DNA of 64,000 nucleotides, taken from the NCBI GenBank assembly GCA_035048495.1, contig CM068540.1, forward strand, positions 7,610,829 to 7,674,828. Reading direction: 5' to 3'. Both the position numbers and the translations under genes were made by a program. Under the pieces are notes generated by a model that worked only from the letters and a program-made list of their open reading frames with translations, had not been told where the DNA came from and ran no database searches. Shown in pieces: positions 1 through 64,000 of this stretch. This stretch comes from Euptelea pleiosperma. Taxonomy: Eukaryota; Streptophyta; Magnoliopsida; Ranunculales; Eupteleaceae. Each line of letters opens with the position of its first letter. Within the stretch, counting starts at the first letter, position 1.

Positions 1-1679
1 AATTATTAAAATACAGTGAGTTAATTTATGCACATCACAAGTAGAGAAATTAAAAAAATAATGTAAATAATTTTCTCCCCCTTAATTTCTCTCCCCTATC
101 TCAGACATCTACTTGTTTTTACCTCTATAATTTTCTCTCCTCCTTTTTGTCATAGAATGACAAAGATACAGAAATATAAGCAGATAATAAACATATAATG
201 GATATCATCATTGAAAATAGGTGCATCAGTGCAACATGATAACAAGTATAAATACTAAAAGATAGGCAAAACGCATAATCTAAATACATCAATAGTTTAA
301 ATTTCGGTGAAACCATTTAATCAATCATAAATCTTTTTCAAATGAATTTTAAATTTTTAAATCATCTCTAAAAAGATTACAACTCACAGAACTCAAATCA
401 GATAAATCCGAAAAAGATCAAATCTGAAGTATGCTAAAATTCATAAAAAGTCAAGTTAAATGCAATGCATAATGAGTTTCAATATGATTGGCACTAACAA
501 ATATCAAACCTAGGATTTTAGACTTAACTATTCAGTTTAATCTTGAATAGTTCAAATGCAGTCAATATAGGCCATTTATCAAAGCCAGTCAGTTAAACTA
601 GTACACTTTAGTTGAATTTTCAATTTCTTTCACTTGGGTGTACTGTGATCTGACTTTCCACTTCTTAGAGTACAAGACAGATGTTAGTAAAAATCTAAAT
701 ACTTTACTCAAAATCTGGAGGTATCTTGTATCCAATTATGAAATCCTCATTAGAGCTAAAAAGTTATCACTTAACTCTCTATTTTCAAGTGTATTTGCCA
801 ATGTGATTTCACATTACTTTTGTAGCAAACATGGCTATTTTTTACTCACTTGTTTTACCAAAATTTATTTTTCAAGTTCTCATCTTTTGACACTTGGTCT
901 ATTTGGTAGCTTTTACACTCGGTCGGTATAGTATCCTCTGTAACATTAAGTAATCAGATTTTAATATAAATTGGGGCCATACAGATTTTACCACGTCTAC
1001 TTGAGGTAGCTTTTTCCATGGAAAACTATCACACAAAGAGGCTAACAGTCGATTATATTATAATTTCAAAATCAACTGAGAGTAGGAACACAACTAATTT
1101 GAAGTCATAAAAAGTAGAAGTTTATTCCTAATTCCCATAGAATACTAGATTTGTTACCTCCATCAAATACAGTCCCAACCAGTGTCAGTCAGTGTAGATG
1201 TGAATAACAAGTTAAAACTTATGAACATCCACTAACTGAGAATTAGTAAAAAAAGACTAATCTTCTAATTTTTTTTAGAATTTTCTACAATGATCTAGTC
1301 TCAATTTACCTTATGTCAAGTCCTGGTTCTAGAATTTTTTAGAGTCAATGCCCATCATATTAAAAGTAATTATGCAATGCACAACTCTAAAACAAAAATT
1401 CTAACAAGACACAAAACAATTTTTCAATTTTCAACTTTTCAAATTTTTTTTTTTTGAATATATGAACTCAAAATAATGCAAATAAGCAAAGACCTAAAAC
1501 AAATAGAAAACTATTAAGAAAATAAAATCCTAAAACAAAACTACACACCCAACTCACAAAAAATATACAATCATAAAATAGAAAAGAGTGTAAAGAACCA
1601 CAATTATTCAATCAATGGGACAAGTGGCGCCACTAAACTTCATAAGAAATTTACTCCAAATTAAATTTAGATTTATCGG
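1..1679. other. Decayed interior of copia-1, no intact gene
   Basis: AT-rich DNA with only short open frames that resemble no family I recognise. It lies downstream, on the minus strand, of the broken gag of copia-1, so it is probably decayed element interior; this is inference from position. No integrase or reverse transcriptase motif could be read. Confidence 0.35.
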
Positions 1680-2009
1680 TCATTCCTTTCTCATCCATAT
1701 GGTTTTATACCTTTTAGGTGTGTTCTTTTTCTTCGCCATTTGTTTAGGTGGTGAAGGAGGATTGACATTTCTCTTTTTATTTGTCATCTTCTTCTGAGCC
1801 CTTTGAGTTTGGGTACCCTTGAGTTTCATAAGGTTTACAATCTCTCTACTTAAGGCATCAGACTTTTGATGCAAGACTATCATTTTATGGAGTAGATCTC
1901 CTTGGCTCCAATATGATTTTCTCTTGGGAGGAACCATTGTATCTCTCTTCTTTTGAAAGTAATTTTTACTTAGGTGACCTTTACCCCTACAGTAATTACA
2001 AACATGCAC
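1680..2009 (-). pseudogene. Copia-1 gag C-terminal piece with degenerate zinc knuckle
   Basis: Minus-strand frame of 109 codons. Near its start it reads CNYCRGKGHLSKNY, a CCHC zinc knuckle (C-x2-C-x4-H-x4-C) whose last cysteine is tyrosine, followed by a Lys/Arg-rich stretch. In Ty1/copia elements of the Tork/SIRE type a second zinc-finger motif of this kind follows the gag coiled coil, which here is the frame at 2291-2653. The loss of the fourth ligand and the absence of flanking coding sequence mark it as a remnant. The assignment rests on motif and context only. Confidence 0.5.
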
Positions 2010-2290
2010 ATGTATAACTAGTCTAGGTCGAGGTTGATCAACCTGTGGTATGGAAGAACTTTGGCTTTTATAAATCTAGTTTCTGAAGACGATGGGGTAT
2101 CAACATTATCAATATATCCAAGTCCCCGCTTGTCTCAACATCTTTGTCCCACACTTAGAATCTTATTTAATTTCTAAGTGCTTTGAGAAATATAGGGCAA
2201 GTCCTTTTTCAGTTGAACTAGATCAAGTTCAAGTAACTTCCTCTTCTCCAGATATTCTTAATACTCAGTTTCAAGAAATTTAACTTTGTC

Positions 2291-2653
2291 TTAGAGGTTA
2301 GCTTTCTCTTCTTCATGTTGTCTAAAAATAGTTTCATATTTTTCATGCTCTCTTTTAAAAGACATTTTAACATCCGTACAAGTTTGGAACTCGCATTCTA
2401 AGAATTCGTTTCTTTCTTGAAGAAATTTCTTCTCTTCCCTAAGCTGACCAATTAGCACAAATAATTCAATATTGTCTAGTTTACAAGCAGAATTTTCAGA
2501 GTCAAGAAATTCAACTCTATTAGTCAATTTCTTATTTGCTTTGGTCAGTCTATGACTTTCTTTATATAGCTCTTGATAAGCAGTATAAAGTTCATCTTGA
2601 TCTTCACAGTCCGAGTTACTATGACTAGTCACAGTGAACCCTTTTTTCAGCAT
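2291..2653 (-). pseudogene. Copia-1 gag coiled-coil segment
   Basis: Minus-strand frame of 120 residues. It opens with an acidic Ser/Asp-rich stretch (SDCEDQDELYTAYQELY) and continues as a long charged heptad-like coiled coil. This matches the C-terminal part of gag in Tork/SIRE copia elements, where acidic and coiled-coil parts follow the first zinc knuckle. The N-terminal gag_UBN2 part and first knuckle are missing: only about 75 bases separate this frame from the primer site at 2729-2739, so an internal deletion is likely. Non-functional remnant. Confidence 0.55.
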
Positions 2654-2728
2654 CTTTATAGAGAAAATAATAAATCGGTTTTGCAGGAATATAAATTTAG
2701 GTGATTAAACCTTTAATAAAATAACCCA

Positions 2729-2739
2729 CTCTGATACCA
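2729..2739 (-). other. Copia-1 primer binding site (tRNA-iMet)
   Basis: On the minus strand this reads TGGTATCAGAG, the usual complement of the 3' end of plant initiator methionine tRNA in Ty1/copia elements. It sits two bases inside the LTR edge at 2742. It fixes the orientation as minus and marks the following LTR as the 5' LTR. Confidence 0.85.
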
Positions 2740-2741
2740 AT

Positions 2742-4299
2742 TGAAATAACAATCGGTCCGTTCTCTTTAATTCAATATACCTAGAAAGGGGGGTTGATTA
2801 GGTATTTAAAATTAATTATCCCTACACAGTTTTACTGGTCTATGGTAGGAGAATAAAATCACATGTCTTAGTTGTTTGATAAAAGATTATCACAACCGTC
2901 TTAAATCGAATATACCTCTGTAGTATATTTTCTTTTCGTCGTTTGGTCTAATCAAGATAGATAGCGGAATACAAACAAACAATCACACAAGATAAGAGAT
3001 TTTTACGTAGAAACCTTAGCCAAGGAAAAACCACGGGACCACGTTCAGACGGAAAGTATCACTAACTGAAAAGTTAAACGAAATAAAGGTTACCTACGCA
3101 GCACCGTTGCAAATACTGCTTCCAACCTTAGCCAAGGCCTACTGTCGATGCGTCTACATCTCCGAATCAACGCTATAAATCCACGTGCGCCTTTCCAGCC
3201 AAGAAGCCTTGTTCGCTTATTCAAACCTACCGTCAATCGGCTACTCGATCTTAATTCTCAACACTCCGCCTTTGCCGATGTGAAGGATTCAGTACACCCT
3301 GAACCCTAGGTTGCTCAAAGGTATTGAGTCACACTAGTACACTCAGGTTACTAGGTCAAATATCTAAGTGGAAGACCTACGCTGAAGAATGGATCAAGCA
3401 CTTGGCTTTGATCAAAAAGAGGAATAAGCTCACAAGATGTAAATGAAAAATATGCTTATTGTTCTTCGAATGGACACTCTAATAAATAAATATTTTCTTC
3501 TCTCTCTTGAAGTATTAAGTTACTCTGTGTGTCTGTGTGTGTTTAGAGAATGTATCAAAGGGTTGTATTTATAGAATTCGTGACCCTGAGTCATGCAGAA
3601 CGTGGGAGAGTAGAACCAAAAAATTTGGATCTGAGAAAGACTAAGATCATGCTAAGTCCAATCGATTGTACTCTAGGTCCAATCGATTGGGTATTAGTGT
3701 CCAATCGATTGGCCTCAATAAATTTTCAGTTCCGTAGGCTCCAATCGATTTCATAGAGGTCTCCAATCGATTGGGCTATGATCGTGTTCGATTGGGCTTT
3801 GATCATGTTCTACCTCGTAGCCTCCAATCGATTTCATAGAGTCTCCAATCAATTGAGCATTTATCATGTTCTGCCTCCTAGCTTCCAATCGATTTCACAG
3901 TCCTTCAATCAATTAGGCTATGTCCAATTGATTGGACAAGTTCCAATCGATCGGACTCTCTCATTAGTCAAAATATTTGACTAAGACTCGGGTCTGTCCT
4001 ATGACTAGGTTTGACCATTATGTTTTATTCATTTTAAACATATTCCTATGGCCACTAAGTCACTTATCTTCCTAAACGAGCATACACGATCTATAACCGA
4101 CAAATGGGCAGTTACTCAGATGACACATGTCGTCAACCGTCTGATTCTTGTTGTCTCTGTCTTCTAGTCTTCACGTAGTTAGCAAAGTATGCGTACTACG
4201 ACATCTTCACACTACACTAGTGCTTCTAGGAATGATTATAAGAATGTTTTTATTTCGAACGAAATCTTTGCCAAATTGAATATAAAAATATTCCTCACA
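2742..4299 (-). repeat. Copia-1 5' LTR
   Basis: The internal edge is fixed by the primer site; the LTR starts TGAAATAAC in + orientation. The outer edge is placed near 4299 because a CA terminus there gives a length close to the pieced-together copia-2 LTR (about 1.58 kb). The two LTRs share an inner-edge motif (CCTAGAAGGGGGTGAATAGG in copia-2, nearly the same here at about 2781) and a similar outer end. A minus-strand TATA box (TATAAATA, 3566-3573) marks the U3/R border. A palindrome array (3658-3955) lies just upstream of it. The 3' LTR is outside the window. Confidence 0.7.
3658..3955. repeat. Array of about 12 CCAATCGATTGG-type palindromes
   Basis: About twelve near-copies of TCCAATCGATTGG, several exact palindromes and others changed in one half, occur in 300 bases at irregular 15-40 base spacing. 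They sit in U3 of the copia-1 LTR directly upstream of its TATA box, the usual place for enhancer elements. Function is inferred from location only. Confidence 0.8.
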
Positions 4300-5259
4300 A
4301 GATGGCAGTAGGTTGGTGGTTTTACATGATAAGATTGGGAAGCATGTGTCGATATTAGTCATTTCAGGGTGGCCAATAAGCTATATCGGTAAAGTGCAGG
4401 GTTGACCCTCTATTGTAAGTTAAAAATACTTGAACTTGCATAGTCAATATATACTAAAGGTAGAACCCAAATTGGTTTTGAAGGATGATAAATTGCATGG
4501 CGCATATATATTTTAGATTCTTAGAGGGGCTATTTAGAATTCAGCATGGGAAACGGGGTTTCAGTTCCTCACAATAAGCTTTTCATTGAAGAAGTAATGG
4601 CTTCTAATCCCATTTGATTCTCTCTTTATTGGATGGTTACTGTATATATATTTTATTCTGGAAAAAACTTTGAATTTGGTTTTTTCATAAATCAAACCCT
4701 TTGAAAATAAATTGATGAATTTAATGGTGTTCGAGCAATTTGGAAGGTTTTGAGACTTTTAGTTTAGACAAAGTGCTAAAGGTTGACGAGGTAAGGAGCT
4801 CCTAAGAACCTTAATTTATAATCCAACCTCTTTAGTGTTAGAATTGATTTTTAAATTATTTTTGTCTCTCTAATTTTTGGAACTTTCAACAGATTCAGTT
4901 ATTATTGATGGGTGTGTTTGCCCTTTGTTGTAGGATTTCTTGAACAATAACTAGGTATAAGAAGATATTAAGGGGTTTAAAAAGAGGCCTGTAATGATGG
5001 CGTGAGAGAAGATTTCTCTAGAAGTGAGATGGAGCAACAGTGATAGTGGTGAGTGATCCATTTAATTTCAGGATTTTGAGAGTTGTGAGTGGTAAAATAG
5101 ATGCGCATCAAAATAGAGAGAATATGGCAAGGGAAAATGGATTTTACTGTAAAAAGAGTTCAGGTTCAACTCTTTCTCTCTCTCTCTCTGATCTTTGTGT
5201 GTTCTATCAATATCCAAAAACAAATATGTTCAACCAAAGATAGACCTCCTTCTGCAACA
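4300..5259. other. Unassigned intergenic DNA
   Basis: AT-rich sequence without a recognisable gene. It holds a short CT microsatellite near 5175. The 67-codon frame at 5040-5243 lacks any known domain and is treated as chance. Confidence 0.4.
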
Positions 5260-5260
5260 A

Positions 5261-5678
5261 GTAATGACCCGAAGACCTAGATCATAAATCACAATAAGGA
5301 GCCAATGCCAGAACCAGAATCAGAGTGCATACCACATGAATCAAATGAAGATGTAGATGATAAATTCATCTGAGTATCATCGCCCGGTTGCTCACGAATC
5401 AGTGGCCCAATAAAATATTAGAGTTTTGATAGAGATGTTTATCCGTTTACTTTAAAAAGGAAAATTTTCGCTTCTGCATTAACTTTGAGACTTGGTTAAG
5501 TTGATATCATGAACACTTTGAAATTTATAAATTGAATTACATCTTGATTAACTTTTGAAATTTATGTATTGAATATGATGTGTCATTCTTGTTTTAGCAT
5601 GTCTTGGATGCAGGTATGGGTTGACCCATGCACGATATGTGAGTCAGGAGTCTAGGTACCCGGATTTGGGGCGTGACA
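5261..5678 (+). repeat. Possible internally deleted Tekay-like solo LTR
   Basis: The start GTAATGACCCG and the end GGATTTGGGGCGTGACA resemble the termini of Tekay/Del-type gypsy LTRs, and the same terminal pair, inverted, bounds the solo LTR at 60281-62074. At about 420 bp it would be a strongly deleted copy. No target duplication is visible, so the call is tentative. Confidence 0.35.
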
Positions 5679-7597
5679 ATATCTTTGTTCTTTATGAACC
5701 ATTCATACTTGTCTTATAAAATCCATATGTAATCTTAACACTATGTATATTTATTTTATTACCAACACACCCTTAGAGGTGTGATCAACAAAATTGGCAC
5801 GCTTATTCTAAACTTGCCCACATAAAAAGATGCACATTTGAAAGGATGTGACGTCATTCCACATTGGTATATATAACAATATTTTATATTTTCTACCTAA
5901 GATGAAGTCATTGTTTTAGTGTTCTATATAAACCACGTCATTCGAAAGAAAGACGTCCATTTTTTTTGTTCACAAACCATTTATCATTGCCTATAATGAC
6001 TAAATGTTGAGCAACTTGTCAATCACTTATTGACATGAATATTAGACTACATCATTATTTTACGTCAATCTTTAGAATGACATTAATAATTTAAAATTTA
6101 ACGATTTTTAAAAAAATGACATTGTTGGGTTACAAGATCATTTGTTAAATGTCGTTATGATCCATATTTGGTGTAGATGGTAAGTGACCTGATTTGACCA
6201 GGCGATTATCCTTGACTTTACCTATTGATTGGTTGACCATAGGTGGTTGACTTAGACACCCTTTGGACCGTAATATGATTAGAATTCATTAAGACGTGTT
6301 TAAGAAGTTTTTCTATACTTGTAGAAGACATATGAAAAAGTTTTACATATATACAAATTGATTATTTAATTTAAAAAACCTAAGTTCGACTGAGTCATTC
6401 GAACGAATTCACAAATTGGAATTTGTTCGAATGAACTCAAAGTCATTCAAATGAATATAACATTTTGTTTAAATGACTTTAAATTAGTTTAAACGAGTTT
6501 GCGAGTTTTTTATTACGAAAACTTACCAAAAGATTTGTATTTCGGTCGAAAGTTTCCTAATTGACCTCAAACTCTTCTTTATTGATTTTCATCAATATAA
6601 TAACCTAAATTCATAGGATATACGTATCTATCAAGAAAAGATCATCAATAGTGAGTTTTGAAGAAAACCTAGAAGATCCTTGGTGAGAATTCTTCCATTC
6701 TTTAGGTTGCTCTTTCTTTCTCAAGATCCTAGTTCTAAAGGTTTTTATCCTTAGAACTTGAGATATTTGAAGTGTTACCCATTCATGTTTGAAGCTTCAT
6801 CATTCATGAATGGTTAAACAAATTCTTCGAGTGTTGTTCAACTCACTAGATATTTGAAGAGTGTGTACTCACTCGCATGTGAAATCTTCAGCTTAATGAA
6901 AATGATAATTAATGTTTTTAACATTCCTCCTAAAAGAGCTTGCTTGTGCAAATGAAAGTGATAATGCGTTGAACATACCTTCTTCCTTCTTCATGTTCTT
7001 CTATTTTTCACCTAGCTTCTTCATTAAACGAGCTGTATACATATAGGAAATAGAAGGAACTAAGAGGATAGATTGCTTTCAGTGCATATATACATAGACG
7101 AGCTACATTTGAAAATCAATACTCAAACTTGATCTTCTTAAACTTGAAATCAATACCCGTCCTTGATCTTCTTAAACTTGATCTTTTCAAACTTACGACG
7201 AGCTGAAAACATACTCAAACTTGAAATCTCTAGCCTTTCTTCCATCTGATTGAAAATCAAGCATGCATCGAGGAGCTTCCAAGTTTTCTTTCTTTTGAGC
7301 TTCCTTTCTTCAATGGACTGCTTGAAAGCTACGAAGAGTCAATGATGATAAACGAGCTGATTAGAAAATGGAGAATAGATGAGTTAAAGGAAATAGAGGG
7401 AAACATGAGCAAGATGTATGGTACTATGTATCAGCCTTATGGAGGGAAATTGACGTTTGCAGGAGGGAGAGTATTATGGGTATTCAATAAAAAATTGGAT
7501 GAAAACTTCAATAAGGGCCTTAATATGCCAATGTTTCAACTAATGTGTCCATGGTTTTATAGAGGGTACTTAATGGTCAGTATTTTTACTAAAAAGA
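5679..7597. other. LTR-like decayed DNA with TTCGAA palindromes
   Basis: No gene recognised. Between 6385 and 6490 there are about five diverged copies of a GTCATTCGAATGAC-like palindrome, similar in layout to the palindrome arrays in the copia LTRs of this window. Later sequence (6560-6740) resembles a transcribed LTR leader but no LTR ends could be fixed. The 86-codon frame at 7342-7602 has no recognisable domain. Confidence 0.35.
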
Positions 7598-7605
7598 CTT
7601 AAAAG

Positions 7606-7989
7606 CTATGTTTTAAAACTTGCCGAGTCGACTCGGGACTCAGCCGAGTTGACTCAACTCGATCGTATTTCAAGTCAACTTGGCATACAAACTCGGATTT
7701 GCATAGTCTAGTGAGTTGACTCGGAAACTCGTCCGAGTTGACTCATAATTCAGCCGAGTCAACGGTTTAAAGGCCGAGTCCAGTAAAAACTCCTTTTTTT
7801 TTTTTTTTTCTAAATGTTTTTTTGTATTTGTTTCCTATTTTCAAAGTTTTTCTTAATAAATATTATTTTTATATATTTAAATAAATAATAATCAATTTAA
7901 TGACTCGCCGAGTCGACTCCCGAGTCATCGAGGTGACTCGGCCCAACGGACTTCCGAGCCGAGTCCGAGTTCCGAGTTTTAGAACATAG
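7606..7989. mobile_element. Non-autonomous hAT element with GAGTCGACTC repeats
   Basis: Terminal inverted repeats CTATGTTTTAAAACTTG and CTATGTTCTAAAACTCG (right end read on the minus strand) are flanked by a perfect 8-bp duplication CTTAAAAG at 7598-7605 and 7990-7997. An 8-bp duplication is the hAT signature. Both subterminal regions are filled with GAGTCGACTC-like palindromes, which in hAT elements are candidate transposase-binding sites. No coding capacity. Confidence 0.85.
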
Positions 7990-8498
7990 CTTAAAAGTAA
8001 TATTCCCAATCTTGCTCAAAAAGACGTCCCTACGGGGCATGTGCACATTTTTCTTGAGACGGCATGGAGAGTAAAACTTGGCTGACCAGCGATGGTCAAC
8101 GAAGTTGCCAGCAATATGAGCCACGTGGCACATTTTTAGAGGACATTAACCGCATGGATGTTTGGCAAATCCCTATGTGGACTTACAACCCAAAATAAGC
8201 CTGATTAGTGATTTCAAACCTTTTGATCTTGTACCCCAAATTAAAATTCACCCATGAAAATGACACTAATCCAAAGCTTAGAAATCACTAATCAGGTTGA
8301 GTATTGATTTTGTAGGACAAATCCAGTATGCAACTATTTGCATACTTTTAAGTATGCAAACATTGTCATTACCTTTGGATGTCCCTTGAAAAATGTGCTA
8401 TTTAAACGCTTTCAAAAATATATATTTTATAAATTAAAAACACGCTTTTAAAGGAGCATTCAATGGTGGATACATTGTTTGCATACATTAAGAAAAAG

Positions 8499-8886
8499 AT
8501 GTAACAAGGAATGCATGAAACTATTTCATTTGTGGAAGCGGCATTTTTGGTAGTCACTGCTGCCATCTAGGCCCACTGACTGCATGGATGTTTATCCTAC
8601 CCCTTGGTGGATATACAGACCAAAAATCACCTTGATTGGTAATCTATAACCATTAGATTTTAACACTTTTTAGCACTTTTTAAGGTGTTCTTATAGCCGT
8701 TGAATGCAACCATTTTTGAGTACTAAAACCAATGGCTAAAAATCATTAAACAAGCTGATTTTTTGTATGAAGGTCTATTAAGGGGTGGGCTAAACATCCA
8801 TGCGGTCAGTGGGCCCAGATGGCAATGGTGACTTCCAAAGATGCGGCTTCTGCAAATGAAAAGATCTCAGGTATACCTTGTTACAT
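8499..8886 (+). mobile_element. MITE copy 1, ends GATGTAACAAGG
   Basis: A 388-bp non-coding element bounded by inverted ends GATGTAACAAGG and CCTTGTTACATC. It is a near-identical inverted partner of 8936-9327. An outer repeat GGACAAATCYAGTA (8319 and, inverted, ending near 9334) bounds the pair. Confidence 0.7.
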
Positions 8887-8935
8887 CACGACCCTACTTT
8901 TAAGAATGTAAACAATGGCATACTAGATTGGGTCG

Positions 8936-9327
8936 TGATGTAACAAGGTATACCTGACATCTTTTTATTTGCGGAAGCAGCATTTTTGGTAGTTACCACT
9001 GCCATCTGGGCCCAATGACCGCATGGAAGTCTAGCCCGCCCTTTAATAGACATTCATACAAAAAATCAACTTGTTTAATGATTTTTAGCCATTGGTTTTA
9101 GTACTCAAAAGATAGTTGTATTCAACGGCTATAAGAACGCCTTAAATGGTGCTAAAAAGTATTAAAATCTAATGGTTATAGATTAACAATCAAGGTGATT
9201 TTTGGTATGTATATCCACCAAGGTGTGAGATAAACATCCAAGTGGTCAGTGGGCCCAGATGGCAGCGGTGACTTCCAAAAATGCCGCTTCCGCAAATGAA
9301 CAGTTTCAGGCATACCTTGTTACATCT
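8936..9327 (-). mobile_element. MITE copy 2, inverted partner of copy 1
   Basis: It has the same terminal motif and the same internal order as 8499-8886 but reversed, roughly 90 % identical by eye. Only about 48 bases separate the two copies, and the spacer is itself flanked by inverted ACGACCC / GGGTCGT. A read-through transcript could fold into a hairpin of nearly 400 bp. Confidence 0.7.
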
Positions 9328-9475
9328 TTTCCTACTAGATTTGTCCGAATTTGTAAGTCCACCTAGAGATTGTCCAAACATTCATAGTCAGTGTCCTCTA
9401 AATATGTGCCACGTCCTCGTATTGTGGGTCGACAGTTACTGACCGTCGGTAAGCAAAGTTTTACTCAGGTTGAGT

Positions 9476-9697
9476 GATGATCACATGTCCAGCGTCCACG
9501 GTCCAGGTCCATAGTCCATGGACAAACGAATCTATGGTGCATGGTGTCATTTTTTCATTGGTCAAGTATACTGCCTTACTTTTAAAGTTAATTAACTAAA
9601 ACTAAAAACTGATTGCACGGTAAAATTTTGGCCAATAACAAAACGACACCACTGTGCACCATAACATCCAGAGAAAGGACCATGTGATCATTCCAAA
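9476..9697. mobile_element. Foldback element
   Basis: Left sequence GATGATCACATG...TATGGTGCATGGTGTC recurs inverted on the right as GACACCACTGTGCACCATA...CATGTGATCATTCC, with the axis near 9595. Non-coding. Arms are imperfect and the edges approximate. Confidence 0.5.
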
Positions 9698-9831
9698 AAT
9701 CAGCCGTATTTGTAGCGGTTGGATTCGAGTCATTTCAATGGGCTGATTTTGACCCTGTCCACGGGAGATGGGGCAAAGTGGCAAACATCTATACGGTCCG
9801 TGGTTGCCACGTGGCTCATATAGACGTCGTT

Positions 9832-9992
9832 GAGCAGAGAAATATTTTGAAGCGGCGGAAATTTAAAGGGTATCGTGCGGCCAATGATATTGCATCAGGT
9901 ACACCAGGCACTTAGGTGTACCTGGCGCAATATCATTGGTGCATGACCCCCGCTTCTAAATTTCCTCCGCTTCAAAAATTTTCTCCGCTGGG
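9832..9992. mobile_element. Short hairpin MITE upstream of the RING gene
   Basis: A 160-bp inverted repeat. The left arm contains TTTGAAGCGGCGGAAATTTA and CCAATGATATTGCATCAGGT; the right arm repeats both inverted, with a very short loop near 9915. It lies about 520 bases before the RING start codon. If transcribed it would give a microRNA-precursor-like hairpin. Confidence 0.65.
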
Positions 9993-10206
9993 CAAAACTC
10001 GACTCATGATAAAATGACGTGCGGTAGACGTGGTTGAGCTAAAAAAAAAAGACTCCTGAAAAATTGATGTGCGGTCCATATTGGATCACTTCCTGTGTGG
10101 CCCTAACAACACTAAGTCAGGTTGCTGTCATCCTTTGTCGTGCACTATAGGATGGTCCTCGTGATGAACATCAGGAAATGCCGATGACCATGTGGTCTGA
10201 TCTTAA

Positions 10207-10220
10207 GGAGAACGTTCTCC
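10207..10220. promoter_or_regulatory. Perfect 14-bp palindrome, HSE-like
   Basis: GGAGAACGTTCTCC is a perfect palindrome containing nGAAnnTTCn, the two-unit core of heat-shock elements. It lies 290 bases upstream of the RING start codon. A 12-bp inverted pair (TGCTGTCATCCT at 10122-10133 and its complement at 10223-10234) brackets it. The regulatory role is inference. Confidence 0.4.
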
Positions 10221-10326
10221 CCAGGATGACAGCATTTGTTCCCTAGTAAAGTCTCTTCTCTGTTCGCTTCACCTTCAGAGATTTCAGACAAAAATCCAAG
10301 AACTCTCGTTTCTTGAAGAAACCCCT

Positions 10327-10482
10327 GTAAGAACTAAGAAAAGCTTCAAAACCTTAACAGGTTTGAAACCTGAATGATCTTTTTTCTGTAATTTTTTTTT
10401 TTTTTTTGGTGGTTTTCGAACTCCAAAGCCCTTGGTGAAACCCTCTGTTTCTTCTCTTTAAGGATTTCTGGCCGTGTTTTAG
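10327..10482 (+). other. Possible 5' UTR intron of the RING gene
   Basis: GTAAGA at 10327 and a T-rich tract ending TGTTTTAG at about 10482 could bound a 156-base intron ending 27 bases before the start codon. The T-rich run at 10390-10407 fits plant intron composition. No transcript evidence is available; an unspliced leader is equally possible. Confidence 0.3.
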
Positions 10483-10509
10483 GGTTTGATTCGGATCTTT
10501 GTTTTCGAA

Positions 10510-11727
10510 ATGGGGGATGAGAGGGAAGATACAATGGATCTCGATTTGAATCTTGAGCCGTCATTTCCTCCATCACCATCTCCATCGGTGGACGAAACGC
10601 TCCGACGAATCGAAGAGGTCGCACTTAGATCCAGGCATCGATGGAGGAGGTCGAGACCGAGTAGAATCCCACCTGAAACGAGGAACATTTCGATGGATTT
10701 GGTCGTCAACCCTCCCCGCGAGATCGAGAGATTGCAGACTGGGGAGGGCAGTGTTGCTGTCGTCGAAGAAAGAACAATCCATAGGTGCAAAACACGGAGA
10801 GGAAACGCTATCGATCTGATAGCCAAGGCGTTGGGGAAAGATGAAGATGTTGGGAAGGAGATTAGCAGTAGCTCCAGCTTTTTCGATTGTAATATATGCT
10901 TCGAAATGGCGACGGATCCGGTTCTGACCTCATGTGGTCACTTGTTCTGTTGGCCATGTTTGTATCAGTGGTTGCACGTTCATTCAGATACTAAAGAGTG
11001 TCCCGTGTGCAAGGGAGAGGTGATGGATATGAACATTACTCCAATTTACGGCCGTGGAAACGATGCTGGTAAGGCTGATAAGGAGGATAAGGCTGATAAG
11101 GAAGAGCAAGTGACAGGATTGAAGGTCCCTCCTAGGCCCCAAGCACGGCGGATCGAAAGCTTGAGGCAGAGCATTCATAGGGTTGCGTCTTCTTCTCCGG
11201 TTGAGGAGGTGATTCGGCGACTTGGCCGTAGGTTTGATTTAACTGGAGAGTTGGGCACGTCTCATAATCTTGAACGTGCCAGTCGGGGGATTCGCAGAGG
11301 AAGATTAGAATTGTTTCCACATTTGGCACAAAATATTCTTGGACCACAAGAAGATATAGTGGATTTAACACAGGAGAATGCGGTCAGCTCCGAGGCAGAG
11401 GGCAGCCAGCGGCTACCTTCTTCCCGGCTGCTCCTGAGATCACATTCGCAAAGAACTTCTTCGCTCCTTTCATCCGTGCAGGCATACTTTCTTGGTCATC
11501 CATTGAGGAGAAACCACACTCAGTCTCCTCCTGTTGAGGATAGAGATTCTGTTTCGAGCATTGCTGCTGTTGTAAACTCGGAAAGCCAGACAGTGGATAC
11601 TGCTATGGAAATAGATTCAATGGTGTCTGTTACTTCATCTTCCTCACGGAGAAGAACGGATACTTCGAGGGTTACAGATGTGGATGATGGAGTTCCCCGC
11701 GCACCTAGAAGAAGAAGGTTGAACTGA
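10510..11727 (+). CDS. RING-type E3 ubiquitin ligase with EAR-like motif
   Basis: An intact 405-residue reading frame without introns. A C3HC4 RING spans residues 127-167 (C127, C130, C142, H144, C147, C150, C164, C167), followed by CKGEV and TPIYGRG as in plant RMA-like RING ligases. Such proteins recruit an E2 enzyme and transfer ubiquitin to targets. Unlike RMA1-3 there is no C-terminal membrane segment; the end is basic (PRRRRLN). Length and layout fit the cytosolic/nuclear group that includes Arabidopsis At3g58030 and At2g42030 (MUSE1/MUSE2), recalled from memory. Residues 11-17 (LDLNLEP) match both EAR repressor consensus forms, LxLxL and DLNxxP. The start is the ATG at 10510, with A at -3 and G at +4; the frame is open a few codons further upstream but without an ATG. 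Residues 188-200 contain a short Lys/Asp repeat. It is the only convincing host gene here. Confidence 0.88.
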   Translation: MGDEREDTMDLDLNLEPSFPPSPSPSVDETLRRIEEVALRSRHRWRRSRPSRIPPETRNISMDLVVNPPREIERLQTGEGSVAVVEERTIHRCKTRRGNAIDLIAKALGKDEDVGKEISSSSSFFDCNICFEMATDPVLTSCGHLFCWPCLYQWLHVHSDTKECPVCKGEVMDMNITPIYGRGNDAGKADKEDKADKEEQVTGLKVPPRPQARRIESLRQSIHRVASSSPVEEVIRRLGRRFDLTGELGTSHNLERASRGIRRGRLELFPHLAQNILGPQEDIVDLTQENAVSSEAEGSQRLPSSRLLLRSHSQRTSSLLSSVQAYFLGHPLRRNHTQSPPVEDRDSVSSIAAVVNSESQTVDTAMEIDSMVSVTSSSSRRRTDTSRVTDVDDGVPRAPRRRRLN

Positions 11728-13241
11728 TATGAGTTTTTCGTATCTAATTATTGTTGTATAAGGGAATTGCTGAGCATTAAGGTTCCTTCCATAATGGTTC
11801 AGCCCATCTTTGCGAAACCTGTGTAAGTGACAACTTCTGCTATTAAATTTTGGCTTCGCTCTACAATATATTTCTGGTTTTCTCTTTTTCTACTTTTGGT
11901 GCAATACATTGACTATGCTGAGGTGTTTATAACAGCTTGTTCAAGTTCTGCTGCTTACAAGGATAGGTTTTTTGTCCAAGAATCTGTTGTTGTTGTTGTC
12001 ATCCTTTAAGAAGTGTACGCTTTGTGATTTCTATGTCAATCACATTTAGAAAGCAGACCAACTTGTAAGTTCTGTACATAACCCTGCAAGCTTGATACAC
12101 TCATGTAAATTTGTTTTATGTTACACTTGATTTTTGTGTTTGAGGTTATTTTAATCCACATAGCAACTTGCCTTCAGGGACTTCCCTGTTATTAGTAAAA
12201 AATTTGGATGGTTAGACACTAATATAGTATGTTGCAGTACTGTTCTCATAATGGGCTTCAAACTTTTGGTTGTTATAAACTGTTGAATTTGTCACTGAGT
12301 ATTAACTCTTCTGTAAATTTAACAGTAATCCATTTTTTTTGCTCATCTTTTTTGACTGGGGAGGAGGGTGATGCAACCTGCATGACCATATGGCGAAAGG
12401 CCCATTCGTCCAGCCATAAAAGGGAGTCAATTTCCAGCAACTTTAGTTTCTATTTTTAATTCTATATTTCTAGAAGTTAATTTTGTTTAGATGCTTTGTT
12501 GTAGTAGGACTAGGATATGCTAAATCTTATACCGATCAAAATATATATATATATATATATGCTAAATCTTATGAGATTAGGTCATGGTTCTAGAAGATCA
12601 TAGAAATGTTTCTATTTTAGAGTTTGAGTAGGATTAGGAGATTCTGGGGCTCCATTTTAGTACCTTTATACATACACCGTGTACTTCTTTATTTCAGAGT
12701 TTTTGAAGAAGTGAAGACAAGTGTTTTTATTTTTATCAAGGTACTAAACTTTGAATTTTCCCTTAAAAGTTTGATTTTAAGAAGTTTAATTTGAAATGGA
12801 GAAATTTGTAAAAGTCCACCAACTTATGAAAGTTCTGAGATCTGATGCTTTTACAAATTTGTAATACTTATCTAACTTAATTGTTTGACAGAAACATGAA
12901 ATTACAAAGAAGATGGTTTTTTCCCCACCAAAGAGAAACCTCAAAATATGCAAACCTTTCAAGTCTTTTATCCGAGAATTCTTAATGGATTGATTGTTTT
13001 CTCCTTGGAACTTATGAAAAACAAAGAAATGTGGAAAATGGGGATATAAGTATTTTTAAACACTTCTATATTTTAAAGTTTCGTTCTTGAACAGTAAATT
13101 ACCCGAAATATTATAGGCAAACTTCACTTTGCTAGGTCATGATTCAATAAAATTTAATGAAATTCACCAATAACTGGACTACTTTTAATACTATATTTTT
13201 GTTTTTTATTTTTATTTTTTACTTTATATATAGTGTGATGC
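11728..13241. other. 3' flank of the RING gene, no further gene
   Basis: T-rich sequence that probably includes the 3' UTR. GTAAGT at about 11824 and TTCAG at about 12176 could be splice sites of a 3' UTR intron, unproven. An (AT)n microsatellite lies at 12541-12560. The 60- and 76-codon frames here have no recognisable domains. Confidence 0.4.
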
Positions 13242-13249
13242 CTCTCAAT

Positions 13250-14367
13250 TAGGGCTGCAAGTTGGGTGGGCTCAACCCGAACCCGACGGGTTGAACCCGA
13301 TATTAGGGTTGGGTTGGGTTAGCCCTTTTAGAACTTGGGTTGGGCTTGGGCCGGATTTTTGGTAACCCAATCAAATTGGGTTGGGTTAGGGTTGAGGCTT
13401 GGCCCAACCCGACCCAACCCGAGCCCGACTTACAAACTATATATATATATATATATATTAGTTTTGGGTCAGGATCGGAGGACAACAATTTCATACAACA
13501 TTTTTGACAACAATTTTGACGTACCCACATGGAAGATGAATCAATAGTTGATTTTTGGTGAGGATGATCTCCTCATCATATAGATCACCCCTACAAAAAA
13601 TCAGCTTATTCTGAAATTTCTAACCCCATCAAATGTGGTTTTCAAGTTAACGATAAAAATAAACAGTCCATAATTCTTCAACTTGTAAACCAGTCTACGA
13701 ATATCAGATTGATTTGAATTTTTGTGAGGATGATCTCCTCACTATAGAGACCATCCTTGCCAAAAATCATTTCATTCCAATACTTCTAATTTATAAATTG
13801 GCCGACGCCAATTTTTGTTGTAAAAAATGTTGTATGAAATTGTTGTCTCCCAATCCTGACCCATTAGTTTTACCGACAAATATCCACACGATATTTTGGC
13901 AAATGCTGCAACCCATGGATGTTTGTCCTTGGTAACTACAACCTTTGTGCGATATCATCAAATGTCCCTGAAACTACATTTTGGCATTTTATGTGATCGG
14001 TTGATAGTGAAAATACCGTGTTTTTCTCTAACGATTGTTTTTGGTTATTTCTTTAGTGACTTTTATCATGCATTTGAGTTATTTCGTCAATATGAAAATA
14101 TCATGTTGTCTTTCATGAGCTTTGGAAAAGAAGTTATGATATTATTTAATGGTTAGCACAACGGCTATTGTATTGACCGATAAATTATTTGAAAATGAAA
14201 AAATTCAACAATATTTCCAACCAATAAAAAAATTAAGAAATTAACCAACCCGACTAACCCAACCCAACCCGATAGGGTTGGGTTGGGTTAGGGTTGACAT
14301 CCTTTAAGGTTGGGTTGGGCTAGGGTTGACCTCCAACCCGACCCAACCCGCCCGAGTTGCAGCCCTA
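13250..14367. mobile_element. Non-autonomous hAT element (TAGGGCTGCAA family)
   Basis: Ends TAGGGCTGCAAGTTGGG and, inverted, TAGGGCTGCAACTCGGG are flanked by a perfect 8-bp duplication CTCTCAAT (13242-13249 and 14368-14375). Both ends are rich in GGGTTGGGTT-type subterminal repeats. The 8-bp duplication and the terminal motif are those of plant hAT elements. No transposase is present. A Mutator-type MITE (13466-13862) is nested inside. Confidence 0.9.
13466..13862. mobile_element. Mutator-like MITE nested in the hAT element
   Basis: Long inverted ends of about 60 bp starting GGGTCAGGATCGG on the left and, inverted, GGGTCAGGATTGG on the right. The flanking 9-bp duplication is ATTAGTTTT (13457-13465 and 13863-13871). 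Nine bases is the Mutator superfamily signature. Length 397 bp, no coding capacity. It is younger than its hAT host. Confidence 0.88.
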
Positions 14368-14375
14368 CTCTCAAT

Positions 14376-14944
14376 AGGTGGTGGCGGCTCCATCTAAGTT
14401 GTTGCAAGAAAAGGTGAGATTTCTTCCTCTAAAGCCCTGCAAATTGGTGTGATGCCAATGTGCCAATTTCCTGTCTCTATCTCGCTCTTCTTTTCTTCTC
14501 TTCTTCCTCTTACTTTTTTTAATGAATCAAGTGAAAATCACATTTAATCATTTCAGCATACTTCTGTCTGGCATCAGACACAACTTGTCTTTGGTGTCGA
14601 AGCAAGTTTGCTCTTGGTATATTTTTCCACTTTGTTGTAATTGCTTGGGTCATTAGACTCGAATAACTTGTCCAATTCCATTATTGGATTAGATTCTTTA
14701 TTTCAATCCTTTCTTGGATTTGATCAATTCTAGGGCTTTCCCTAGAGTCATGTGTCTAAAGGTTTCACGATGACCTCTTTTCACTGTGAAGCAATTATCA
14801 TGGGTGTCATCCACAGTGAAAACCTTTCCACCACAGGTACCTTTCACTGTCAGTATGATTCATTACAGGTTCACATCATTGCATGTCCTTTCCATAGTGA
14901 AAACATCCTCCACTGGTCCATTCGTTATGGAATATTCATCGTGT
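14376..14944. other. Unassigned DNA with TTCACnGTGAA motifs
   Basis: No gene. At 14765-14930 a near-palindromic TTTCACTGTGAA motif occurs about four times in both orientations, resembling the palindrome arrays in LTRs elsewhere in the window. No LTR ends found. Confidence 0.3.
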
Positions 14945-14945
14945 A

Positions 14946-15480
14946 AATTTTTTTTTATAAGTTGGGGTTGATATTAAAGAAGGGGAATCCCCACCAAAAT
15001 ACAACCTAAGAAAGTCTCAAGAGAGAGTCCCACTTAAAGATCAAAACAGACCTCAAAGAAGAGAAGAGCCTACTAATAGCTCCTCACATCTAAATACAAA
15101 ATCTTCAAAGAAACAACCCCTAAACTCTGGGGAAACTGAAGACCAAAAGAACGAGTAGGCTTTAACCCTAAGAACAACTTTGGGAATGTCTTCCTTTTTA
15201 CCATAAAAAATCCTGGGGTTCCTCTCTTTCTAGATAGCCCACAACACAATGAAATGGAGGATCCGCCACAGATATTTGCCTCTTCCTTTGAACACATCTA
15301 TGGAAACTCCTTGGACTAAAGTAATCACGTGCTTCGGTACCACATTAGCTATCCTGAAGCTGGAGAAAAAGGCTACCCAGATGGAGAAGGAGAACGGACA
15401 ATGCATCAACAGGTGATCAACCGACTCAACACTCGATTTAGTTGTTACTTCTTTTACTGCATACAATTAAGAAATGATAA
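14946..15480 (-). mobile_element. LINE 3' fragment 1 (L1-type ORF2 C-terminus)
   Basis: On the minus strand two overlapping frames (15466-15230 and 15297-15073) read VDHLLMHCPFSFSIW and then LWAIWKERN, the zf-RVT region and C-terminal tail typical of plant L1 LINE ORF2. A T run at 14946-14956 is the complement of the poly(A) tail. The copy is strongly 5'-truncated and frameshifted, as expected for target-primed insertion. No clear target duplication. Confidence 0.7.
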
Positions 15481-15489
15481 CCTTTATCC

Positions 15490-16840
15490 AGTGACATGAC
15501 AACCGAAGCTGATGTCATTAGTAAACTTTATGATTGAATGGACATTCGTAAAGAGAGATTTTTGATTGGTTGAAGGAGAATTTTGGAGGACCAATTTGCT
15601 TGGATGATGAACCAAATAATGTTTGCCCTCAAAGGGAAGGGAAAGCTGAAGTTGAATGGAGAAGGACAAATCGTCGTCACCGATTTTTTGCCTTGTCGGA
15701 GTAGACAAATATGAAAATTTTTAATTATAAAATTTATATATAATATAATAATATTATTAATTTAATAATGTTGCCAAGTAGAGAGAGACTTAAAGGGAGA
15801 TTAGAGAGAATGAGAGTGTAGTTGTGTTGAAAGGGAGGGAGGGGAGTCTAACGGTCATGTAAAAGGGTTGGGGGTGTAACGGTAAAAAACGGGGGCAATG
15901 GTAAAAAAATCGGTCATTTAAGGGGGGGGGGGGTTACATCATGTGACATACAGTAGAGACTAGAGGGAGGGGTTAGGTACATACGTCCCCCCCTTACTAG
16001 ATGTTTTTCTTTTCCATCTCTATTAATAAAGCTTCCCTCCACCTGTGGAGGTTCCCCACCCCCTCTCTCCCCTCCCCCGCCAAAAAAAAAAAAAAAGAAA
16101 GCGACCTGTTAAGGTGAATTTCTCATATATCAGAGCATGTGAAGATTTTGTATTGAGGGTGCTTATTGTCACAGTTCAGTTAGTTGGTAGCTAAATGACA
16201 CTTTATTATATCTTATAATTTACTATGCCTTCAGAAGGATTAAAAGATCATCTAGCAGCAACTGTCCTTGTTATATAGTAGTGAGCTTTAATTTTTCACT
16301 TCACATGGGTGAAACCATTTTTTCATGTCCTTATATCTATTTTATATATACATCCATATCATAGTTGCCAGGTTGAGAACCGAAAGCAGGAAATGCCAAA
16401 TTTTCTTACATTTATGATATTAACTACCATGCAAGAAATTAATGCGGGAAACGGCTTTTCAGTGACTGAGCTATAAGTATGTGCACACAAGTCAACATGA
16501 GCATCCTTTACTGTTTCACATGGAACTGTTGTACATACTAACTATGATGATGATGCATACAAATCATCATCATTTAAAAAGTATAAGGGTAAGCTACATA
16601 AATGCTGTTCTGCCCATTTCATTCTATTCAGGGCCATATACTCCATTAATTTGTACAACCTCAAATCTTTTCCAACTACTTCGAGCCAGTTCCTTTTGGC
16701 CTTCCACTTGTCCTTTATTTTTTATTTTTACTTAGAGCCTTTAACCTGCACCACTGTGCCCAGCATGCAATCGGTGGCCAAACCACCATCTCAATTGACA
16801 CCCATATTTTATTACCCACTAAAACTACTCTCGAGTTCTC
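15490..16840. other. Unassigned DNA with G-run and A-run
   Basis: No recognisable gene. It contains a G12 run near 15920, a C7 run near 15986 and an A15 run at 16082-16096 that could be the tail of a + strand retroposon. A possible 74-codon minus frame at 15484-15708 has no known domain. Confidence 0.3.
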
Positions 16841-16841
16841 T

Positions 16842-17895
16842 CTCTTTTTTTTTTCTTTTTTTGATAAGTAATAAGGTTCATTAAAAATGGGAAAACCCTA
16901 CAAAACACAAGAAAGGAGGACCTTAGTAAAAAGAACTATATACAATCAAATGGGTACAAAATCCTATCTAAACACAAAATCATCAAAAAGTAACCTCTAA
17001 ACTCTGAAGAGAGGGAGGACCAAAAATACAAATAAGCTTTGACCCTCAATAGGACTTTAGGAACGTCTTCTTCCTTCCCATTAAAGATACAGGAACTCCT
17101 TTATTTCAAAATAGCCCACATGACTACAAAAGGAATGATGCACGAAAGATATATCTACATTGCCCTTTAAAGACTTCTAATAAGGTTCCTTGGACTAGAC
17201 CGCTCACTTGCTCTAGCACCCCAAAATCTATCCCAAGTAGAGTAAAAAAAGCTTGCCAAATAGCATAAGAGAAAGGGCAATGAATCATCAGATGATCAAC
17301 CGTCTCTGCACTGGACTTACACAAAGAGCACCTATTACTATTCAAGTGATCCAACGTAAGGATTTTGCCCAACATCGCCATCCAAACAAAGAAAGATACC
17401 TTAAGACGGGATGGGACCCCCACAAACCAAAGTCGCATGAAAAGTCTATTGCTGTTCCGATCTAATGCGGTAATGAAATGACCTCACAGAGATCACACCT
17501 TTGAGATCCCATTTCCATAATTTTTGATCCTCCACCGAAGATGAGCCCGAACAATCACCAATTCTAGGCAAGAATAAACTAAGGCTGTCCACCTCCCAAT
17601 CATTCCTCTACACAATCCCGAATCTTTACCCCATGGAGATCTGAGATATAGTATAAAGTTGGAAACTCATCTTTCAGAGATTCTTCCCCACACCACCTAT
17701 TTTCCCATGAAAGAACTTTATCACCCCTTCCCACTTTATAAATAATACCTTTACTAATCTTACCATTCATCCATCTTAATGTTCTTATCTCAGCTGGGCT
17801 CATTCTATTGACGTGCTGTTTTTTGATTGTGTAACATTTTGCTCCATATGCTATACACATGTACATGTATCTACAGTTATGTTCTCTATGCACGA
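16842..17895 (-). mobile_element. LINE 3' fragment 2 (L1-type ORF2 C-terminal half)
   Basis: Minus-strand frames in order: 17893-17600 reads KGIIYKVGRGDKVLSWENRW, the segment after the RT domain; 17438-17124 reads GVPSRLKVSFFVWMAMLGKI, then C-x2-C and VDHLMIHCPFSYAIW, a zf-RVT domain. The T-rich run near 16842-16862 is the complement of the poly(A) tail. It is a relative of the fragment at 14946-15480, also truncated at its 5' end and broken by frameshifts. Confidence 0.75.
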
Positions 17896-19764
17896 TTACT
17901 TTTCAAGACTGTTATGAAAGTGATGCTTTAATACCTCAAGAACTGTGACGCTTTCATGCTCGCATCGCTTTAATTAAAAAAAATATAGTAAATATATGAT
18001 CATTATATTATTCCATCCAAAATGTGTCATCATTTATCTACTATTCCATTATGCATCTGATCATTATGCAAATTGTCTATGTACATAATATGTTTGCATT
18101 GATCATTATGTTATTTCATCCAAAAAAATGCCATCATCTATCAGCATTTATGGCCCTTTTCGAAGGATAGGTAAGTTCTTGCGGAAAGTGATCCCTTTTT
18201 CATTTTGCTCATCTCCACAATGTAGATCCCACGGTAATTATGTGGTGGCATTCATATTTTTTGATTTTTTGGGGATCATTACATTCATATTTCATTTGAC
18301 TATCAATTGTGCCTAATGATTCAAACATCCTTGAAAAAATACTGAAGCTACCTTTGTGGCATGGATGTTTAATCGTCAAAGAGGTTTAAAATCTCACACA
18401 GCTTGTCTTGGATCGGTTCTAGTTACTTATGTTATAGTAGTGCTAATATAAGTCCTTGATGACAGGCAAGGTATCAGTTGAGACCAAATAATAGGTTTGT
18501 GCTATTTTTGGTCTTTCCCCTGATATGCCCTTGCTGTTTATTTTCGAAGCTTTGTCTCAACTATTTGGTGATGGCTTCATGAATCTTGTTCCACTATTGA
18601 ATTGTACTTGAAATAACCAAACATCAGGATTAATGTGAAAGGGTTTGGCAAATGTTTTTGGCCTGCTGCCAATCTGATGCAACCCGCCTTTATCCAAGAT
18701 TGGAACATGCAGTTCAAGAGGCTAGAACCTGACAAATATTTTTTGAAAATAATGTTGTTCATATAAGTGTACAATATACACAATGAATTTAAAAAAGCTA
18801 TTGTACATGAAAGTCTTGTGAAATAATGTTGTTCATATCAGAAATAATGTTTGTCTAAATAAGAGTGTTTAAAGTTTGTCTGACACAAGTACAATATGAG
18901 TTTAACTGCAAAATTCAGAAAATGGACTCCTTGTTACATGTTCTGGAATAGAAAAAAAAAATCTCCAGCAAGGAAATTTGGGCCAGCTACTCCCAACTCC
19001 TACTATCATGAGAGAAATACTTGAAATCAGTCCTTTTAGACATTAATTTTCAGATAAATAATGTTTAATGTGATTTAAGTTCTAAAGCCTATCGGCAATG
19101 TAACAATGGTTGATGATTCCAGCTTCTAAACTATGAGGTGTGGCCTGACAGCATGGTCTTCCTATTCCCATTAAAGATTAAGAAGGGAGACAAGCATGGT
19201 CACCTCAGCCATACAAAAGGACTGTTGATCTGGCACTTCTCCCCACCCCCACTAAATGTGATGACATTGCTAAGTATGATAGAGGGACAAGAACAGACCG
19301 CTGACAGCCCGTCTCATGGAGGAAATCTACTCATTGGATCATGTTTTTCTCTTAATCACTGAATCACAATTAAATGCTGACAAGTCTGATAGTATGAATA
19401 TCATTTGTTAGAGATTCACACTGTAAAGAAGGGATAGTAGAATAAGAATTTCAACTACTTTAATATAGGTTACTTTAGGTTTGTATTGCAGTAAATTTCT
19501 AATGAGACAAGAAAATCAATTTCCTAACTTTCCTTTTTATGATACATTTAATATCATATTTATGCTTCATTTTTTGCTTTTATATTTAACGTTGTAATTG
19601 ACTAAGAAATGTCATAGCTCATTAGTGGTAATTGTGGGTAATGAATTGCACTTAGTAAGCTACATATAGCATATTTAACCTACGCATGCATACTTAGTCT
19701 AGATGCATACCGGATAAGATGAAACTTAGGTTCTTTTTAGCGATTATTTACCTACTTCGAGTAG
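17896..19764. other. Unassigned intergenic DNA
   Basis: No gene or element recognised. A short direct repeat around ATTCCATCCAAAA recurs at about 18010 and 18116. Short frames (for example 18577-18783 minus, 19138-19362 plus) carry no domains. Confidence 0.4.
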
Positions 19765-19769
19765 AATCT

Positions 19770-19886
19770 CAGTGTGTATATAGAGAGTTGAACTTAGTTT
19801 GGGCTCATCATTTGTGTATATCTATATCATTTAAGTGCATAATGTAAAAAAGTCCATAATATCCTTACGAACAAAAGACACTCTCA
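19770..19886 (-). repeat. 3' LTR of Ale-like copia element
   Basis: About 117 bp matching the LTR at 25072-25227 (shared TATATAGAGAG and CATAATGTAAAA, ending ACTCTCA) but lacking about 40 bp near its low-coordinate end. AATCT at 19765-19769 matches AATCT after the other LTR at 25228-25232, giving a likely target duplication. The inner side has the GGCGGAGTGT polypurine-like tract on the minus strand. Confidence 0.7.
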
Positions 19887-20129
19887 ACACTCCGCCTCAA
19901 GTTGGAGCATAAAGATCATGCATGTCAGCTTGTTACACATATTCTGGCTTAATGCCTTAGTAAACAGGTCACGGAGTTGATCGGCTAATTTAATATACAA
20001 AGTAGCAATCGTTTTATTCAAAACCATATCCTTAACAAAGTGGCTGTCAACTTCTATATGTTTAGTTCTACCATGAAACACTGGGTTACTTGCAATAAAG
20101 ATTGCATCCTGATTATCATAATATATTTG
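19884..20129 (-). pseudogene. Copia RNase H C-terminal end
   Basis: The minus strand reads NQDAIFIASNPVFHGRTKHI, followed by EVDSHFVKD and DQLRDLFTKAL, the conserved end of the Ty1/copia RNase H domain. It is separated from the first half of RNase H (21068-21224) by the nested hAT element. Confidence 0.8.
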
Positions 20130-20137
20130 TTAAGAGC

Positions 20138-21066
20138 AAGGTAGTTAAAGGCGCAAGGCGAACTTAAGGCGCTAGGATTTCTGGCGCCTGAGGGGCAAGG
20201 CAAGGTGAGGCACGCGCCTAACTGAAGTGAGGCGCAATATAAAAATTATAATAAATATATGAAATATTAAAAAAATAACATCATAAAATAACAAAATAGG
20301 TAATCATTAGGCCTTAAAACATAAAACAAAACATAGTAACTTATCAAAAAAAAAAAAAAAACATAAAACATAGCAAATGTCGAAAATCTCAAGTAATCCA
20401 AAAGCAGTTCTAGTTTATATTATCATTATCTAAATATAAAACAAGAAATCATTAGGCCATAAAACATAAAAGATAGCAAATGTTCAAAATCTCAAATAGC
20501 CAACAATTAATTCTACTTAGCATTGTCATCATTTAAAATATAATCATTTGATTCATCCCCATCATCATCGGATGTGTTAGCCTCCTCAGTATAATCTTCT
20601 TCTGTCTTCTTCGAATTGGCTTCTTTCTCTTCCGACTCCCTTATTGAAGCCCTTGCCCTTACTCTTGACCTTGATGTTGATCTAAGATGTTGATTCACCA
20701 ACTCCAACAACTCTCGCAATGACACTCCATGTCAAGCTATCATCCTCAAACACTAGTTCATCTTCTGCTTGTCCACCTTCTATTTCCAGCTCCCCAAGTA
20801 GCCATTCATTGCTTTCATCAATGTCTTCCAATAAGATCGGTTTAATTGTATCTCTCCTATCATACCAATGTTTAATATAATAGGCCAAAGTATAGCATTT
20901 TTACAAAAAAACATGTATTTTTTGTAATACATCAGGCATGCGCCTTACTAAACATGTCTCGCCTTGACCCTTCTAAGGCGCTTTATGTGTGCCTTGCGCC
21001 TGAGGCCCGCACCTTGCGCCTGAGGCCCGTACCTTGAGCCTGACGCGCACGCTTCGACTACAGAGG
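20138..21066 (-). mobile_element. hAT deletion derivative with transposase C-terminal remnant
   Basis: Ends rich in AAGGCGC/GCGCCT repeats are flanked by TTAAGAGC (20130-20137) and TTAAGAGT (21067-21074), an 8-bp duplication with one mismatch. Minus-strand frames at 20888-20682 and 20725-20513 read IDESNEWLLGELE and DDSLTWSVIA, the acidic tail found at the C-terminus of plant hAT transposases, then a Glu/Asp-rich end. The catalytic region is missing, so this is a non-autonomous internal-deletion copy. It interrupts copia RNase H. Confidence 0.75.
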
Positions 21067-21067
21067 T

Positions 21068-21224
21068 TAAGAGTAAGAATCTCAAAACTCATCTCTTGAA
21101 TAAGAGATTTCACCCGCGTCATCTCATATGTGGTATGAGCCATAGCCTTGTATTCTACCTCTACATTGGATCTGGCAATCACATTCTGTTTTTTTCTTCT
21201 CCACATGACCAAGTTACCACCCAC
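21068..21224 (-). pseudogene. Copia RNase H N-terminal half
   Basis: The minus strand reads GGNLVMWRRKKQNVIARSNV, then EVEYKAMA, the conserved RNase H block of Ty1/copia with one substitution in the usual SxEAEY motif. It is cut after about 45 residues by the hAT insertion. Confidence 0.75.
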
Positions 21225-21399
21225 AAATGTACATTACCCAGAAGTGGAAAAAAAAACCATATAACACTCAAATGCGTGGATGGTCGATATACATGCCTTT
21301 ACCTAGTGCACCCTTCAAGTCCGTCAAAATGCAGTACATGACATCCCAATGTGGTTGTTGCAAAGCATGCATAAATTGACTCAACTTCAATAACAAACA

Positions 21400-22370
21400 T
21401 GACATTTGGACGAGTCTTGTGGGATAAATCAGCTTCCTAACTAGCCTCTTGTACTAATATGGATCACTATATAACTCCTTATGTTCACCATCGAGTTTGA
21501 GAGTAGAATCCATAGGGTTAAAACTGGCTTAGATTCCAACATTCATGTCTCATTTAAAAGGTCTGTGACATACTTTCTCTGTGAGAGACTAACACCCTCC
21601 TTGGATATCGCCACCTCAATGGCAAGAAAATATCAAAGAGAGCCTAGATCCTTGGTTTGAAAATACTGGCTTAAGTGAGATTTCAGGTTAACAATCCCGT
21701 TATTGTCACTCCTTGTGATAATTATGTCATTCACATTACTAGAATAATTACTTCGGAAATTGTACGACGTACAAATATTGAGGGACTAGAATAGGCTCGC
21801 TTGAAGTGACAACGTAACACAACTGCACTAAAGTTATCAAATTAAGCCTGTGGATATTGCTTCAGCCCATAAATAACATTCTTCAACTTGCACACCTTAT
21901 CAAATTGTCCATTGGCAACATCTTCAGGGGGTTGCACCACATACACCTCTTTTTGCAAATCACCATCTAAGAAATAATTTTAATGTCCAAGCGATACAGG
22001 GCCAATGCATAGATACGGCTACAAACAAAAGAAGCCACCTATCAGATTTTAGGCGAGCAACGTGGGGAAACGTCTCAAAGTAGTCTATACCAAATGTTTG
22101 AGTGTACCTTTTATCAACTAAGCATGCTTTTAAACGCTCAATCGTTCCATCAGGATGATACTTGATGGCAGACGCATATTCACATCCAATGCATAGCCAC
22201 AAACAAAAGAACCCAACAGATTTTAGGTGAAGAACGGGGGGAAACGTCTCAAAGTAGTCTATGCCAAATGTTTGAGTGTACCTTTTATCAACTAAGCGTG
22301 CTTTTAAATGCTCAATCGTTCCATCAGGATGATACTTGATGGTAGACGCCTATTTACATACAACTGCCTA
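21400..22370 (-). pseudogene. Copia reverse transcriptase, broken, with 184-bp duplication
   Basis: The minus strand shows DGTIERLKACLVDKRYTQTF and GIDYFETFPHVAR, the start of the copia RT domain. The segment occurs twice in tandem (22002-22185 and 22186-22360). Further downstream RT sequence is scattered over frames with many stops. Confidence 0.7.
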
Positions 22371-22737
22371 TTTTTCGGGAAGAAGAGTATTCAGTCTCAA
22401 TTGATAAAGGAATTGGAGGAGAAATAGTCCTTTCCCTAAGGACCAACAAATAAATTACTATCCATAGACTAACCATCAAGAGAAAAGAATGTTAGATTGT
22501 CAAAGAATGTAATATCAACACTAACATAATAATGACAAGATGAGGGACTGTAATAGTGATAACCTTTTTGAGTATGAGAGTAACCCAGAAAACATATTTA
22601 ATGGGACAAAGGGACAATTTATCATGACCAAGACCCCAACATATGAATAAACGGCACAATCAAACAACAAAGGCACGTGGAGGTAAGACTAAATGGAGAA
22701 ACATCTAGAAACAAAGCAGAAAATGGACACTGACCAT

Positions 22738-23130
22738 CTAGAATAGACAATGCATTTGGTTAATTACGTAAGAGGCAGTAAGCACAACATTCCCCAAGTA
22801 TATATTTTTAAACTCATATTTATTATCAAGGTACATGCAATATCTAACAAGTGTTGATGTTTGCGTTTGGCCACACCATTTTGTTGGTACGTATAGGCAC
22901 GAGGTCTGACGAATAATCTCATTTTCGGTGCAAAAAATTTGTAGTTTATTTTTCATGTATTCAAGTGCATTATCAGATCTAAGTATGTGAGTAGGTTTAT
23001 CAAATTGAATAATAATTTCCTTGAGAGGTTTGAAAAATAGAAAATAATTAGAATGATCTTTTATTAAAAATAGCCATGTCATTCTCAAAAAATCATCAAC
23101 AAAGATAACAAAATAAGAAAAATCAAACAC
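22738..23130 (-). pseudogene. Copia integrase core
   Basis: A 130-residue minus-strand frame reading FVIFVDDFLRMTWLFLIKDH (first catalytic Asp region), LRSDNALEY (second Asp, normally SDNGxE) and an HxT-type region that is degraded to a frameshift near WCGQ. It matches the copia rve domain. The third acidic residue region is lost. Confidence 0.78.
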
Positions 23131-23889
23131 TCTTAAGTCGAGCAGGACCTAAATGTCTGCATGGATTACATCAAAAAGACTTGACATACAACTATCAAGA
23201 CAACTAGGAAAAGAAACTTGGCGATGTTTGCCCAATTTTGACTAAACTCACTCTAATACTAACATAAGACTCAACTTAGGAATTAACTTTCTCAACTTCG
23301 GAAGAAATGGATGACCCAAACAACAATCCCACTGTTAAGGAGATGCTCAAATGAAGGGTAGCTGCACCAACTTTAGGATCCTTATGAAGATAATACAGGT
23401 CATTGCATGCTCATGACTTCTACCAATTGCTTTCTTCATCGTGAGGTTCTGGAAAACACAAATTACTGAAAATTAAAGAGACTTGGTTAATTTACTGACA
23501 AACATAAGATTTAAAGGAAAATTAGGAATGTAAAGAACAAAGGACAATAAAAGAGATGTAGGGTGAACATCATCCATACCAATAACTTTATATGTAGACC
23601 CTTCAGTAAGAATAACATTAGAATTTGAAAAATTAAATTAGAGAAACTAGATGACATATCAGATATATGTTTAGCGGTTCTTGAGACAATGATCCACGAA
23701 GTGGACTACCGAGCAAGAAGACATTAGAGTACTTGAATAGCCAAAGTGGCAATAGAATTGGATTGGCTAGGAGATAGACTGAATCTTCTGAAGTTGAAGA
23801 TTATACTCTTTACGACAAGCAGATGCAGAGCTAGAATTCTTTACACCAGGACTAATTTTAGATGAAGGCTGTGAGACACTGTAGTTTGG

Positions 23890-24482
23890 ATGTCTGATTT
23901 GCTCCAGCTAGATTGCCCCATTTATCTCAGTACCAATCAACAGTATGACTAGTAGAACAATAGTATATACACTTTCATTGCTCACCTCTGCTACTAGCTC
24001 GACCACTAGAAAAATTATCACAACCACCAGAGAAGTTACCAAGACCACTAGAAAAATTTCTACGACTACTAGAACCACCCCGACGAGCACCAGAAGATAG
24101 AAGGGTTGAATTCTCCTTGTAGCTAGTTCGTACTCATATATGCTCTCTCCAATCTAGTATGTACATTGTCGAGATTAGGGAGGGATTCACTAGCCAGAAT
24201 CTATTCCTTGATTGAATGAAACTCAAAATTAGACATAAGAGAAAAAGGCAACCTATAACTCTTCCATTTTACATTTCTACACTCTATTAGTAGTGAAAGG
24301 CTTATACATATGCAATTCTTCCCACATTGGAGATTGCTATAGTATTCACTAAGAGATTTTTCACCTTGTGTCATACTGATCATTGTCTCGAACAATTGAT
24401 AAATTCTAAACACATTCTGCTCTTGTGGATACATTTCCTTTACTGCATCGGAAAACTGTTTAGCAGTGTCCAGGAACATCAC
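23890..24482 (-). pseudogene. Copia gag with degraded zinc knuckle
   Basis: The frame at 24482-24201 reads ETMISMTQGEKSLSEYYSNL, the UBN2/gag segment of Ale-type copia. Downstream, one frame reads a Gly/Ser/Arg-rich linker and then CIYYCSTSHTVDWY, the remains of a CCHC knuckle. Stops separate the parts. Confidence 0.65.
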
Positions 24483-25059
24483 ATTCGTGTAGACGAACTA
24501 CTCCATACTATTCCATAGCCAGGTCATCATTAGGGAATTTTCACTTGGAAGTGAAAATTTATACCATTTAGTTTGATAGATGTAATCTGGGCTCCAACCC
24601 AATTTACATACCCCAAATAGAGATTTTAACATAACTAAAAATAGCCATCAAAACCGAAAGCTCAACCAATCACGTTGAAGATGAATTTAACCAACACTAA
24701 CCTTGTGGAAGCATCAAATCACCACTTCAGAGGCTGTAATATCCAAAACCAGCAACAAACCATTACTCCAGGGACTCCAACATCAAGTACACAGCAACAT
24801 ATCATCACTTTAGGGGCTACAGCACCATAATCCAGCAAGAACACCTTATTTCCAGGGTTTGCAGCAGCCTTTATATAGACTACGATAGACCCTACCTTTC
24901 AGCACTCCTAGATATCGTAGGCCTTAGATCGAAACCCTAGCCTACGACATCCTTGGAGATCAAAACCCTAGGCTGAATACCTCAACTTGATATTCCTAGA
25001 GAAAAAAATAAGAAAAGAAAAAGAGATTAGGGCTACGGTACTGTTCATGTATCAGAGTT

Positions 25060-25071
25060 GCTCTAATACCA
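25060..25071 (-). other. Primer binding site of Ale-like copia
   Basis: The minus strand reads TGGTATTAGAGC, one mismatch from the tRNA-iMet complement, immediately inside the 5' LTR. Confidence 0.85.
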
Positions 25072-25227
25072 TGTAAAGTTATATAGAGAGAAGAAGAAAA
25101 GCGAGGAGAGAAAATAGTGAGAGTCGAACTTAGGTAGTTTGGTCTCCTTATCTGTGTAATATATTGTTTAAATACATAACATAATGTAAAAGGATCATAA
25201 TACCCCTAAGAACGAAACACACTCTCA
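25072..25227 (-). repeat. 5' LTR of Ale-like copia element
   Basis: 156 bp, TGTAAAG...CTCTCA in + orientation, matching 19770-19886 and abutting the primer site. Followed by AATCT, the probable target duplication. Confidence 0.75.
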
Positions 25228-25739
25228 AATCTATCCAGCCACATTAAGCTAACTGTACCGGCATATTTGTTTACTGGATTTCATGGGGTCGGCCTGGCCA
25301 ACATATAATTTAGATGATGTATGTGATAGCTATCGGCTTCTGATAGTATTTTTGGAATGTACCTCTTATTATGAAAATGGATAGGTAAAGCTATTTTAAC
25401 TGACATAATGCTGAATTCAGAAGAGGTGATTACCTAATTGTTCTCTTTAGTAGAAGCAATCAAGGAAACACATTTGGGTTGTGGACATTGGTGGATGTCT
25501 GATGATATAGGAAAATTCTATCTCTGTGATTCCTTTAAGAGGAAATTTTCGTTGGAGTTTAAAAAAAAATATGGACTTGTCTAGAACCTTTACAATGTGC
25601 AGTCATTCTGGTTGCACAGCAGGTTGATAATAGAGACCAAATTGTGGACAGGGTTAAGCAGTGGAGGTTCACAGAAGTGATGGTGGTGTTACCGACTGAT
25701 ATTATCACCTATGCTTGGAAACTGAGCTCATGCTTTTTA

Positions 25740-26350
25740 GTATGGATTTCTATCTGCAGTGAATCATGAACCCGCAGATGGCTTGATGACAAGGATCAAG
25801 ACCTGAAGACCCACCCCTTTCTTATCAGACCTTTCCTTACAATCCTCTCCAACACTTGAGGCAACCACCATTTCTCCACCTGCTTCCCCATCTACTTATC
25901 AACTTTCCTGACCACCCACACAAATGGGTGGCCTTGAATCATCAGGTCATATGCAATCTCCACTAGCTGAGCACCGGTGAATCTGGGCAAGCTCCCAGAA
26001 CAGAGAAAAGAGTTGGGTTTATTGGAATTGAGCAAACTCAAACTGATGTGTTCATCGATTGTGGCCTTGCTACCTCTCTCAGCCTTGTCCGAGGTTGCTA
26101 TGTTGTACAGCACAACCAAATCTACATGCCACATCTGTATCCTTCTTGTAGTGCTCCACGTTAACCAATTCCAACTCATGGAAGATGTTTACTACAACAG
26201 TTCCTCAGCCCAGACTCTCTGACGCTTTTGAAGAACTTGCATTTCCAGCTCTGACAGAGTTGGGAAGCTGGGTCCCCGTGAAATCTGGCCAACAAAGGCA
26301 AAGGTGTCATTTTCCCTCTCTTTAGCCCAACTTGGTTGGGAAAGGAGGTT
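25740..26350 (-). pseudogene. UDP-glycosyltransferase pseudogene (UGT73-like)
   Basis: On the minus strand, in the proper order but in shifting frames: VVVNIFHELELVNVEHY; DKAERGSKATIDEH; NSNKPNSFLCSGSLPRF and AQLVEIAYDL...FVWVVRK; WWLPQVLERIVRKGLIRKGW; QVLIL; and a remnant of the PSPG sugar-donor box reading FMIHCR where the family has F-M-T-H-C-G-W. This is the C-terminal half of a family-1 plant glycosyltransferase, closest by eye to UGT73 enzymes that glycosylate flavonoids, terpenoids or hormones. At least three frameshifts or stops break it. The N-terminal half was not found. Confidence 0.72.
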
Positions 26351-27289
26351 TTTGTGGGTTCTATGGAGGGAAGACCCAAGGGTGGAATCCCTAGGGCATC
26401 CACTTTTGTTCTCCAGATACTAATCTATTGTCCATAATACATGTGTGGGGCCAGACTAGGCCTACCTGCGTCCGAGGTACTCTCCCAGTTTTTAATAAAA
26501 TGTTGTTAATGACTTTCAATTGTTTACAACTCTTTTTATCCCTTTTCAAACATTTGATCTTGTAGTTGTATTACTATTTGACTGAGCTATAACTGTTTAA
26601 TGCACACGATTGGAGTTGTCGTAATTTTAGTCAGGCCATTACCCACGAACTCGCCCAATAATTTTTAATTTTGGTCCAAACGGGCATCAAAAAGTAATAA
26701 TAAAGAGTAATAACCCTTGGGATTACTAATTGCATCATATCCTTATATCATACGTATTTGTGGCTTCAAAATCATTTTACAAGATGAAAAATGGTTGTGC
26801 AGGGAGTTGCTGACCATTCCTCTTAAGGAATGTTCTTCTGACGAGGAGGTTTATCAATATCTTCAGTTACTTACTTGTGGTTGTGTTCCTCCATAAACAT
26901 CTAAATCTACTCCATTTGTTCTGCTGCCCCCATCAACATATCATGACGGTGATTGGGTCATCTACGCACCATAGTAATATGGACACTATATATTTATTTT
27001 AGCTTTTTTTTTTTTTTTTTTTAATTTTATAAATATTTTATGTTCTTTGAATCAAGTTTTATTCATATTTTTGGGTCGGGCCTAAGGGATCTAAGCTTAT
27101 GGACTAAATGGACTTGGGTTTGTGGGTCAAACGGGCCTTGAGTTAGCCTAGTGGCTTCGTGGATCTGATATATATACTTGGGCTAACTAATGGGCTAGAC
27201 CAAAGTTGGGCTTTGTATAAATTAAGCCCACAACTTAATGCTAGTTGGCCTAATTCTTTTTGAAGTCTAAGCTTACTTTAGGGGCTTGT
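26351..27289. other. Unassigned intergenic DNA
   Basis: No gene. Contains a T18 run near 27005 and GGGCC-rich sequence at 27075-27240 that recalls subterminal repeats of hAT MITEs, without clear ends. Confidence 0.35.
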
Positions 27290-27292
27290 TTG

Positions 27293-27776
27293 GTAACGCA
27301 CTGCGGCGGGAAAATAAAATATTTAGCTGCGCTAATATTCGCCCGGGTGCGTTTGGCAGGCACTTGCCCTCAGCGAATATTTAGCCGGGCCCACATATTT
27401 GCCCTCCGCGGTGGGAAAACATTTGATCACCTCCCCCCGTGCAAATATTTTCACGTCGATTATGCCTTGGTGAGAAAATTTTATTTTCTCGCCGGAAAAT
27501 CACTATTTTCAATAAAAATTAGTTTTTTAATATATAAAAAAGATAAAAATGAATTTTTTTTTTATCCTTTGACATAATATGTGGTTCCCACAGTTGCCCA
27601 ACTTAATTTTGACTTACTTTGATATGTGGGACCCACTTAAATTGAAAGAAAATGATGTAAGCTGAAGTGAGCTAGCTCATACACGTACCAAACATTGTTA
27701 AATATTGATATGAGCAAATATTCGCTTGGTTAAATATTCGCCGTCGGAACTCTTTTTCTCACGTACCAAACAGACC
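27293..27776. mobile_element. MITE with GGxxTGTTTGGTA ends
   Basis: The left end GGCTTGTTTGGTAACG and the inverted right end GGTCTGTTTGGTACG, with ATATTCGCC motifs repeated inverted inside, indicate a non-coding inverted-repeat element of about 480 bp. The target duplication is unclear, so the superfamily is open. Confidence 0.5.
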
Positions 27777-28606
27777 ACTAGGTCTCCTAAAACCTGTCAA
27801 TATATAACAAATAGTAAGCATTTTAAGAATAATTTTCTCAATTTTTTTAATTGAATTTAGGGCGTGTTTGATTGCACAGAAAAGTTTTATTAGAAAATTT
27901 TCCTCGGAAAATACATTTGATAGGGCTGTTTGATTGCACCTGAGAAAATATGCAATTGCCGATTGTATGAGATAAGAAAACTCATCTCATGGAAACCAAT
28001 TTTCACCCGAGGAATGGAAATGAATTCCAGGCTTGGATGGAAAAATATCGTTTTCTCAAGGAAATTTTCCATTTTATAGGGTGCATGAGCGACTTTGGAG
28101 ACTCGGTACACACCAATTAACATGCCTTACCCAGCCCAAACTATTATTTCCATTTGCGACAATTTAAATACTACAAACATTGAAATATATGCCTTCTTTG
28201 ATAGCATAACAAATAAATGCTTGCGCGCAAATGTTTATGGCATTTTTATGAGCTTGCATGGTTGTTGCACCGCACAACATCCAACAAATATTTACATTAG
28301 ACCCAATCATTTTTTTTTTTTTTGCCAAAAAACGGTAGTGTTTGCAGCCAAAAAGTGGCTGCAAACAGTAGGCAAAATGACTCTCGTCCCCTTTAGTCTT
28401 CCCCAACAGCTCTTCCCATCCCAACCATACAAATATTTTCCTAGAAAGTGTTTTTTCATTGCATCTTTTCGTGATATTGGGGTATTTAAAGATATTGGGG
28501 AAGAAAGTGAAGCCCGTGTCATTGCCAAACCTCAGTTTTGACTTTATAATAGTATAGATTATTCTAACATATTCAAATTGAATAACAATCCCATCAAAGG
28601 AACTTT
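27777..28606. other. Unassigned DNA with MITE-like starts
   Basis: GGGCGTGTTTGATTGCAC (about 27861) and GGGCTGTTTGATTGCAC (about 27922) look like two starts of another TGTTTGatt-type MITE, but no matching right ends were found. The 148-codon frame at 28095-28541 has no recognisable domain. Confidence 0.3.
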
Positions 28607-28805
28607 TTTTTTTTTTGAAACCGTGGGTATCCAGGCCTCTTAGAGCACCCGACTAGTCCCCGGGGCATGATAGTCACCCCTTCCACACATGCTGGAGTGT
28701 ACTGGAAGAGTTAATATGGACAGAGCCACTTATTAGCTACCCTCTACTCCTTCCAGTGGGTAGCCCAAGGAGAGTTGAACTCAGAAACCTCCTACTTCTT
28801 AGAAG
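28607..28805 (-). mobile_element. tRNA-derived SINE copy
   Basis: On the minus strand: a 5' head with GAGTTCAACTC, resembling a Pol III B box (GGTTCGANNCC), then a body containing CCCGGGGACTAGTCGGGTGC and TGGATACCCACGG, ending in an A run (T12 at 28607-28618 in +). This layout is that of a plant tRNA-related SINE. Related to the piece at 29080-29220. Confidence 0.5.
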
Positions 28806-29079
28806 CGAATAAAATAAAATAAAATACATAAAATCCAAGCTTCAAAAGAAGAGAAGTAATGGAAAAAGGGTAGCACTTATTAGTCATGCTATTGGTTAGA
28901 GGCAATCATGGGGATGGTTGCCGATCATTATCCTCTGTTGCCAAGAACCTAAAAGACCTTTGTGACAACGTTGACATAGGATTCTTTGATCCCTCATCCT
29001 TGTGGTTGATTGATCGACATTGATCATCTCAACAACCAAACTACTCATCACACCAAAGGAAAGTACCGACACAAGGGCG

Positions 29080-29220
29080 AGTTGGTACTTTCCGAGGGCA
29101 TCCGGGCCTCTTAGTCCCCTGGAGAGCGCGTCCACGGGAGAGGAGGTGGCCCAAGGGGGAGTCGAACTCAGGACCTCCTGCTTTCTGGAGTGGGCTCCAC
29201 CATCAGTTCCGCAATGGTAA
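29080..29220 (-). mobile_element. Second, partial SINE copy
   Basis: The minus strand carries GGAGGTCCTGAGTTCGACTC, a better B box match, followed by CCCCCTTGGGCCACC, and ends in GCCCGGATGCCC, parallel to 28607-28805. It lacks a tail. Confidence 0.45.
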
Positions 29221-29667
29221 CTGTTGAAGGTTACAAGAATCTAATGGAGGCTAGCAAAGTGACCAAGTGATCTTGCATTAAAAAGTTCTGGCTGGCACAT
29301 CATTGAACCCCATCTCAATGATTAGGAATCAATTTTATGAACTAATCGGATTGATTAAGCCAAAGAGAGTGGATTAGGCATGCAATGATAGCTTTTATGA
29401 AGCTTCTCACATGGTCATCATTGAGGCATGAAAGGAGTCAACTTCGGAAAAAAATTTAGGTGCAGACGACTCTTGTGGCTCTACATTGCTCAGTTTTATG
29501 GGCCCACTAATCACATGGATATTTAGCCCACCCATTGGTGGATAATCACAACGGCCGTTTTTTAAACCACGGAAGACCTCTCCTGTGTGGGCTCAATAAG
29601 AGGAAAAGGTTTCTGGGATTTAAGCTGTCCTATGTCTCAGCCCAATCAACTAAAAATTGAAGGCCAT

Positions 29668-29990
29668 GGCTGTGTTTGGTAGCGCGTCTTTAGCGGGTAG
29701 ACGTGTGTCTTGAAGATCGATGTTCGGTTCTACACGACCAAGCATGCCTCGAAGATGTGCATCTTAGTTCTCGTGTATTTGGTTCGCATATGGAGATGTG
29801 CTTCACATAATAACATGAGTTTGATAGATCATGTAGGACCCACATAATAACTGGGTTGATAGATAATGTGGGGCTCACATAAAGATGCGTTGATAGATCA
29901 TGTAGGACCCAGATAAGAACGAAGGATGATAGATCATGACATGCACCTTCGGCCAAGACGCACACCGAAGACACACTACCAAACACAGCC
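29668..29990. mobile_element. MITE with internal 37-bp tandem repeats
   Basis: Inverted ends GGCTGTGTTTGGTAGCG and, on the right, GGCTGTGTTTGGTAGTG. Inside, a unit containing TTGATAGATCATGTAGGACC and CACATAA occurs about three and a half times (29818-29940). Non-coding; no clear target duplication. Confidence 0.6.
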
Positions 29991-30210
29991 TAAATCTCCA
30001 CTTATCTCTTTGACGTCTTAAAACCCTCCCACATATTTTCTTTCTACCAAGCTTTCTTCCGACGTTCTTGGTTCCCTCGCCATGCCAAGGAAAACGGATG
30101 TGGAATACTCCTCTCAAATTGCTACAATTGAGAATAACAAGATGAATATATTCTGGTGATTGATTATACCAACCCAGCTAGAGTTTATTAATGAAATTCG
30201 CATCCTTAAA

Positions 30211-30877
30211 TAGGACTGCAACTTGGGTGGGTTGGGGCCCGAGCCCAACCTGACCTTCAAGGTTCCGAGCCCAACCTAACATGAGGTCGGGCCTGAGAAT
30301 CCCAGCCTGAGCCCAACCCGATCAAGTTGACCGGGTTGGTTGAATTAAGGCTTCCTAAGTAGAAAAATGAGGAAATCAAGCTTAATCACCATTCAAATTC
30401 AAATCCAAATATCAGAAATCAAAAGAGAGAAGGGAAAGAGAAAAGATGTAGAAAAGAGAGCAGTTTACTCGAGAGGCAATGACAAAAGATGATGCCTTGG
30501 AGAGAGCCCTCTTCAATCTTCTTTCGACATCCATGCTACCTCTGGAGACGATCGCAGAGATCACTGATATCGGAAACTACACACTTCTCATCTGATTCAA
30601 TCGGATGGACAAAAAAGAAACCAACGATTACGCTGCTATCTCCTGTAATCCCACCAGTTTAGAGGACTCCGCCATTTTCACTAGTGCTCATGGTTGTCAA
30701 CGAGGAGACCGATGGTGGAGATAGGTGGAAGGGCTTTTAGGTTTCAGCCCAGCCCAACCCGATTTTGATCAGGCTCTAAAAATCAAGTCCGAGCCCGATA
30801 CAAGCCAACCCAACCCGAACCTGAAATCAGGTTGAGCCTGTTCAGCTCGGGTTCGGCCTTCCCAAGTTGCAGCCCTA
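30211..30877. mobile_element. hAT-type element with non-repeat interior
   Basis: Left end TAGGACTGCAACTTGGG and inverted right end TAGGGCTGCAACTTGGG are relatives of the hAT element at 13250-14367. Flanks TCCTTAAA and CCCTAGCA do not match well, so the duplication has decayed or the edge is shifted. The interior (30350-30700) is purine-rich and unlike the GGGTTGGG subterminal repeats, possibly captured host DNA. Confidence 0.6.
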
Positions 30878-31294
30878 CCCTAGCAATACTTAAAATCACA
30901 ATGTTTTCAAACCCATGGTACTCATTTGTTTCAAATTTCTCATCCATAAGTAATATGAAATAAAATGCTCTCTCCATTCATGCATTAATGTTTAAGATCA
31001 CAATGGCATTCCTTCGTCTTGATGAAACTTCCTCAGCTTCTTGTGAACACACCAAAGCCACTCTCCGAAGCCTGGTCCGAGCCAGGCCCAAATATAAGCC
31101 TTAGGCCTTGCCTGAAGCGAGCTCGTAACCATTTGGGTCTTTGGCCCATTCCTATAGGTGGTCGTATCCTAGGTGCATACATACATCCCTGTATGTGAAG
31201 GTGTGCCAACCCAAGTTTTGGATTTAAAATAGTAAGATAAGTTGGGCCCGAAAATAGGCTTGGCCCGAAGCCCATCCCTACAAGAACCATGGTA

Positions 31295-31605
31295 CGAATC
31301 ACGTGGCACACTAAGAGTGCCACTAACCGTATGTATGTTTGGACCATCCCCATCCCCAGATGGACATAGATACCAATAGCCATCCTGATTAGTGATTTCT
31401 AACCTTTAGATGTAAATACCCCAAATAACTCTCTGAAATCCCACGCTTAAAAATAAACCGTTAAAAAGACTAATCCAACGGGTATGAATCACTAACCAGT
31501 CCGAGTTTTTGTATATAGGTCCACCGTCCACCTAGGGATGTGCCGGCCAAACATCCATACGGTCAGTTGTCGCTAAAAGTCTGCCATGTGGCTCATACTG
31601 TGGTT
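31295..31605. mobile_element. MITE copy, CATGGATGTTTGG family
   Basis: It shares with the arms of 8070-9465 the ordered motifs CACGTGGCAC, CCTGATTAGTGATTTC, AATCACTAA and, inverted, CCAAACATCCATACGGTCAG. Edges approximate, no target duplication read. Confidence 0.5.
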
Positions 31606-31611
31606 GATTGA

Positions 31612-32140
31612 AGTCATACTCGGCTACATGGCAGACATTTAGAGAACACTGACCCTATGGAACATACCAAAAATAAGTCTTATTAGTGACTTCAAACCTT
31701 TCCTTCTATGTACCCCAAATGAGAAAACATTCGTGGGTCGGGTCCGGGAAACTTTGAAGGTCCCCCTGCCAAAATGTCTGACACGTGCTTCAAGGCCTAA
31801 ACCCAACCCTCGTTAACCCTTGATTAGTTGGTGAAGGTTGGTTAACAAAGCGTACATGTCAATCATTTTAGGAGGGGACCTCCAAAGTTTGAAGGATCCG
31901 GGGACCAGCGAATTTTTTCTCTACCCCAAATAATGCAGTGGAAAGTCAATCCATGAATACGACTCCAATCTAACGCCTAGAAATCACTAATCAAGCTAAT
32001 TTTTGGTCTGTAGATCCATCTAAGGTTGGGTCAAACATCCATAGTGGTCAGGATCTTTAAGAGTGTCCCACTTGACACACACTGTTCTCCGTCATCAAAG
32101 TTGACGAACGACCTCAGTCGTCAATCAAAGTTCAACTCGT
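31612..32140. mobile_element. MITE copy, same family, carrying a nested MULE-MITE
   Basis: Left arm (GGCAGACATTTAGAG...) and right arm (...GGTCAGGATCTTTAAGAGTG) match the family of 8070-9465. It is split by the 201-bp Mutator-type MITE at 31721-31921. Confidence 0.5.
31721..31921. mobile_element. Mutator-like MITE
   Basis: Inverted ends GAGAAAACATTCGTGGGTCG and GAGAAAAAATTCGCTGGTCC, inverted similarity over about 65 bp. Flanked by a perfect TACCCCAAAT at 31711-31720 and 31922-31931, a 9-10-bp target duplication as made by Mutator-like transposases. No coding capacity. Confidence 0.85.
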
Positions 32141-32465
32141 TGAGGTTTATTGAGAGAACATTCGCTGGATTGTGCCAGCAAAGGTGATGGCCCAATAATC
32201 AGCACATGTGGATGTGGGTGGGTCGACGACACTTTCAAGTATTCTCTTGTCAAATCATGTGGGTCCTACATCCAACTGTGCCTGTAATTTTTGCGTCATC
32301 ACCTTTTCTGCTGGCTTACTACGCCAGCTAAATATTTTGGTGTTGGTTGGGAGTGTGGGTCAGGTTTTGCCTGACCTTTTCCTTACTCATGGACCAAGCG
32401 GGTACAGGCTGATCATACAACTGATACGCATGCTTCCAGCAGAAATACCCTGCAATTGAATAAAG

Positions 32466-32660
32466 GGTGGCGATGTAACAAGCTGTAGCTTATGCCCATT
32501 GACCGTATGGATGTTTAGTACACCCCTTTGGTAGATATACACACCAAAAATCACTGTGATGGGTAATCTCTAGCCATTAGATTTTAGTACTTTTTAAGAC
32601 GTGATTCTAGCTATTGAATTCAACCATTTCTTTGTTTTTGAGAACTAAAACCAACGGCTA
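32466..32660 (+). mobile_element. Partial MITE copy (GATGTAACAAG family)
   Basis: The start GATGTAACAAG and the internal order CGTATGGATGTTTAG, ACCAAAAATCAC, CATTAGATTTTAGTAC, ACTAAAACCAACGGCTAA match 8499-8886, ending abruptly before the right terminus. Confidence 0.5.
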
Positions 32661-32854
32661 ATAATGTAGGTCTGTAGATATGTTTACATAATTGGAAGGG
32701 ATCTAGTGATGTCAATGATGAAAATGATGATGATATGTAGGTCTGACAAAGGTCAGGGGGGCACTCTCTTCGAAATGATTGCTCCACCCCCTTAAAGCCT
32801 TCAAAGGCTATATATGATTGACCACACGAAAGGCTTGTGATATACGAGTAAAAC

Positions 32855-33143
32855 TTCGCTGACAACCAACAGTCAGTGAAGCCGCTGACAGGCCACAATA
32901 CGAGCCATGTGGCTCATTCTTGATTGATGTTTGGCCAATCCCTGGGTGGACCTACAAACCAAAAGTCAGCCTGATTCAAATTCGCACGGTAAAAATCAAC
33001 CCATGAAAATAACTCCAATCCAATGCCTAGAAATCATTAATCATGTTGATTTTTGGTTTGTAGGTCCGCCTAGGGATTGGCGAAACATCATACGGTCAGC
33101 GTCCTCTAAGAATGTGCCACGTGACCCATCAACTAGAACTTTG
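32855..33143. mobile_element. Uninterrupted MITE copy, AGTAAAACTT family
   Basis: It begins GAGTAAAACTTCGCTGAC like the outer element at 8070 and ends after GAATGTGCCACGTGAC; arms such as TTTGGCCAATCCCTGGGTGG and, inverted, CCGCCTAGGGATTGGCGAAA pair with each other. This is the form the split copy at 8070-9465 would have without insertions. Confidence 0.6.
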
Positions 33144-34589
33144 TCGTTTTGTATTAATTCTTTAGAATTCAAAACCTCGTCGTTCTCTCACTAGTTTTAC
33201 GGAAATGCCACCACCCCCCATCATCTTCCATAATGATGGAACCCCGCCACATCTCCTTTATTATTGTGTTTGTTGGTCGTTTTGCAGTTATTATTACTAT
33301 ATTACCTATCAGACCTCCCTCGTGACCAGAGAGAGACAGAGAGACAGAGAGCCGATGTGAACATCAATGTGTGCCCTGGTTGGTAGGTGCTGATTTGCAG
33401 AGATTGGCAAGGGAGATGTGAGCAATTGATTATAAAACCCTGCCATGAAGTCCATGATTCATACTCACATGATCAATCATGAACCAGATTATCCTCCATC
33501 ACTTTGTCTTTAATTGGTAGGACCCAGTAGTTGAAGCATGCAAGTAACACATGAAGCTGTCTGTCCACCGTGAAATCTGCACTCTTTACGTTTCTGATTC
33601 TACGAGTGTCAAAGTGATTAACATAATCAACCGTCTCTTTGTGTGGTGGGTTAATAACAATCTTAGATTTTGGTTCTTAATTGAGACATTAGTATGACAA
33701 GTAAACCACAAAGGCTTCTCATGACAGGGTCCCCATCACTGATTCAACGGTTCCTCTTTCTCTCTCTTTGTCTCTCTCTCTTTATCTCTCTCTAAACATT
33801 ATTGTAAATTGCAGCTTTACTTTTGGGTGCCGTCGTCTCTCTTTATTGATCGTCACATTAAAGAAATCTCTAATTGAAGCAAAAAATATTAATCAAAAGA
33901 TGCATTTAAGGAAACAAAGATTTTAGATTTTTCAAGAAATAGTTACTTTGTGAGACTTTTGAGAGCAACAATTTTTTTTTGATCAAGTAACCCTCTGATT
34001 TTAATGACATGAAAATTATATATACATTTACACATCAAAAGCATAGAATTAATATAAGCCTAAGTCAAGTCAAGAATCAAATCTAATTAATATATTCATC
34101 AAACCAAATGACTAAGTATCCAAGTAAAATCAATCTATGAAAATATTTATGTCTATCCCACAAAATATAACAAGTTATAGAGTCAAAAATAATTCAAAAA
34201 CATTAAACAAATTTAAGTCTTGAAGTCAAAATGGCACTGTTAGAAGGTCATGAAGAAATCCATTCATTGCCAAGCATAAGATTTTCGAGTCATGCACTAT
34301 CATCAACATGATTTGTATCTTGATTATCATCTTCATCACTATCAAACTCAGCAAGCTCGTCACTGTTGTCTTCAGGAAGTTCTCTAACTTCTCAAGATCG
34401 ATTGGTTCTCTATTTCTCTTTTCAAGATCATCAACATTAGCCATCATCATTGTATTCATTCGGATGTAGACCAAGTTCTCCAGCATTTTTCATGATGACT
34501 TGTTCCTCTTCTTTGTTTATATTGCTTCAAATGCACTTTAATTGTAGTGATTCAATTTTTTAATTATTAATTATTAGTTAATAATTAAT
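33144..34589. other. Unassigned DNA with simple repeats
   Basis: GA and CT microsatellites at about 33330-33350 and 33755-33795. The minus strand at 34226-34486 encodes acidic stretches in more than one frame, possibly a decayed transposon protein, not identified. Confidence 0.3.
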
Positions 34590-36118
34590 TATTTATATTT
34601 ATTACTAATGTCTTATTACTGTTGGTTTGGGTCATATTTGTTGGAGTGGGCTCCCAGAGTCATTTTATGGACCTTTTAGATATTTTTATTGTCCAGTTTG
34701 GAGCTCAGTTGATACCCATGGACCTTAGGCCTATTTTTAGCCCATTATTGGACCTAAATTAGGGTTTCTAACCCTTCTTTTATAAGCCTAAGTGAAATAG
34801 TTGAAAATCACTTTTTCACAAATCCTTAAACCTAATTTATATTCTCTCTTCTTTTCTCATCTCACTCTCTAAAGCCCAAGGTTTGGAAAAATCCTCTGTT
34901 CTTGGTATAATCTCTTGTAACCTTGGATTAGCGATCACAGCAAGTAAATACTTCATTAATCATTTTTATTTTCTATATGTTGATTATTATTCTATGTATT
35001 TTGTTAATAGATGAGCATGATTAGGGTTTTGAACCATTATGTAAATATGTGGTTATGGTTTGATTTATTATATGTGAGTATGATCATGTTTTTTCCTTAT
35101 TTTTCCTATTTTTCTATTGGTTAATTTGTATGCTAAGTTTCTTTGAGCCATGATCTACATAGTATATGTTCCCAAATCAATTTTCTTGTATGTTTCATAA
35201 AAACTAGAGTTCGTATAGATTCTAACGCACTTTGAATTCATATTTTTTGAGTTAAATAAAATTATTGGCGAATCTCGCAAGTTCTATAATTTTTCTCTGT
35301 CTGAGTAGACGGGTCGACCGATTTGAATATTAGGTCGACTGGTTTGGGTGACGGGTAGACCGGTTTAGGTGCATGTCAAACAAGTCGACCGGTCTTGTAG
35401 ACGGTTCGACCAATCTCTGTGAGTGTCAGGGGGGTTGACTGGTCTCTATCAGTGTCAGGGGGCACATCAGTCTATTAGACGGGTCGACCAGTCTAATAGA
35501 AACTCGTAGAAAGGATCTATCTTCTCTTCTATGTTATGTTAGTGTACATCCTGTAAAGCATACTTTTAAGACTATTTCAGATAGAGCATACTTCAAATTA
35601 CGTGTATCTGCTAGAATACACCCTATGTTATATCTATTAAAGTATTATGATATTGTTATACATCTCTTAAATATGATCACGTGATACGTTAACTATGGAT
35701 TATGTAAAATGTGTAAAGTATACTATTTACTAAGTTCTTGATGTATTTTGACATGTCATGCCTGTGTTGAACATGTTTATTATTTATGAGTTATGAATCA
35801 TGTGAATTATTATGACGCATGATTTTTCAACTGTTATGACATTATTTATCATGGAGAATATAATATATGATTTAAGTTAAACATACTTATATTTGTAGGG
35901 TTTATCAGAAGTGTTGCTTCATATAAGCACTTCTAATGGGTTCTTGGGCAGTTTATTGAACTCTAAATAACAAGTTTTGTAGGTTTATCCAAGGTACTAC
36001 TTTGTATAAACACTTCTAATAGGTCCTTGGGTGGTTTGTCGAACCCTAAATAGCAAGTAGGGTACAAGGAGAAGCCATTGGGTGCAAAACCCTAAATCGT
36101 CAATGATTACGTGAAGGC
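34590..36118 (+). repeat. LTR-like piece with GGTCGACC array
   Basis: A CCTTCTTTTATAAGCC box at about 34775 is followed by a leader-like stretch, and the piece holds a GGTCGACCGGT array (35311-35500) and a tandem pair containing CACTTCTAAT (about 35905-36060). This resembles a gypsy (Tekay-like) LTR. The right edge meets truncated copia-2 RT at about 36120. Termini were not found, so the call is tentative. Confidence 0.4.
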
Positions 36119-36147
36119 TTAGAAAGAAGTTCAATTCACCTTCATGC

Positions 36148-36342
36148 TCATCTCGAATTCAGATTTAATAACTTGAGTGAATTCCAAAGCATACTTTCAG
36201 TAGTTGAGTCAAACATTATATCGTCAACATATATCTGAGATATCAATACTCCATTATCTCTTTTCTTGAGAAGCAAAGTTTTATCAATTATTTCTCTTCT
36301 AAATCTATTTTCTAATAAAAATTGAGTTAATCTTTCGTACAA
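36148..36342 (-). pseudogene. Copia-2 RT, YVDD segment
   Basis: The minus strand reads YERLTQFLLENRFRR and ISQIYVDDIMFDSTTES, holding the catalytic YVDD of copia reverse transcriptase. Similarity fades after about 36120, where the element is cut. Confidence 0.8.
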
Positions 36343-36402
36343 GCTCTAAGAGCTTATTTCAACTCATATAAGGTTTTCTTAAGCCTATAAATATGATTAT
36401 TT

Positions 36403-36669
36403 TTATGTAAGGTCTTCAAATCCCTTCAGTGGCTCTACATAAACTTCTTCTGGAATTTCATTTAAAAATGTACTCTTAACATCCATTTGATAGAGTTTAA
36501 AATTTAAAACACATGCTAATGTAAAGAAAATCCTAATAGATTCTAATCTAACTATCGAGACAAAAGTCTGATCAAAATCAATGTCTTCTACTTGAGAGTA
36601 TCCTTGAGCTACCAATCTAGCTTTGCTTTTAGTTATTACACCATTCTCATCAAGTTTATTCTTAAACAT
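36403..36669 (-). pseudogene. Copia-2 RT, N-terminal segment
   Basis: The minus strand reads KARLVAQGYSQVEDIDFDQT and LYQMDVKSTFLN, the N-terminal half of the copia RT domain. QMDVKSxFLN holds the first catalytic Asp of the polymerase triad and is typical of Tork/SIRE elements. Interrupted by stops on both sides. Confidence 0.8.
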
Positions 36670-37842
36670 TCATTTTATTCATATTATACTTTTATCCGAC
36701 GGTCTAGGAGTTAGGAACCAAACATTATTCTTCTTAAATTGATTTATTTATCTGTGCATAGCATTTATCCAATGTTCATCTAGAAGAGCTTCATTAATAT
36801 TTTGAAGTTCAAATTTGGAGGAAAAATATAAATGACTAGATATGTTCTCTAATTGTCTTCTAGTCCGCACACCACAATCTTTATTTTCAATAATCTCTGA
36901 TGAATGATGATTTTTAATAAATTTAAATACTTTAGTCTTATCTTGGATGGGGGTGTGTCGTTCAACCTATTCCAAAACTTCAGGTTCTTCACAATTATCT
37001 TCATTATCATCCATTTTTAATTTTTTTATCATTGACAATCACATTCACTTATTTTTTTATGATTAAAGTTCTTTTATTGAAGATCCTGTAGGCTCTACTT
37101 CTAGTAGAATATCCTATAAAAATACATTCATCACTTGTAGAGTCAAACTTTTCAAGATTTTCTCTATCTCTAAGCATGTAGCATTTACAACTTAACATTT
37201 AATTTGTTTGACTCCATTCCAAATCTCATAGGCTGTCTGCAAAGTTTCGATTCTAAGATAGACAGGGTTGATCATATAATATGCAGTATTGATGGCTTCA
37301 ACCCACAAATTTTCTATAAGATCTTTGCTAGTGAGTAAGATCCTTTATATTTTCTCAAGAGTCCTATTTTTCCTCTCAACTACCACATTCTGCTGTGGTG
37401 TCTTAGTTGCAGAGAATTCATGCTTAATCCCATTTTTCTCATAATACTCTGAACTTATGATTATCGAATTCTCTTCCATTGTCACTTCTAATCCTACGAA
37501 TAGACAATCTCTTATCATTTTACACTCTCTTACAAATTTTCTTTAATTCCTAGTACTTCAAATTTTTCTCTCATAAAGACTACCCAAGTAAATCTAGAAA
37601 ATCGTCAACTATATTCAAGAAATATCTTTTTCCTCAAAGACTTTCTATCCTATTAGATCCAACAAGATTCATATGTAACAATTCTAGAATTTTAGAGGTT
37701 ATAATATTCTTAACATTTTTATGTGGGCTTCTAACTTGTTTTTTTTTTAAACATGAGCCACAAATAGTTTGATAATTTTTATTCAATTTTTGGACTCCTC
37801 TAATTAATTATTTCTTACTAATCTTAGTTAAGTTTTTGAAAA

Positions 37843-38037
37843 TTATGTTTCCAAGTCTTCTTGGTGCCAAAGTTCGATTTCATTTGTTTGTGCTATGTTA
37901 CACTTAATTGAATCACCAATTTCAATGCCATAGCAATTATTAGAAGTTCTATTTCTTTGAATGATTACTTTATTAGACTTCTTGTCTATGATTTTACATT
38001 TTTCTTTAGAAAACTTGCATATGTGGTCTTTATACAA
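37843..38037 (-). pseudogene. Copia-2 gag-pre-integrase domain
   Basis: The minus strand reads NRTSNNCYGIEIGDSIKCNI and ELWHQEDLET; copia elements have a conserved NCY motif and LWHxRLGH at this place. The zinc-binding end is degraded by a frameshift. Confidence 0.7.
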
Positions 38038-39048
38038 ATTTGTCTAATACTTAGAAGGTTATATTTTAAATATCCACAGACAACACATTCTCAATCTTAG
38101 GTATTTCTAGATCTTGAATAATTCATCTACCAATTATTTTAGCAATATTACCATCATCAAAAATAACATCACCATCTTGGCAGTCATCAAAAGAACAGAA
38201 ATGAGACATTTCTCTAGTCATGTGTCTGGAACATCCATTATCTAGATACCACTTAGAGGTTTCATTAGCAATTAAGGCAGTCTAGAGAACCAAACATTTT
38301 TCTTTCTTTTCTAGCCCAACTTCTTGTAGATGATTTATTATTGATTTTTTTGTTGATTAGATTCAATTTTAGAGAGTTATCATTATCTTCTTTTTTGGAT
38401 CTAGCTCTAGCATTTAAAGCAACTACTTTGAACAAATAGTTATTTTTCTTTATTTTATTTTTTGGTTTCTTCCAAAATCTGTAGATTTTTTATTCTTTCC
38501 CTTTTATTTTTCTTAGAAATTCTAACTTCTTTTTAAGAATAAGAGAGTTATATTTCATATGTCCAAAATGTCTACAGTATTGACAAATGATATTCAGCTT
38601 TCATATTATATATTTTGGGTTGAAACCATTGTAGCTTTTACAAATACAGTATTAGAGTTAAATTTTGTAGAAGATTTTCATTATATCCAAGTTCTCTCCT
38701 ATCATTGTTTGCTTTTCCCATGGTTAGTATATTTTCAAGTCTAAAATTTTCTTATGTCATGTTTCTAATCAAGGTTCCATTCTTGACTTCTAATTCATTA
38801 TTTTCGAGCCTTAACTTATCATTCTCACTTTTAAGTACTTGTTCTTTACTAAAAATTTATATCACTTTATTATTTTTATCCTTCACTATTTAATATAGAT
38901 TTTCTAATTCAGTCTTTAGTGAGGTATTTTCATAACTTAATTCCGTTATTTTCTTTTTCAAAGATCACAAGATTTTTGCCAAATTTAAATTTTCTTCATA
39001 TAGATTGTTAAAAGCTTTCTGAATATTTTCTTCACCCACATAATCACT

Positions 39049-39561
39049 TTAGTCAGTTTCAAGTTCGACTTTATTTTTGTTTGAGTGATGATTTTCCATT
39101 AGATTAGCAATGGTCATTAAAGCTCTAACATTAGATGAATATCCGACATCACTAGATGTGTTCATTTCTGTATTGAATTCTTCATTATCTATATCCCAAG
39201 CAGCAACCTTCATATAGCTTTGGTTTTTTTCTTTCTTAATGTTGTTGGGACAATCAATAGAGATATGACCATAACCTCTGCATCTATAACATTGAATTTC
39301 ATCTTTGTTATTGTCTCCATTTTTGTATTTATTAATTCTTTCAAAAGGCTTTTTATTCCTTTCCACAAAATTTTTCTTATCTTTGTTTCTGATTTCTTTA
39401 GCAAAAAAGGGCAACTTCTTATTCAAGGTTATTAGACCCATCAGAGTCAATTTTTTTTTTTCTCTCATTTGCTTCTGAGAGGTTTTTAAAGCTAATCCTC
39501 TTTTCTTTAGTGTTTGAAGTTTTAATTCAAATGTTTGGATTGAACCTATTAGTTTTTCCAA
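39049..39561 (-). pseudogene. Copia-2 gag C-terminal part with CCHC knuckle
   Basis: A 170-residue minus-strand frame. An intact zinc knuckle CYRCRGYGHISIDC (C-x2-C-x4-H-x4-C) lies near residue 95, preceded by a Lys-rich linker and followed by an acidic Ser/Thr-rich tail, as in Tork/SIRE gag. It is separated by a frameshift from the N-terminal part at 39740-40186. Confidence 0.8.
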
Positions 39562-39739
39562 ATTTTATTAGGTCAATATTTTTACTTTCTTCAATAGTCG
39601 TTATCTTAGGGTGAAACCTATTAGACAATGATCTTAGAATTTTCTTAACAATTTTTGGTTTTGGGATAGCTTCACCAAGACCCCACATGGAATTGATTAT
39701 TTCACTTAGCTAAATGTAGAAGTCTGTGAAAGTTTCATC

Positions 39740-40186
39740 CTAAGTCATTCTTATGATTTCAAATTGTGTTGTAAGCATCTGAAGTTTGGATACCTTGATT
39801 GAATTAGTTCCCTTATGGGTCATTTTCAGAATGTTCCATGCTTGTTTCGAAGTTTCACATGCAATTATTCTTTTGAACTCAGCAAGAGATAAAGCATAAC
39901 GTATAGCATTTAGAGCTTTGTTATTGTAGGTATATGCTTTCTTATCTCCTATATTCCATTCTATTTTAGTCTTAACAGTAATGGTAGTTAAATCCCTAAT
40001 AATAGTTGCAACAGTAGGGGATGTCCATCCCAGTTCCACTGATTCCCAAATTTGTTCATCAAGTGATTTCAGGAAGATCCTCATTCTAGCCTTCCAATAG
40101 ACATTGTTAGTACCATTGAATAGAGAAGGTCTAGACACAAAGAATCCCTCTTGACTCATAGTTATTCCAAATGAACTAAGGATCAC
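39740..40186 (-). pseudogene. Copia-2 gag N-terminal part (UBN2)
   Basis: A 148-residue minus-strand frame that begins near MSQEGFFVSRPSLFNGTNNV and YWKARMRIFL, the conserved start of copia gag, and runs to KVSKLQMLTTQFEIIRM in the gag_UBN2 domain. It starts about 35 bases after the primer site, as expected. Confidence 0.82.
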
Positions 40187-40220
40187 ACTCGGGTTGTTAA
40201 ACCCTCTCAGAGTGATTTAT

Positions 40221-40232
40221 GCTCTGATACCA
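40221..40232 (-). other. Copia-2 primer binding site (tRNA-iMet)
   Basis: The minus strand reads TGGTATCAGAGC, the exact tRNA-iMet complement used by copia elements, two bases from the LTR edge at 40235. Confidence 0.88.
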
Positions 40233-40234
40233 AT

Positions 40235-40651
40235 TGAAATTATTTTTCAATTACCACAATATGTCCTAGAAGGGGGTGAATAGGATAATTTAAATTTAAT
40301 GATCACACAATGCGAAAAAAGATCAAACAACCAAAATTATATCCTCTACAGAACAAAGTGAGACGTATATGAGACAAGTTACGAAATAATCACAATCACA
40401 CAAGATAATGATTTATAGTGGTTCGGTGACTTCACACCTACATCTACTTTTTAATATTCCATACTAGTAATATATTATTCTTTCAATCATGCAATACAAT
40501 ATATCCAATTGAACAAGATAATAATCAACCAAGCAATTACTTAGTTTATACTAACGAGAACTTCTTGCCCACCTAAAGAGTTAGCTTAGGCCAATAGAAT
40601 TAGAGGAACAAATTTTCTCACGACACGAGAATCACTTCTCGCGTCACCTAG
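40235..40651 (-). repeat. Copia-2 5' LTR, part 1 of 3
   Basis: The LTR begins TGAAATTATTTTTC and carries CCTAGAAGGGGGTGAATAGG like copia-1. It stops at the CCTAG duplication where the Tat element is inserted and resumes at 59516/59521, and again at 62075. Confidence 0.85.
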
Positions 40652-42589
40652 TGTTGACAGTGAAATGTGGATCATTTCGAAAATCATGACCAAGGGACGC
40701 GAAAACTGACAGTCAGAGTCAAAGTCAACCGCGCGACAGTAGACAAATCAGAGCAGAGGACTTGGATAAGACATTTTACTGGGGATCTAATCATATACGG
40801 TTGTGTAGAAGATGAGAGTACACACCGTATTCAGTCAGAATTAGCACAACTCGTGTGGATTTCAAGAAAATGAAGGCAGCCAATTTTGGGCAGAACCAAC
40901 CCAAATCATCAGGAAGTAACTACATACGATTGTGTAAGACATAGGGATACACAACCGTATGCCATCAGATTTGTCAGATCGGGGCCAGATTTTTGCATAA
41001 AGGGCATGCCTCGTTTATGAGCCAACCATCCACAGATCAGAGAAAGTAAATAGATACGGTTGCATAGAAGGATAGCTACACAACCGTATGGAGTCAGATC
41101 TGGAAGATCTACGGCCGATAGTGAGATAGAGGGGACATGCCATTTTCCTCTAGATGCATGCAAGATCTTAAAAATCTAACTACATTCGGTTGTGTAGGAC
41201 ATCTTCTTACATAACCGTATGCCTTCACTTTCCTAGAAATACACCTCATCTCATCAGAAAAGCACCCATGCCCTTTTCCTCGAGATCCGCATAGTGGAGA
41301 AGAAAACTAGTCACATACGGTTGTATAGAACCTCCTCCTACACAACCATATGCAATTACATTTCCAAAAATACCCCTCATGTTCCCAGAAGAGCACCCAT
41401 GTCCTTTTCCTTGAGATTCGTGCATGGGATCCAAAAAATAGCCATATACGATTGTGTAGAACCTCCTCCTACACAACCATATGTAGTTACATTTGCAGGA
41501 AGTCTTCTCATTTTTTCAGAGAAGCCACATGCCATTTTCCTCAAAATGCGTGCAGAATCTGCCAGAATTGGTGGCATATGATTATGTAGCACTATTGACT
41601 ACATAATTGTATGTGATTACTTTTTTAAAGATTGTTTGTATTTATTCATTAATTCGAGCATTTTTCCTTATAAAGGTGAGCTGCAACATGTGCAGACCCC
41701 TTCCCAAAACTCTATAAATAGAGGACTCTAGGGGATAGAAAAAGGGATTTGATCATTTATTTTTCAATCAGGCTTATACTCTGTCGAAATTCATCAAGAA
41801 TTTGGCTCGGTGTTTTCCTTAAATTTGTGAGTAATTTACCGAAGAAATACAAAATCTCAAGTTTAGATTTCTTGAGCAATCTTGTCTAAAAGGTAATCCC
41901 CATTGCACTGCACCGGATAGATGTTCATCTTCTAAGGACTTTATGCCGGGTTACCACACGATTGATGATTGAACGACACATTTCCATCTCAAGGGGAAGG
42001 GATTGAGGCATAAGAACAAGCCTATCCTTTATAGGTCCGATGGATCCCATTCAGGGTAGAAAAATAGCTAAGAATCCGGCATATAAGTGTTATTGAGACC
42101 GGGAGATCCTCTCCCTTGATTAAATAATATAAAAAGATAAAGAACGGATATTTGGAACCAAGGATTAATTAAAGAACTAATTGAATCACACCCCTTTTGA
42201 GATCTTGAAGAGAGGATGAATCTAGTTAGCAGTATTGAAACCGTTGGATGCACTTTGGACATTCTCTAATTCCTCAGTTTGACAGACTGAGGGACCCATT
42301 CAGCAAGATTAAATTAAGATTACCTTCTTGGGGAATGATGAATTGCAAGCGCCATAAATTTAACCAGCCTCTCGCTAATAATTGAATGGACTAATAAAGA
42401 CTACCCATACACCGAGGACCTCAGAAATGACACCCGATAATGGGAAGACCATTCCCCCCAACACACGACTGATTTAGATTCCAGGAGAACGAACACCTAT
42501 TGTCACATCAATCCCTGAAACTATAGCCACACAACAACACACACAACATCACCGTTCCTAGTTCAGTCGCAACCAAAATGCCCCCAACA
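40652..42589 (+). repeat. Tat element 5' LTR
   Basis: 1938 bp, starting TGTTGACAGTG and ending CCCCCAACA. TATA box CTATAAATAG at about 41712-41721, so U3 is about 1.06 kb. U3 is filled by a seven-unit repeat of about 131 bp, each unit with a hairpin (40792-41613). R/U5 follows. Confidence 0.93.
40792..41613. repeat. Seven 131-bp hairpin modules in 5' LTR
   Basis: Inverted pairs of the form CATACGGTTGTGTAG / CTACACAACCGTATG, about 39 bases each with a 9-10 base loop, begin at 40792, 40923, 41052, 41183, 41314, 41445 and 41575. The intervals are 129-131 bases. Sequence between them is also repeated (for example CATGCCATTTTCCTCGA), so the whole is a degenerate tandem array. Confidence 0.9.
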
Positions 42590-42592
42590 ATA

Positions 42593-42608
42593 TGGCACCG
42601 CCGCTGGG
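42593..42608 (+). other. Tat primer binding site (tRNA-Asp-like)
   Basis: TGGCACCGCCGCTGGG, three bases after the LTR, matches the usual gypsy TGGCGCCGTCGCCGGG complement of tRNA-Asp with three changes. Confidence 0.65.
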
Positions 42609-43510
42609 TCTGTGCCCCTTGTTCTTTACTTCAATCCCTTCGACCAAGGGACGGGGCGCTTTTTGCACCGATTTTTGATGAACGGATTCTTGAATAATGT
42701 TATGTCTGACGTGTATACATCATTTAATCTAGCGAACGATTAATGCATTCCATTTTTCCCACTATAAAGACGCATTTTCATTAATTTGACATATCCATGT
42801 CACATATCCCATAATCTATTATACAAGAAGCATGTGAATTAAGGTTGCTTGAAAACTAATAATGAAATAATCAATTAAATCAGCGACGGTAAGAAAATGC
42901 GAATCCACGTGGGATCTAGTACCCGCGGGACTCGTGTTTCTTTACCCTCCGAACCTGCTCAATTGTAACATTGCCCCGACATCCAAAAGGGTTAACATTG
43001 GATAGAGGGGATTAATTGTATCAATAAGAGGTTCTTTAAACCTCCATTAATCATCTCTTTTTCATTGTTGTTTTAAAATCGGATTTCATGTTTATTTCGC
43101 TCCTTTTAGTGAGGTAACGTAACCCCATGTGTTAAATTCTGAAAGGGCTTTTATTTTCATAAAGGAATGGTTTTAATATTTTGTAATAAACTAATCTCTT
43201 TGAAAATATTTTGCCACAAAAGTTGCTATGTTTTAAATAAATAAAAAGAGGTGAATTTTACTCCTGTTTAAAAAATATAGGCTTAAAGCCATTCCAAGAT
43301 GGAAGTTTTTTCCTATATCTATACCTCAATGTTTTGAAAAATGGCCCTTTGGGTAACGTACACATGGGGGCTGCACTATTTCACGTCTTTTTTCGCCCTT
43401 ACGCTCTGTTCTTCAAAATACCTCTAAGATCAGACATTTTCTTAAAACATGTATAATCTACCCTATTAAAGGCTTTCTTTTCTTTCATGAATTTGTGGAC
43501 TTAAGGCACA
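42609..43510 (+). other. Tat leader, non-coding
   Basis: AT-rich untranslated leader between primer site and gag. No extra ORF1, as found in Ogre elements, can be read. Confidence 0.6.
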
Positions 43511-45599
43511 TGCCTGACCAAGACTGGGTTGGTTTGAGTACCGGGGAAGTCCTCAGAAAGGCAGTAGAACTGCAAGAGCAGGCAATTCTAACTCGTTATA
43601 ATTTCAGGCTTTTGGCTTGTATCGACAGCCTTTTGCGACAGTATCAAGAACTTATGGATTAGGACCCACCAGACCACCAACATACAGAGATGGAACAACT
43701 CCGATAGGAAGTGGGGCGACTTTCTGCTCAGATGGAAAAATCATTAGGGAAAGGACTTATGGAAGGGCCCTCAGTGGAAGAACTGGACTCTCATCGGGTG
43801 GTGAGAGACGAGAATGTAGCCCTCAAGGACCAATTGAGGGACCTCCGTGACCAATTTTGACAAATGAGGGATGAACAAGTTCCCCTGCCCCAGAGAGCCC
43901 AAACTTCAACAGCAGCCCCAGCTAATCGTGAGATTGGACAAGGGAGTGACACCACTATGGATCATACCCAGCTCCGTGAATATGTTTACCATATTCTATA
44001 CTAGAGAGACCTGACTCTGGGGCCTTCCAGCCCTAAGGGTGTCTTTACGCCTAACATCTCTCAGCAGCCGTACCCAGCTGGTTTTATTGTCCCTACTTTT
44101 ACACCATACGATGGGACCACTGATCCCGTAGAGCACTTGGTGCGATACGAGTTTCAGCGCGGAGAGCATTCTATGAACCTGCTGTTAATGGCCAAGATGT
44201 TCCCGGTATCCCTTAAGGGGACAACATTTTCATGGTTTGTAAGCATCACCCCTCACAGTGTATCAGCTGGGAACAGTTGAAGAGAGCATTCCACCAGAAG
44301 TTTCAGGCCCGCAAGAAGATCTTTACTTTGGAAAACCTCCGGAACTGCCAGCAGAATCCCGGTCAGTCATTAACGACCTATCTCGATAATTTTGAGAAGG
44401 AAGCAGGAAAGATAGCGGAAGCTATCAGTGACAGCTCTATCATGGACGCCTTCATTCGAGGCTCCGATTTTATCTTCCAGAAGAACTTGATCCTCTATGG
44501 TGCTCCTTCCTTGTGTGTAATCCATAACAGCATCAGTTTCATCAATCACGATCACAACGTGAGAAACCCGGCTCATTTCATGCATACGGTAGAGAGGGTA
44601 GAGCAGAGACGATCGAAAGTGAACCATTTTGTAGGCCGACAGCTAGGCCGCCCTTTCCCACTAAAATTAAACTTTGACTACAGGAAGACAGAGAGATTTT
44701 TAACTGGCTCATGGCAACCAATCAACTCATCCTCCCCCCTTCAAATTATACAGCCCGACCAGCCAACCACAGGCCCGACGACAGATGGTGTGCCTTCTGT
44801 CACAGCGTCACCCACAATACCCAGAGTTGCTTCAAGCTACAAGACACCATCCATCAGAAGATTTCCACGGGTGCACTACAAGCCCAACCTAGGGAGGGAC
44901 CAACTTAGGGAGTAGGCAATAAACCCCCGAGCCTGGGGCAACGCCCGGATGGCTAGTCACACCTACTTGTGCCCAGACAATTACTGGTTGGGGGACGAGC
45001 GGGACCTTGTCTCTCTTTTTTAGGAGCATGGCCCTCAAAGTTATTTTGCAGGAGCTATCTCGCATGAAAATGTTACAGAAGAGCAATTGTTTAAGACATT
45101 GGTGGTACAGACTAGCATGATTAGGAGATCCTTGGATGATCTTGTGAGTAGGGATTCTGCCACACTCATTGATCCGCCTACAGAGGAGACCGAACAGAGT
45201 AGAACCCCTACGATTCCTACAGAAGGTATACCATACCCACAGTGGGTCGAAAGAGAGAAGAAACACTTGGAACAAATAAACAAGCTATGAGTGCAGGCCG
45301 CAGAGCTCACTCGTGAGAAACCAAAGGCACGTGCCCTGTACGACATAGTGGCACACCAAAAGAAAATCCCTGCCATGATGTCCATCTTCAAGGTCTTAAA
45401 ATTCTCCCCTAGGACGAAGCTGGCCCTCGAGGTGGCTATTGCCGAGGCGGCTTTGGAAAGGGGAGAGCACGAAGTTTTCTTTACTTGTGCCTCGCGACGT
45501 GAGCCTGGGAATGGTCCTACAAGTAATCCCCTGCTCTCCTTAGAGTCGGCTCGCACCACCGTTTCAAAGAGAGGGAAAGAGCCATTTGCCGAAGTTTAG
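43511..45599 (+). pseudogene. Tat gag, broken
   Basis: The first ATG of the frame is 43511 (MPDQDWVGLSTGEVLRKAVE). A Glu/Leu-rich coiled-coil-like N-terminus follows, then the retrotransposon gag domain: PYDGTTDPVEHLVRYEF, KGTTFSWF, WEQLKRAFHQKFQARKK, LTTYLDNFEKEAGKI. A CCHC knuckle CAFCHSVTHNTQSC lies near 44785-44826. In-frame stops appear at about 43658, 43709, 43858 and 44001, and a one-base frameshift lies within 44245-44275. Gag would coat and package the RNA. The part from 44900 to 45599 is the gag-protease linker. Confidence 0.82.
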
Positions 45600-45738
45600 A
45601 CATCAGAGGGAATGAGTGACCCGGGGCTGGTAGGAACATCCTAGACCCCCGACGAAGTCTTTGCCGCTTCTCAATTCTCGCAGTCGATGGGGTATTCTCC
45701 ACCTGCGATAACCTTCACAGACGTAGACATGGTCTGCC

Positions 45739-46437
45739 ATGACAGGGGCCACAATCGCCGATGATGTCATCATGCCCAGGGCTCTTCTGGATATGGGATC
45801 GTTGGTCAACATTATTCCTTTGAACATGCTACCCACGTTGGGCATTTCCATTGACGATGTGGATACCGCCCGACCTATCTACATCCATGGAGTTGGCAGG
45901 GCAGTGCAGAGATCAGTTGGGACGATCCAACTTTGGATTGTCGTGAATGAGCTGGATCATGTCCACCGTTTCGATGTGCTAGATACTACACCTTCATATC
46001 ATCTACGTTTGGGCATGCCATGGATCCATTACTATCACGGAGTCTCGTCCTCCTATCATCAGTGTTTCAAGTATTGGATGGGCGGACAACAGGGGATTAT
46101 CACAGGTCTGGTTCAGCCATTTGAGAGATGGAAGTCTTACTATGTCGATGCTCGTTTCTACAACCTGTCCGATGCGGCTGATAGGCCCATACCACCTTTC
46201 AATGAAGTTGAAGGAAAGAAGATGGTCTTTGTAGCGGAGGAGGGGGTCCCGAAACAGATAGCACGACGACAATACCCGAATGGTAATACAACCATCTCTT
46301 TGTCCAACGTGTCAAATGATGAAGGTGACATACCCATCCACGCAGATGGGATTTGCTTCGTGCCAGCCGACTTCCTCCAGTTTATCAAGGATGACAAGGA
46401 ACCCTCACCCATAGAACCCTTTGTTAACTGGGAGTAA
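45739..46437 (+). pseudogene. Tat aspartic protease
   Basis: A 232-codon open frame. ALLDMGSLVNIIPLNML is the retropepsin active site, where the family has D-S-G or D-G-S-S; here D-M-G-S with Met after the catalytic Asp. It continues with RLGMPWIHYYHGVSSSYHQC, the conserved Tat protease C-terminal block (L-G-R-P-W-I-H). The enzyme cuts the polyprotein. The frame itself is intact but separated from gag by a stop, and the active-site neighbourhood is altered. Confidence 0.8.
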
Positions 46438-47047
46438 CGACAGTTACTTCCTCAGCAAAATGGAATCTTGATTTTCTTTTTGTTGTTATTTTGTCTTTTG
46501 GAGCCTGAGTCATAGACTATCCCTGAGGGTACTTCAGGGTATACGTACCTTGGGGGTAGTTCACCCTCAACTGACCGGAACGCCTCAATTTTTTTTTGTT
46601 TGGCGCTGAGACTTCTTTTTGTTCTTTGTTTGCGTGTTATGAATGAAGATTATTCCATTCCTCTATTTTTCCACTTATTTTGGTCTCAATGTTTCCTTTT
46701 CATGCATGCATTATCATTGTAATAATGACCTAAATACTTTTCTTAAACCATCATAATAGGATGGGGAGGTCTGTGCTCTGTGTTATCTTATCATGATCTC
46801 CTCTTCTTGTAATGGTCTTGGTCAAGGGTTCCTTCATATAACCAATGTCACACTCATCTAGTGGTCCAGTATACTTGGGGGCTAAACGAGCGGATTAGGT
46901 GATATGCACTTACACCCTGACCTTCTTTGGAAGGCATTCAGATCATTTTACTTAAAAAATATTCATCATGTTGGAGTGTATGCATTTGTTATGTATAGCT
47001 ATCATGTTTGTCTATATAATGGCACCATGATAAATGTTTGTTGATTT
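46438..47047 (+). other. Non-coding spacer between protease and RT, possible intron
   Basis: About 600 T-rich bases without coding frame. Ogre/Tat elements are known to carry an intron here. GTAACG at 46434 and TTTTAG at 47058-47063 are candidate splice sites, but as they stand they do not keep the reading phase, so the call remains open. Confidence 0.35.
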
Positions 47048-48619
47048 ATGTTATGCCTTTTAGAAATATTCACTATATCACACGCCAATGCCCCATTCAA
47101 CTGCCTTGTATGGGAATATGATACTGAATTCGTAACTGAGGGGGCTTACATGGTTGAGAATGCAGATCCATCAGATATAGATATCAGCCCAGCTCCGGAT
47201 TGTTTCGAGGAAGGTGTGATAGCAGTGGAAGAAATTTTAAAGGAAATCAATTTGGGCAAGCCTCAGGAGGATCGTAAGGTCTTCATATCAGCATCCTTGG
47301 AAGCTCATGAAGAAATGGACCTGGTAAGTCTTCTATCCGAGTATCGCAATGTTTTTGCATGGAGTTATGAATAGATACCTGGTCTTGCCAAACCTGTGAA
47401 ACAAGCTCATCGAAAATTCAGGGCCGAGCTAGAGATTCAAATTAAAGTCGAACTCCAGAAACTCATTGAAGCTGGTTTTATTTGCCCTATTCAGTGGTCC
47501 GAGTGGTTAGCCAACGTGGTACCAGTCAAGAAGAAGAATGGATGGATTAGAGTTTGTGTAGATTTTTTAGACTTGAACAGCAATTGCCCTAAAGATGATT
47601 TTCTCCTACCCAATATGATATCCTGATTGACAACACGTCCTACTATCAGATGTTCAATTTTATGGATGGTTACAGTGGATACAACCAGATCAAGATGGCC
47701 ACGACAGATGAGATCCATACTAGTTTTTATTCCCCGGTTAGTAGCTTTTGCTTCACAGTTATGCACTTTGGCTTGAAGAACGTAGGGACCACCTACTAGA
47801 GAGCTATGATTAAGATTTTTGGCGAGATGATGCACTATGAGGTGGAGGATTATGTCGACGATGTGGTCGTACGATCCCCCACAAGAGAGAGTCATTGTGA
47901 CGCCCTAAGGAAGGTTTTCGATCGATGTAGGCAGACAAATTTGAAGATGAACCCATTGAAGTACGCATTTGGGGTTAGTTCTGATAAGTTCTTGGGATTT
48001 CTGATTCGACATCGGGGAATTGAGATCGACCCATCCAAATTAGACGCAATACAAAGTCTACCCCGTCCCAAAACTCTTAAACAAATCAAGAATATGTTGG
48101 GACGTTTGTCCTACATTCATCGATTTATACCCAATCTCTCGCAAAGATGCTTCCTCTCACAAGGTTATTGAAGAAAGATGCCACATTTATTTGGTTTGAG
48201 GAGTGCGAGAAGGCTTTCTTGAAAATTAAACAAGAGTTACTCAAACCCCCGACTCTAATGGCGTCTATTCATGGACAATCCTTGATTCTTAATCTCTCCA
48301 CCTTGGAGAATGCTATGGTTGTTCTATTGGTCCAAGAGGATGAAGAGGGTAAGAAAAACCTATTTATTATCTTAGTCAGGTTTTATTACCAGTTGAGACT
48401 CATTATCCTAAGATCGAGCGGGCTTGTTTAGCCTTGGTTTTTGCATCTCAAAAGCTCCGCCACTACATGTTGGCTCATTCAGTTACACTAATGTGTGGGA
48501 GTGACCCTATAAAGTACCTCTTGAGTCAGCCAGTTCTCTCAGGCCATTTAGCCAGATGGTCATTGATGTTAAGTGAATTTGAGATCACATGTAAGATGCA
48601 GAGGTCGATTAAGGGATAA
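47048..48619 (+). pseudogene. Tat reverse transcriptase and RNase H
   Basis: Pol N-terminus ending YRNVFAWSYE, then RT: ELQKLIEAGFICPIQWSEWL, VPVKKKNGWIRVCVDFLDLN, FMDGYSGYNQIKM, and the catalytic VEDYVDDVVV at about 47850. RNase H follows: PLTRLLKKDATFIWFEECEK, VFASQKLRHYML, KYLLSQPVLSGHLARWSLML. The enzyme makes cDNA from the RNA. Stops at 47372 (TAG), 47797 (TAG) and 48617 (TAA) and frameshifts near 47620, 48140 and 48355 break the frame. Confidence 0.88.
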
Positions 48620-48669
48620 GCTATGACCGACCTGTTAGCTGAGAATCTAGTACAATCATTACCGATGAT

Positions 48670-49068
48670 TTGTCCGATGAGGAAGTTTTCGAAACAATGA
48701 CCACATTGGAGCCTTGGCTCATATTTTTTGATGGGTCTCCTAACAGGTTGGACTCACAGAATGATGGAAGAGCAGGAATTGTGTTCCGAGCCCTCGAAGG
48801 TGTGCTTGTATCCTTTTCCTTCAAATTTGAATTCGAATGTACTAACAACATGGCGGAATACAAGGCCTTGGTGATTGGTTTGGAAATGGTTGTCCTGGCA
48901 GGCATCTGCCACTTACGAATTTTTGGGAATTCTATGTTGGTCATATATCAAGTCACCGACCTATTCAAGGTCAAAGAGGAACATTTGAAGCCTTATCAGC
49001 AGAAAATTTTGAGATTACTCTCATCCTTCGAGACGTTCGACCTAGCACACATCTGTCGGGCAAAAAAT
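48670..49068 (+). pseudogene. Tat archaeal-type second RNase H (aRNH)
   Basis: WLIFFDGSPN and TNNMAEYKALVIGLEM are the first two catalytic blocks of the additional RNase H (D21 and E63 of this frame). The third block, normally G-D-S, reads FGNSML with Asn at residue 87 (codon 48928-48930), so a metal-binding Asp is lost. This domain between RNase H and integrase is diagnostic of the Tat lineage. It shares an open frame with the following integrase. Confidence 0.85.
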
Positions 49069-50497
49069 TCTCATACCGATTCTTTGGCAACCATAACGGC
49101 TAAAATTCAGATGGGACCTAACGAGTATGCCAAAGAAGTCCGCGTGATCAAGAGAGTTCTACCAACATCCTTCTTAGAGGCTGACTGGGAGGAGTCTTAC
49201 CTTATGGTTACTCAAGACGCCTTTGCCGAGTTTCCTAAGGATGAATGGTTTTGGCCCATCTGGGATTGGTTAAAGCATGGTCATGCACCAACCGACCAGG
49301 ACGAATCCAGGAATGTTAAGTGGCAGGCAGTCAGATACGTGGTTATGGGAGACAGGTTATTCAAGCGTAGTTACAGTGGAGTCCTATTGCGCTGTGTCTC
49401 GCATAAAGAAGGGAAGATCATTTTGAGGGAAGTACATGGGGGAGACTATGGTGAACACCAGAGCAAGATTAGACTGGCTCATCAAGTGATACATCTGGGG
49501 TACTATTGGCCCCATTTGCACAAGGACAACATCAACCATGTTCAGAAATGCCGAACTTGCCAGTTACATTCGCATGTCAACCGTTCGCCACCGAGTTATC
49601 TTCATCCTATTAAGTCTTATTGGCCATTCCAAACTTGGGGGTTGGATTTCATTGGAAAAGTCAATCCAGCCGCCAGTAAAAATCATGTCTGGATACTAGT
49701 CGCCACAAAATATTTTACTAAATGGGTCGAAGCTATTCTTTTACGCAGAGCTACTTCAGCCGCCGTCGCCGAGTTTATCACGAGTAAGATTATTTCAAGA
49801 TTTGGAATTCCTCAGAAGATTGTCACAGACCATGGGACTTAGTTCAAGGGAGACGTGGAAGAGTTGCTAAAGAAGTACGGCATATTCCATAGCCAGTCTA
49901 CTACATATTGCTGACTAGGAAACGGACAGGTGGAAGCCATTAACAGAGTTTTGTTAAAAATTCTCAAGAAGACAGTTAATATGTGTCAACGAGATTGGCA
50001 CAAGAAGTTAGTAATGATTTGTGGGCTTACCCTACCACTGCACGTACCTCTACTGGCGAAACTCCCTTCTCTCTTGTTTATGGCACTGAGGCTGTTGCCC
50101 CCATTGAAATTCGAATTCCCACTCCCCGCATGGAATCTGCCGCAGTCTTAGATTATCGTGAAGTTGAGTATGCTTTCTCAGGCATTTTGACCTATTAGCC
50201 GTGGATGAACACCGCCTCCATGCAAAGAAGAATTTGGATGCTTATGTTTATAGAATGACCAGGGCATATGACAAGAAGGTTAAGTTCAGAGCACTAAGGG
50301 TAGGTGACATTGTTATGAAGGTAGCTGATCATGTGCGGACATCGACTACGCACACCAAGTTTACACCAAATTTTGAGAAAGAATTATACATCATCACCCA
50401 AGCCTTTGATTCCGTTTATTATCGCGTCGTGACTTCCGACGGTTTTGAGTTAGAAGCTTCGATCAATGGCAAATGGTTGAAGAAATATTATTGTTAG
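49069..50497 (+). pseudogene. Tat integrase
   Basis: HHCC zinc-binding region VHGGDYGEHQSKIRLAHQVI to CRTCQ, then the rve core: WGLDFIGKVNPAA (first Asp), KIVTDHGT (second Asp), GNGQVEAINR (Glu). The C-terminal domain continues at ETPFSLVYGTEAVAPIEI and KVKFRALRVGDIV to KWLKKYYC. No chromodomain. Stops TAG at 49840 and TGA at 49912 and later frameshifts inactivate it. Integrase inserts the cDNA and leaves a 5-bp duplication, as seen. Confidence 0.87.
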
Positions 50498-50742
50498 AAT
50501 AGAATGGGCATTGGCTTTTCTCTGATATGGATGTGACATCTATTTCTGTGTGTGATTACATTTAAGTCCTTTCTGAAGCGTTGGTTGTTGAGATACTTGT
50601 TTGCCTATTTATGGATTTTCTGTTGCATATGTTTGGAAGTATACCTTTGTGTGAATGATTATGAAAATACATTTTATTCTTCAGAATTGTCATAATTAGA
50701 GTGTTTTGAATTATCATTTTCATGCGTCTGCTTTCTCCCGTA

Positions 50743-51065
50743 CCCACCTTTAGAAACAAATTCGATGGCGTTTCCCCACCTTGTAAAATAACTTCAAGGG
50801 CGTCTCCCCCAACTTTAGAAACAAATTCGAGGGCGTCTCTCCACCTTTAGAAATAAATTCGAGGGCATTTCCCCACCTTGTAAAATAACTTCAAGGGCGT
50901 CTCTCCACCTTTAGAAACAAATTCGAGGGCGTTTCCCCACCTTGTAAAATAACTTCGAGGGCGTCTCCCCATCTTTAGAAACAAATTCGATGGCGTCTTC
51001 CCACCTTTAGAAACAAATTCAAGGGCGTTTCCCCACCTTTAGAAATAAATTCGAGGGCGTCTCCC
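50743..51065 (+). repeat. 32-bp tandem repeat block after pol
   Basis: About ten copies of a 31-33-base unit, consensus around CACCTTTAGAAACAAATTCG then AGGGCGTCTCCC, alternating with a variant containing TTGTAAAATAACTTC. It lies in the 3' region between pol and the LTR, a place known in Tat/Ogre elements for fast-changing tandem repeats that can seed satellites. Confidence 0.9.
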
Positions 51066-51349
51066 CACTTTGAACTTGCCGATATTTGAATGTGTTTGTA
51101 TAGTTTGAATCAAATGTTGTTCGAATATGTTTACATTATTTACATGGACTGGTATTTGCATGTGCTTGGTACAATCAAATACAAAGAAGATTGTGATCAA
51201 AAGATTATTGAATATTTCATTCCATTTTGAAAGCTTTTCATGTATGTTACTAATCAGGGTCAACCTTTGACAAAAAACATAAAGGCTAGACATTACAATT
51301 GTTATCTTGCAGATGTACATGTATGAAAAACATAAAGTAGTAGGACAAG

Positions 51350-54300
51350 TTAAAAGCCTGCGGCTCGAAAGATCTCTTTCACTAGTTGCTTCCTTACGTC
51401 CACCTTTGGACATTCAAGGCTGATCCTCTTGGAGATTTTCGTCATGACTCTTGCTCTTTCATTGGCAGACGACCTGAGCCTACTCAGCTTCTGTTTCGCC
51501 CCGGCCAATTCATTCTTTGCTTGCCCCAATCCAGTTAAGTCGGCATGCAGGGCACTGAGCGTCTCTTTGGCTTTGGCTAATGCCTCTTCCAGGCGGGTTA
51601 CTTTCGAATGGGCTTCTTTGTAGGCAAACCGGGTCACCTTGAGTTGTATGTCTAGGGAGGCCTCCGAAGATATTTTTTTCTCTGTCTTTGATATCTCGGA
51701 GAGCTCCTCTTCTTGCTTCCGACCTTGGACGAGCCCCTTCACTTCGAGGTCAATGGTATCCTACTCTATCTTCCGGTAGTTGAAGCCAAAGTCAATGATC
51801 GGCTTCAATAAGCTCAAATTCAAGCCCGTCTACTCAAGATCAACCAAGGCCCCCCTCATACGGTGGAGTTCGTATACATCACACTCGGTAATACCAGCTA
51901 CTTGCTGGAACAGCCGGATGTAGTTTTAATATATTCAAGAACATCACCACGGAGTCTAAGGGTCCGTCATCCATCACCCGTGGCACAGGGGCCATCAAGG
52001 AGCAGAAGTGGGAAAATGCCTCATACACTAGTACTAAATCTTCTCTGTTCGTAGGCGGCAGCGGCTCGGATCGCACTCCAATGGAATGTCCTTCTTTTGG
52101 GTCACTTATGAGAGCATCCGACAATAGTCCTTACTCCATCAAATGTCACACACTTGCCAGAGTTTGAACCAAAGGGTGTCCCATACCGATGAGGAAGCTC
52201 TCCATCTAAAGATGGTCTGGATTTCCCTACAGTGAGAGGATCACCATCTTATCCCGATATAGGGGGATTTCCCCTTCTTCTAAGCTCATGGGGACTAGTC
52301 GCGTCGGGAACCTCTCTTCCCCGACCTTTTGGAATACACGCGTTGCTATAGGCATGTCTTCAATCCCCCCTGCTCTCATTCCACCAATGGACAGATGTGG
52401 AATGGATCATGCAACGGATGCTACCAGTGTATCCCTCTCCTCTACCACTGCCTTGCCCTTGATCTGCATTTTTTGTCCTTCTTCTGCCTAGTGTGCCGCC
52501 ATGGCCAGCTCCATATCAGCGTCTAGTTTAGTGGGGTTTTCGATAAATTTCTTACTGCAATTGATTAGTAACAAGCCGAATACGAGTTACCTCCGGCGAA
52601 TAGGGCCTCTACTCCAGACTGGGTCAGGACGTCGATTCTCCCAAGTGATTACAGGCCTAATGTGGTTGGGATTTCTTCCTGTGCTGGCGGCCCCTCTATT
52701 GTAGGCATCGCCTCCTCTTGGGCATCTTTAGGTAGAGGACTAGCCGCTTTCCCTCCTTCACATGTTCATTACACATGTTTACCACCAAAAGTCAATACCC
52801 AATAATGAATTTTTACCCAAGTCTTACTCAAATTTCAACACATCTATATCTACTCCTACCTATTCTCATGAAACCCTCTCCATTGAGTTCCAACAAGTCA
52901 AATACCGCCTGCCAGTCCTTGTCCAAAAGGGCTTCTGCTCCCTCCATGTGTACCTCTTGTATGGTTGGCTGGCTCGACACCGCTTTTGCTCCTGCATATG
53001 AATTTTGGTTAGCATGAAGGGACGGTTGTGAAAAATGACCATATTGATGCATCGATTATGATTTAAGTGATTTTCTTTACCTGTGATGATGACGTTCGGT
53101 ATTGCTGGGTCCGCGATGTCTGGCTCACGGATTGGTTCAGTTCTTATTGGGGAATCTGATTCATCCCCTGAACACTCTGGCTTTGATTTTACTTGATGCG
53201 TGGGTCTCTTGACCTCGATTTTCTTGATCTTCTTGGCTGGCCTTGTAGCCTTCCCCTTCTTAGGCTGGGGTAGGTCCGGCCTTAACAGATGAGCAGGTGC
53301 ATCAACCCCGAAGACTTGAATGAACGCATCCTCGGTGGCTATCAACTTTTCCCCAAATCCCGACTACGCTGGGCCCCTTTTTCGATTTCAGGCGGTGCTA
53401 TTGGGCTAGTCGTTTTTGCTTTCTTTCCTTGAGCCACCCCAGGAGGCATTTTACCAGGGTGAGACAAGCGAGCCTCCCAAGATTTCTGTTTGGGCTCTCT
53501 TGGGACTTTCATCCTGACCCCGTTTGGTCCCCTATTGCAGTCTAGTTAATCTCCGAGGAGGTGAGGGTACCTCAATCCTCAAAGTTGCTTCTGCTTCTCC
53601 CAGCCCCGGGGCGGTTGCTTATTCTTCTTTCCCTCGGGAGGAGTCCGATCTCCTCTGCAATCGCCTCTCTCTTACTGATTCGCTGGTGGAGCCCTCACCT
53701 TCTACCCTCAATAAGGGATCTTGCCCAAAAATAGCGCCTCTCCCTGTGTGATTCAGCCTCTTCTCCAAGGCGTCGGCTATCTCTTTTATCTCCAATTCGC
53801 CATAGCTCCCCAGACAAAGCCTCGACATCTCCAAATGCCGATATGTAGTCTTCCCTTGCCTAGTGGAGGGCACCACCTTTAACACCTTGGCAGTGCAGAT
53901 ACAGTTGAAGAAATAATGCTCTAGCACCCAATCGTTGCCCACAATGTTTGGCAAGGGATAGGAGATGTCCTGATCAAATCCCAACTGCAGTGCTACTCGG
54001 TGCGGCCTGTATGCGATGGCAACAGCTTCTTTCTCGGGCACTAGTACTTTGCCCCATGACCCTCTACGCATTTCTCGGGTCGGCACAGCAAAGATGTAAG
54101 AAGGACTGATGATCCTGCTATATATCAATACCAGTTCTCTCAGTGTCCCATCAGCTTCATGTACAGCCAACCCCACGATATCAGCCAGCAAGAGTGGCTC
54201 CCCTTGATATAACGACTCGTCATAGGCCCGTGCTCGACAGTGCTTTGCTGTGTTCAAGATATTGAAAATTGTTCCTATACCAAACATGGGTGGGTCTTCG

Positions 54301-55378
54301 TTGGCATACTTCAAGGCCCTCAGAGTCTACTTGGGATCCCGTGTCAGTATGTACGGGGCAATTTATCATAATGCTCATATGCCCATAACTGTAAAAGCCA
54401 GAAGCGCCAAAGAGGTAGATTTCCTTGGAGGGCAATTTCTTCCCTTCCCAGCTAACTGCCCGGTCCTGCAGGGCCTTCTTGTATTGACTCATACCCTGGT
54501 ACAATTGCGTTGTAACGGTCGACGCCCAACATATCTTTCTCCCATGATAGGTTATGGGCGCTACACAGAATGAACCTTCCACGACCGTGGGGGCTGGTGG
54601 TTGTGGACATAGAAAGATGGAGATCAAATAGGCGAGTAGGCCTAAGAATCCTTCTTCAGAGGTTTGGCCCTTAAATGATTCTGACCACCAGTTCACCTAG
54701 GACCTTCTCTCATTGCCCTTATGCACGGCCATTAACCATTTGTTCCTACTCTCTAGCATGTCGAATGACGTTTTCTCATCATCACTGAGTTGAGACACCT
54801 GCACATGGGGTAGCTTGGTACCAACGGGGAGTCGCCCCAGCATCACGTTATCCTCTGTTGTGAAGCCTACCTCACCAAATGCTATGTTGAACATATTTGT
54901 GGTGGGGTTCCATACTTCAATCAATGCCATCAACATCGGTTTGTTTTCAAGGAATCTCGTCGTGGTTATCTGTACAAGTTGGAGTAGCCCCAGGCCTTCC
55001 AAGCGATCCCTGTATTTTATATCTTGTATGTACGGCGTCGCGAACTTCACCCAACTCGCGTGGTATTTATCCACCACTATGCAAAAGTTCTCTTTCGTGG
55101 CACCGTCTCACTCGTGCCTATACAACTTCATTGCCGAGGGGTTATACATCTCCTCCACCATCTTGACCGCTACCTGCATTGGCTACAGAGTGATATATTG
55201 CTCACCGTCTACTGTAATCGATGGCAGACTCATTATCATGTCCCTGGGCTGGTGCTAGGGCATGTCTTTCGGCTTTCGGGATCTCTCTTGGCATTTCTAC
55301 TGGCATCTCAGATGTTTCACTTATAAGCATTGTACCCCCGGCTAGTTCCCTTTTACCAGCTTTTACTTTCGGTGCCAT
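51350..55378 (-). pseudogene. Antisense ORF: plant mobile domain (PMD)-like protein with coiled coil
   Basis: Reading opposite to pol. The likely start is the ATG at 55378 (MAPKVKAGKREL). The 55077-54697 frame reads RLEGLGLLQLVQITT, MALIEVWNPTTNMFNIAFGE and VGFTTEDNVMLGRLPV, matching the PMD pattern (L-x-A-L-x-E-x-W-x-P-x-T-x-x-F and G-E-x-x-x-T-x-x-D-V-x-x-L-x-G-L-P-V). PMD continues at 54696-54220 (WWSESF, AYLISIFLCP, LYQGM) and 54314-53619. A basic low-complexity linker (KKGKATRPAKKIKKIEVKRP, 53345-52866) follows, then a 52124-51879 segment and a C-terminal heptad coiled coil (51742-51350). Several stops and frameshifts divide it. PMD proteins such as MAIN/MAIL1 act in plant gene silencing; the same domain occurs in transposons. 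Confidence 0.7.
54697..55077 (-). pseudogene. PMD core segment of the antisense ORF
   Basis: A 126-codon open stretch holding the most recognisable PMD part, ALIEVWNPTTNMFNIAFGEV. It is listed separately because it carries the assignment. The upstream frame has a TGA and a TAG within 120 bases, so the open stretch does not show the natural start. Confidence 0.72.
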
Positions 55379-56160
55379 TTCCTTTTTGTTTGTCTCTAAC
55401 CTCTATCCGTCAAGCGGTTCAATGTGACTATCCACTCACGCCGCTTTGTGTGTCGTTTCTTCGAATCCCTTCATACATCACAGAAATCAAGTTAGATTTC
55501 ATTTATTTTTTTCTCTCTTCGAACCGTTATACTTAGGATATTCGATCGGTCAACCGTTCCATGAGAATGATGGGGGGGAACCACTCATTTATTAATCTTT
55601 GGGGATTATAAAAAAAAAAAAAAAAAAAAAAAACCCCATTTCGCTTAAATCGTCGATTCTCGATTGTTTTTGTGTGGTTTATCCCCAAAATTAAAGGGAA
55701 TTTCCATTTTCCCCCCTATTATCATCCCCTAGAATCTCATCAAATGTATACCCCTCGTTTGGGAGATCTATCGATGCCCTTGGTTCATTTTTTACACCCT
55801 AACGCCCCAATTTCTTCTTTTCATGGTGCATTCGTGCACACTTCACCAAATCTCCCCAGATTTGGAAGGGAGGGTCATTTTTACCCCCTCTTCCTTTCCC
55901 TAAAATCTTCCGGTCTATCTCCCCCTCATGTGGGACATCCCACCACCTTTGGGTTCGGCCTCTTGGTGCATTTTTTTCGTTTTTGGGTCTTTTTTTGTTA
56001 TTTCTTCCTCTTTTTTTCTCCTATTTCCTTATTTTTTTAATTATCTTTAGCTGAGCCTTGTTGATTAGAGCCTTTGTCTAGGTTTCTCGCAATTTCGACT
56101 GCGCTTTCACGTCTGTAAGCAATAAAAATGAATTTTTATGCAAAACAAATTTTCTAACTC

Positions 56161-56168
56161 CTTATATA
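56161..56168 (-). promoter_or_regulatory. Candidate antisense TATA box 2
   Basis: The minus strand reads GACTATATAAGGAG, a good TATA match, 780 bases before the PMD-like start at 55378 and 480 bases after the end of the other antisense ORF. It could drive the PMD-like transcript with a long leader. Confidence 0.35.
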
Positions 56169-56637
56169 GTCTCTTATTTTTCACTGGACGGTTCCGCCCT
56201 TCGCCTTCAACTATCATTTCTGGCGGCCTCCGGCATCCGTTTGCTGCCCCGTTTGTTTCTATGGCCTGCTATCACACGGTTCTTCATTATTCTGCCCTGG
56301 GATTGCATCACCAATAGGGTTTTTCGCTGATTTCTCTTCACGTGTGCACTACTGGCAGAAGTCCAGATTTTTACCACGGGATTATTTTTCGAACACCGTT
56401 GCTTCCCACCTGTCCTTTACCTCTATGTGACCACGTGGGAACTGACGGCACTATTTTGGACTTTTCTATTGGATTTTACGCTCAATACAAATTTACATGC
56501 TACAGGGACAGTCATTACACACGGTTTTTTTTCATTCCACACTGGGCGCCGAATTACATTTCCTACATTTTGGGCCCCTGCCACTATGCGGGACCCCATA
56601 CATTGGCCTCTGGCCCATAACATTGGTCTATGACCTA

Positions 56638-57399
56638 TAACATCAGGCCCCTCAGTCTCGCCATGGACGGCTCCAAGCTGTTCAGTTCTTCGCGGGTGTC
56701 CTGCACCTCCAACTACTTCTGCTCTACCAGGGTGCCTAATATGCCAGCCGCACCCTCTGTCGAATCTGGTGCCGAGGCCCCTTCAATCTGTTTAATGCAC
56801 TTCTCTGCCTCTCGGAGCTCCTCTTGCAGTGCCGCCAACTTCCCCGTTAGCTTAGCCACCCGTGCTTTGGCCTCTCTTAGCTCCGTTGCCCACGCACTCT
56901 CCTCTACGGCCGCTGCCCACTGTTCTCAAAGCTTGGTCAACGCCGCTTTGTTCTTCTGCAACCCCTCTTGGGCCTTTGCATAGCTTTCCATGAGGTGTTC
57001 ACGGAAGAATCCCACACGGAATCCCGCTATAGTCAGTACTCGCAAGGTGGCGACGATACTTTTAAGATCATCTCCACGTCGCTCAAAGGAGTGCTCGGCC
57101 ACGAGCCTGATGACGCGGAGATACATCTCCCACATCATGTCGATGGCCTCTTCTCCAGATTAACAGGCTTTGCCCACGACTTGATCGTAGGACGGGGCTT
57201 GGGGGTATTTCAGGTTGGCATGACAGTAGGCCATTATGTACTTGGCCTCCTCGATGTGCTCCTCACTCACGTCCTGGACCCTGTCTGGATCCTAAAACCC
57301 GCGACGATAAATTTGCATAAAGGTCATGTCTTGGATGACCATGGATTCCCCCGTGGTTCCTGTTGAACTTGCTGGCCTTTCCTTGAGGACATGTTGCAT
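56638..57399 (-). pseudogene. Second antisense ORF: coiled-coil protein, broken by four stops
   Basis: One minus-strand frame of about 250 codons, start ATG at 57399, interrupted by four stops (about 57294, 57159, 56923, 56719) but no frameshift. Parts: MQHVLKERPASS; SEEHIEEAKYIMAYCHANLK; MMWEMYLRVIRLVAEHSFER; then a long charged heptad coiled coil (LREAKARVAKLTGKLAALQE, LREAEKCIKQIEG). No known enzyme domain. Its layout recalls the C-terminal coiled coil of the PMD-like ORF. A TATA box stands about 65 bases upstream of the start. Confidence 0.65.
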
Positions 57400-57461
57400 A
57401 TCTTTAGCTCGCTTGTGGGGAGGCTCTCTGGGTTGGTATTTTGTTCTGAGCCTTCTTGTGG

Positions 57462-57470
57462 CTATTTATA
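57462..57470 (-). promoter_or_regulatory. Antisense TATA box 1
   Basis: The minus strand reads TTTATAAATAGCC, a canonical plant TATA box, 63 bases upstream of the ATG at 57399 and 113 bases inside the 3' LTR edge. This is the spacing expected of a short-leader promoter for the antisense ORF. It appears separate from the sense LTR promoter, whose box is at 58643. Confidence 0.6.
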
Positions 57471-57570
57471 AACTTCAGTTCCTTCCACATTTCTGATTCA
57501 TTGTATCTGGACCCCTTTTACTCATGTTTTGCTAAACGCACATGGTGTACCACTTGGGCGTGCATCCGGC

Positions 57571-57582
57571 GAGGGGGCTTTA
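57571..57582 (+). other. Tat polypurine tract
   Basis: GAGGGGGCTTTA directly precedes the 3' LTR. Short and G-rich; the normal plus-strand primer place. Confidence 0.6.
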
Positions 57583-59515
57583 TGTTGGCAGTGAAATGTG
57601 GATCGCTTTGAAAATCACGACCAAGGGATGCGAAAACTGACAGTCAAAGTCAACCGCGCGGCAATAGACAAATCAGAGCAGAGGACTTGGATAAGACATT
57701 TTACTAGGGATCTAATCATATACGATTGTGTAGAAGATGAGAGTACACAACCGAATTCAGTCAGAATTAGCACAACTGGTGAGGATTTTAAGAAAATGAA
57801 AACATCTAGTTTTGGGCAAAATTAGCCCAAATCATCAGGAAGTAACTACATACGATTGTGTAAGACATAGGGATACACAACTATATGCCATCAAATTTGT
57901 CAGATCAAGGTCGAATTTTTGCATAAAGGGCATGTCTCGATTTCTGAACCAACCACCCACAGATCAGAGAAAGTGAATAGATACGGTTGTGTAGGAAGGA
58001 TAGCTACACAACCGTATGGAGTCAGATCTAGAAGATCTACGGTCGATAGTGAGATAGAGGGGACATGCCATTTTCCACGAGATGCGTGCAAGATCTTAAA
58101 AATCTAACCACATACGGTTGTATAGGACCTCTTCTTACACAACCGTATGCCCTCACTTTCCTAGAAATACACCTCATCTCATCAGAAAAGCACCCATGCC
58201 CTTTTCCTCGAGATCCGCGTAGTGGAGTAGAAAACTAGTCACATACGGTTGTGTAGGAGGAGGTCCTACACAACCGTATGCAATTATATTTCCAAAAATA
58301 CTCCTCATGTTCACAGAAGAGCACCCATGCCCTTTTCCTCGAGATTCGTGCATGGGATCCAAAAAATAGCCATATACGGTTGTGGAGGACCTCCTCCTAC
58401 ACAATTGTATGTAGTTACATTTGCAGAAAGACTTCTCATTTTTTCAGAAAAGTACACATGCCATTTTCCTCGAAATACGTGCAGAATCTGCCAGAATTGG
58501 TGGCATACGGTTATATAGCACTATTGACTACACAATCATATGTGATTACTTTCTTAAAGATTGTTTATATTTATTCATTAATTCGAGCATTTTTCTTTAT
58601 AAAGATGAGTCTGCAACATGTGCAGACCCCTTCCTAGAACTCTATAAATAAAGGACTCTGGGAACAGAAAAAGAGATCTGATCCTTGATTTTTCAATCAG
58701 GCTTATACTTTGTCGAAATTCATCTAGAATTTGGCATGGTGTTTTCCTTAAATTTATGAGTAATTTACCGAAGAAATACAAAATCTCAAGTTCAGATTTC
58801 CTGAGCAATCTTGTTTAAAAGGTAATCCCCATTGCACTACACCGGATAGATGTTCCTCTTCTAAGGACTCTATGCCGGGTTACCACACGATTGATGATTG
58901 AACGACACATTCCCCGTCTTAAGGGGAAGGGATTGAGGCATAGGAACAAGCCTATCCTTTATGGGTCCGATGGATCCCATTCAGGGTAGGAAAATAGCTA
59001 AGAATCCGGCATATAACTGTTATTGAGACCGGGAGATCCTCTCCCTTGATTAACTAATATAAAAAGATAAAGAACGGATATTTGGAACCGAGGATTAATT
59101 AAAGAACTTTGGACACCCATTTTGAGATCATTTGAAGAGAGGATGAATTCAGTTAGTATATTGAAACCGTTGGATGCACTTTGGACATTCCCTAATCCCT
59201 CAGTGTGACAGACTGAGGGACCCATTCAGCAAGACTAAATTAAGATTACCTTCTTGGGGAATGATGAACTGGAAGCGCCATAAATCAAACCAGCCTCTCG
59301 CTAATAATTGAATGGACTAATAAAGACTACCCATACCCCGAGGACCTCAGAAATGACACCCGATAATGGGAAGACCATTCCCCCCAACACACGACTGCTT
59401 TAGATTCTAGGAGAACGAACACCTATTGTCACATCAATCCCTAAAACTATAGCCACACAACAACACACACAACATCACCATTCCCAGTTCAATCGCAACC
59501 AAAATGCCCCCAACA
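57583..59515 (+). repeat. Tat element 3' LTR
   Basis: 1933 bp, TGTTGGCAGTG...CCCCCAACA, collinear with the 5' LTR except for small indels such as a 6-base gap near 57648. It has a TATA box at 58643-58650 and the same seven hairpin modules at 57717-58542. Confidence 0.93.
57717..58542. repeat. Seven 131-bp hairpin modules in 3' LTR
   Basis: The hairpins begin at about 57717, 57848, 57979, 58110, 58241, 58372 and 58504. Module 5 reads CATACGGTTGTGTAGGAGG and continues into a near-perfect inverted partner ending CTACACAACCGTATG. Same order and spacing as the 5' LTR. Confidence 0.9.
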
Positions 59516-59520
59516 CCTAG

Positions 59521-60280
59521 AGAGTCAAACTAGGCAAGAATTTAGAGAAATAATTTTTTTAAGGATCCACAATCCTCAACTCAATTCAATTCGATGAGTA
59601 AAATACTCATCCACCAATCACAAATTCAAGTTTTGATAATCTTAATTCAATATAAAAATGTTTGTTCAAAGACATACTTACCTTTAGATGAATTCGAACA
59701 AAGGATGAATTTTCGGAGAAGTTTCACCATAAAAAGCACGCTGCTAAATATGCTCCTCTACGGGGTAGAATATGACTCGGTGAAATGAACAGAGTGTAGT
59801 CTCTCAAATAATCAAAGCCTTCACCAAAAGATGCATTAGGTTTGCTTAAGTGAAGCTCTCAAAAATTCCAAAGCTCTTGGACTCAGGAGATACCAATGAA
59901 AGAATGAGAGTCAAAGTTTACTTGAATGGTGCTCTACTGGTATTCTCTGTTGTAGGGTTAATGTCGACCGACCCTTTATATAAACAACTCTTATTTCATG
60001 AGAAATGGACCTAAACGCCTGTTCGAATGGCCCAAGTGCGCCAAAATACGTGAGAACAATGAAGTCAAAATGAGATTTGCTAAAGGGGGGGTCGACCACT
60101 CATTTGGCCGGTCGACCGCTCTGAGACAGACTTATGTTCGAGGCGTTGTCGGCCACTCAAAAGCGTCGATCATCCGTATGGCCTGATATAACAAAATAAT
60201 ATAAGGGAGGGGCGATCAGCAACAAAAAAATGTCAGTCGACTGCACCTTTTAGGTGGTCGGCTGGTCTACTGATCCTAAT
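59521..60280 (-). repeat. Copia-2 5' LTR, part 2 of 3
   Basis: It continues copia-2 LTR after the Tat insertion. It has a minus-strand TATA box (TATATAAAGG, about 59973-59982) and a GGTCGACC-type array upstream of it (60088-60265), in the same relative place as the CCAATCGATTGG array of copia-1. Confidence 0.75.
60088..60265. repeat. GGTCGACC palindrome array in copia-2 U3
   Basis: GGTCGACCACTC, GGTCGACCGCTC, GTCGGCCACTC, AGTCGACTGCAC and GTGGTCGGCTGGTC lie within 180 bases. One more (GTCGACCGACC) lies at 59963, just past the TATA box. Confidence 0.7.
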
Positions 60281-62074
60281 TATCATGCCCTGAATCCGGG
60301 CACCCGTATCCTACCCGAATGCTTGAAAAACAACATGTTTACCCAAGATCTAGGGTGTAATAAAAATTAAAAAAATAAAATACTTCAAAATAATTTTTTT
60401 AAATTATCATAAATCATAATAAACTAAAACAAAAATGTTTTGTAAAGGTGTTTTGGCTAAAACTTCTATTTGATAGGCATTTTGAATTGACTTTTCAGAA
60501 TTTAAGTGCATAGGTGTAAAATTTTTAAAAAATATAATTTTAATAAAAAAAGATATTTTATTACTTTTTTACTATTTTAAAATTATTTTAAGCATCTTTT
60601 TGTGAAGATACTTTGCCCAAAATAATTATTTACTATTTTATTTTAACAATTTTTCACTCTCAACTGGCCCTATCATGTTTTATTGAAAAAGAATATAACT
60701 GGATTTATGGTAAAAGCGTAGGGTCAAATTAAACAAAAGTATAAAATCAATCAACAAAATGAACCTATAAAGTCAAGATTCAAATTTATTACAATCATAA
60801 AACTTAAATGTAACATAATCAAAATTATAAAATGTTAGGCGTCTTAAATGAATTCTTCAATATTCTTTAGTACGCCATCATTTAGTCAATCTTTTCTTCA
60901 ATCCCAAATTCTGAAAAAATATTATCGATTGAACCGTGAGCTTATGAAAGCTCAATAAGATTTAATCACTACATCACATCTATGACAATTCTATCAATCA
61001 ATAGTTCATACGTATATGCATGGAACAAGAATAACAAGTATTTCTAGAATAAATCATAATCCAAAAATTAATATGTACATGCAACCAATAACCCATCATG
61101 GGTCTCTTTCTCCTTCCCACGCTAGGAGCATTCAATCAAGAACCCTTTTGTAGGGGTTTAAGGCTTTGCACCCAAAGGCTCTAGGCCTTTCTTGCTTAAA
61201 ATTTTTTAATCATTGGGATCTATTCCGTACTTCAAAAATATATGCAATCCAATATCCAACAATTCAATAGATCTCTAAAATTTCAATAATATATTAAGAA
61301 TAATAAGATCAAGATAATTATGCCGTAATGCTAAGTGCATATGAAAATAACAAAATTCAAGTGCAATATGTATACAAAGAATAACTAAAATTAATTAATC
61401 AAAAAATAATAAAAGAGTGTACTTACCTCGATTGTTATTTTCTCTTAAATTTGAAAGAGATGAAAATGTGCAGTACGTTTCTTTTGATTATTGTCGGATG
61501 GAGTTCTTCTTCTAGTATGTTATGTTTCGGGATCTCATTAGTATTTTTGTCTTTGGGCTTGAATGGAAATAAGTAAGGTATGATGATTTTTTAGGGCTTC
61601 GAAGGTTTTTTCAAGTTCTTCTCTAATGGAGGTGTGGTCTCATTCTCTAGCTCTCAACAATTTGGTTATGGTGAGTTTTCTATTTTTAATAGTTCCTCAA
61701 AATAAAATGGTAAGTCTTTATTTATTTATGTGTGCTATTAATTATCATTAATAATTTATTTGAATTCAAAGCTTACTTTTCCTTTATTAAAAAGAGAGAA
61801 TATTTAGTGTCTTACTTTTTTTTATTCGTGTCTAAGTTAATTTCTATATATAAGAATGAGCATTTAAATATTTTTTTTATTTTTAAAGTTCAAGTCTTTG
61901 ATTAGGAAAAAAAATTCATTATTTCCAAAAGACTAAAAGTTATGAAGAATTTTAATTAAGACAATTAAGGTGTAACTAAATGATAGTAATTATTTTAATT
62001 TTATCATTTGTTGAAAATATCATGCTAAATGTGAATTACTCTAATACCCCTGGAAAAAAGTTTAAGATATTACA
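60281..62074 (-). mobile_element. Tekay-like gypsy solo LTR
   Basis: On the minus strand it begins TGTAATATCTTAAAC and ends CCCGGATTCAGGGCATGATA, termini like those of plant Tekay/Del LTRs. About 1.79 kb. Flanks CTAAT (60276-60280) and CTGAT (62075-62079) form a 5-bp target duplication with one mismatch. The surrounding DNA is copia-2 LTR on both sides. No internal coding region, so a solo LTR left by recombination between LTRs. Confidence 0.65.
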
Positions 62075-62488
62075 CTGATGCCAACTCTTCCCAAAATTAC
62101 TTTGGACTCCCAAATAAGGCTAGGTCAACTTACAAACAATAAGTTTAAGTCAAGAAGATATCTGGGGTTCGAAGAACCGTAGGCTTCTCATGGTGAACCC
62201 TTAGAGGCATACGAATAATATAATCACGAGATTTTAATAGTTGAACGTCCGTTCAGTGAGGACATATGTTGTCTTGAGTTTCAAATATTCATACTGACTT
62301 GACTTTATCTTCTATTTGAACTGAATTTCTTGGGTTGGTTTTTTTTAGCTTTGCTCTTCTTTGATTTGTCGATGAAGTACCCTTGATTGTTGACACTATA
62401 GTCTTCAGAAGACGACTATCGATCGAGACCAAATAGTAATGAACGAAGTATTCCTAGAATTGACAATAGAGACTTTTCTTAAACAACA
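62075..62488 (-). repeat. Copia-2 5' LTR, part 3 of 3
   Basis: Resembles the outer 400 bases of copia-1 LTR (TAGTCTTC...ACTA near 62398, CCTAGAATTG near 62452). The outer edge is placed at AACAACA (62488), giving TGTTG as LTR start on the minus strand. The three parts sum to about 1.58 kb, close to copia-1 LTR. Confidence 0.6.
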
Positions 62489-64000
62489 CTTTATCTTACT
62501 CTTGGAGCACGAGTTTGTTATGTTTTCTCTAATTCTGAGCCAATATATTACTTATTTTATCCTATAAAGCAGAATTTTCTCTATTGCTCCCTTTACCTTT
62601 TATCTACTTATCCTCCCAATCAATAAATCCCTAGGAGCTTTTGGCTTATTATAACAACTAAAACTAAGTTTTTCCATCTCATCCATACTTTAAACATACA
62701 TCATCAAAAACAAGAGTGAAGAGGCACCATAAGGTGCTAAGAGAGAGATGATAACCTTTTGGATGCACGGCATCATTGTAGTATTGCTGGCAGCGAACGA
62801 CAACAGGCATGTGAGTGAACGGAGAAGATGGAGGAGATTGGAAAGATATGAGAGTAAAGGGTGGGCTCGTCCCTTGGGTAGGATGCGGACTCTGACAGCC
62901 GACGTTAGGGTATTGCTGCCAGAGACGATGAGGGAGAGAGATGAGAGTGAAGGCAAGGGGACTGGGGACCATGGGTGGGGTGGGGATAGGGCTTTTTACC
63001 CTTTTAGATTTTTTTTTTTATTTTGTTTACTTTTTCTATTCTAGCCAATTCTTTGGGCCTAATTATATGCGCATACATCTAAAGCCGGTTTTATTCGCCA
63101 AACCTCAATTATTCACGAATAATTTCAAACTATTGAAATATACATTTATGCTTATAAAATTAATAATTCGCAAACTATTTGCGAATAATTCACGAACTTA
63201 GCAACTAGGCTCCGACTACCATTACATAAAGTGATACAATCTCTTAACATGCCCACTCAAAATGATGATGAAATAGGTATAAGTTTAGTTTTGATAGTAC
63301 GAAATCACAGACTAGACAGACCATTTTTAAGGATATCTATCACCTTCGGGGTTCAGACCCAACCCACGACCCATGACCCAATCTACTGACCCACTATCCA
63401 TGGAGTCAATCGATCCACAATCCATGGGTTGACCCACAACCCAATGTCAAGGCATGAGGGTAAAATAATTGTTTTTTTCAAAAATATTTATTAGAGTTCA
63501 AATATCATATCCAACTAATTAATTATGTATAAGTTGACCATCTAGGTCAATTAAAGTCAAATTTCGGTCAAAGGATTCCCTAATTCACAAAAACTCTAAA
63601 AATCAGGAAAACTATCCAACTTTTCACTAAAATAACTAGACCTATGTTTGTTGAAAAATTTATAACTCAATCGTTTTATATTGAACAAAGGTGCTTCAAA
63701 AAACCCACAGAAATCACACTCAATGAACTATTATTTAAAAATACATTGAAGTTATAGAACTATGTCCCTTTGCCCAAAACACATGGTTCAAACCAAATAA
63801 ACAAGGGAGAATTAAAACCAATAATTTGGTGTACTAAAACATTTATAGAATCTTTGTTTTAAATTGGAATGCGATGCACCCTATATTTTTGGAAAGCTTT
63901 CATAAATGTCTGATAGCGCTTATTTTAGATATAATTTTCTTGAAAATCAAACTAGGGAAACACAAAGTAAAAAAAAATAGATTATAAAAGCCTACAGACA
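62489..64000. other. Unassigned transposon-like DNA
   Basis: A G/A-rich block (62790-62990) gives Pro/Ser-rich chance frames on the minus strand. At 63110-63200, TTCACGAATAATTT/ATTCGCAAACTATTTGCGAAT repeats recall a hAT-type element. At 63350-63450, CCATGGGT/ACCCA motifs are repeated in both orientations, similar to the other LTR palindrome arrays. No gene recognised. Confidence 0.35.

Follow-up and report, generated by a model that had tools for sequence, protein, structure and literature searches.

A retrotransposon of the Tat lineage in Euptelea pleiosperma carries two genes read against gag-pol. The element lies in the window (the whole 64,000-nucleotide stretch of DNA analysed here) and is most probably an old copy of an Ogre/Retand-type Tat family. 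Its interval between pol and the 3' LTR contains two decayed minus-strand genes, and the same pair is found in relatives within the same genome. The pair is real, well beyond chance. Taken as a whole, the explanation that best accounts for the data, and which we consider quite probable, is a Tat element bearing an antisense two-gene module with its own promoters, a spliced first unit and nuclear helper products. The first unit (unit 1) codes for a protein with a plant mobile domain (PMD), the second (unit 2) for a smaller coiled-coil protein resembling DUF724.

The element occupies positions 40652-59515 and is flanked by the target site duplication CCTAG. Its parts outside the antisense module are:

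40652-42589, plus strand: 5' LTR, preceded by CCTAG at 40647-40651; 91.98% identical to the 3' LTR
44217-49842, plus strand: gag-pol pieces (gag, reverse transcriptase, RNase H, second RNase H of the RVT_3 type, integrase), interrupted by stops
50710-51126, no strand assigned: array of 32-bp tandem repeats between pol and the antisense module
57583-59515, plus strand: 3' LTR, followed by CCTAG at 59516-59520

The domain order of gag-pol is that of Tat elements according to a Pfam scan in which five of the nine scanned pieces gave no match at E up to 0.01. The second RNase H typical of the lineage is located between RNase H and integrase: RT_RNaseH lies at 48353-48619 and is followed by RVT_3 and then H2C2 and rve within 48643-49842, the rve piece scoring 30.3 bits, under its cut-off of 32.6. 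The LTRs with the short duplication on both sides are also as expected for a Tat element.

Searches of the whole genome gave 79 rows for unit 2 and 118 for PMD pieces. After omission of 18 unit-2 rows (the window itself, 5 distant copies on C2 and 12 short or weak ones) 61 unit-2 places remained; the PMD rows were reduced to 57 places by excluding weak rows, additional fragments of a copy already counted and the match in the window itself. When only same-strand matches were considered, 40 of the 61 unit-2 places had a PMD match within 15 kb, 27 of these at 2.0-2.6 kb, and for 21 no such match was found. Both orientations were allowed in the converse comparison, which started from 47 pol loci with at least 60% identity (drawn from 112 rows by excluding other Tat lineages, further fragments of copies already included and the window itself). 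The nearest PMD match (found for 25 loci) and the nearest unit-2 match (found for 16) were always downstream and antisense. The relatives that the earlier note had proposed to look for, with both antisense frames, therefore exist in this genome, and their frames are open or nearly open.

Selection was evaluated on a sample of 30 loci cut per search rather than on every match. dN/dS is 0.134 for the PMD exon (26 copies) and 0.255 for unit 2, compared with 0.62-0.75 in the spacer, which indicates purifying selection on both units in the comparison of copies suggested earlier. Stops make up 0.80-0.84% of codons in the antisense frames of the relatives versus 4.9-8.1% in the other frames of the same strand. 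Since selection appears to have kept both units readable while the family spread, the two accessory genes probably help the element to persist in its host.

Unit 1 begins with an ATG at 55378 and its stop codon ends at 51350, as the earlier note had placed it. The single continuous frame implied there did not hold: three minus-strand introns with GT-AG borders, starting from 53080, 52859 and 52590, interrupt the unit, and the window copy is also broken by stops and frame shifts. Removal of the introns, which are present in the antisense reading only, joins open frames. The resulting structure of unit 1 is:

53081-55378, minus strand: exon 1, coding for a basic N terminus, the plant mobile domain and a basic linker; contains the PF10536 pieces
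52992-53080, minus strand: intron 1 (GT-AG); 22 of 24 distinct places have GT at the donor (GG in the other two) and 22 of 23 have AG at the acceptor; all frames contain stops
52860-52991, minus strand: exon 2, fewest stops in the spliced frame (9 in 869 codons), only slightly ahead of one other frame (15 in 870)
52762-52859, minus strand: intron 2, donor GT in 18 of 20; acceptor degraded in the window copy
52591-52761, minus strand: exon 3, tested in 4 copies; the frame fits for one of the two references used
52531-52590, minus strand: intron 3, 3' boundary approximate (deletion in the window copy)
51350-52530, minus strand: exon 4, coiled coil at its end; 5' boundary approximate; tested in 3-4 copies

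Splice sites and exon frames were counted over 30 distinct places, with L050/L070, L062/L069 and L063/L072 each treated as one place; only 3-4 copies entered the frame tests of exons 3 and 4. Whichever frame is read, 6.4-12.7% of the codons in introns 1 and 2 are stops, against 0.7-1.1% in the spliced frame of those exon segments that fit (for exon 3, with L072 as the reference). The choice of reference matters here. With L069 the frame test of exon 3 fails because this copy has an indel of its own at that point, while the stop counts of exons 1 and 2 are misleading with L072 because of its indels. In the middle of exon 4 the predicted frame is not supported, having 17 stops in 393 codons against 13 in 396 and 21 in 395. 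Similarity between copies is 0.84 and 0.85 in introns 1 and 2, no lower than in the exons (0.82-0.83), so faster drift of the introns is not shown.

The PMD-like core attributed to unit 1 was confirmed by the HMM search with PF10536 that had been advised. Three colinear pieces in the window copy score 33.3, 14.0 and 11.4 bits, so that none of them alone reaches the 34.9 bits required by Pfam; L070, a relative that has decayed less, clearly exceeds this value with 87.7 bits. A sequence search of the PDB with the PMD protein gave no match at E up to 0.1.

Unit 2 and the two candidate promoter sites are located as follows:

56635-57392, minus strand: unit 2, coiled-coil protein with a DUF724-like domain; degraded in the window copy
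57462-57470, minus strand: TATAAATAG box of unit 2, unchanged in 22 of the 24 non-redundant copies that could be aligned
56161-56168, minus strand: TATATAAG box of unit 1, all 8 bases kept in 5 of 7 aligned copies

The start of unit 2 has to be moved from 57399, where it had been put earlier, to the ATG at 57392 which is common to the relatives. The protein is about 252 residues long and its frame is uninterrupted in L073 and L075; the window copy has a frame break near the start and four in-frame stops. Its description as a coiled-coil protein was correct but incomplete, given the likeness to DUF724 (PF05266; 22.1 bits in L073). This likeness stays below the level of family membership: the best unit-2 copy in the genome search reaches 35.8 bits with a cut-off of 38.4. 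In the whole genome, 15 of the 16 sub-cut-off matches of the DUF724 profile are unit-2 copies or their relatives on C2, and a match at E up to 0.1 (best 3.3e-8) is present in 13 of 19 aligned members, three of the 19 being C2 relatives. The same profile gave a sub-cut-off match in one of 14 control genomes (Haloferax volcanii). A comparison of unit 2 with four host DUF724 proteins in hhalign was weak (probability 7.7), and the AlphaFold model consists of helices only, with a mean pLDDT of 58.4 and a pTM of 0.28. The PDB sequence search with unit 2 returned no match at E up to 0.1. A protein database search found none for unit 2 and none for a PMD control protein either, which suggests that the database lacks these plant proteins; the distribution of unit 2 is therefore not addressed by it. 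Receptor-kinase fusions with unit 2 occur on C2.

The claim that each antisense unit is preceded by a TATA box of its own is borne out, since the sites at 57470-57462 and 56168-56161 are among the best conserved windows of the non-coding flanks. TATAAATAG and five windows overlapping it are the top 6 of 205 windows for conservation. At the unit 1 site, a 16-base window from the start of TATATAAG, picked after seeing the alignment, is exact in 16 of 19 copies and belongs to the best 2 of 1019, while the 6-base TATATA alone ranks only 17th of 1033. Judging from these sites, each unit would be transcribed by Pol II, with transcripts starting at its own promoter.

Domain searches, linkage, orientation, constraint and conservation of promoter sites together support the earlier proposal that this Tat element carries a module of two antisense genes, each with a TATA box of its own. 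Presumably, the introns are not lost because replication of the element goes through the sense RNA, where the splice sites would go unrecognised. The products would be nuclear helpers, namely a PMD protein with a coiled-coil tail and its smaller DUF724-like coiled-coil partner. The PMD proteins MAIN and MAIL1 act in silencing (PMC5418596) and the DUF724 protein AIP1 binds chromatin partners (PMC4634149), so it is reasonable to infer that the module may counter silencing or tune the sense transcript. As a guess with somewhat less than even chances, the helpers might interfere with PMD silencing of the MAIN/MAIL1 type in the host or act by tethering at chromatin, and in this way keep the element expressed. 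A bolder version, which we regard as unlikely, is a second and opposite gene program: two independently promoted antisense genes, one of them multi-exon, whose PMD and DUF724-like products disarm PMD-based silencing of the host, with host genes having reused unit 2 in the C2 receptor-kinase fusions.

Another reading comes close to an even chance without reaching it. Both units may be real antisense genes whose products, instead of opposing silencing, serve as structural or integration helpers, for example by bringing the pre-integration complex into the nucleus. It overlaps with the explanation preferred here and differs in the last step only. The protein of Grande gene23 is nuclear, and accessory functions comparable to those of retroviral proteins have been suggested (PMC7264820, PMC11963269); none of our results decides between helper and anti-silencing functions.

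It is improbable that antisense transcription itself is what matters, through dsRNA or a block of the sense transcript, with the reading frames as a by-product. Antisense promoters and dsRNA regulation have been discussed for such elements (PMC7264820), and the well conserved TATA sites would suit this; however, amino-acid constraint in both units and frames restored through splicing are unexpected for a non-coding role alone. Still less probable is passive cargo, in which case the module would be a DNA transposon or a pair of host genes, nested in the element or captured by it: PMD does occur in MULE transposons and host genes (PMC5418596) and the intron-bearing module looks like a cellular gene, but spacing and orientation of the pair are kept across the family under purifying selection, no inverted repeats of 20 bases or more were found in 50400-57600, and PMD-A clades encoded by Gypsy elements have been reported throughout the angiosperms (PMC5418596).

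Antisense ORFs of Tat elements have been called frequent and of unknown function (PMC7264820, PMC11963269). The module resembles gene23 in maize Grande (Retand lineage), an antisense gene between pol and the 3' LTR with an upstream promoter and a nuclear product (PMC7264820); unlike Grande, the window element has two units, two TATA sites, and PMD and DUF724-like proteins. Retand elements with TRP28 (PF04195) antisense ORFs share the long pol-3' LTR region, the antisense ORFs, the tandem repeats and, in some cases, Smc-like domains (Vicient, 2025, PMC11963269), but PMD is not among the antisense domains named in that survey. TRP28 gave no match at E up to 1 in six pieces of unit 1 from the window or in the L073 and L070 proteins. 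Elsewhere in the genome there are at least 134 TRP28 rows (150 of 347 candidates scored); among the matches listed, none lies near two other Tat lineages, which is uninformative. On visual inspection, one of the TRP28 rows is close to a copy of unit 2 and PMD (C8:19480104). PF10536 was reported in 57% of Ogre elements (Neumann, 2019, PMC6317226), and PMD-bearing Gypsy elements also by Ikeda (2017, PMC5418596). In the former study extra ORFs were called with a minimum length of 250 codons, which would leave introns unnoticed, and its passages on the PMD ORF give no orientation. PvRetro13 ORF2 of common bean is alike by description, as it also runs antisense in the interval between pol and the 3' LTR and contains an SMC domain (PMC7264820). 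Among host proteins, unit 2 is similar to the Agenet/DUF724 type (AIP1), as it aligns with DUF724 profile positions 22-164, but the L073 protein has no Agenet/Tudor match in the Pfam scan and its DUF724 score is below the cut-off.

The suggestion that the pairing may be undescribed thus holds in part. It was already known that PMD occurs in Gypsy elements, that Tat elements have antisense ORFs and that Grande gene23 has a promoter of its own; for a spliced antisense PMD gene, a second promoter and a DUF724-like partner we found no description in the open-access literature.

Overall, purifying selection, conserved TATA sites and antisense-only introns make a case, at the level of sequence, for expressed and spliced protein genes. 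As introns read in antisense are predicted to outlast retrotransposition, their splicing would be a strand-specific signature testable in existing RNA data. Since the PMD is common to the host proteins MAIN and MAIL1, the pair offers a concrete test for retrotransposon-borne silencing antagonists in plants.

The two antisense genes lie between pol and the 3' LTR of a decayed Tat-type retrotransposon copy, the sense strand of which is the plus strand:

40652-42589, plus strand, 5' LTR
55378-51350, minus strand, unit 1, PMD (PF10536) gene
56168-56161, minus strand, TATATAAG, putative TATA box of unit 1
57392-56635, minus strand, unit 2, coiled-coil, DUF724-like gene
57470-57462, minus strand, TATAAATAG, putative TATA box of unit 2
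57583-59515, plus strand, 3' LTR

Over 1946 aligned positions the LTRs share 91.98% identity, and the target duplication CCTAG stands on either side of the pair. Repeat units at 131-nt spacing occur within each LTR (41067-41497 and 57995-58556). The sense pieces follow the profile order gag, RT, RNase H, second RNase H (RVT_3), integrase. Since a second RNase H in such an order marks Ogre- or Retand-type Tat elements, according to excerpts of Neumann 2019 (PMC6317226), the element can be assigned by these criteria to either of the two types.

The earlier note had described unit 1 as PMD-like. A PF10536 search returned three colinear minus-strand pieces (profile 1-59, 97-169, 275-294), but each of them taken singly is below the Pfam cut-off. 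Unit 2 is a single minus-strand frame of about 250 codons; it starts at the ATG common to relatives (57392) and not at 57399, and the window copy has four internal stops and a frame break close to the start.

Relatives were sought in the same genome (613 Mb, 247 contigs), whose PMD, receptor-kinase and starch-synthase genes suggest a plant. The unit 2 query (77 residues) gave 79 rows (87/87 candidates scored) and the PMD query (158 residues) 118 rows (139/139 scored). A same-strand PMD match is located within 15 kb at 40 of the 61 unit-2 places used, 27 of these at 2.0-2.6 kb; none was found within 15 kb at 21. Related pol loci (n=47), where both orientations were allowed, have a PMD match in range at 25 and a unit-2 match at 16, and the nearest match is downstream of pol and antisense in every case. 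The pairing of the two units and their antisense orientation are therefore a property of the family, beyond the single window copy.

A stretch of about 150 bases of unit 1 exon 1 (window ~53245-53400) is missing from two relatives, L069 and L072, which suggests subfamilies. Adjacent PMD matches at C2:3462131-3472718 are probably host genes; in two of them a long frame stays open, for 669 and 663 aa. At L073 (contig C14, 26.2 Mb) the antisense PMD exon breaks off sharply next to a first exon that resembles starch synthase (PF08323, E 2.7e-7); L075 (C14, 26.44 Mb) has the same sequence, judged by eye.

Both frames are constrained between copies, and in relatives they are open or nearly so. dN/dS is 0.255 for unit 2 (codon bootstrap 0.212-0.315; 29 non-redundant of the 30 copies cut, counting that of the window) and 0.134 for the PMD exon (0.111-0.159; 26 of 30), versus 0.62-0.75 in six frames of the spacer that follows unit 2 (23 copies). 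Stops make up 0.84% and 0.80% of codons in the coding frames versus 4.9-8.1% in other same-strand frames. In each unit one mirrored frame likewise has a low ratio (0.383 for unit 2, 0.238 for the PMD exon; stops 2.0% and 3.2%), which is what a frame lying opposite a constrained one should show. Most indels are not multiples of three (in unit 2 only 4/29 are, in the PMD exon 10/32), as expected of decayed copies. Since the averages blend ancient divergence within the source lineage with the neutral decay of inserted copies, they probably understate the true constraint.

Aligned copies reveal three minus-strand GT-AG introns in unit 1. Counted on distinct places, the intron 1 donor is GT in 22/24 (L040 and L043 read GG) and its acceptor AG in 22/23; the intron 2 donor is GT in 18/20. 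Stops in the predicted frame versus the two others number 11/1665 versus 58/1666 and 91/1655 in the exon 1 tail, and 9/869 versus 15/870 and 36/880 in exon 2, whereas stops take up 6.4-12.7% of codons in all frames of intron 1 and 6.5-10.3% in intron 2. Similarity between copies is as high in introns 1 and 2 as in the exons. Exons 3 and 4 are covered by only 3-4 copies. With L072 as reference exon 3 fits (2/187 versus 8/187 and 12/190); with L069 its predicted frame is not supported (12/186) because of an indel there. The predicted frame is best at the start of exon 4 (3/283 versus 13/282 and 24/285) and at its end (5/669 versus 33/666 and 57/666), but not in its middle (17/393 versus 13/396 and 21/395). 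Inspection by eye suggests a candidate 5' leader intron of unit 1. As introns in this orientation can be read solely in antisense RNA, replication via sense RNA would retain them.

A separate TATA site ahead of each unit, as proposed earlier, is borne out as conserved sequence, measured as the share of copies in which each short non-coding flank window stays unchanged. TATAAATAG is exact in 22/24 copies and, with five overlapping windows, occupies the top 6 of 205 in the unit-2 flank (median 0.50), which takes in about 50 bases of LTR end. The exact 9-mer occurs at 23/30 unit-2 loci and the shorter TATAAA at one; neither is found at 6/30. Before unit 1, the 16-base window beginning TATATAAG, picked after the alignment had been inspected, is exact in 16/19 copies and among the best 2 of 1019 (median 0.22). 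For the 6-base TATATA by itself, 17 of 1033 windows there attain its level of conservation. TATATAAG is kept in 5/7 aligned copies.

DUF724 is matched at E <=0.1 by 13/19 aligned unit-2 members (best 3.3e-8); the uninterrupted L073 protein scores 22.1 bits (E 1.5e-4), where the cut-off is 38.4. Genome-wide (69/69 candidates scored) the profile has 24 matches, eight above cut-off; 15 of the other 16 are unit-2 copies (11) or C2 relatives (4). Since the remaining coiled-coil genes of the genome give no match at E <=0.001, we take the relation to be real but distant. Counter to it are a sub-cut-off match in 1/14 control genomes and an hhalign probability of 7.7 against four host DUF724 proteins. 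In Arabidopsis AIP1, which binds LHP1 and ABAP1, the DUF724 domain is linked to protein-protein binding, according to excerpts of PMC4634149.

Unit-2-like sequence also accompanies receptor-kinase sequence on C2:

C2, 15.45-15.68 Mb, unit-2-like loci, three of them with receptor-kinase sequence: L074:2201-3289 (minus strand), L076, L077, L078 and L079

In three near-identical copies a single open frame of 363 aa leads from the C-terminal lobe of a receptor kinase (PDB matches BAK1, CERK1) into a full-length unit-2-like protein; another two copies carry the unit-2-like part but lack the kinase. The unit-2-like part has ~48% identity over the searched stretch and pN/pS of 0.27-0.62. The kinase parts of L077 and L074 differ by 7 amino-acid-changing and no silent differences. 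A host gene may thus have captured the accessory gene of the element.

PMD on Gypsy elements is already in print (excerpts of PMC6317226, PMC5418596, PMC9289625), and antisense ORFs occur in every Retand cluster studied (PMC11963269). For Grande gene23, transcription from its own promoter is reported (PMC7264820). In open-access literature, with key older work covered through citing papers, we found no description of a spliced antisense accessory gene or of a DUF724-like partner. At the sequence level both genes are constrained, each is preceded by a conserved TATA site, and the introns exist only in the antisense reading. Both genes are predicted to be transcribed, and the RNA of unit 1 to be spliced; the products may have a nuclear role. 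Since host MAIN and MAIL1 share PMD with unit 1 and are required for silencing, according to excerpts of PMC5418596, an anti-silencing role of the antisense module would be an attractive possibility.
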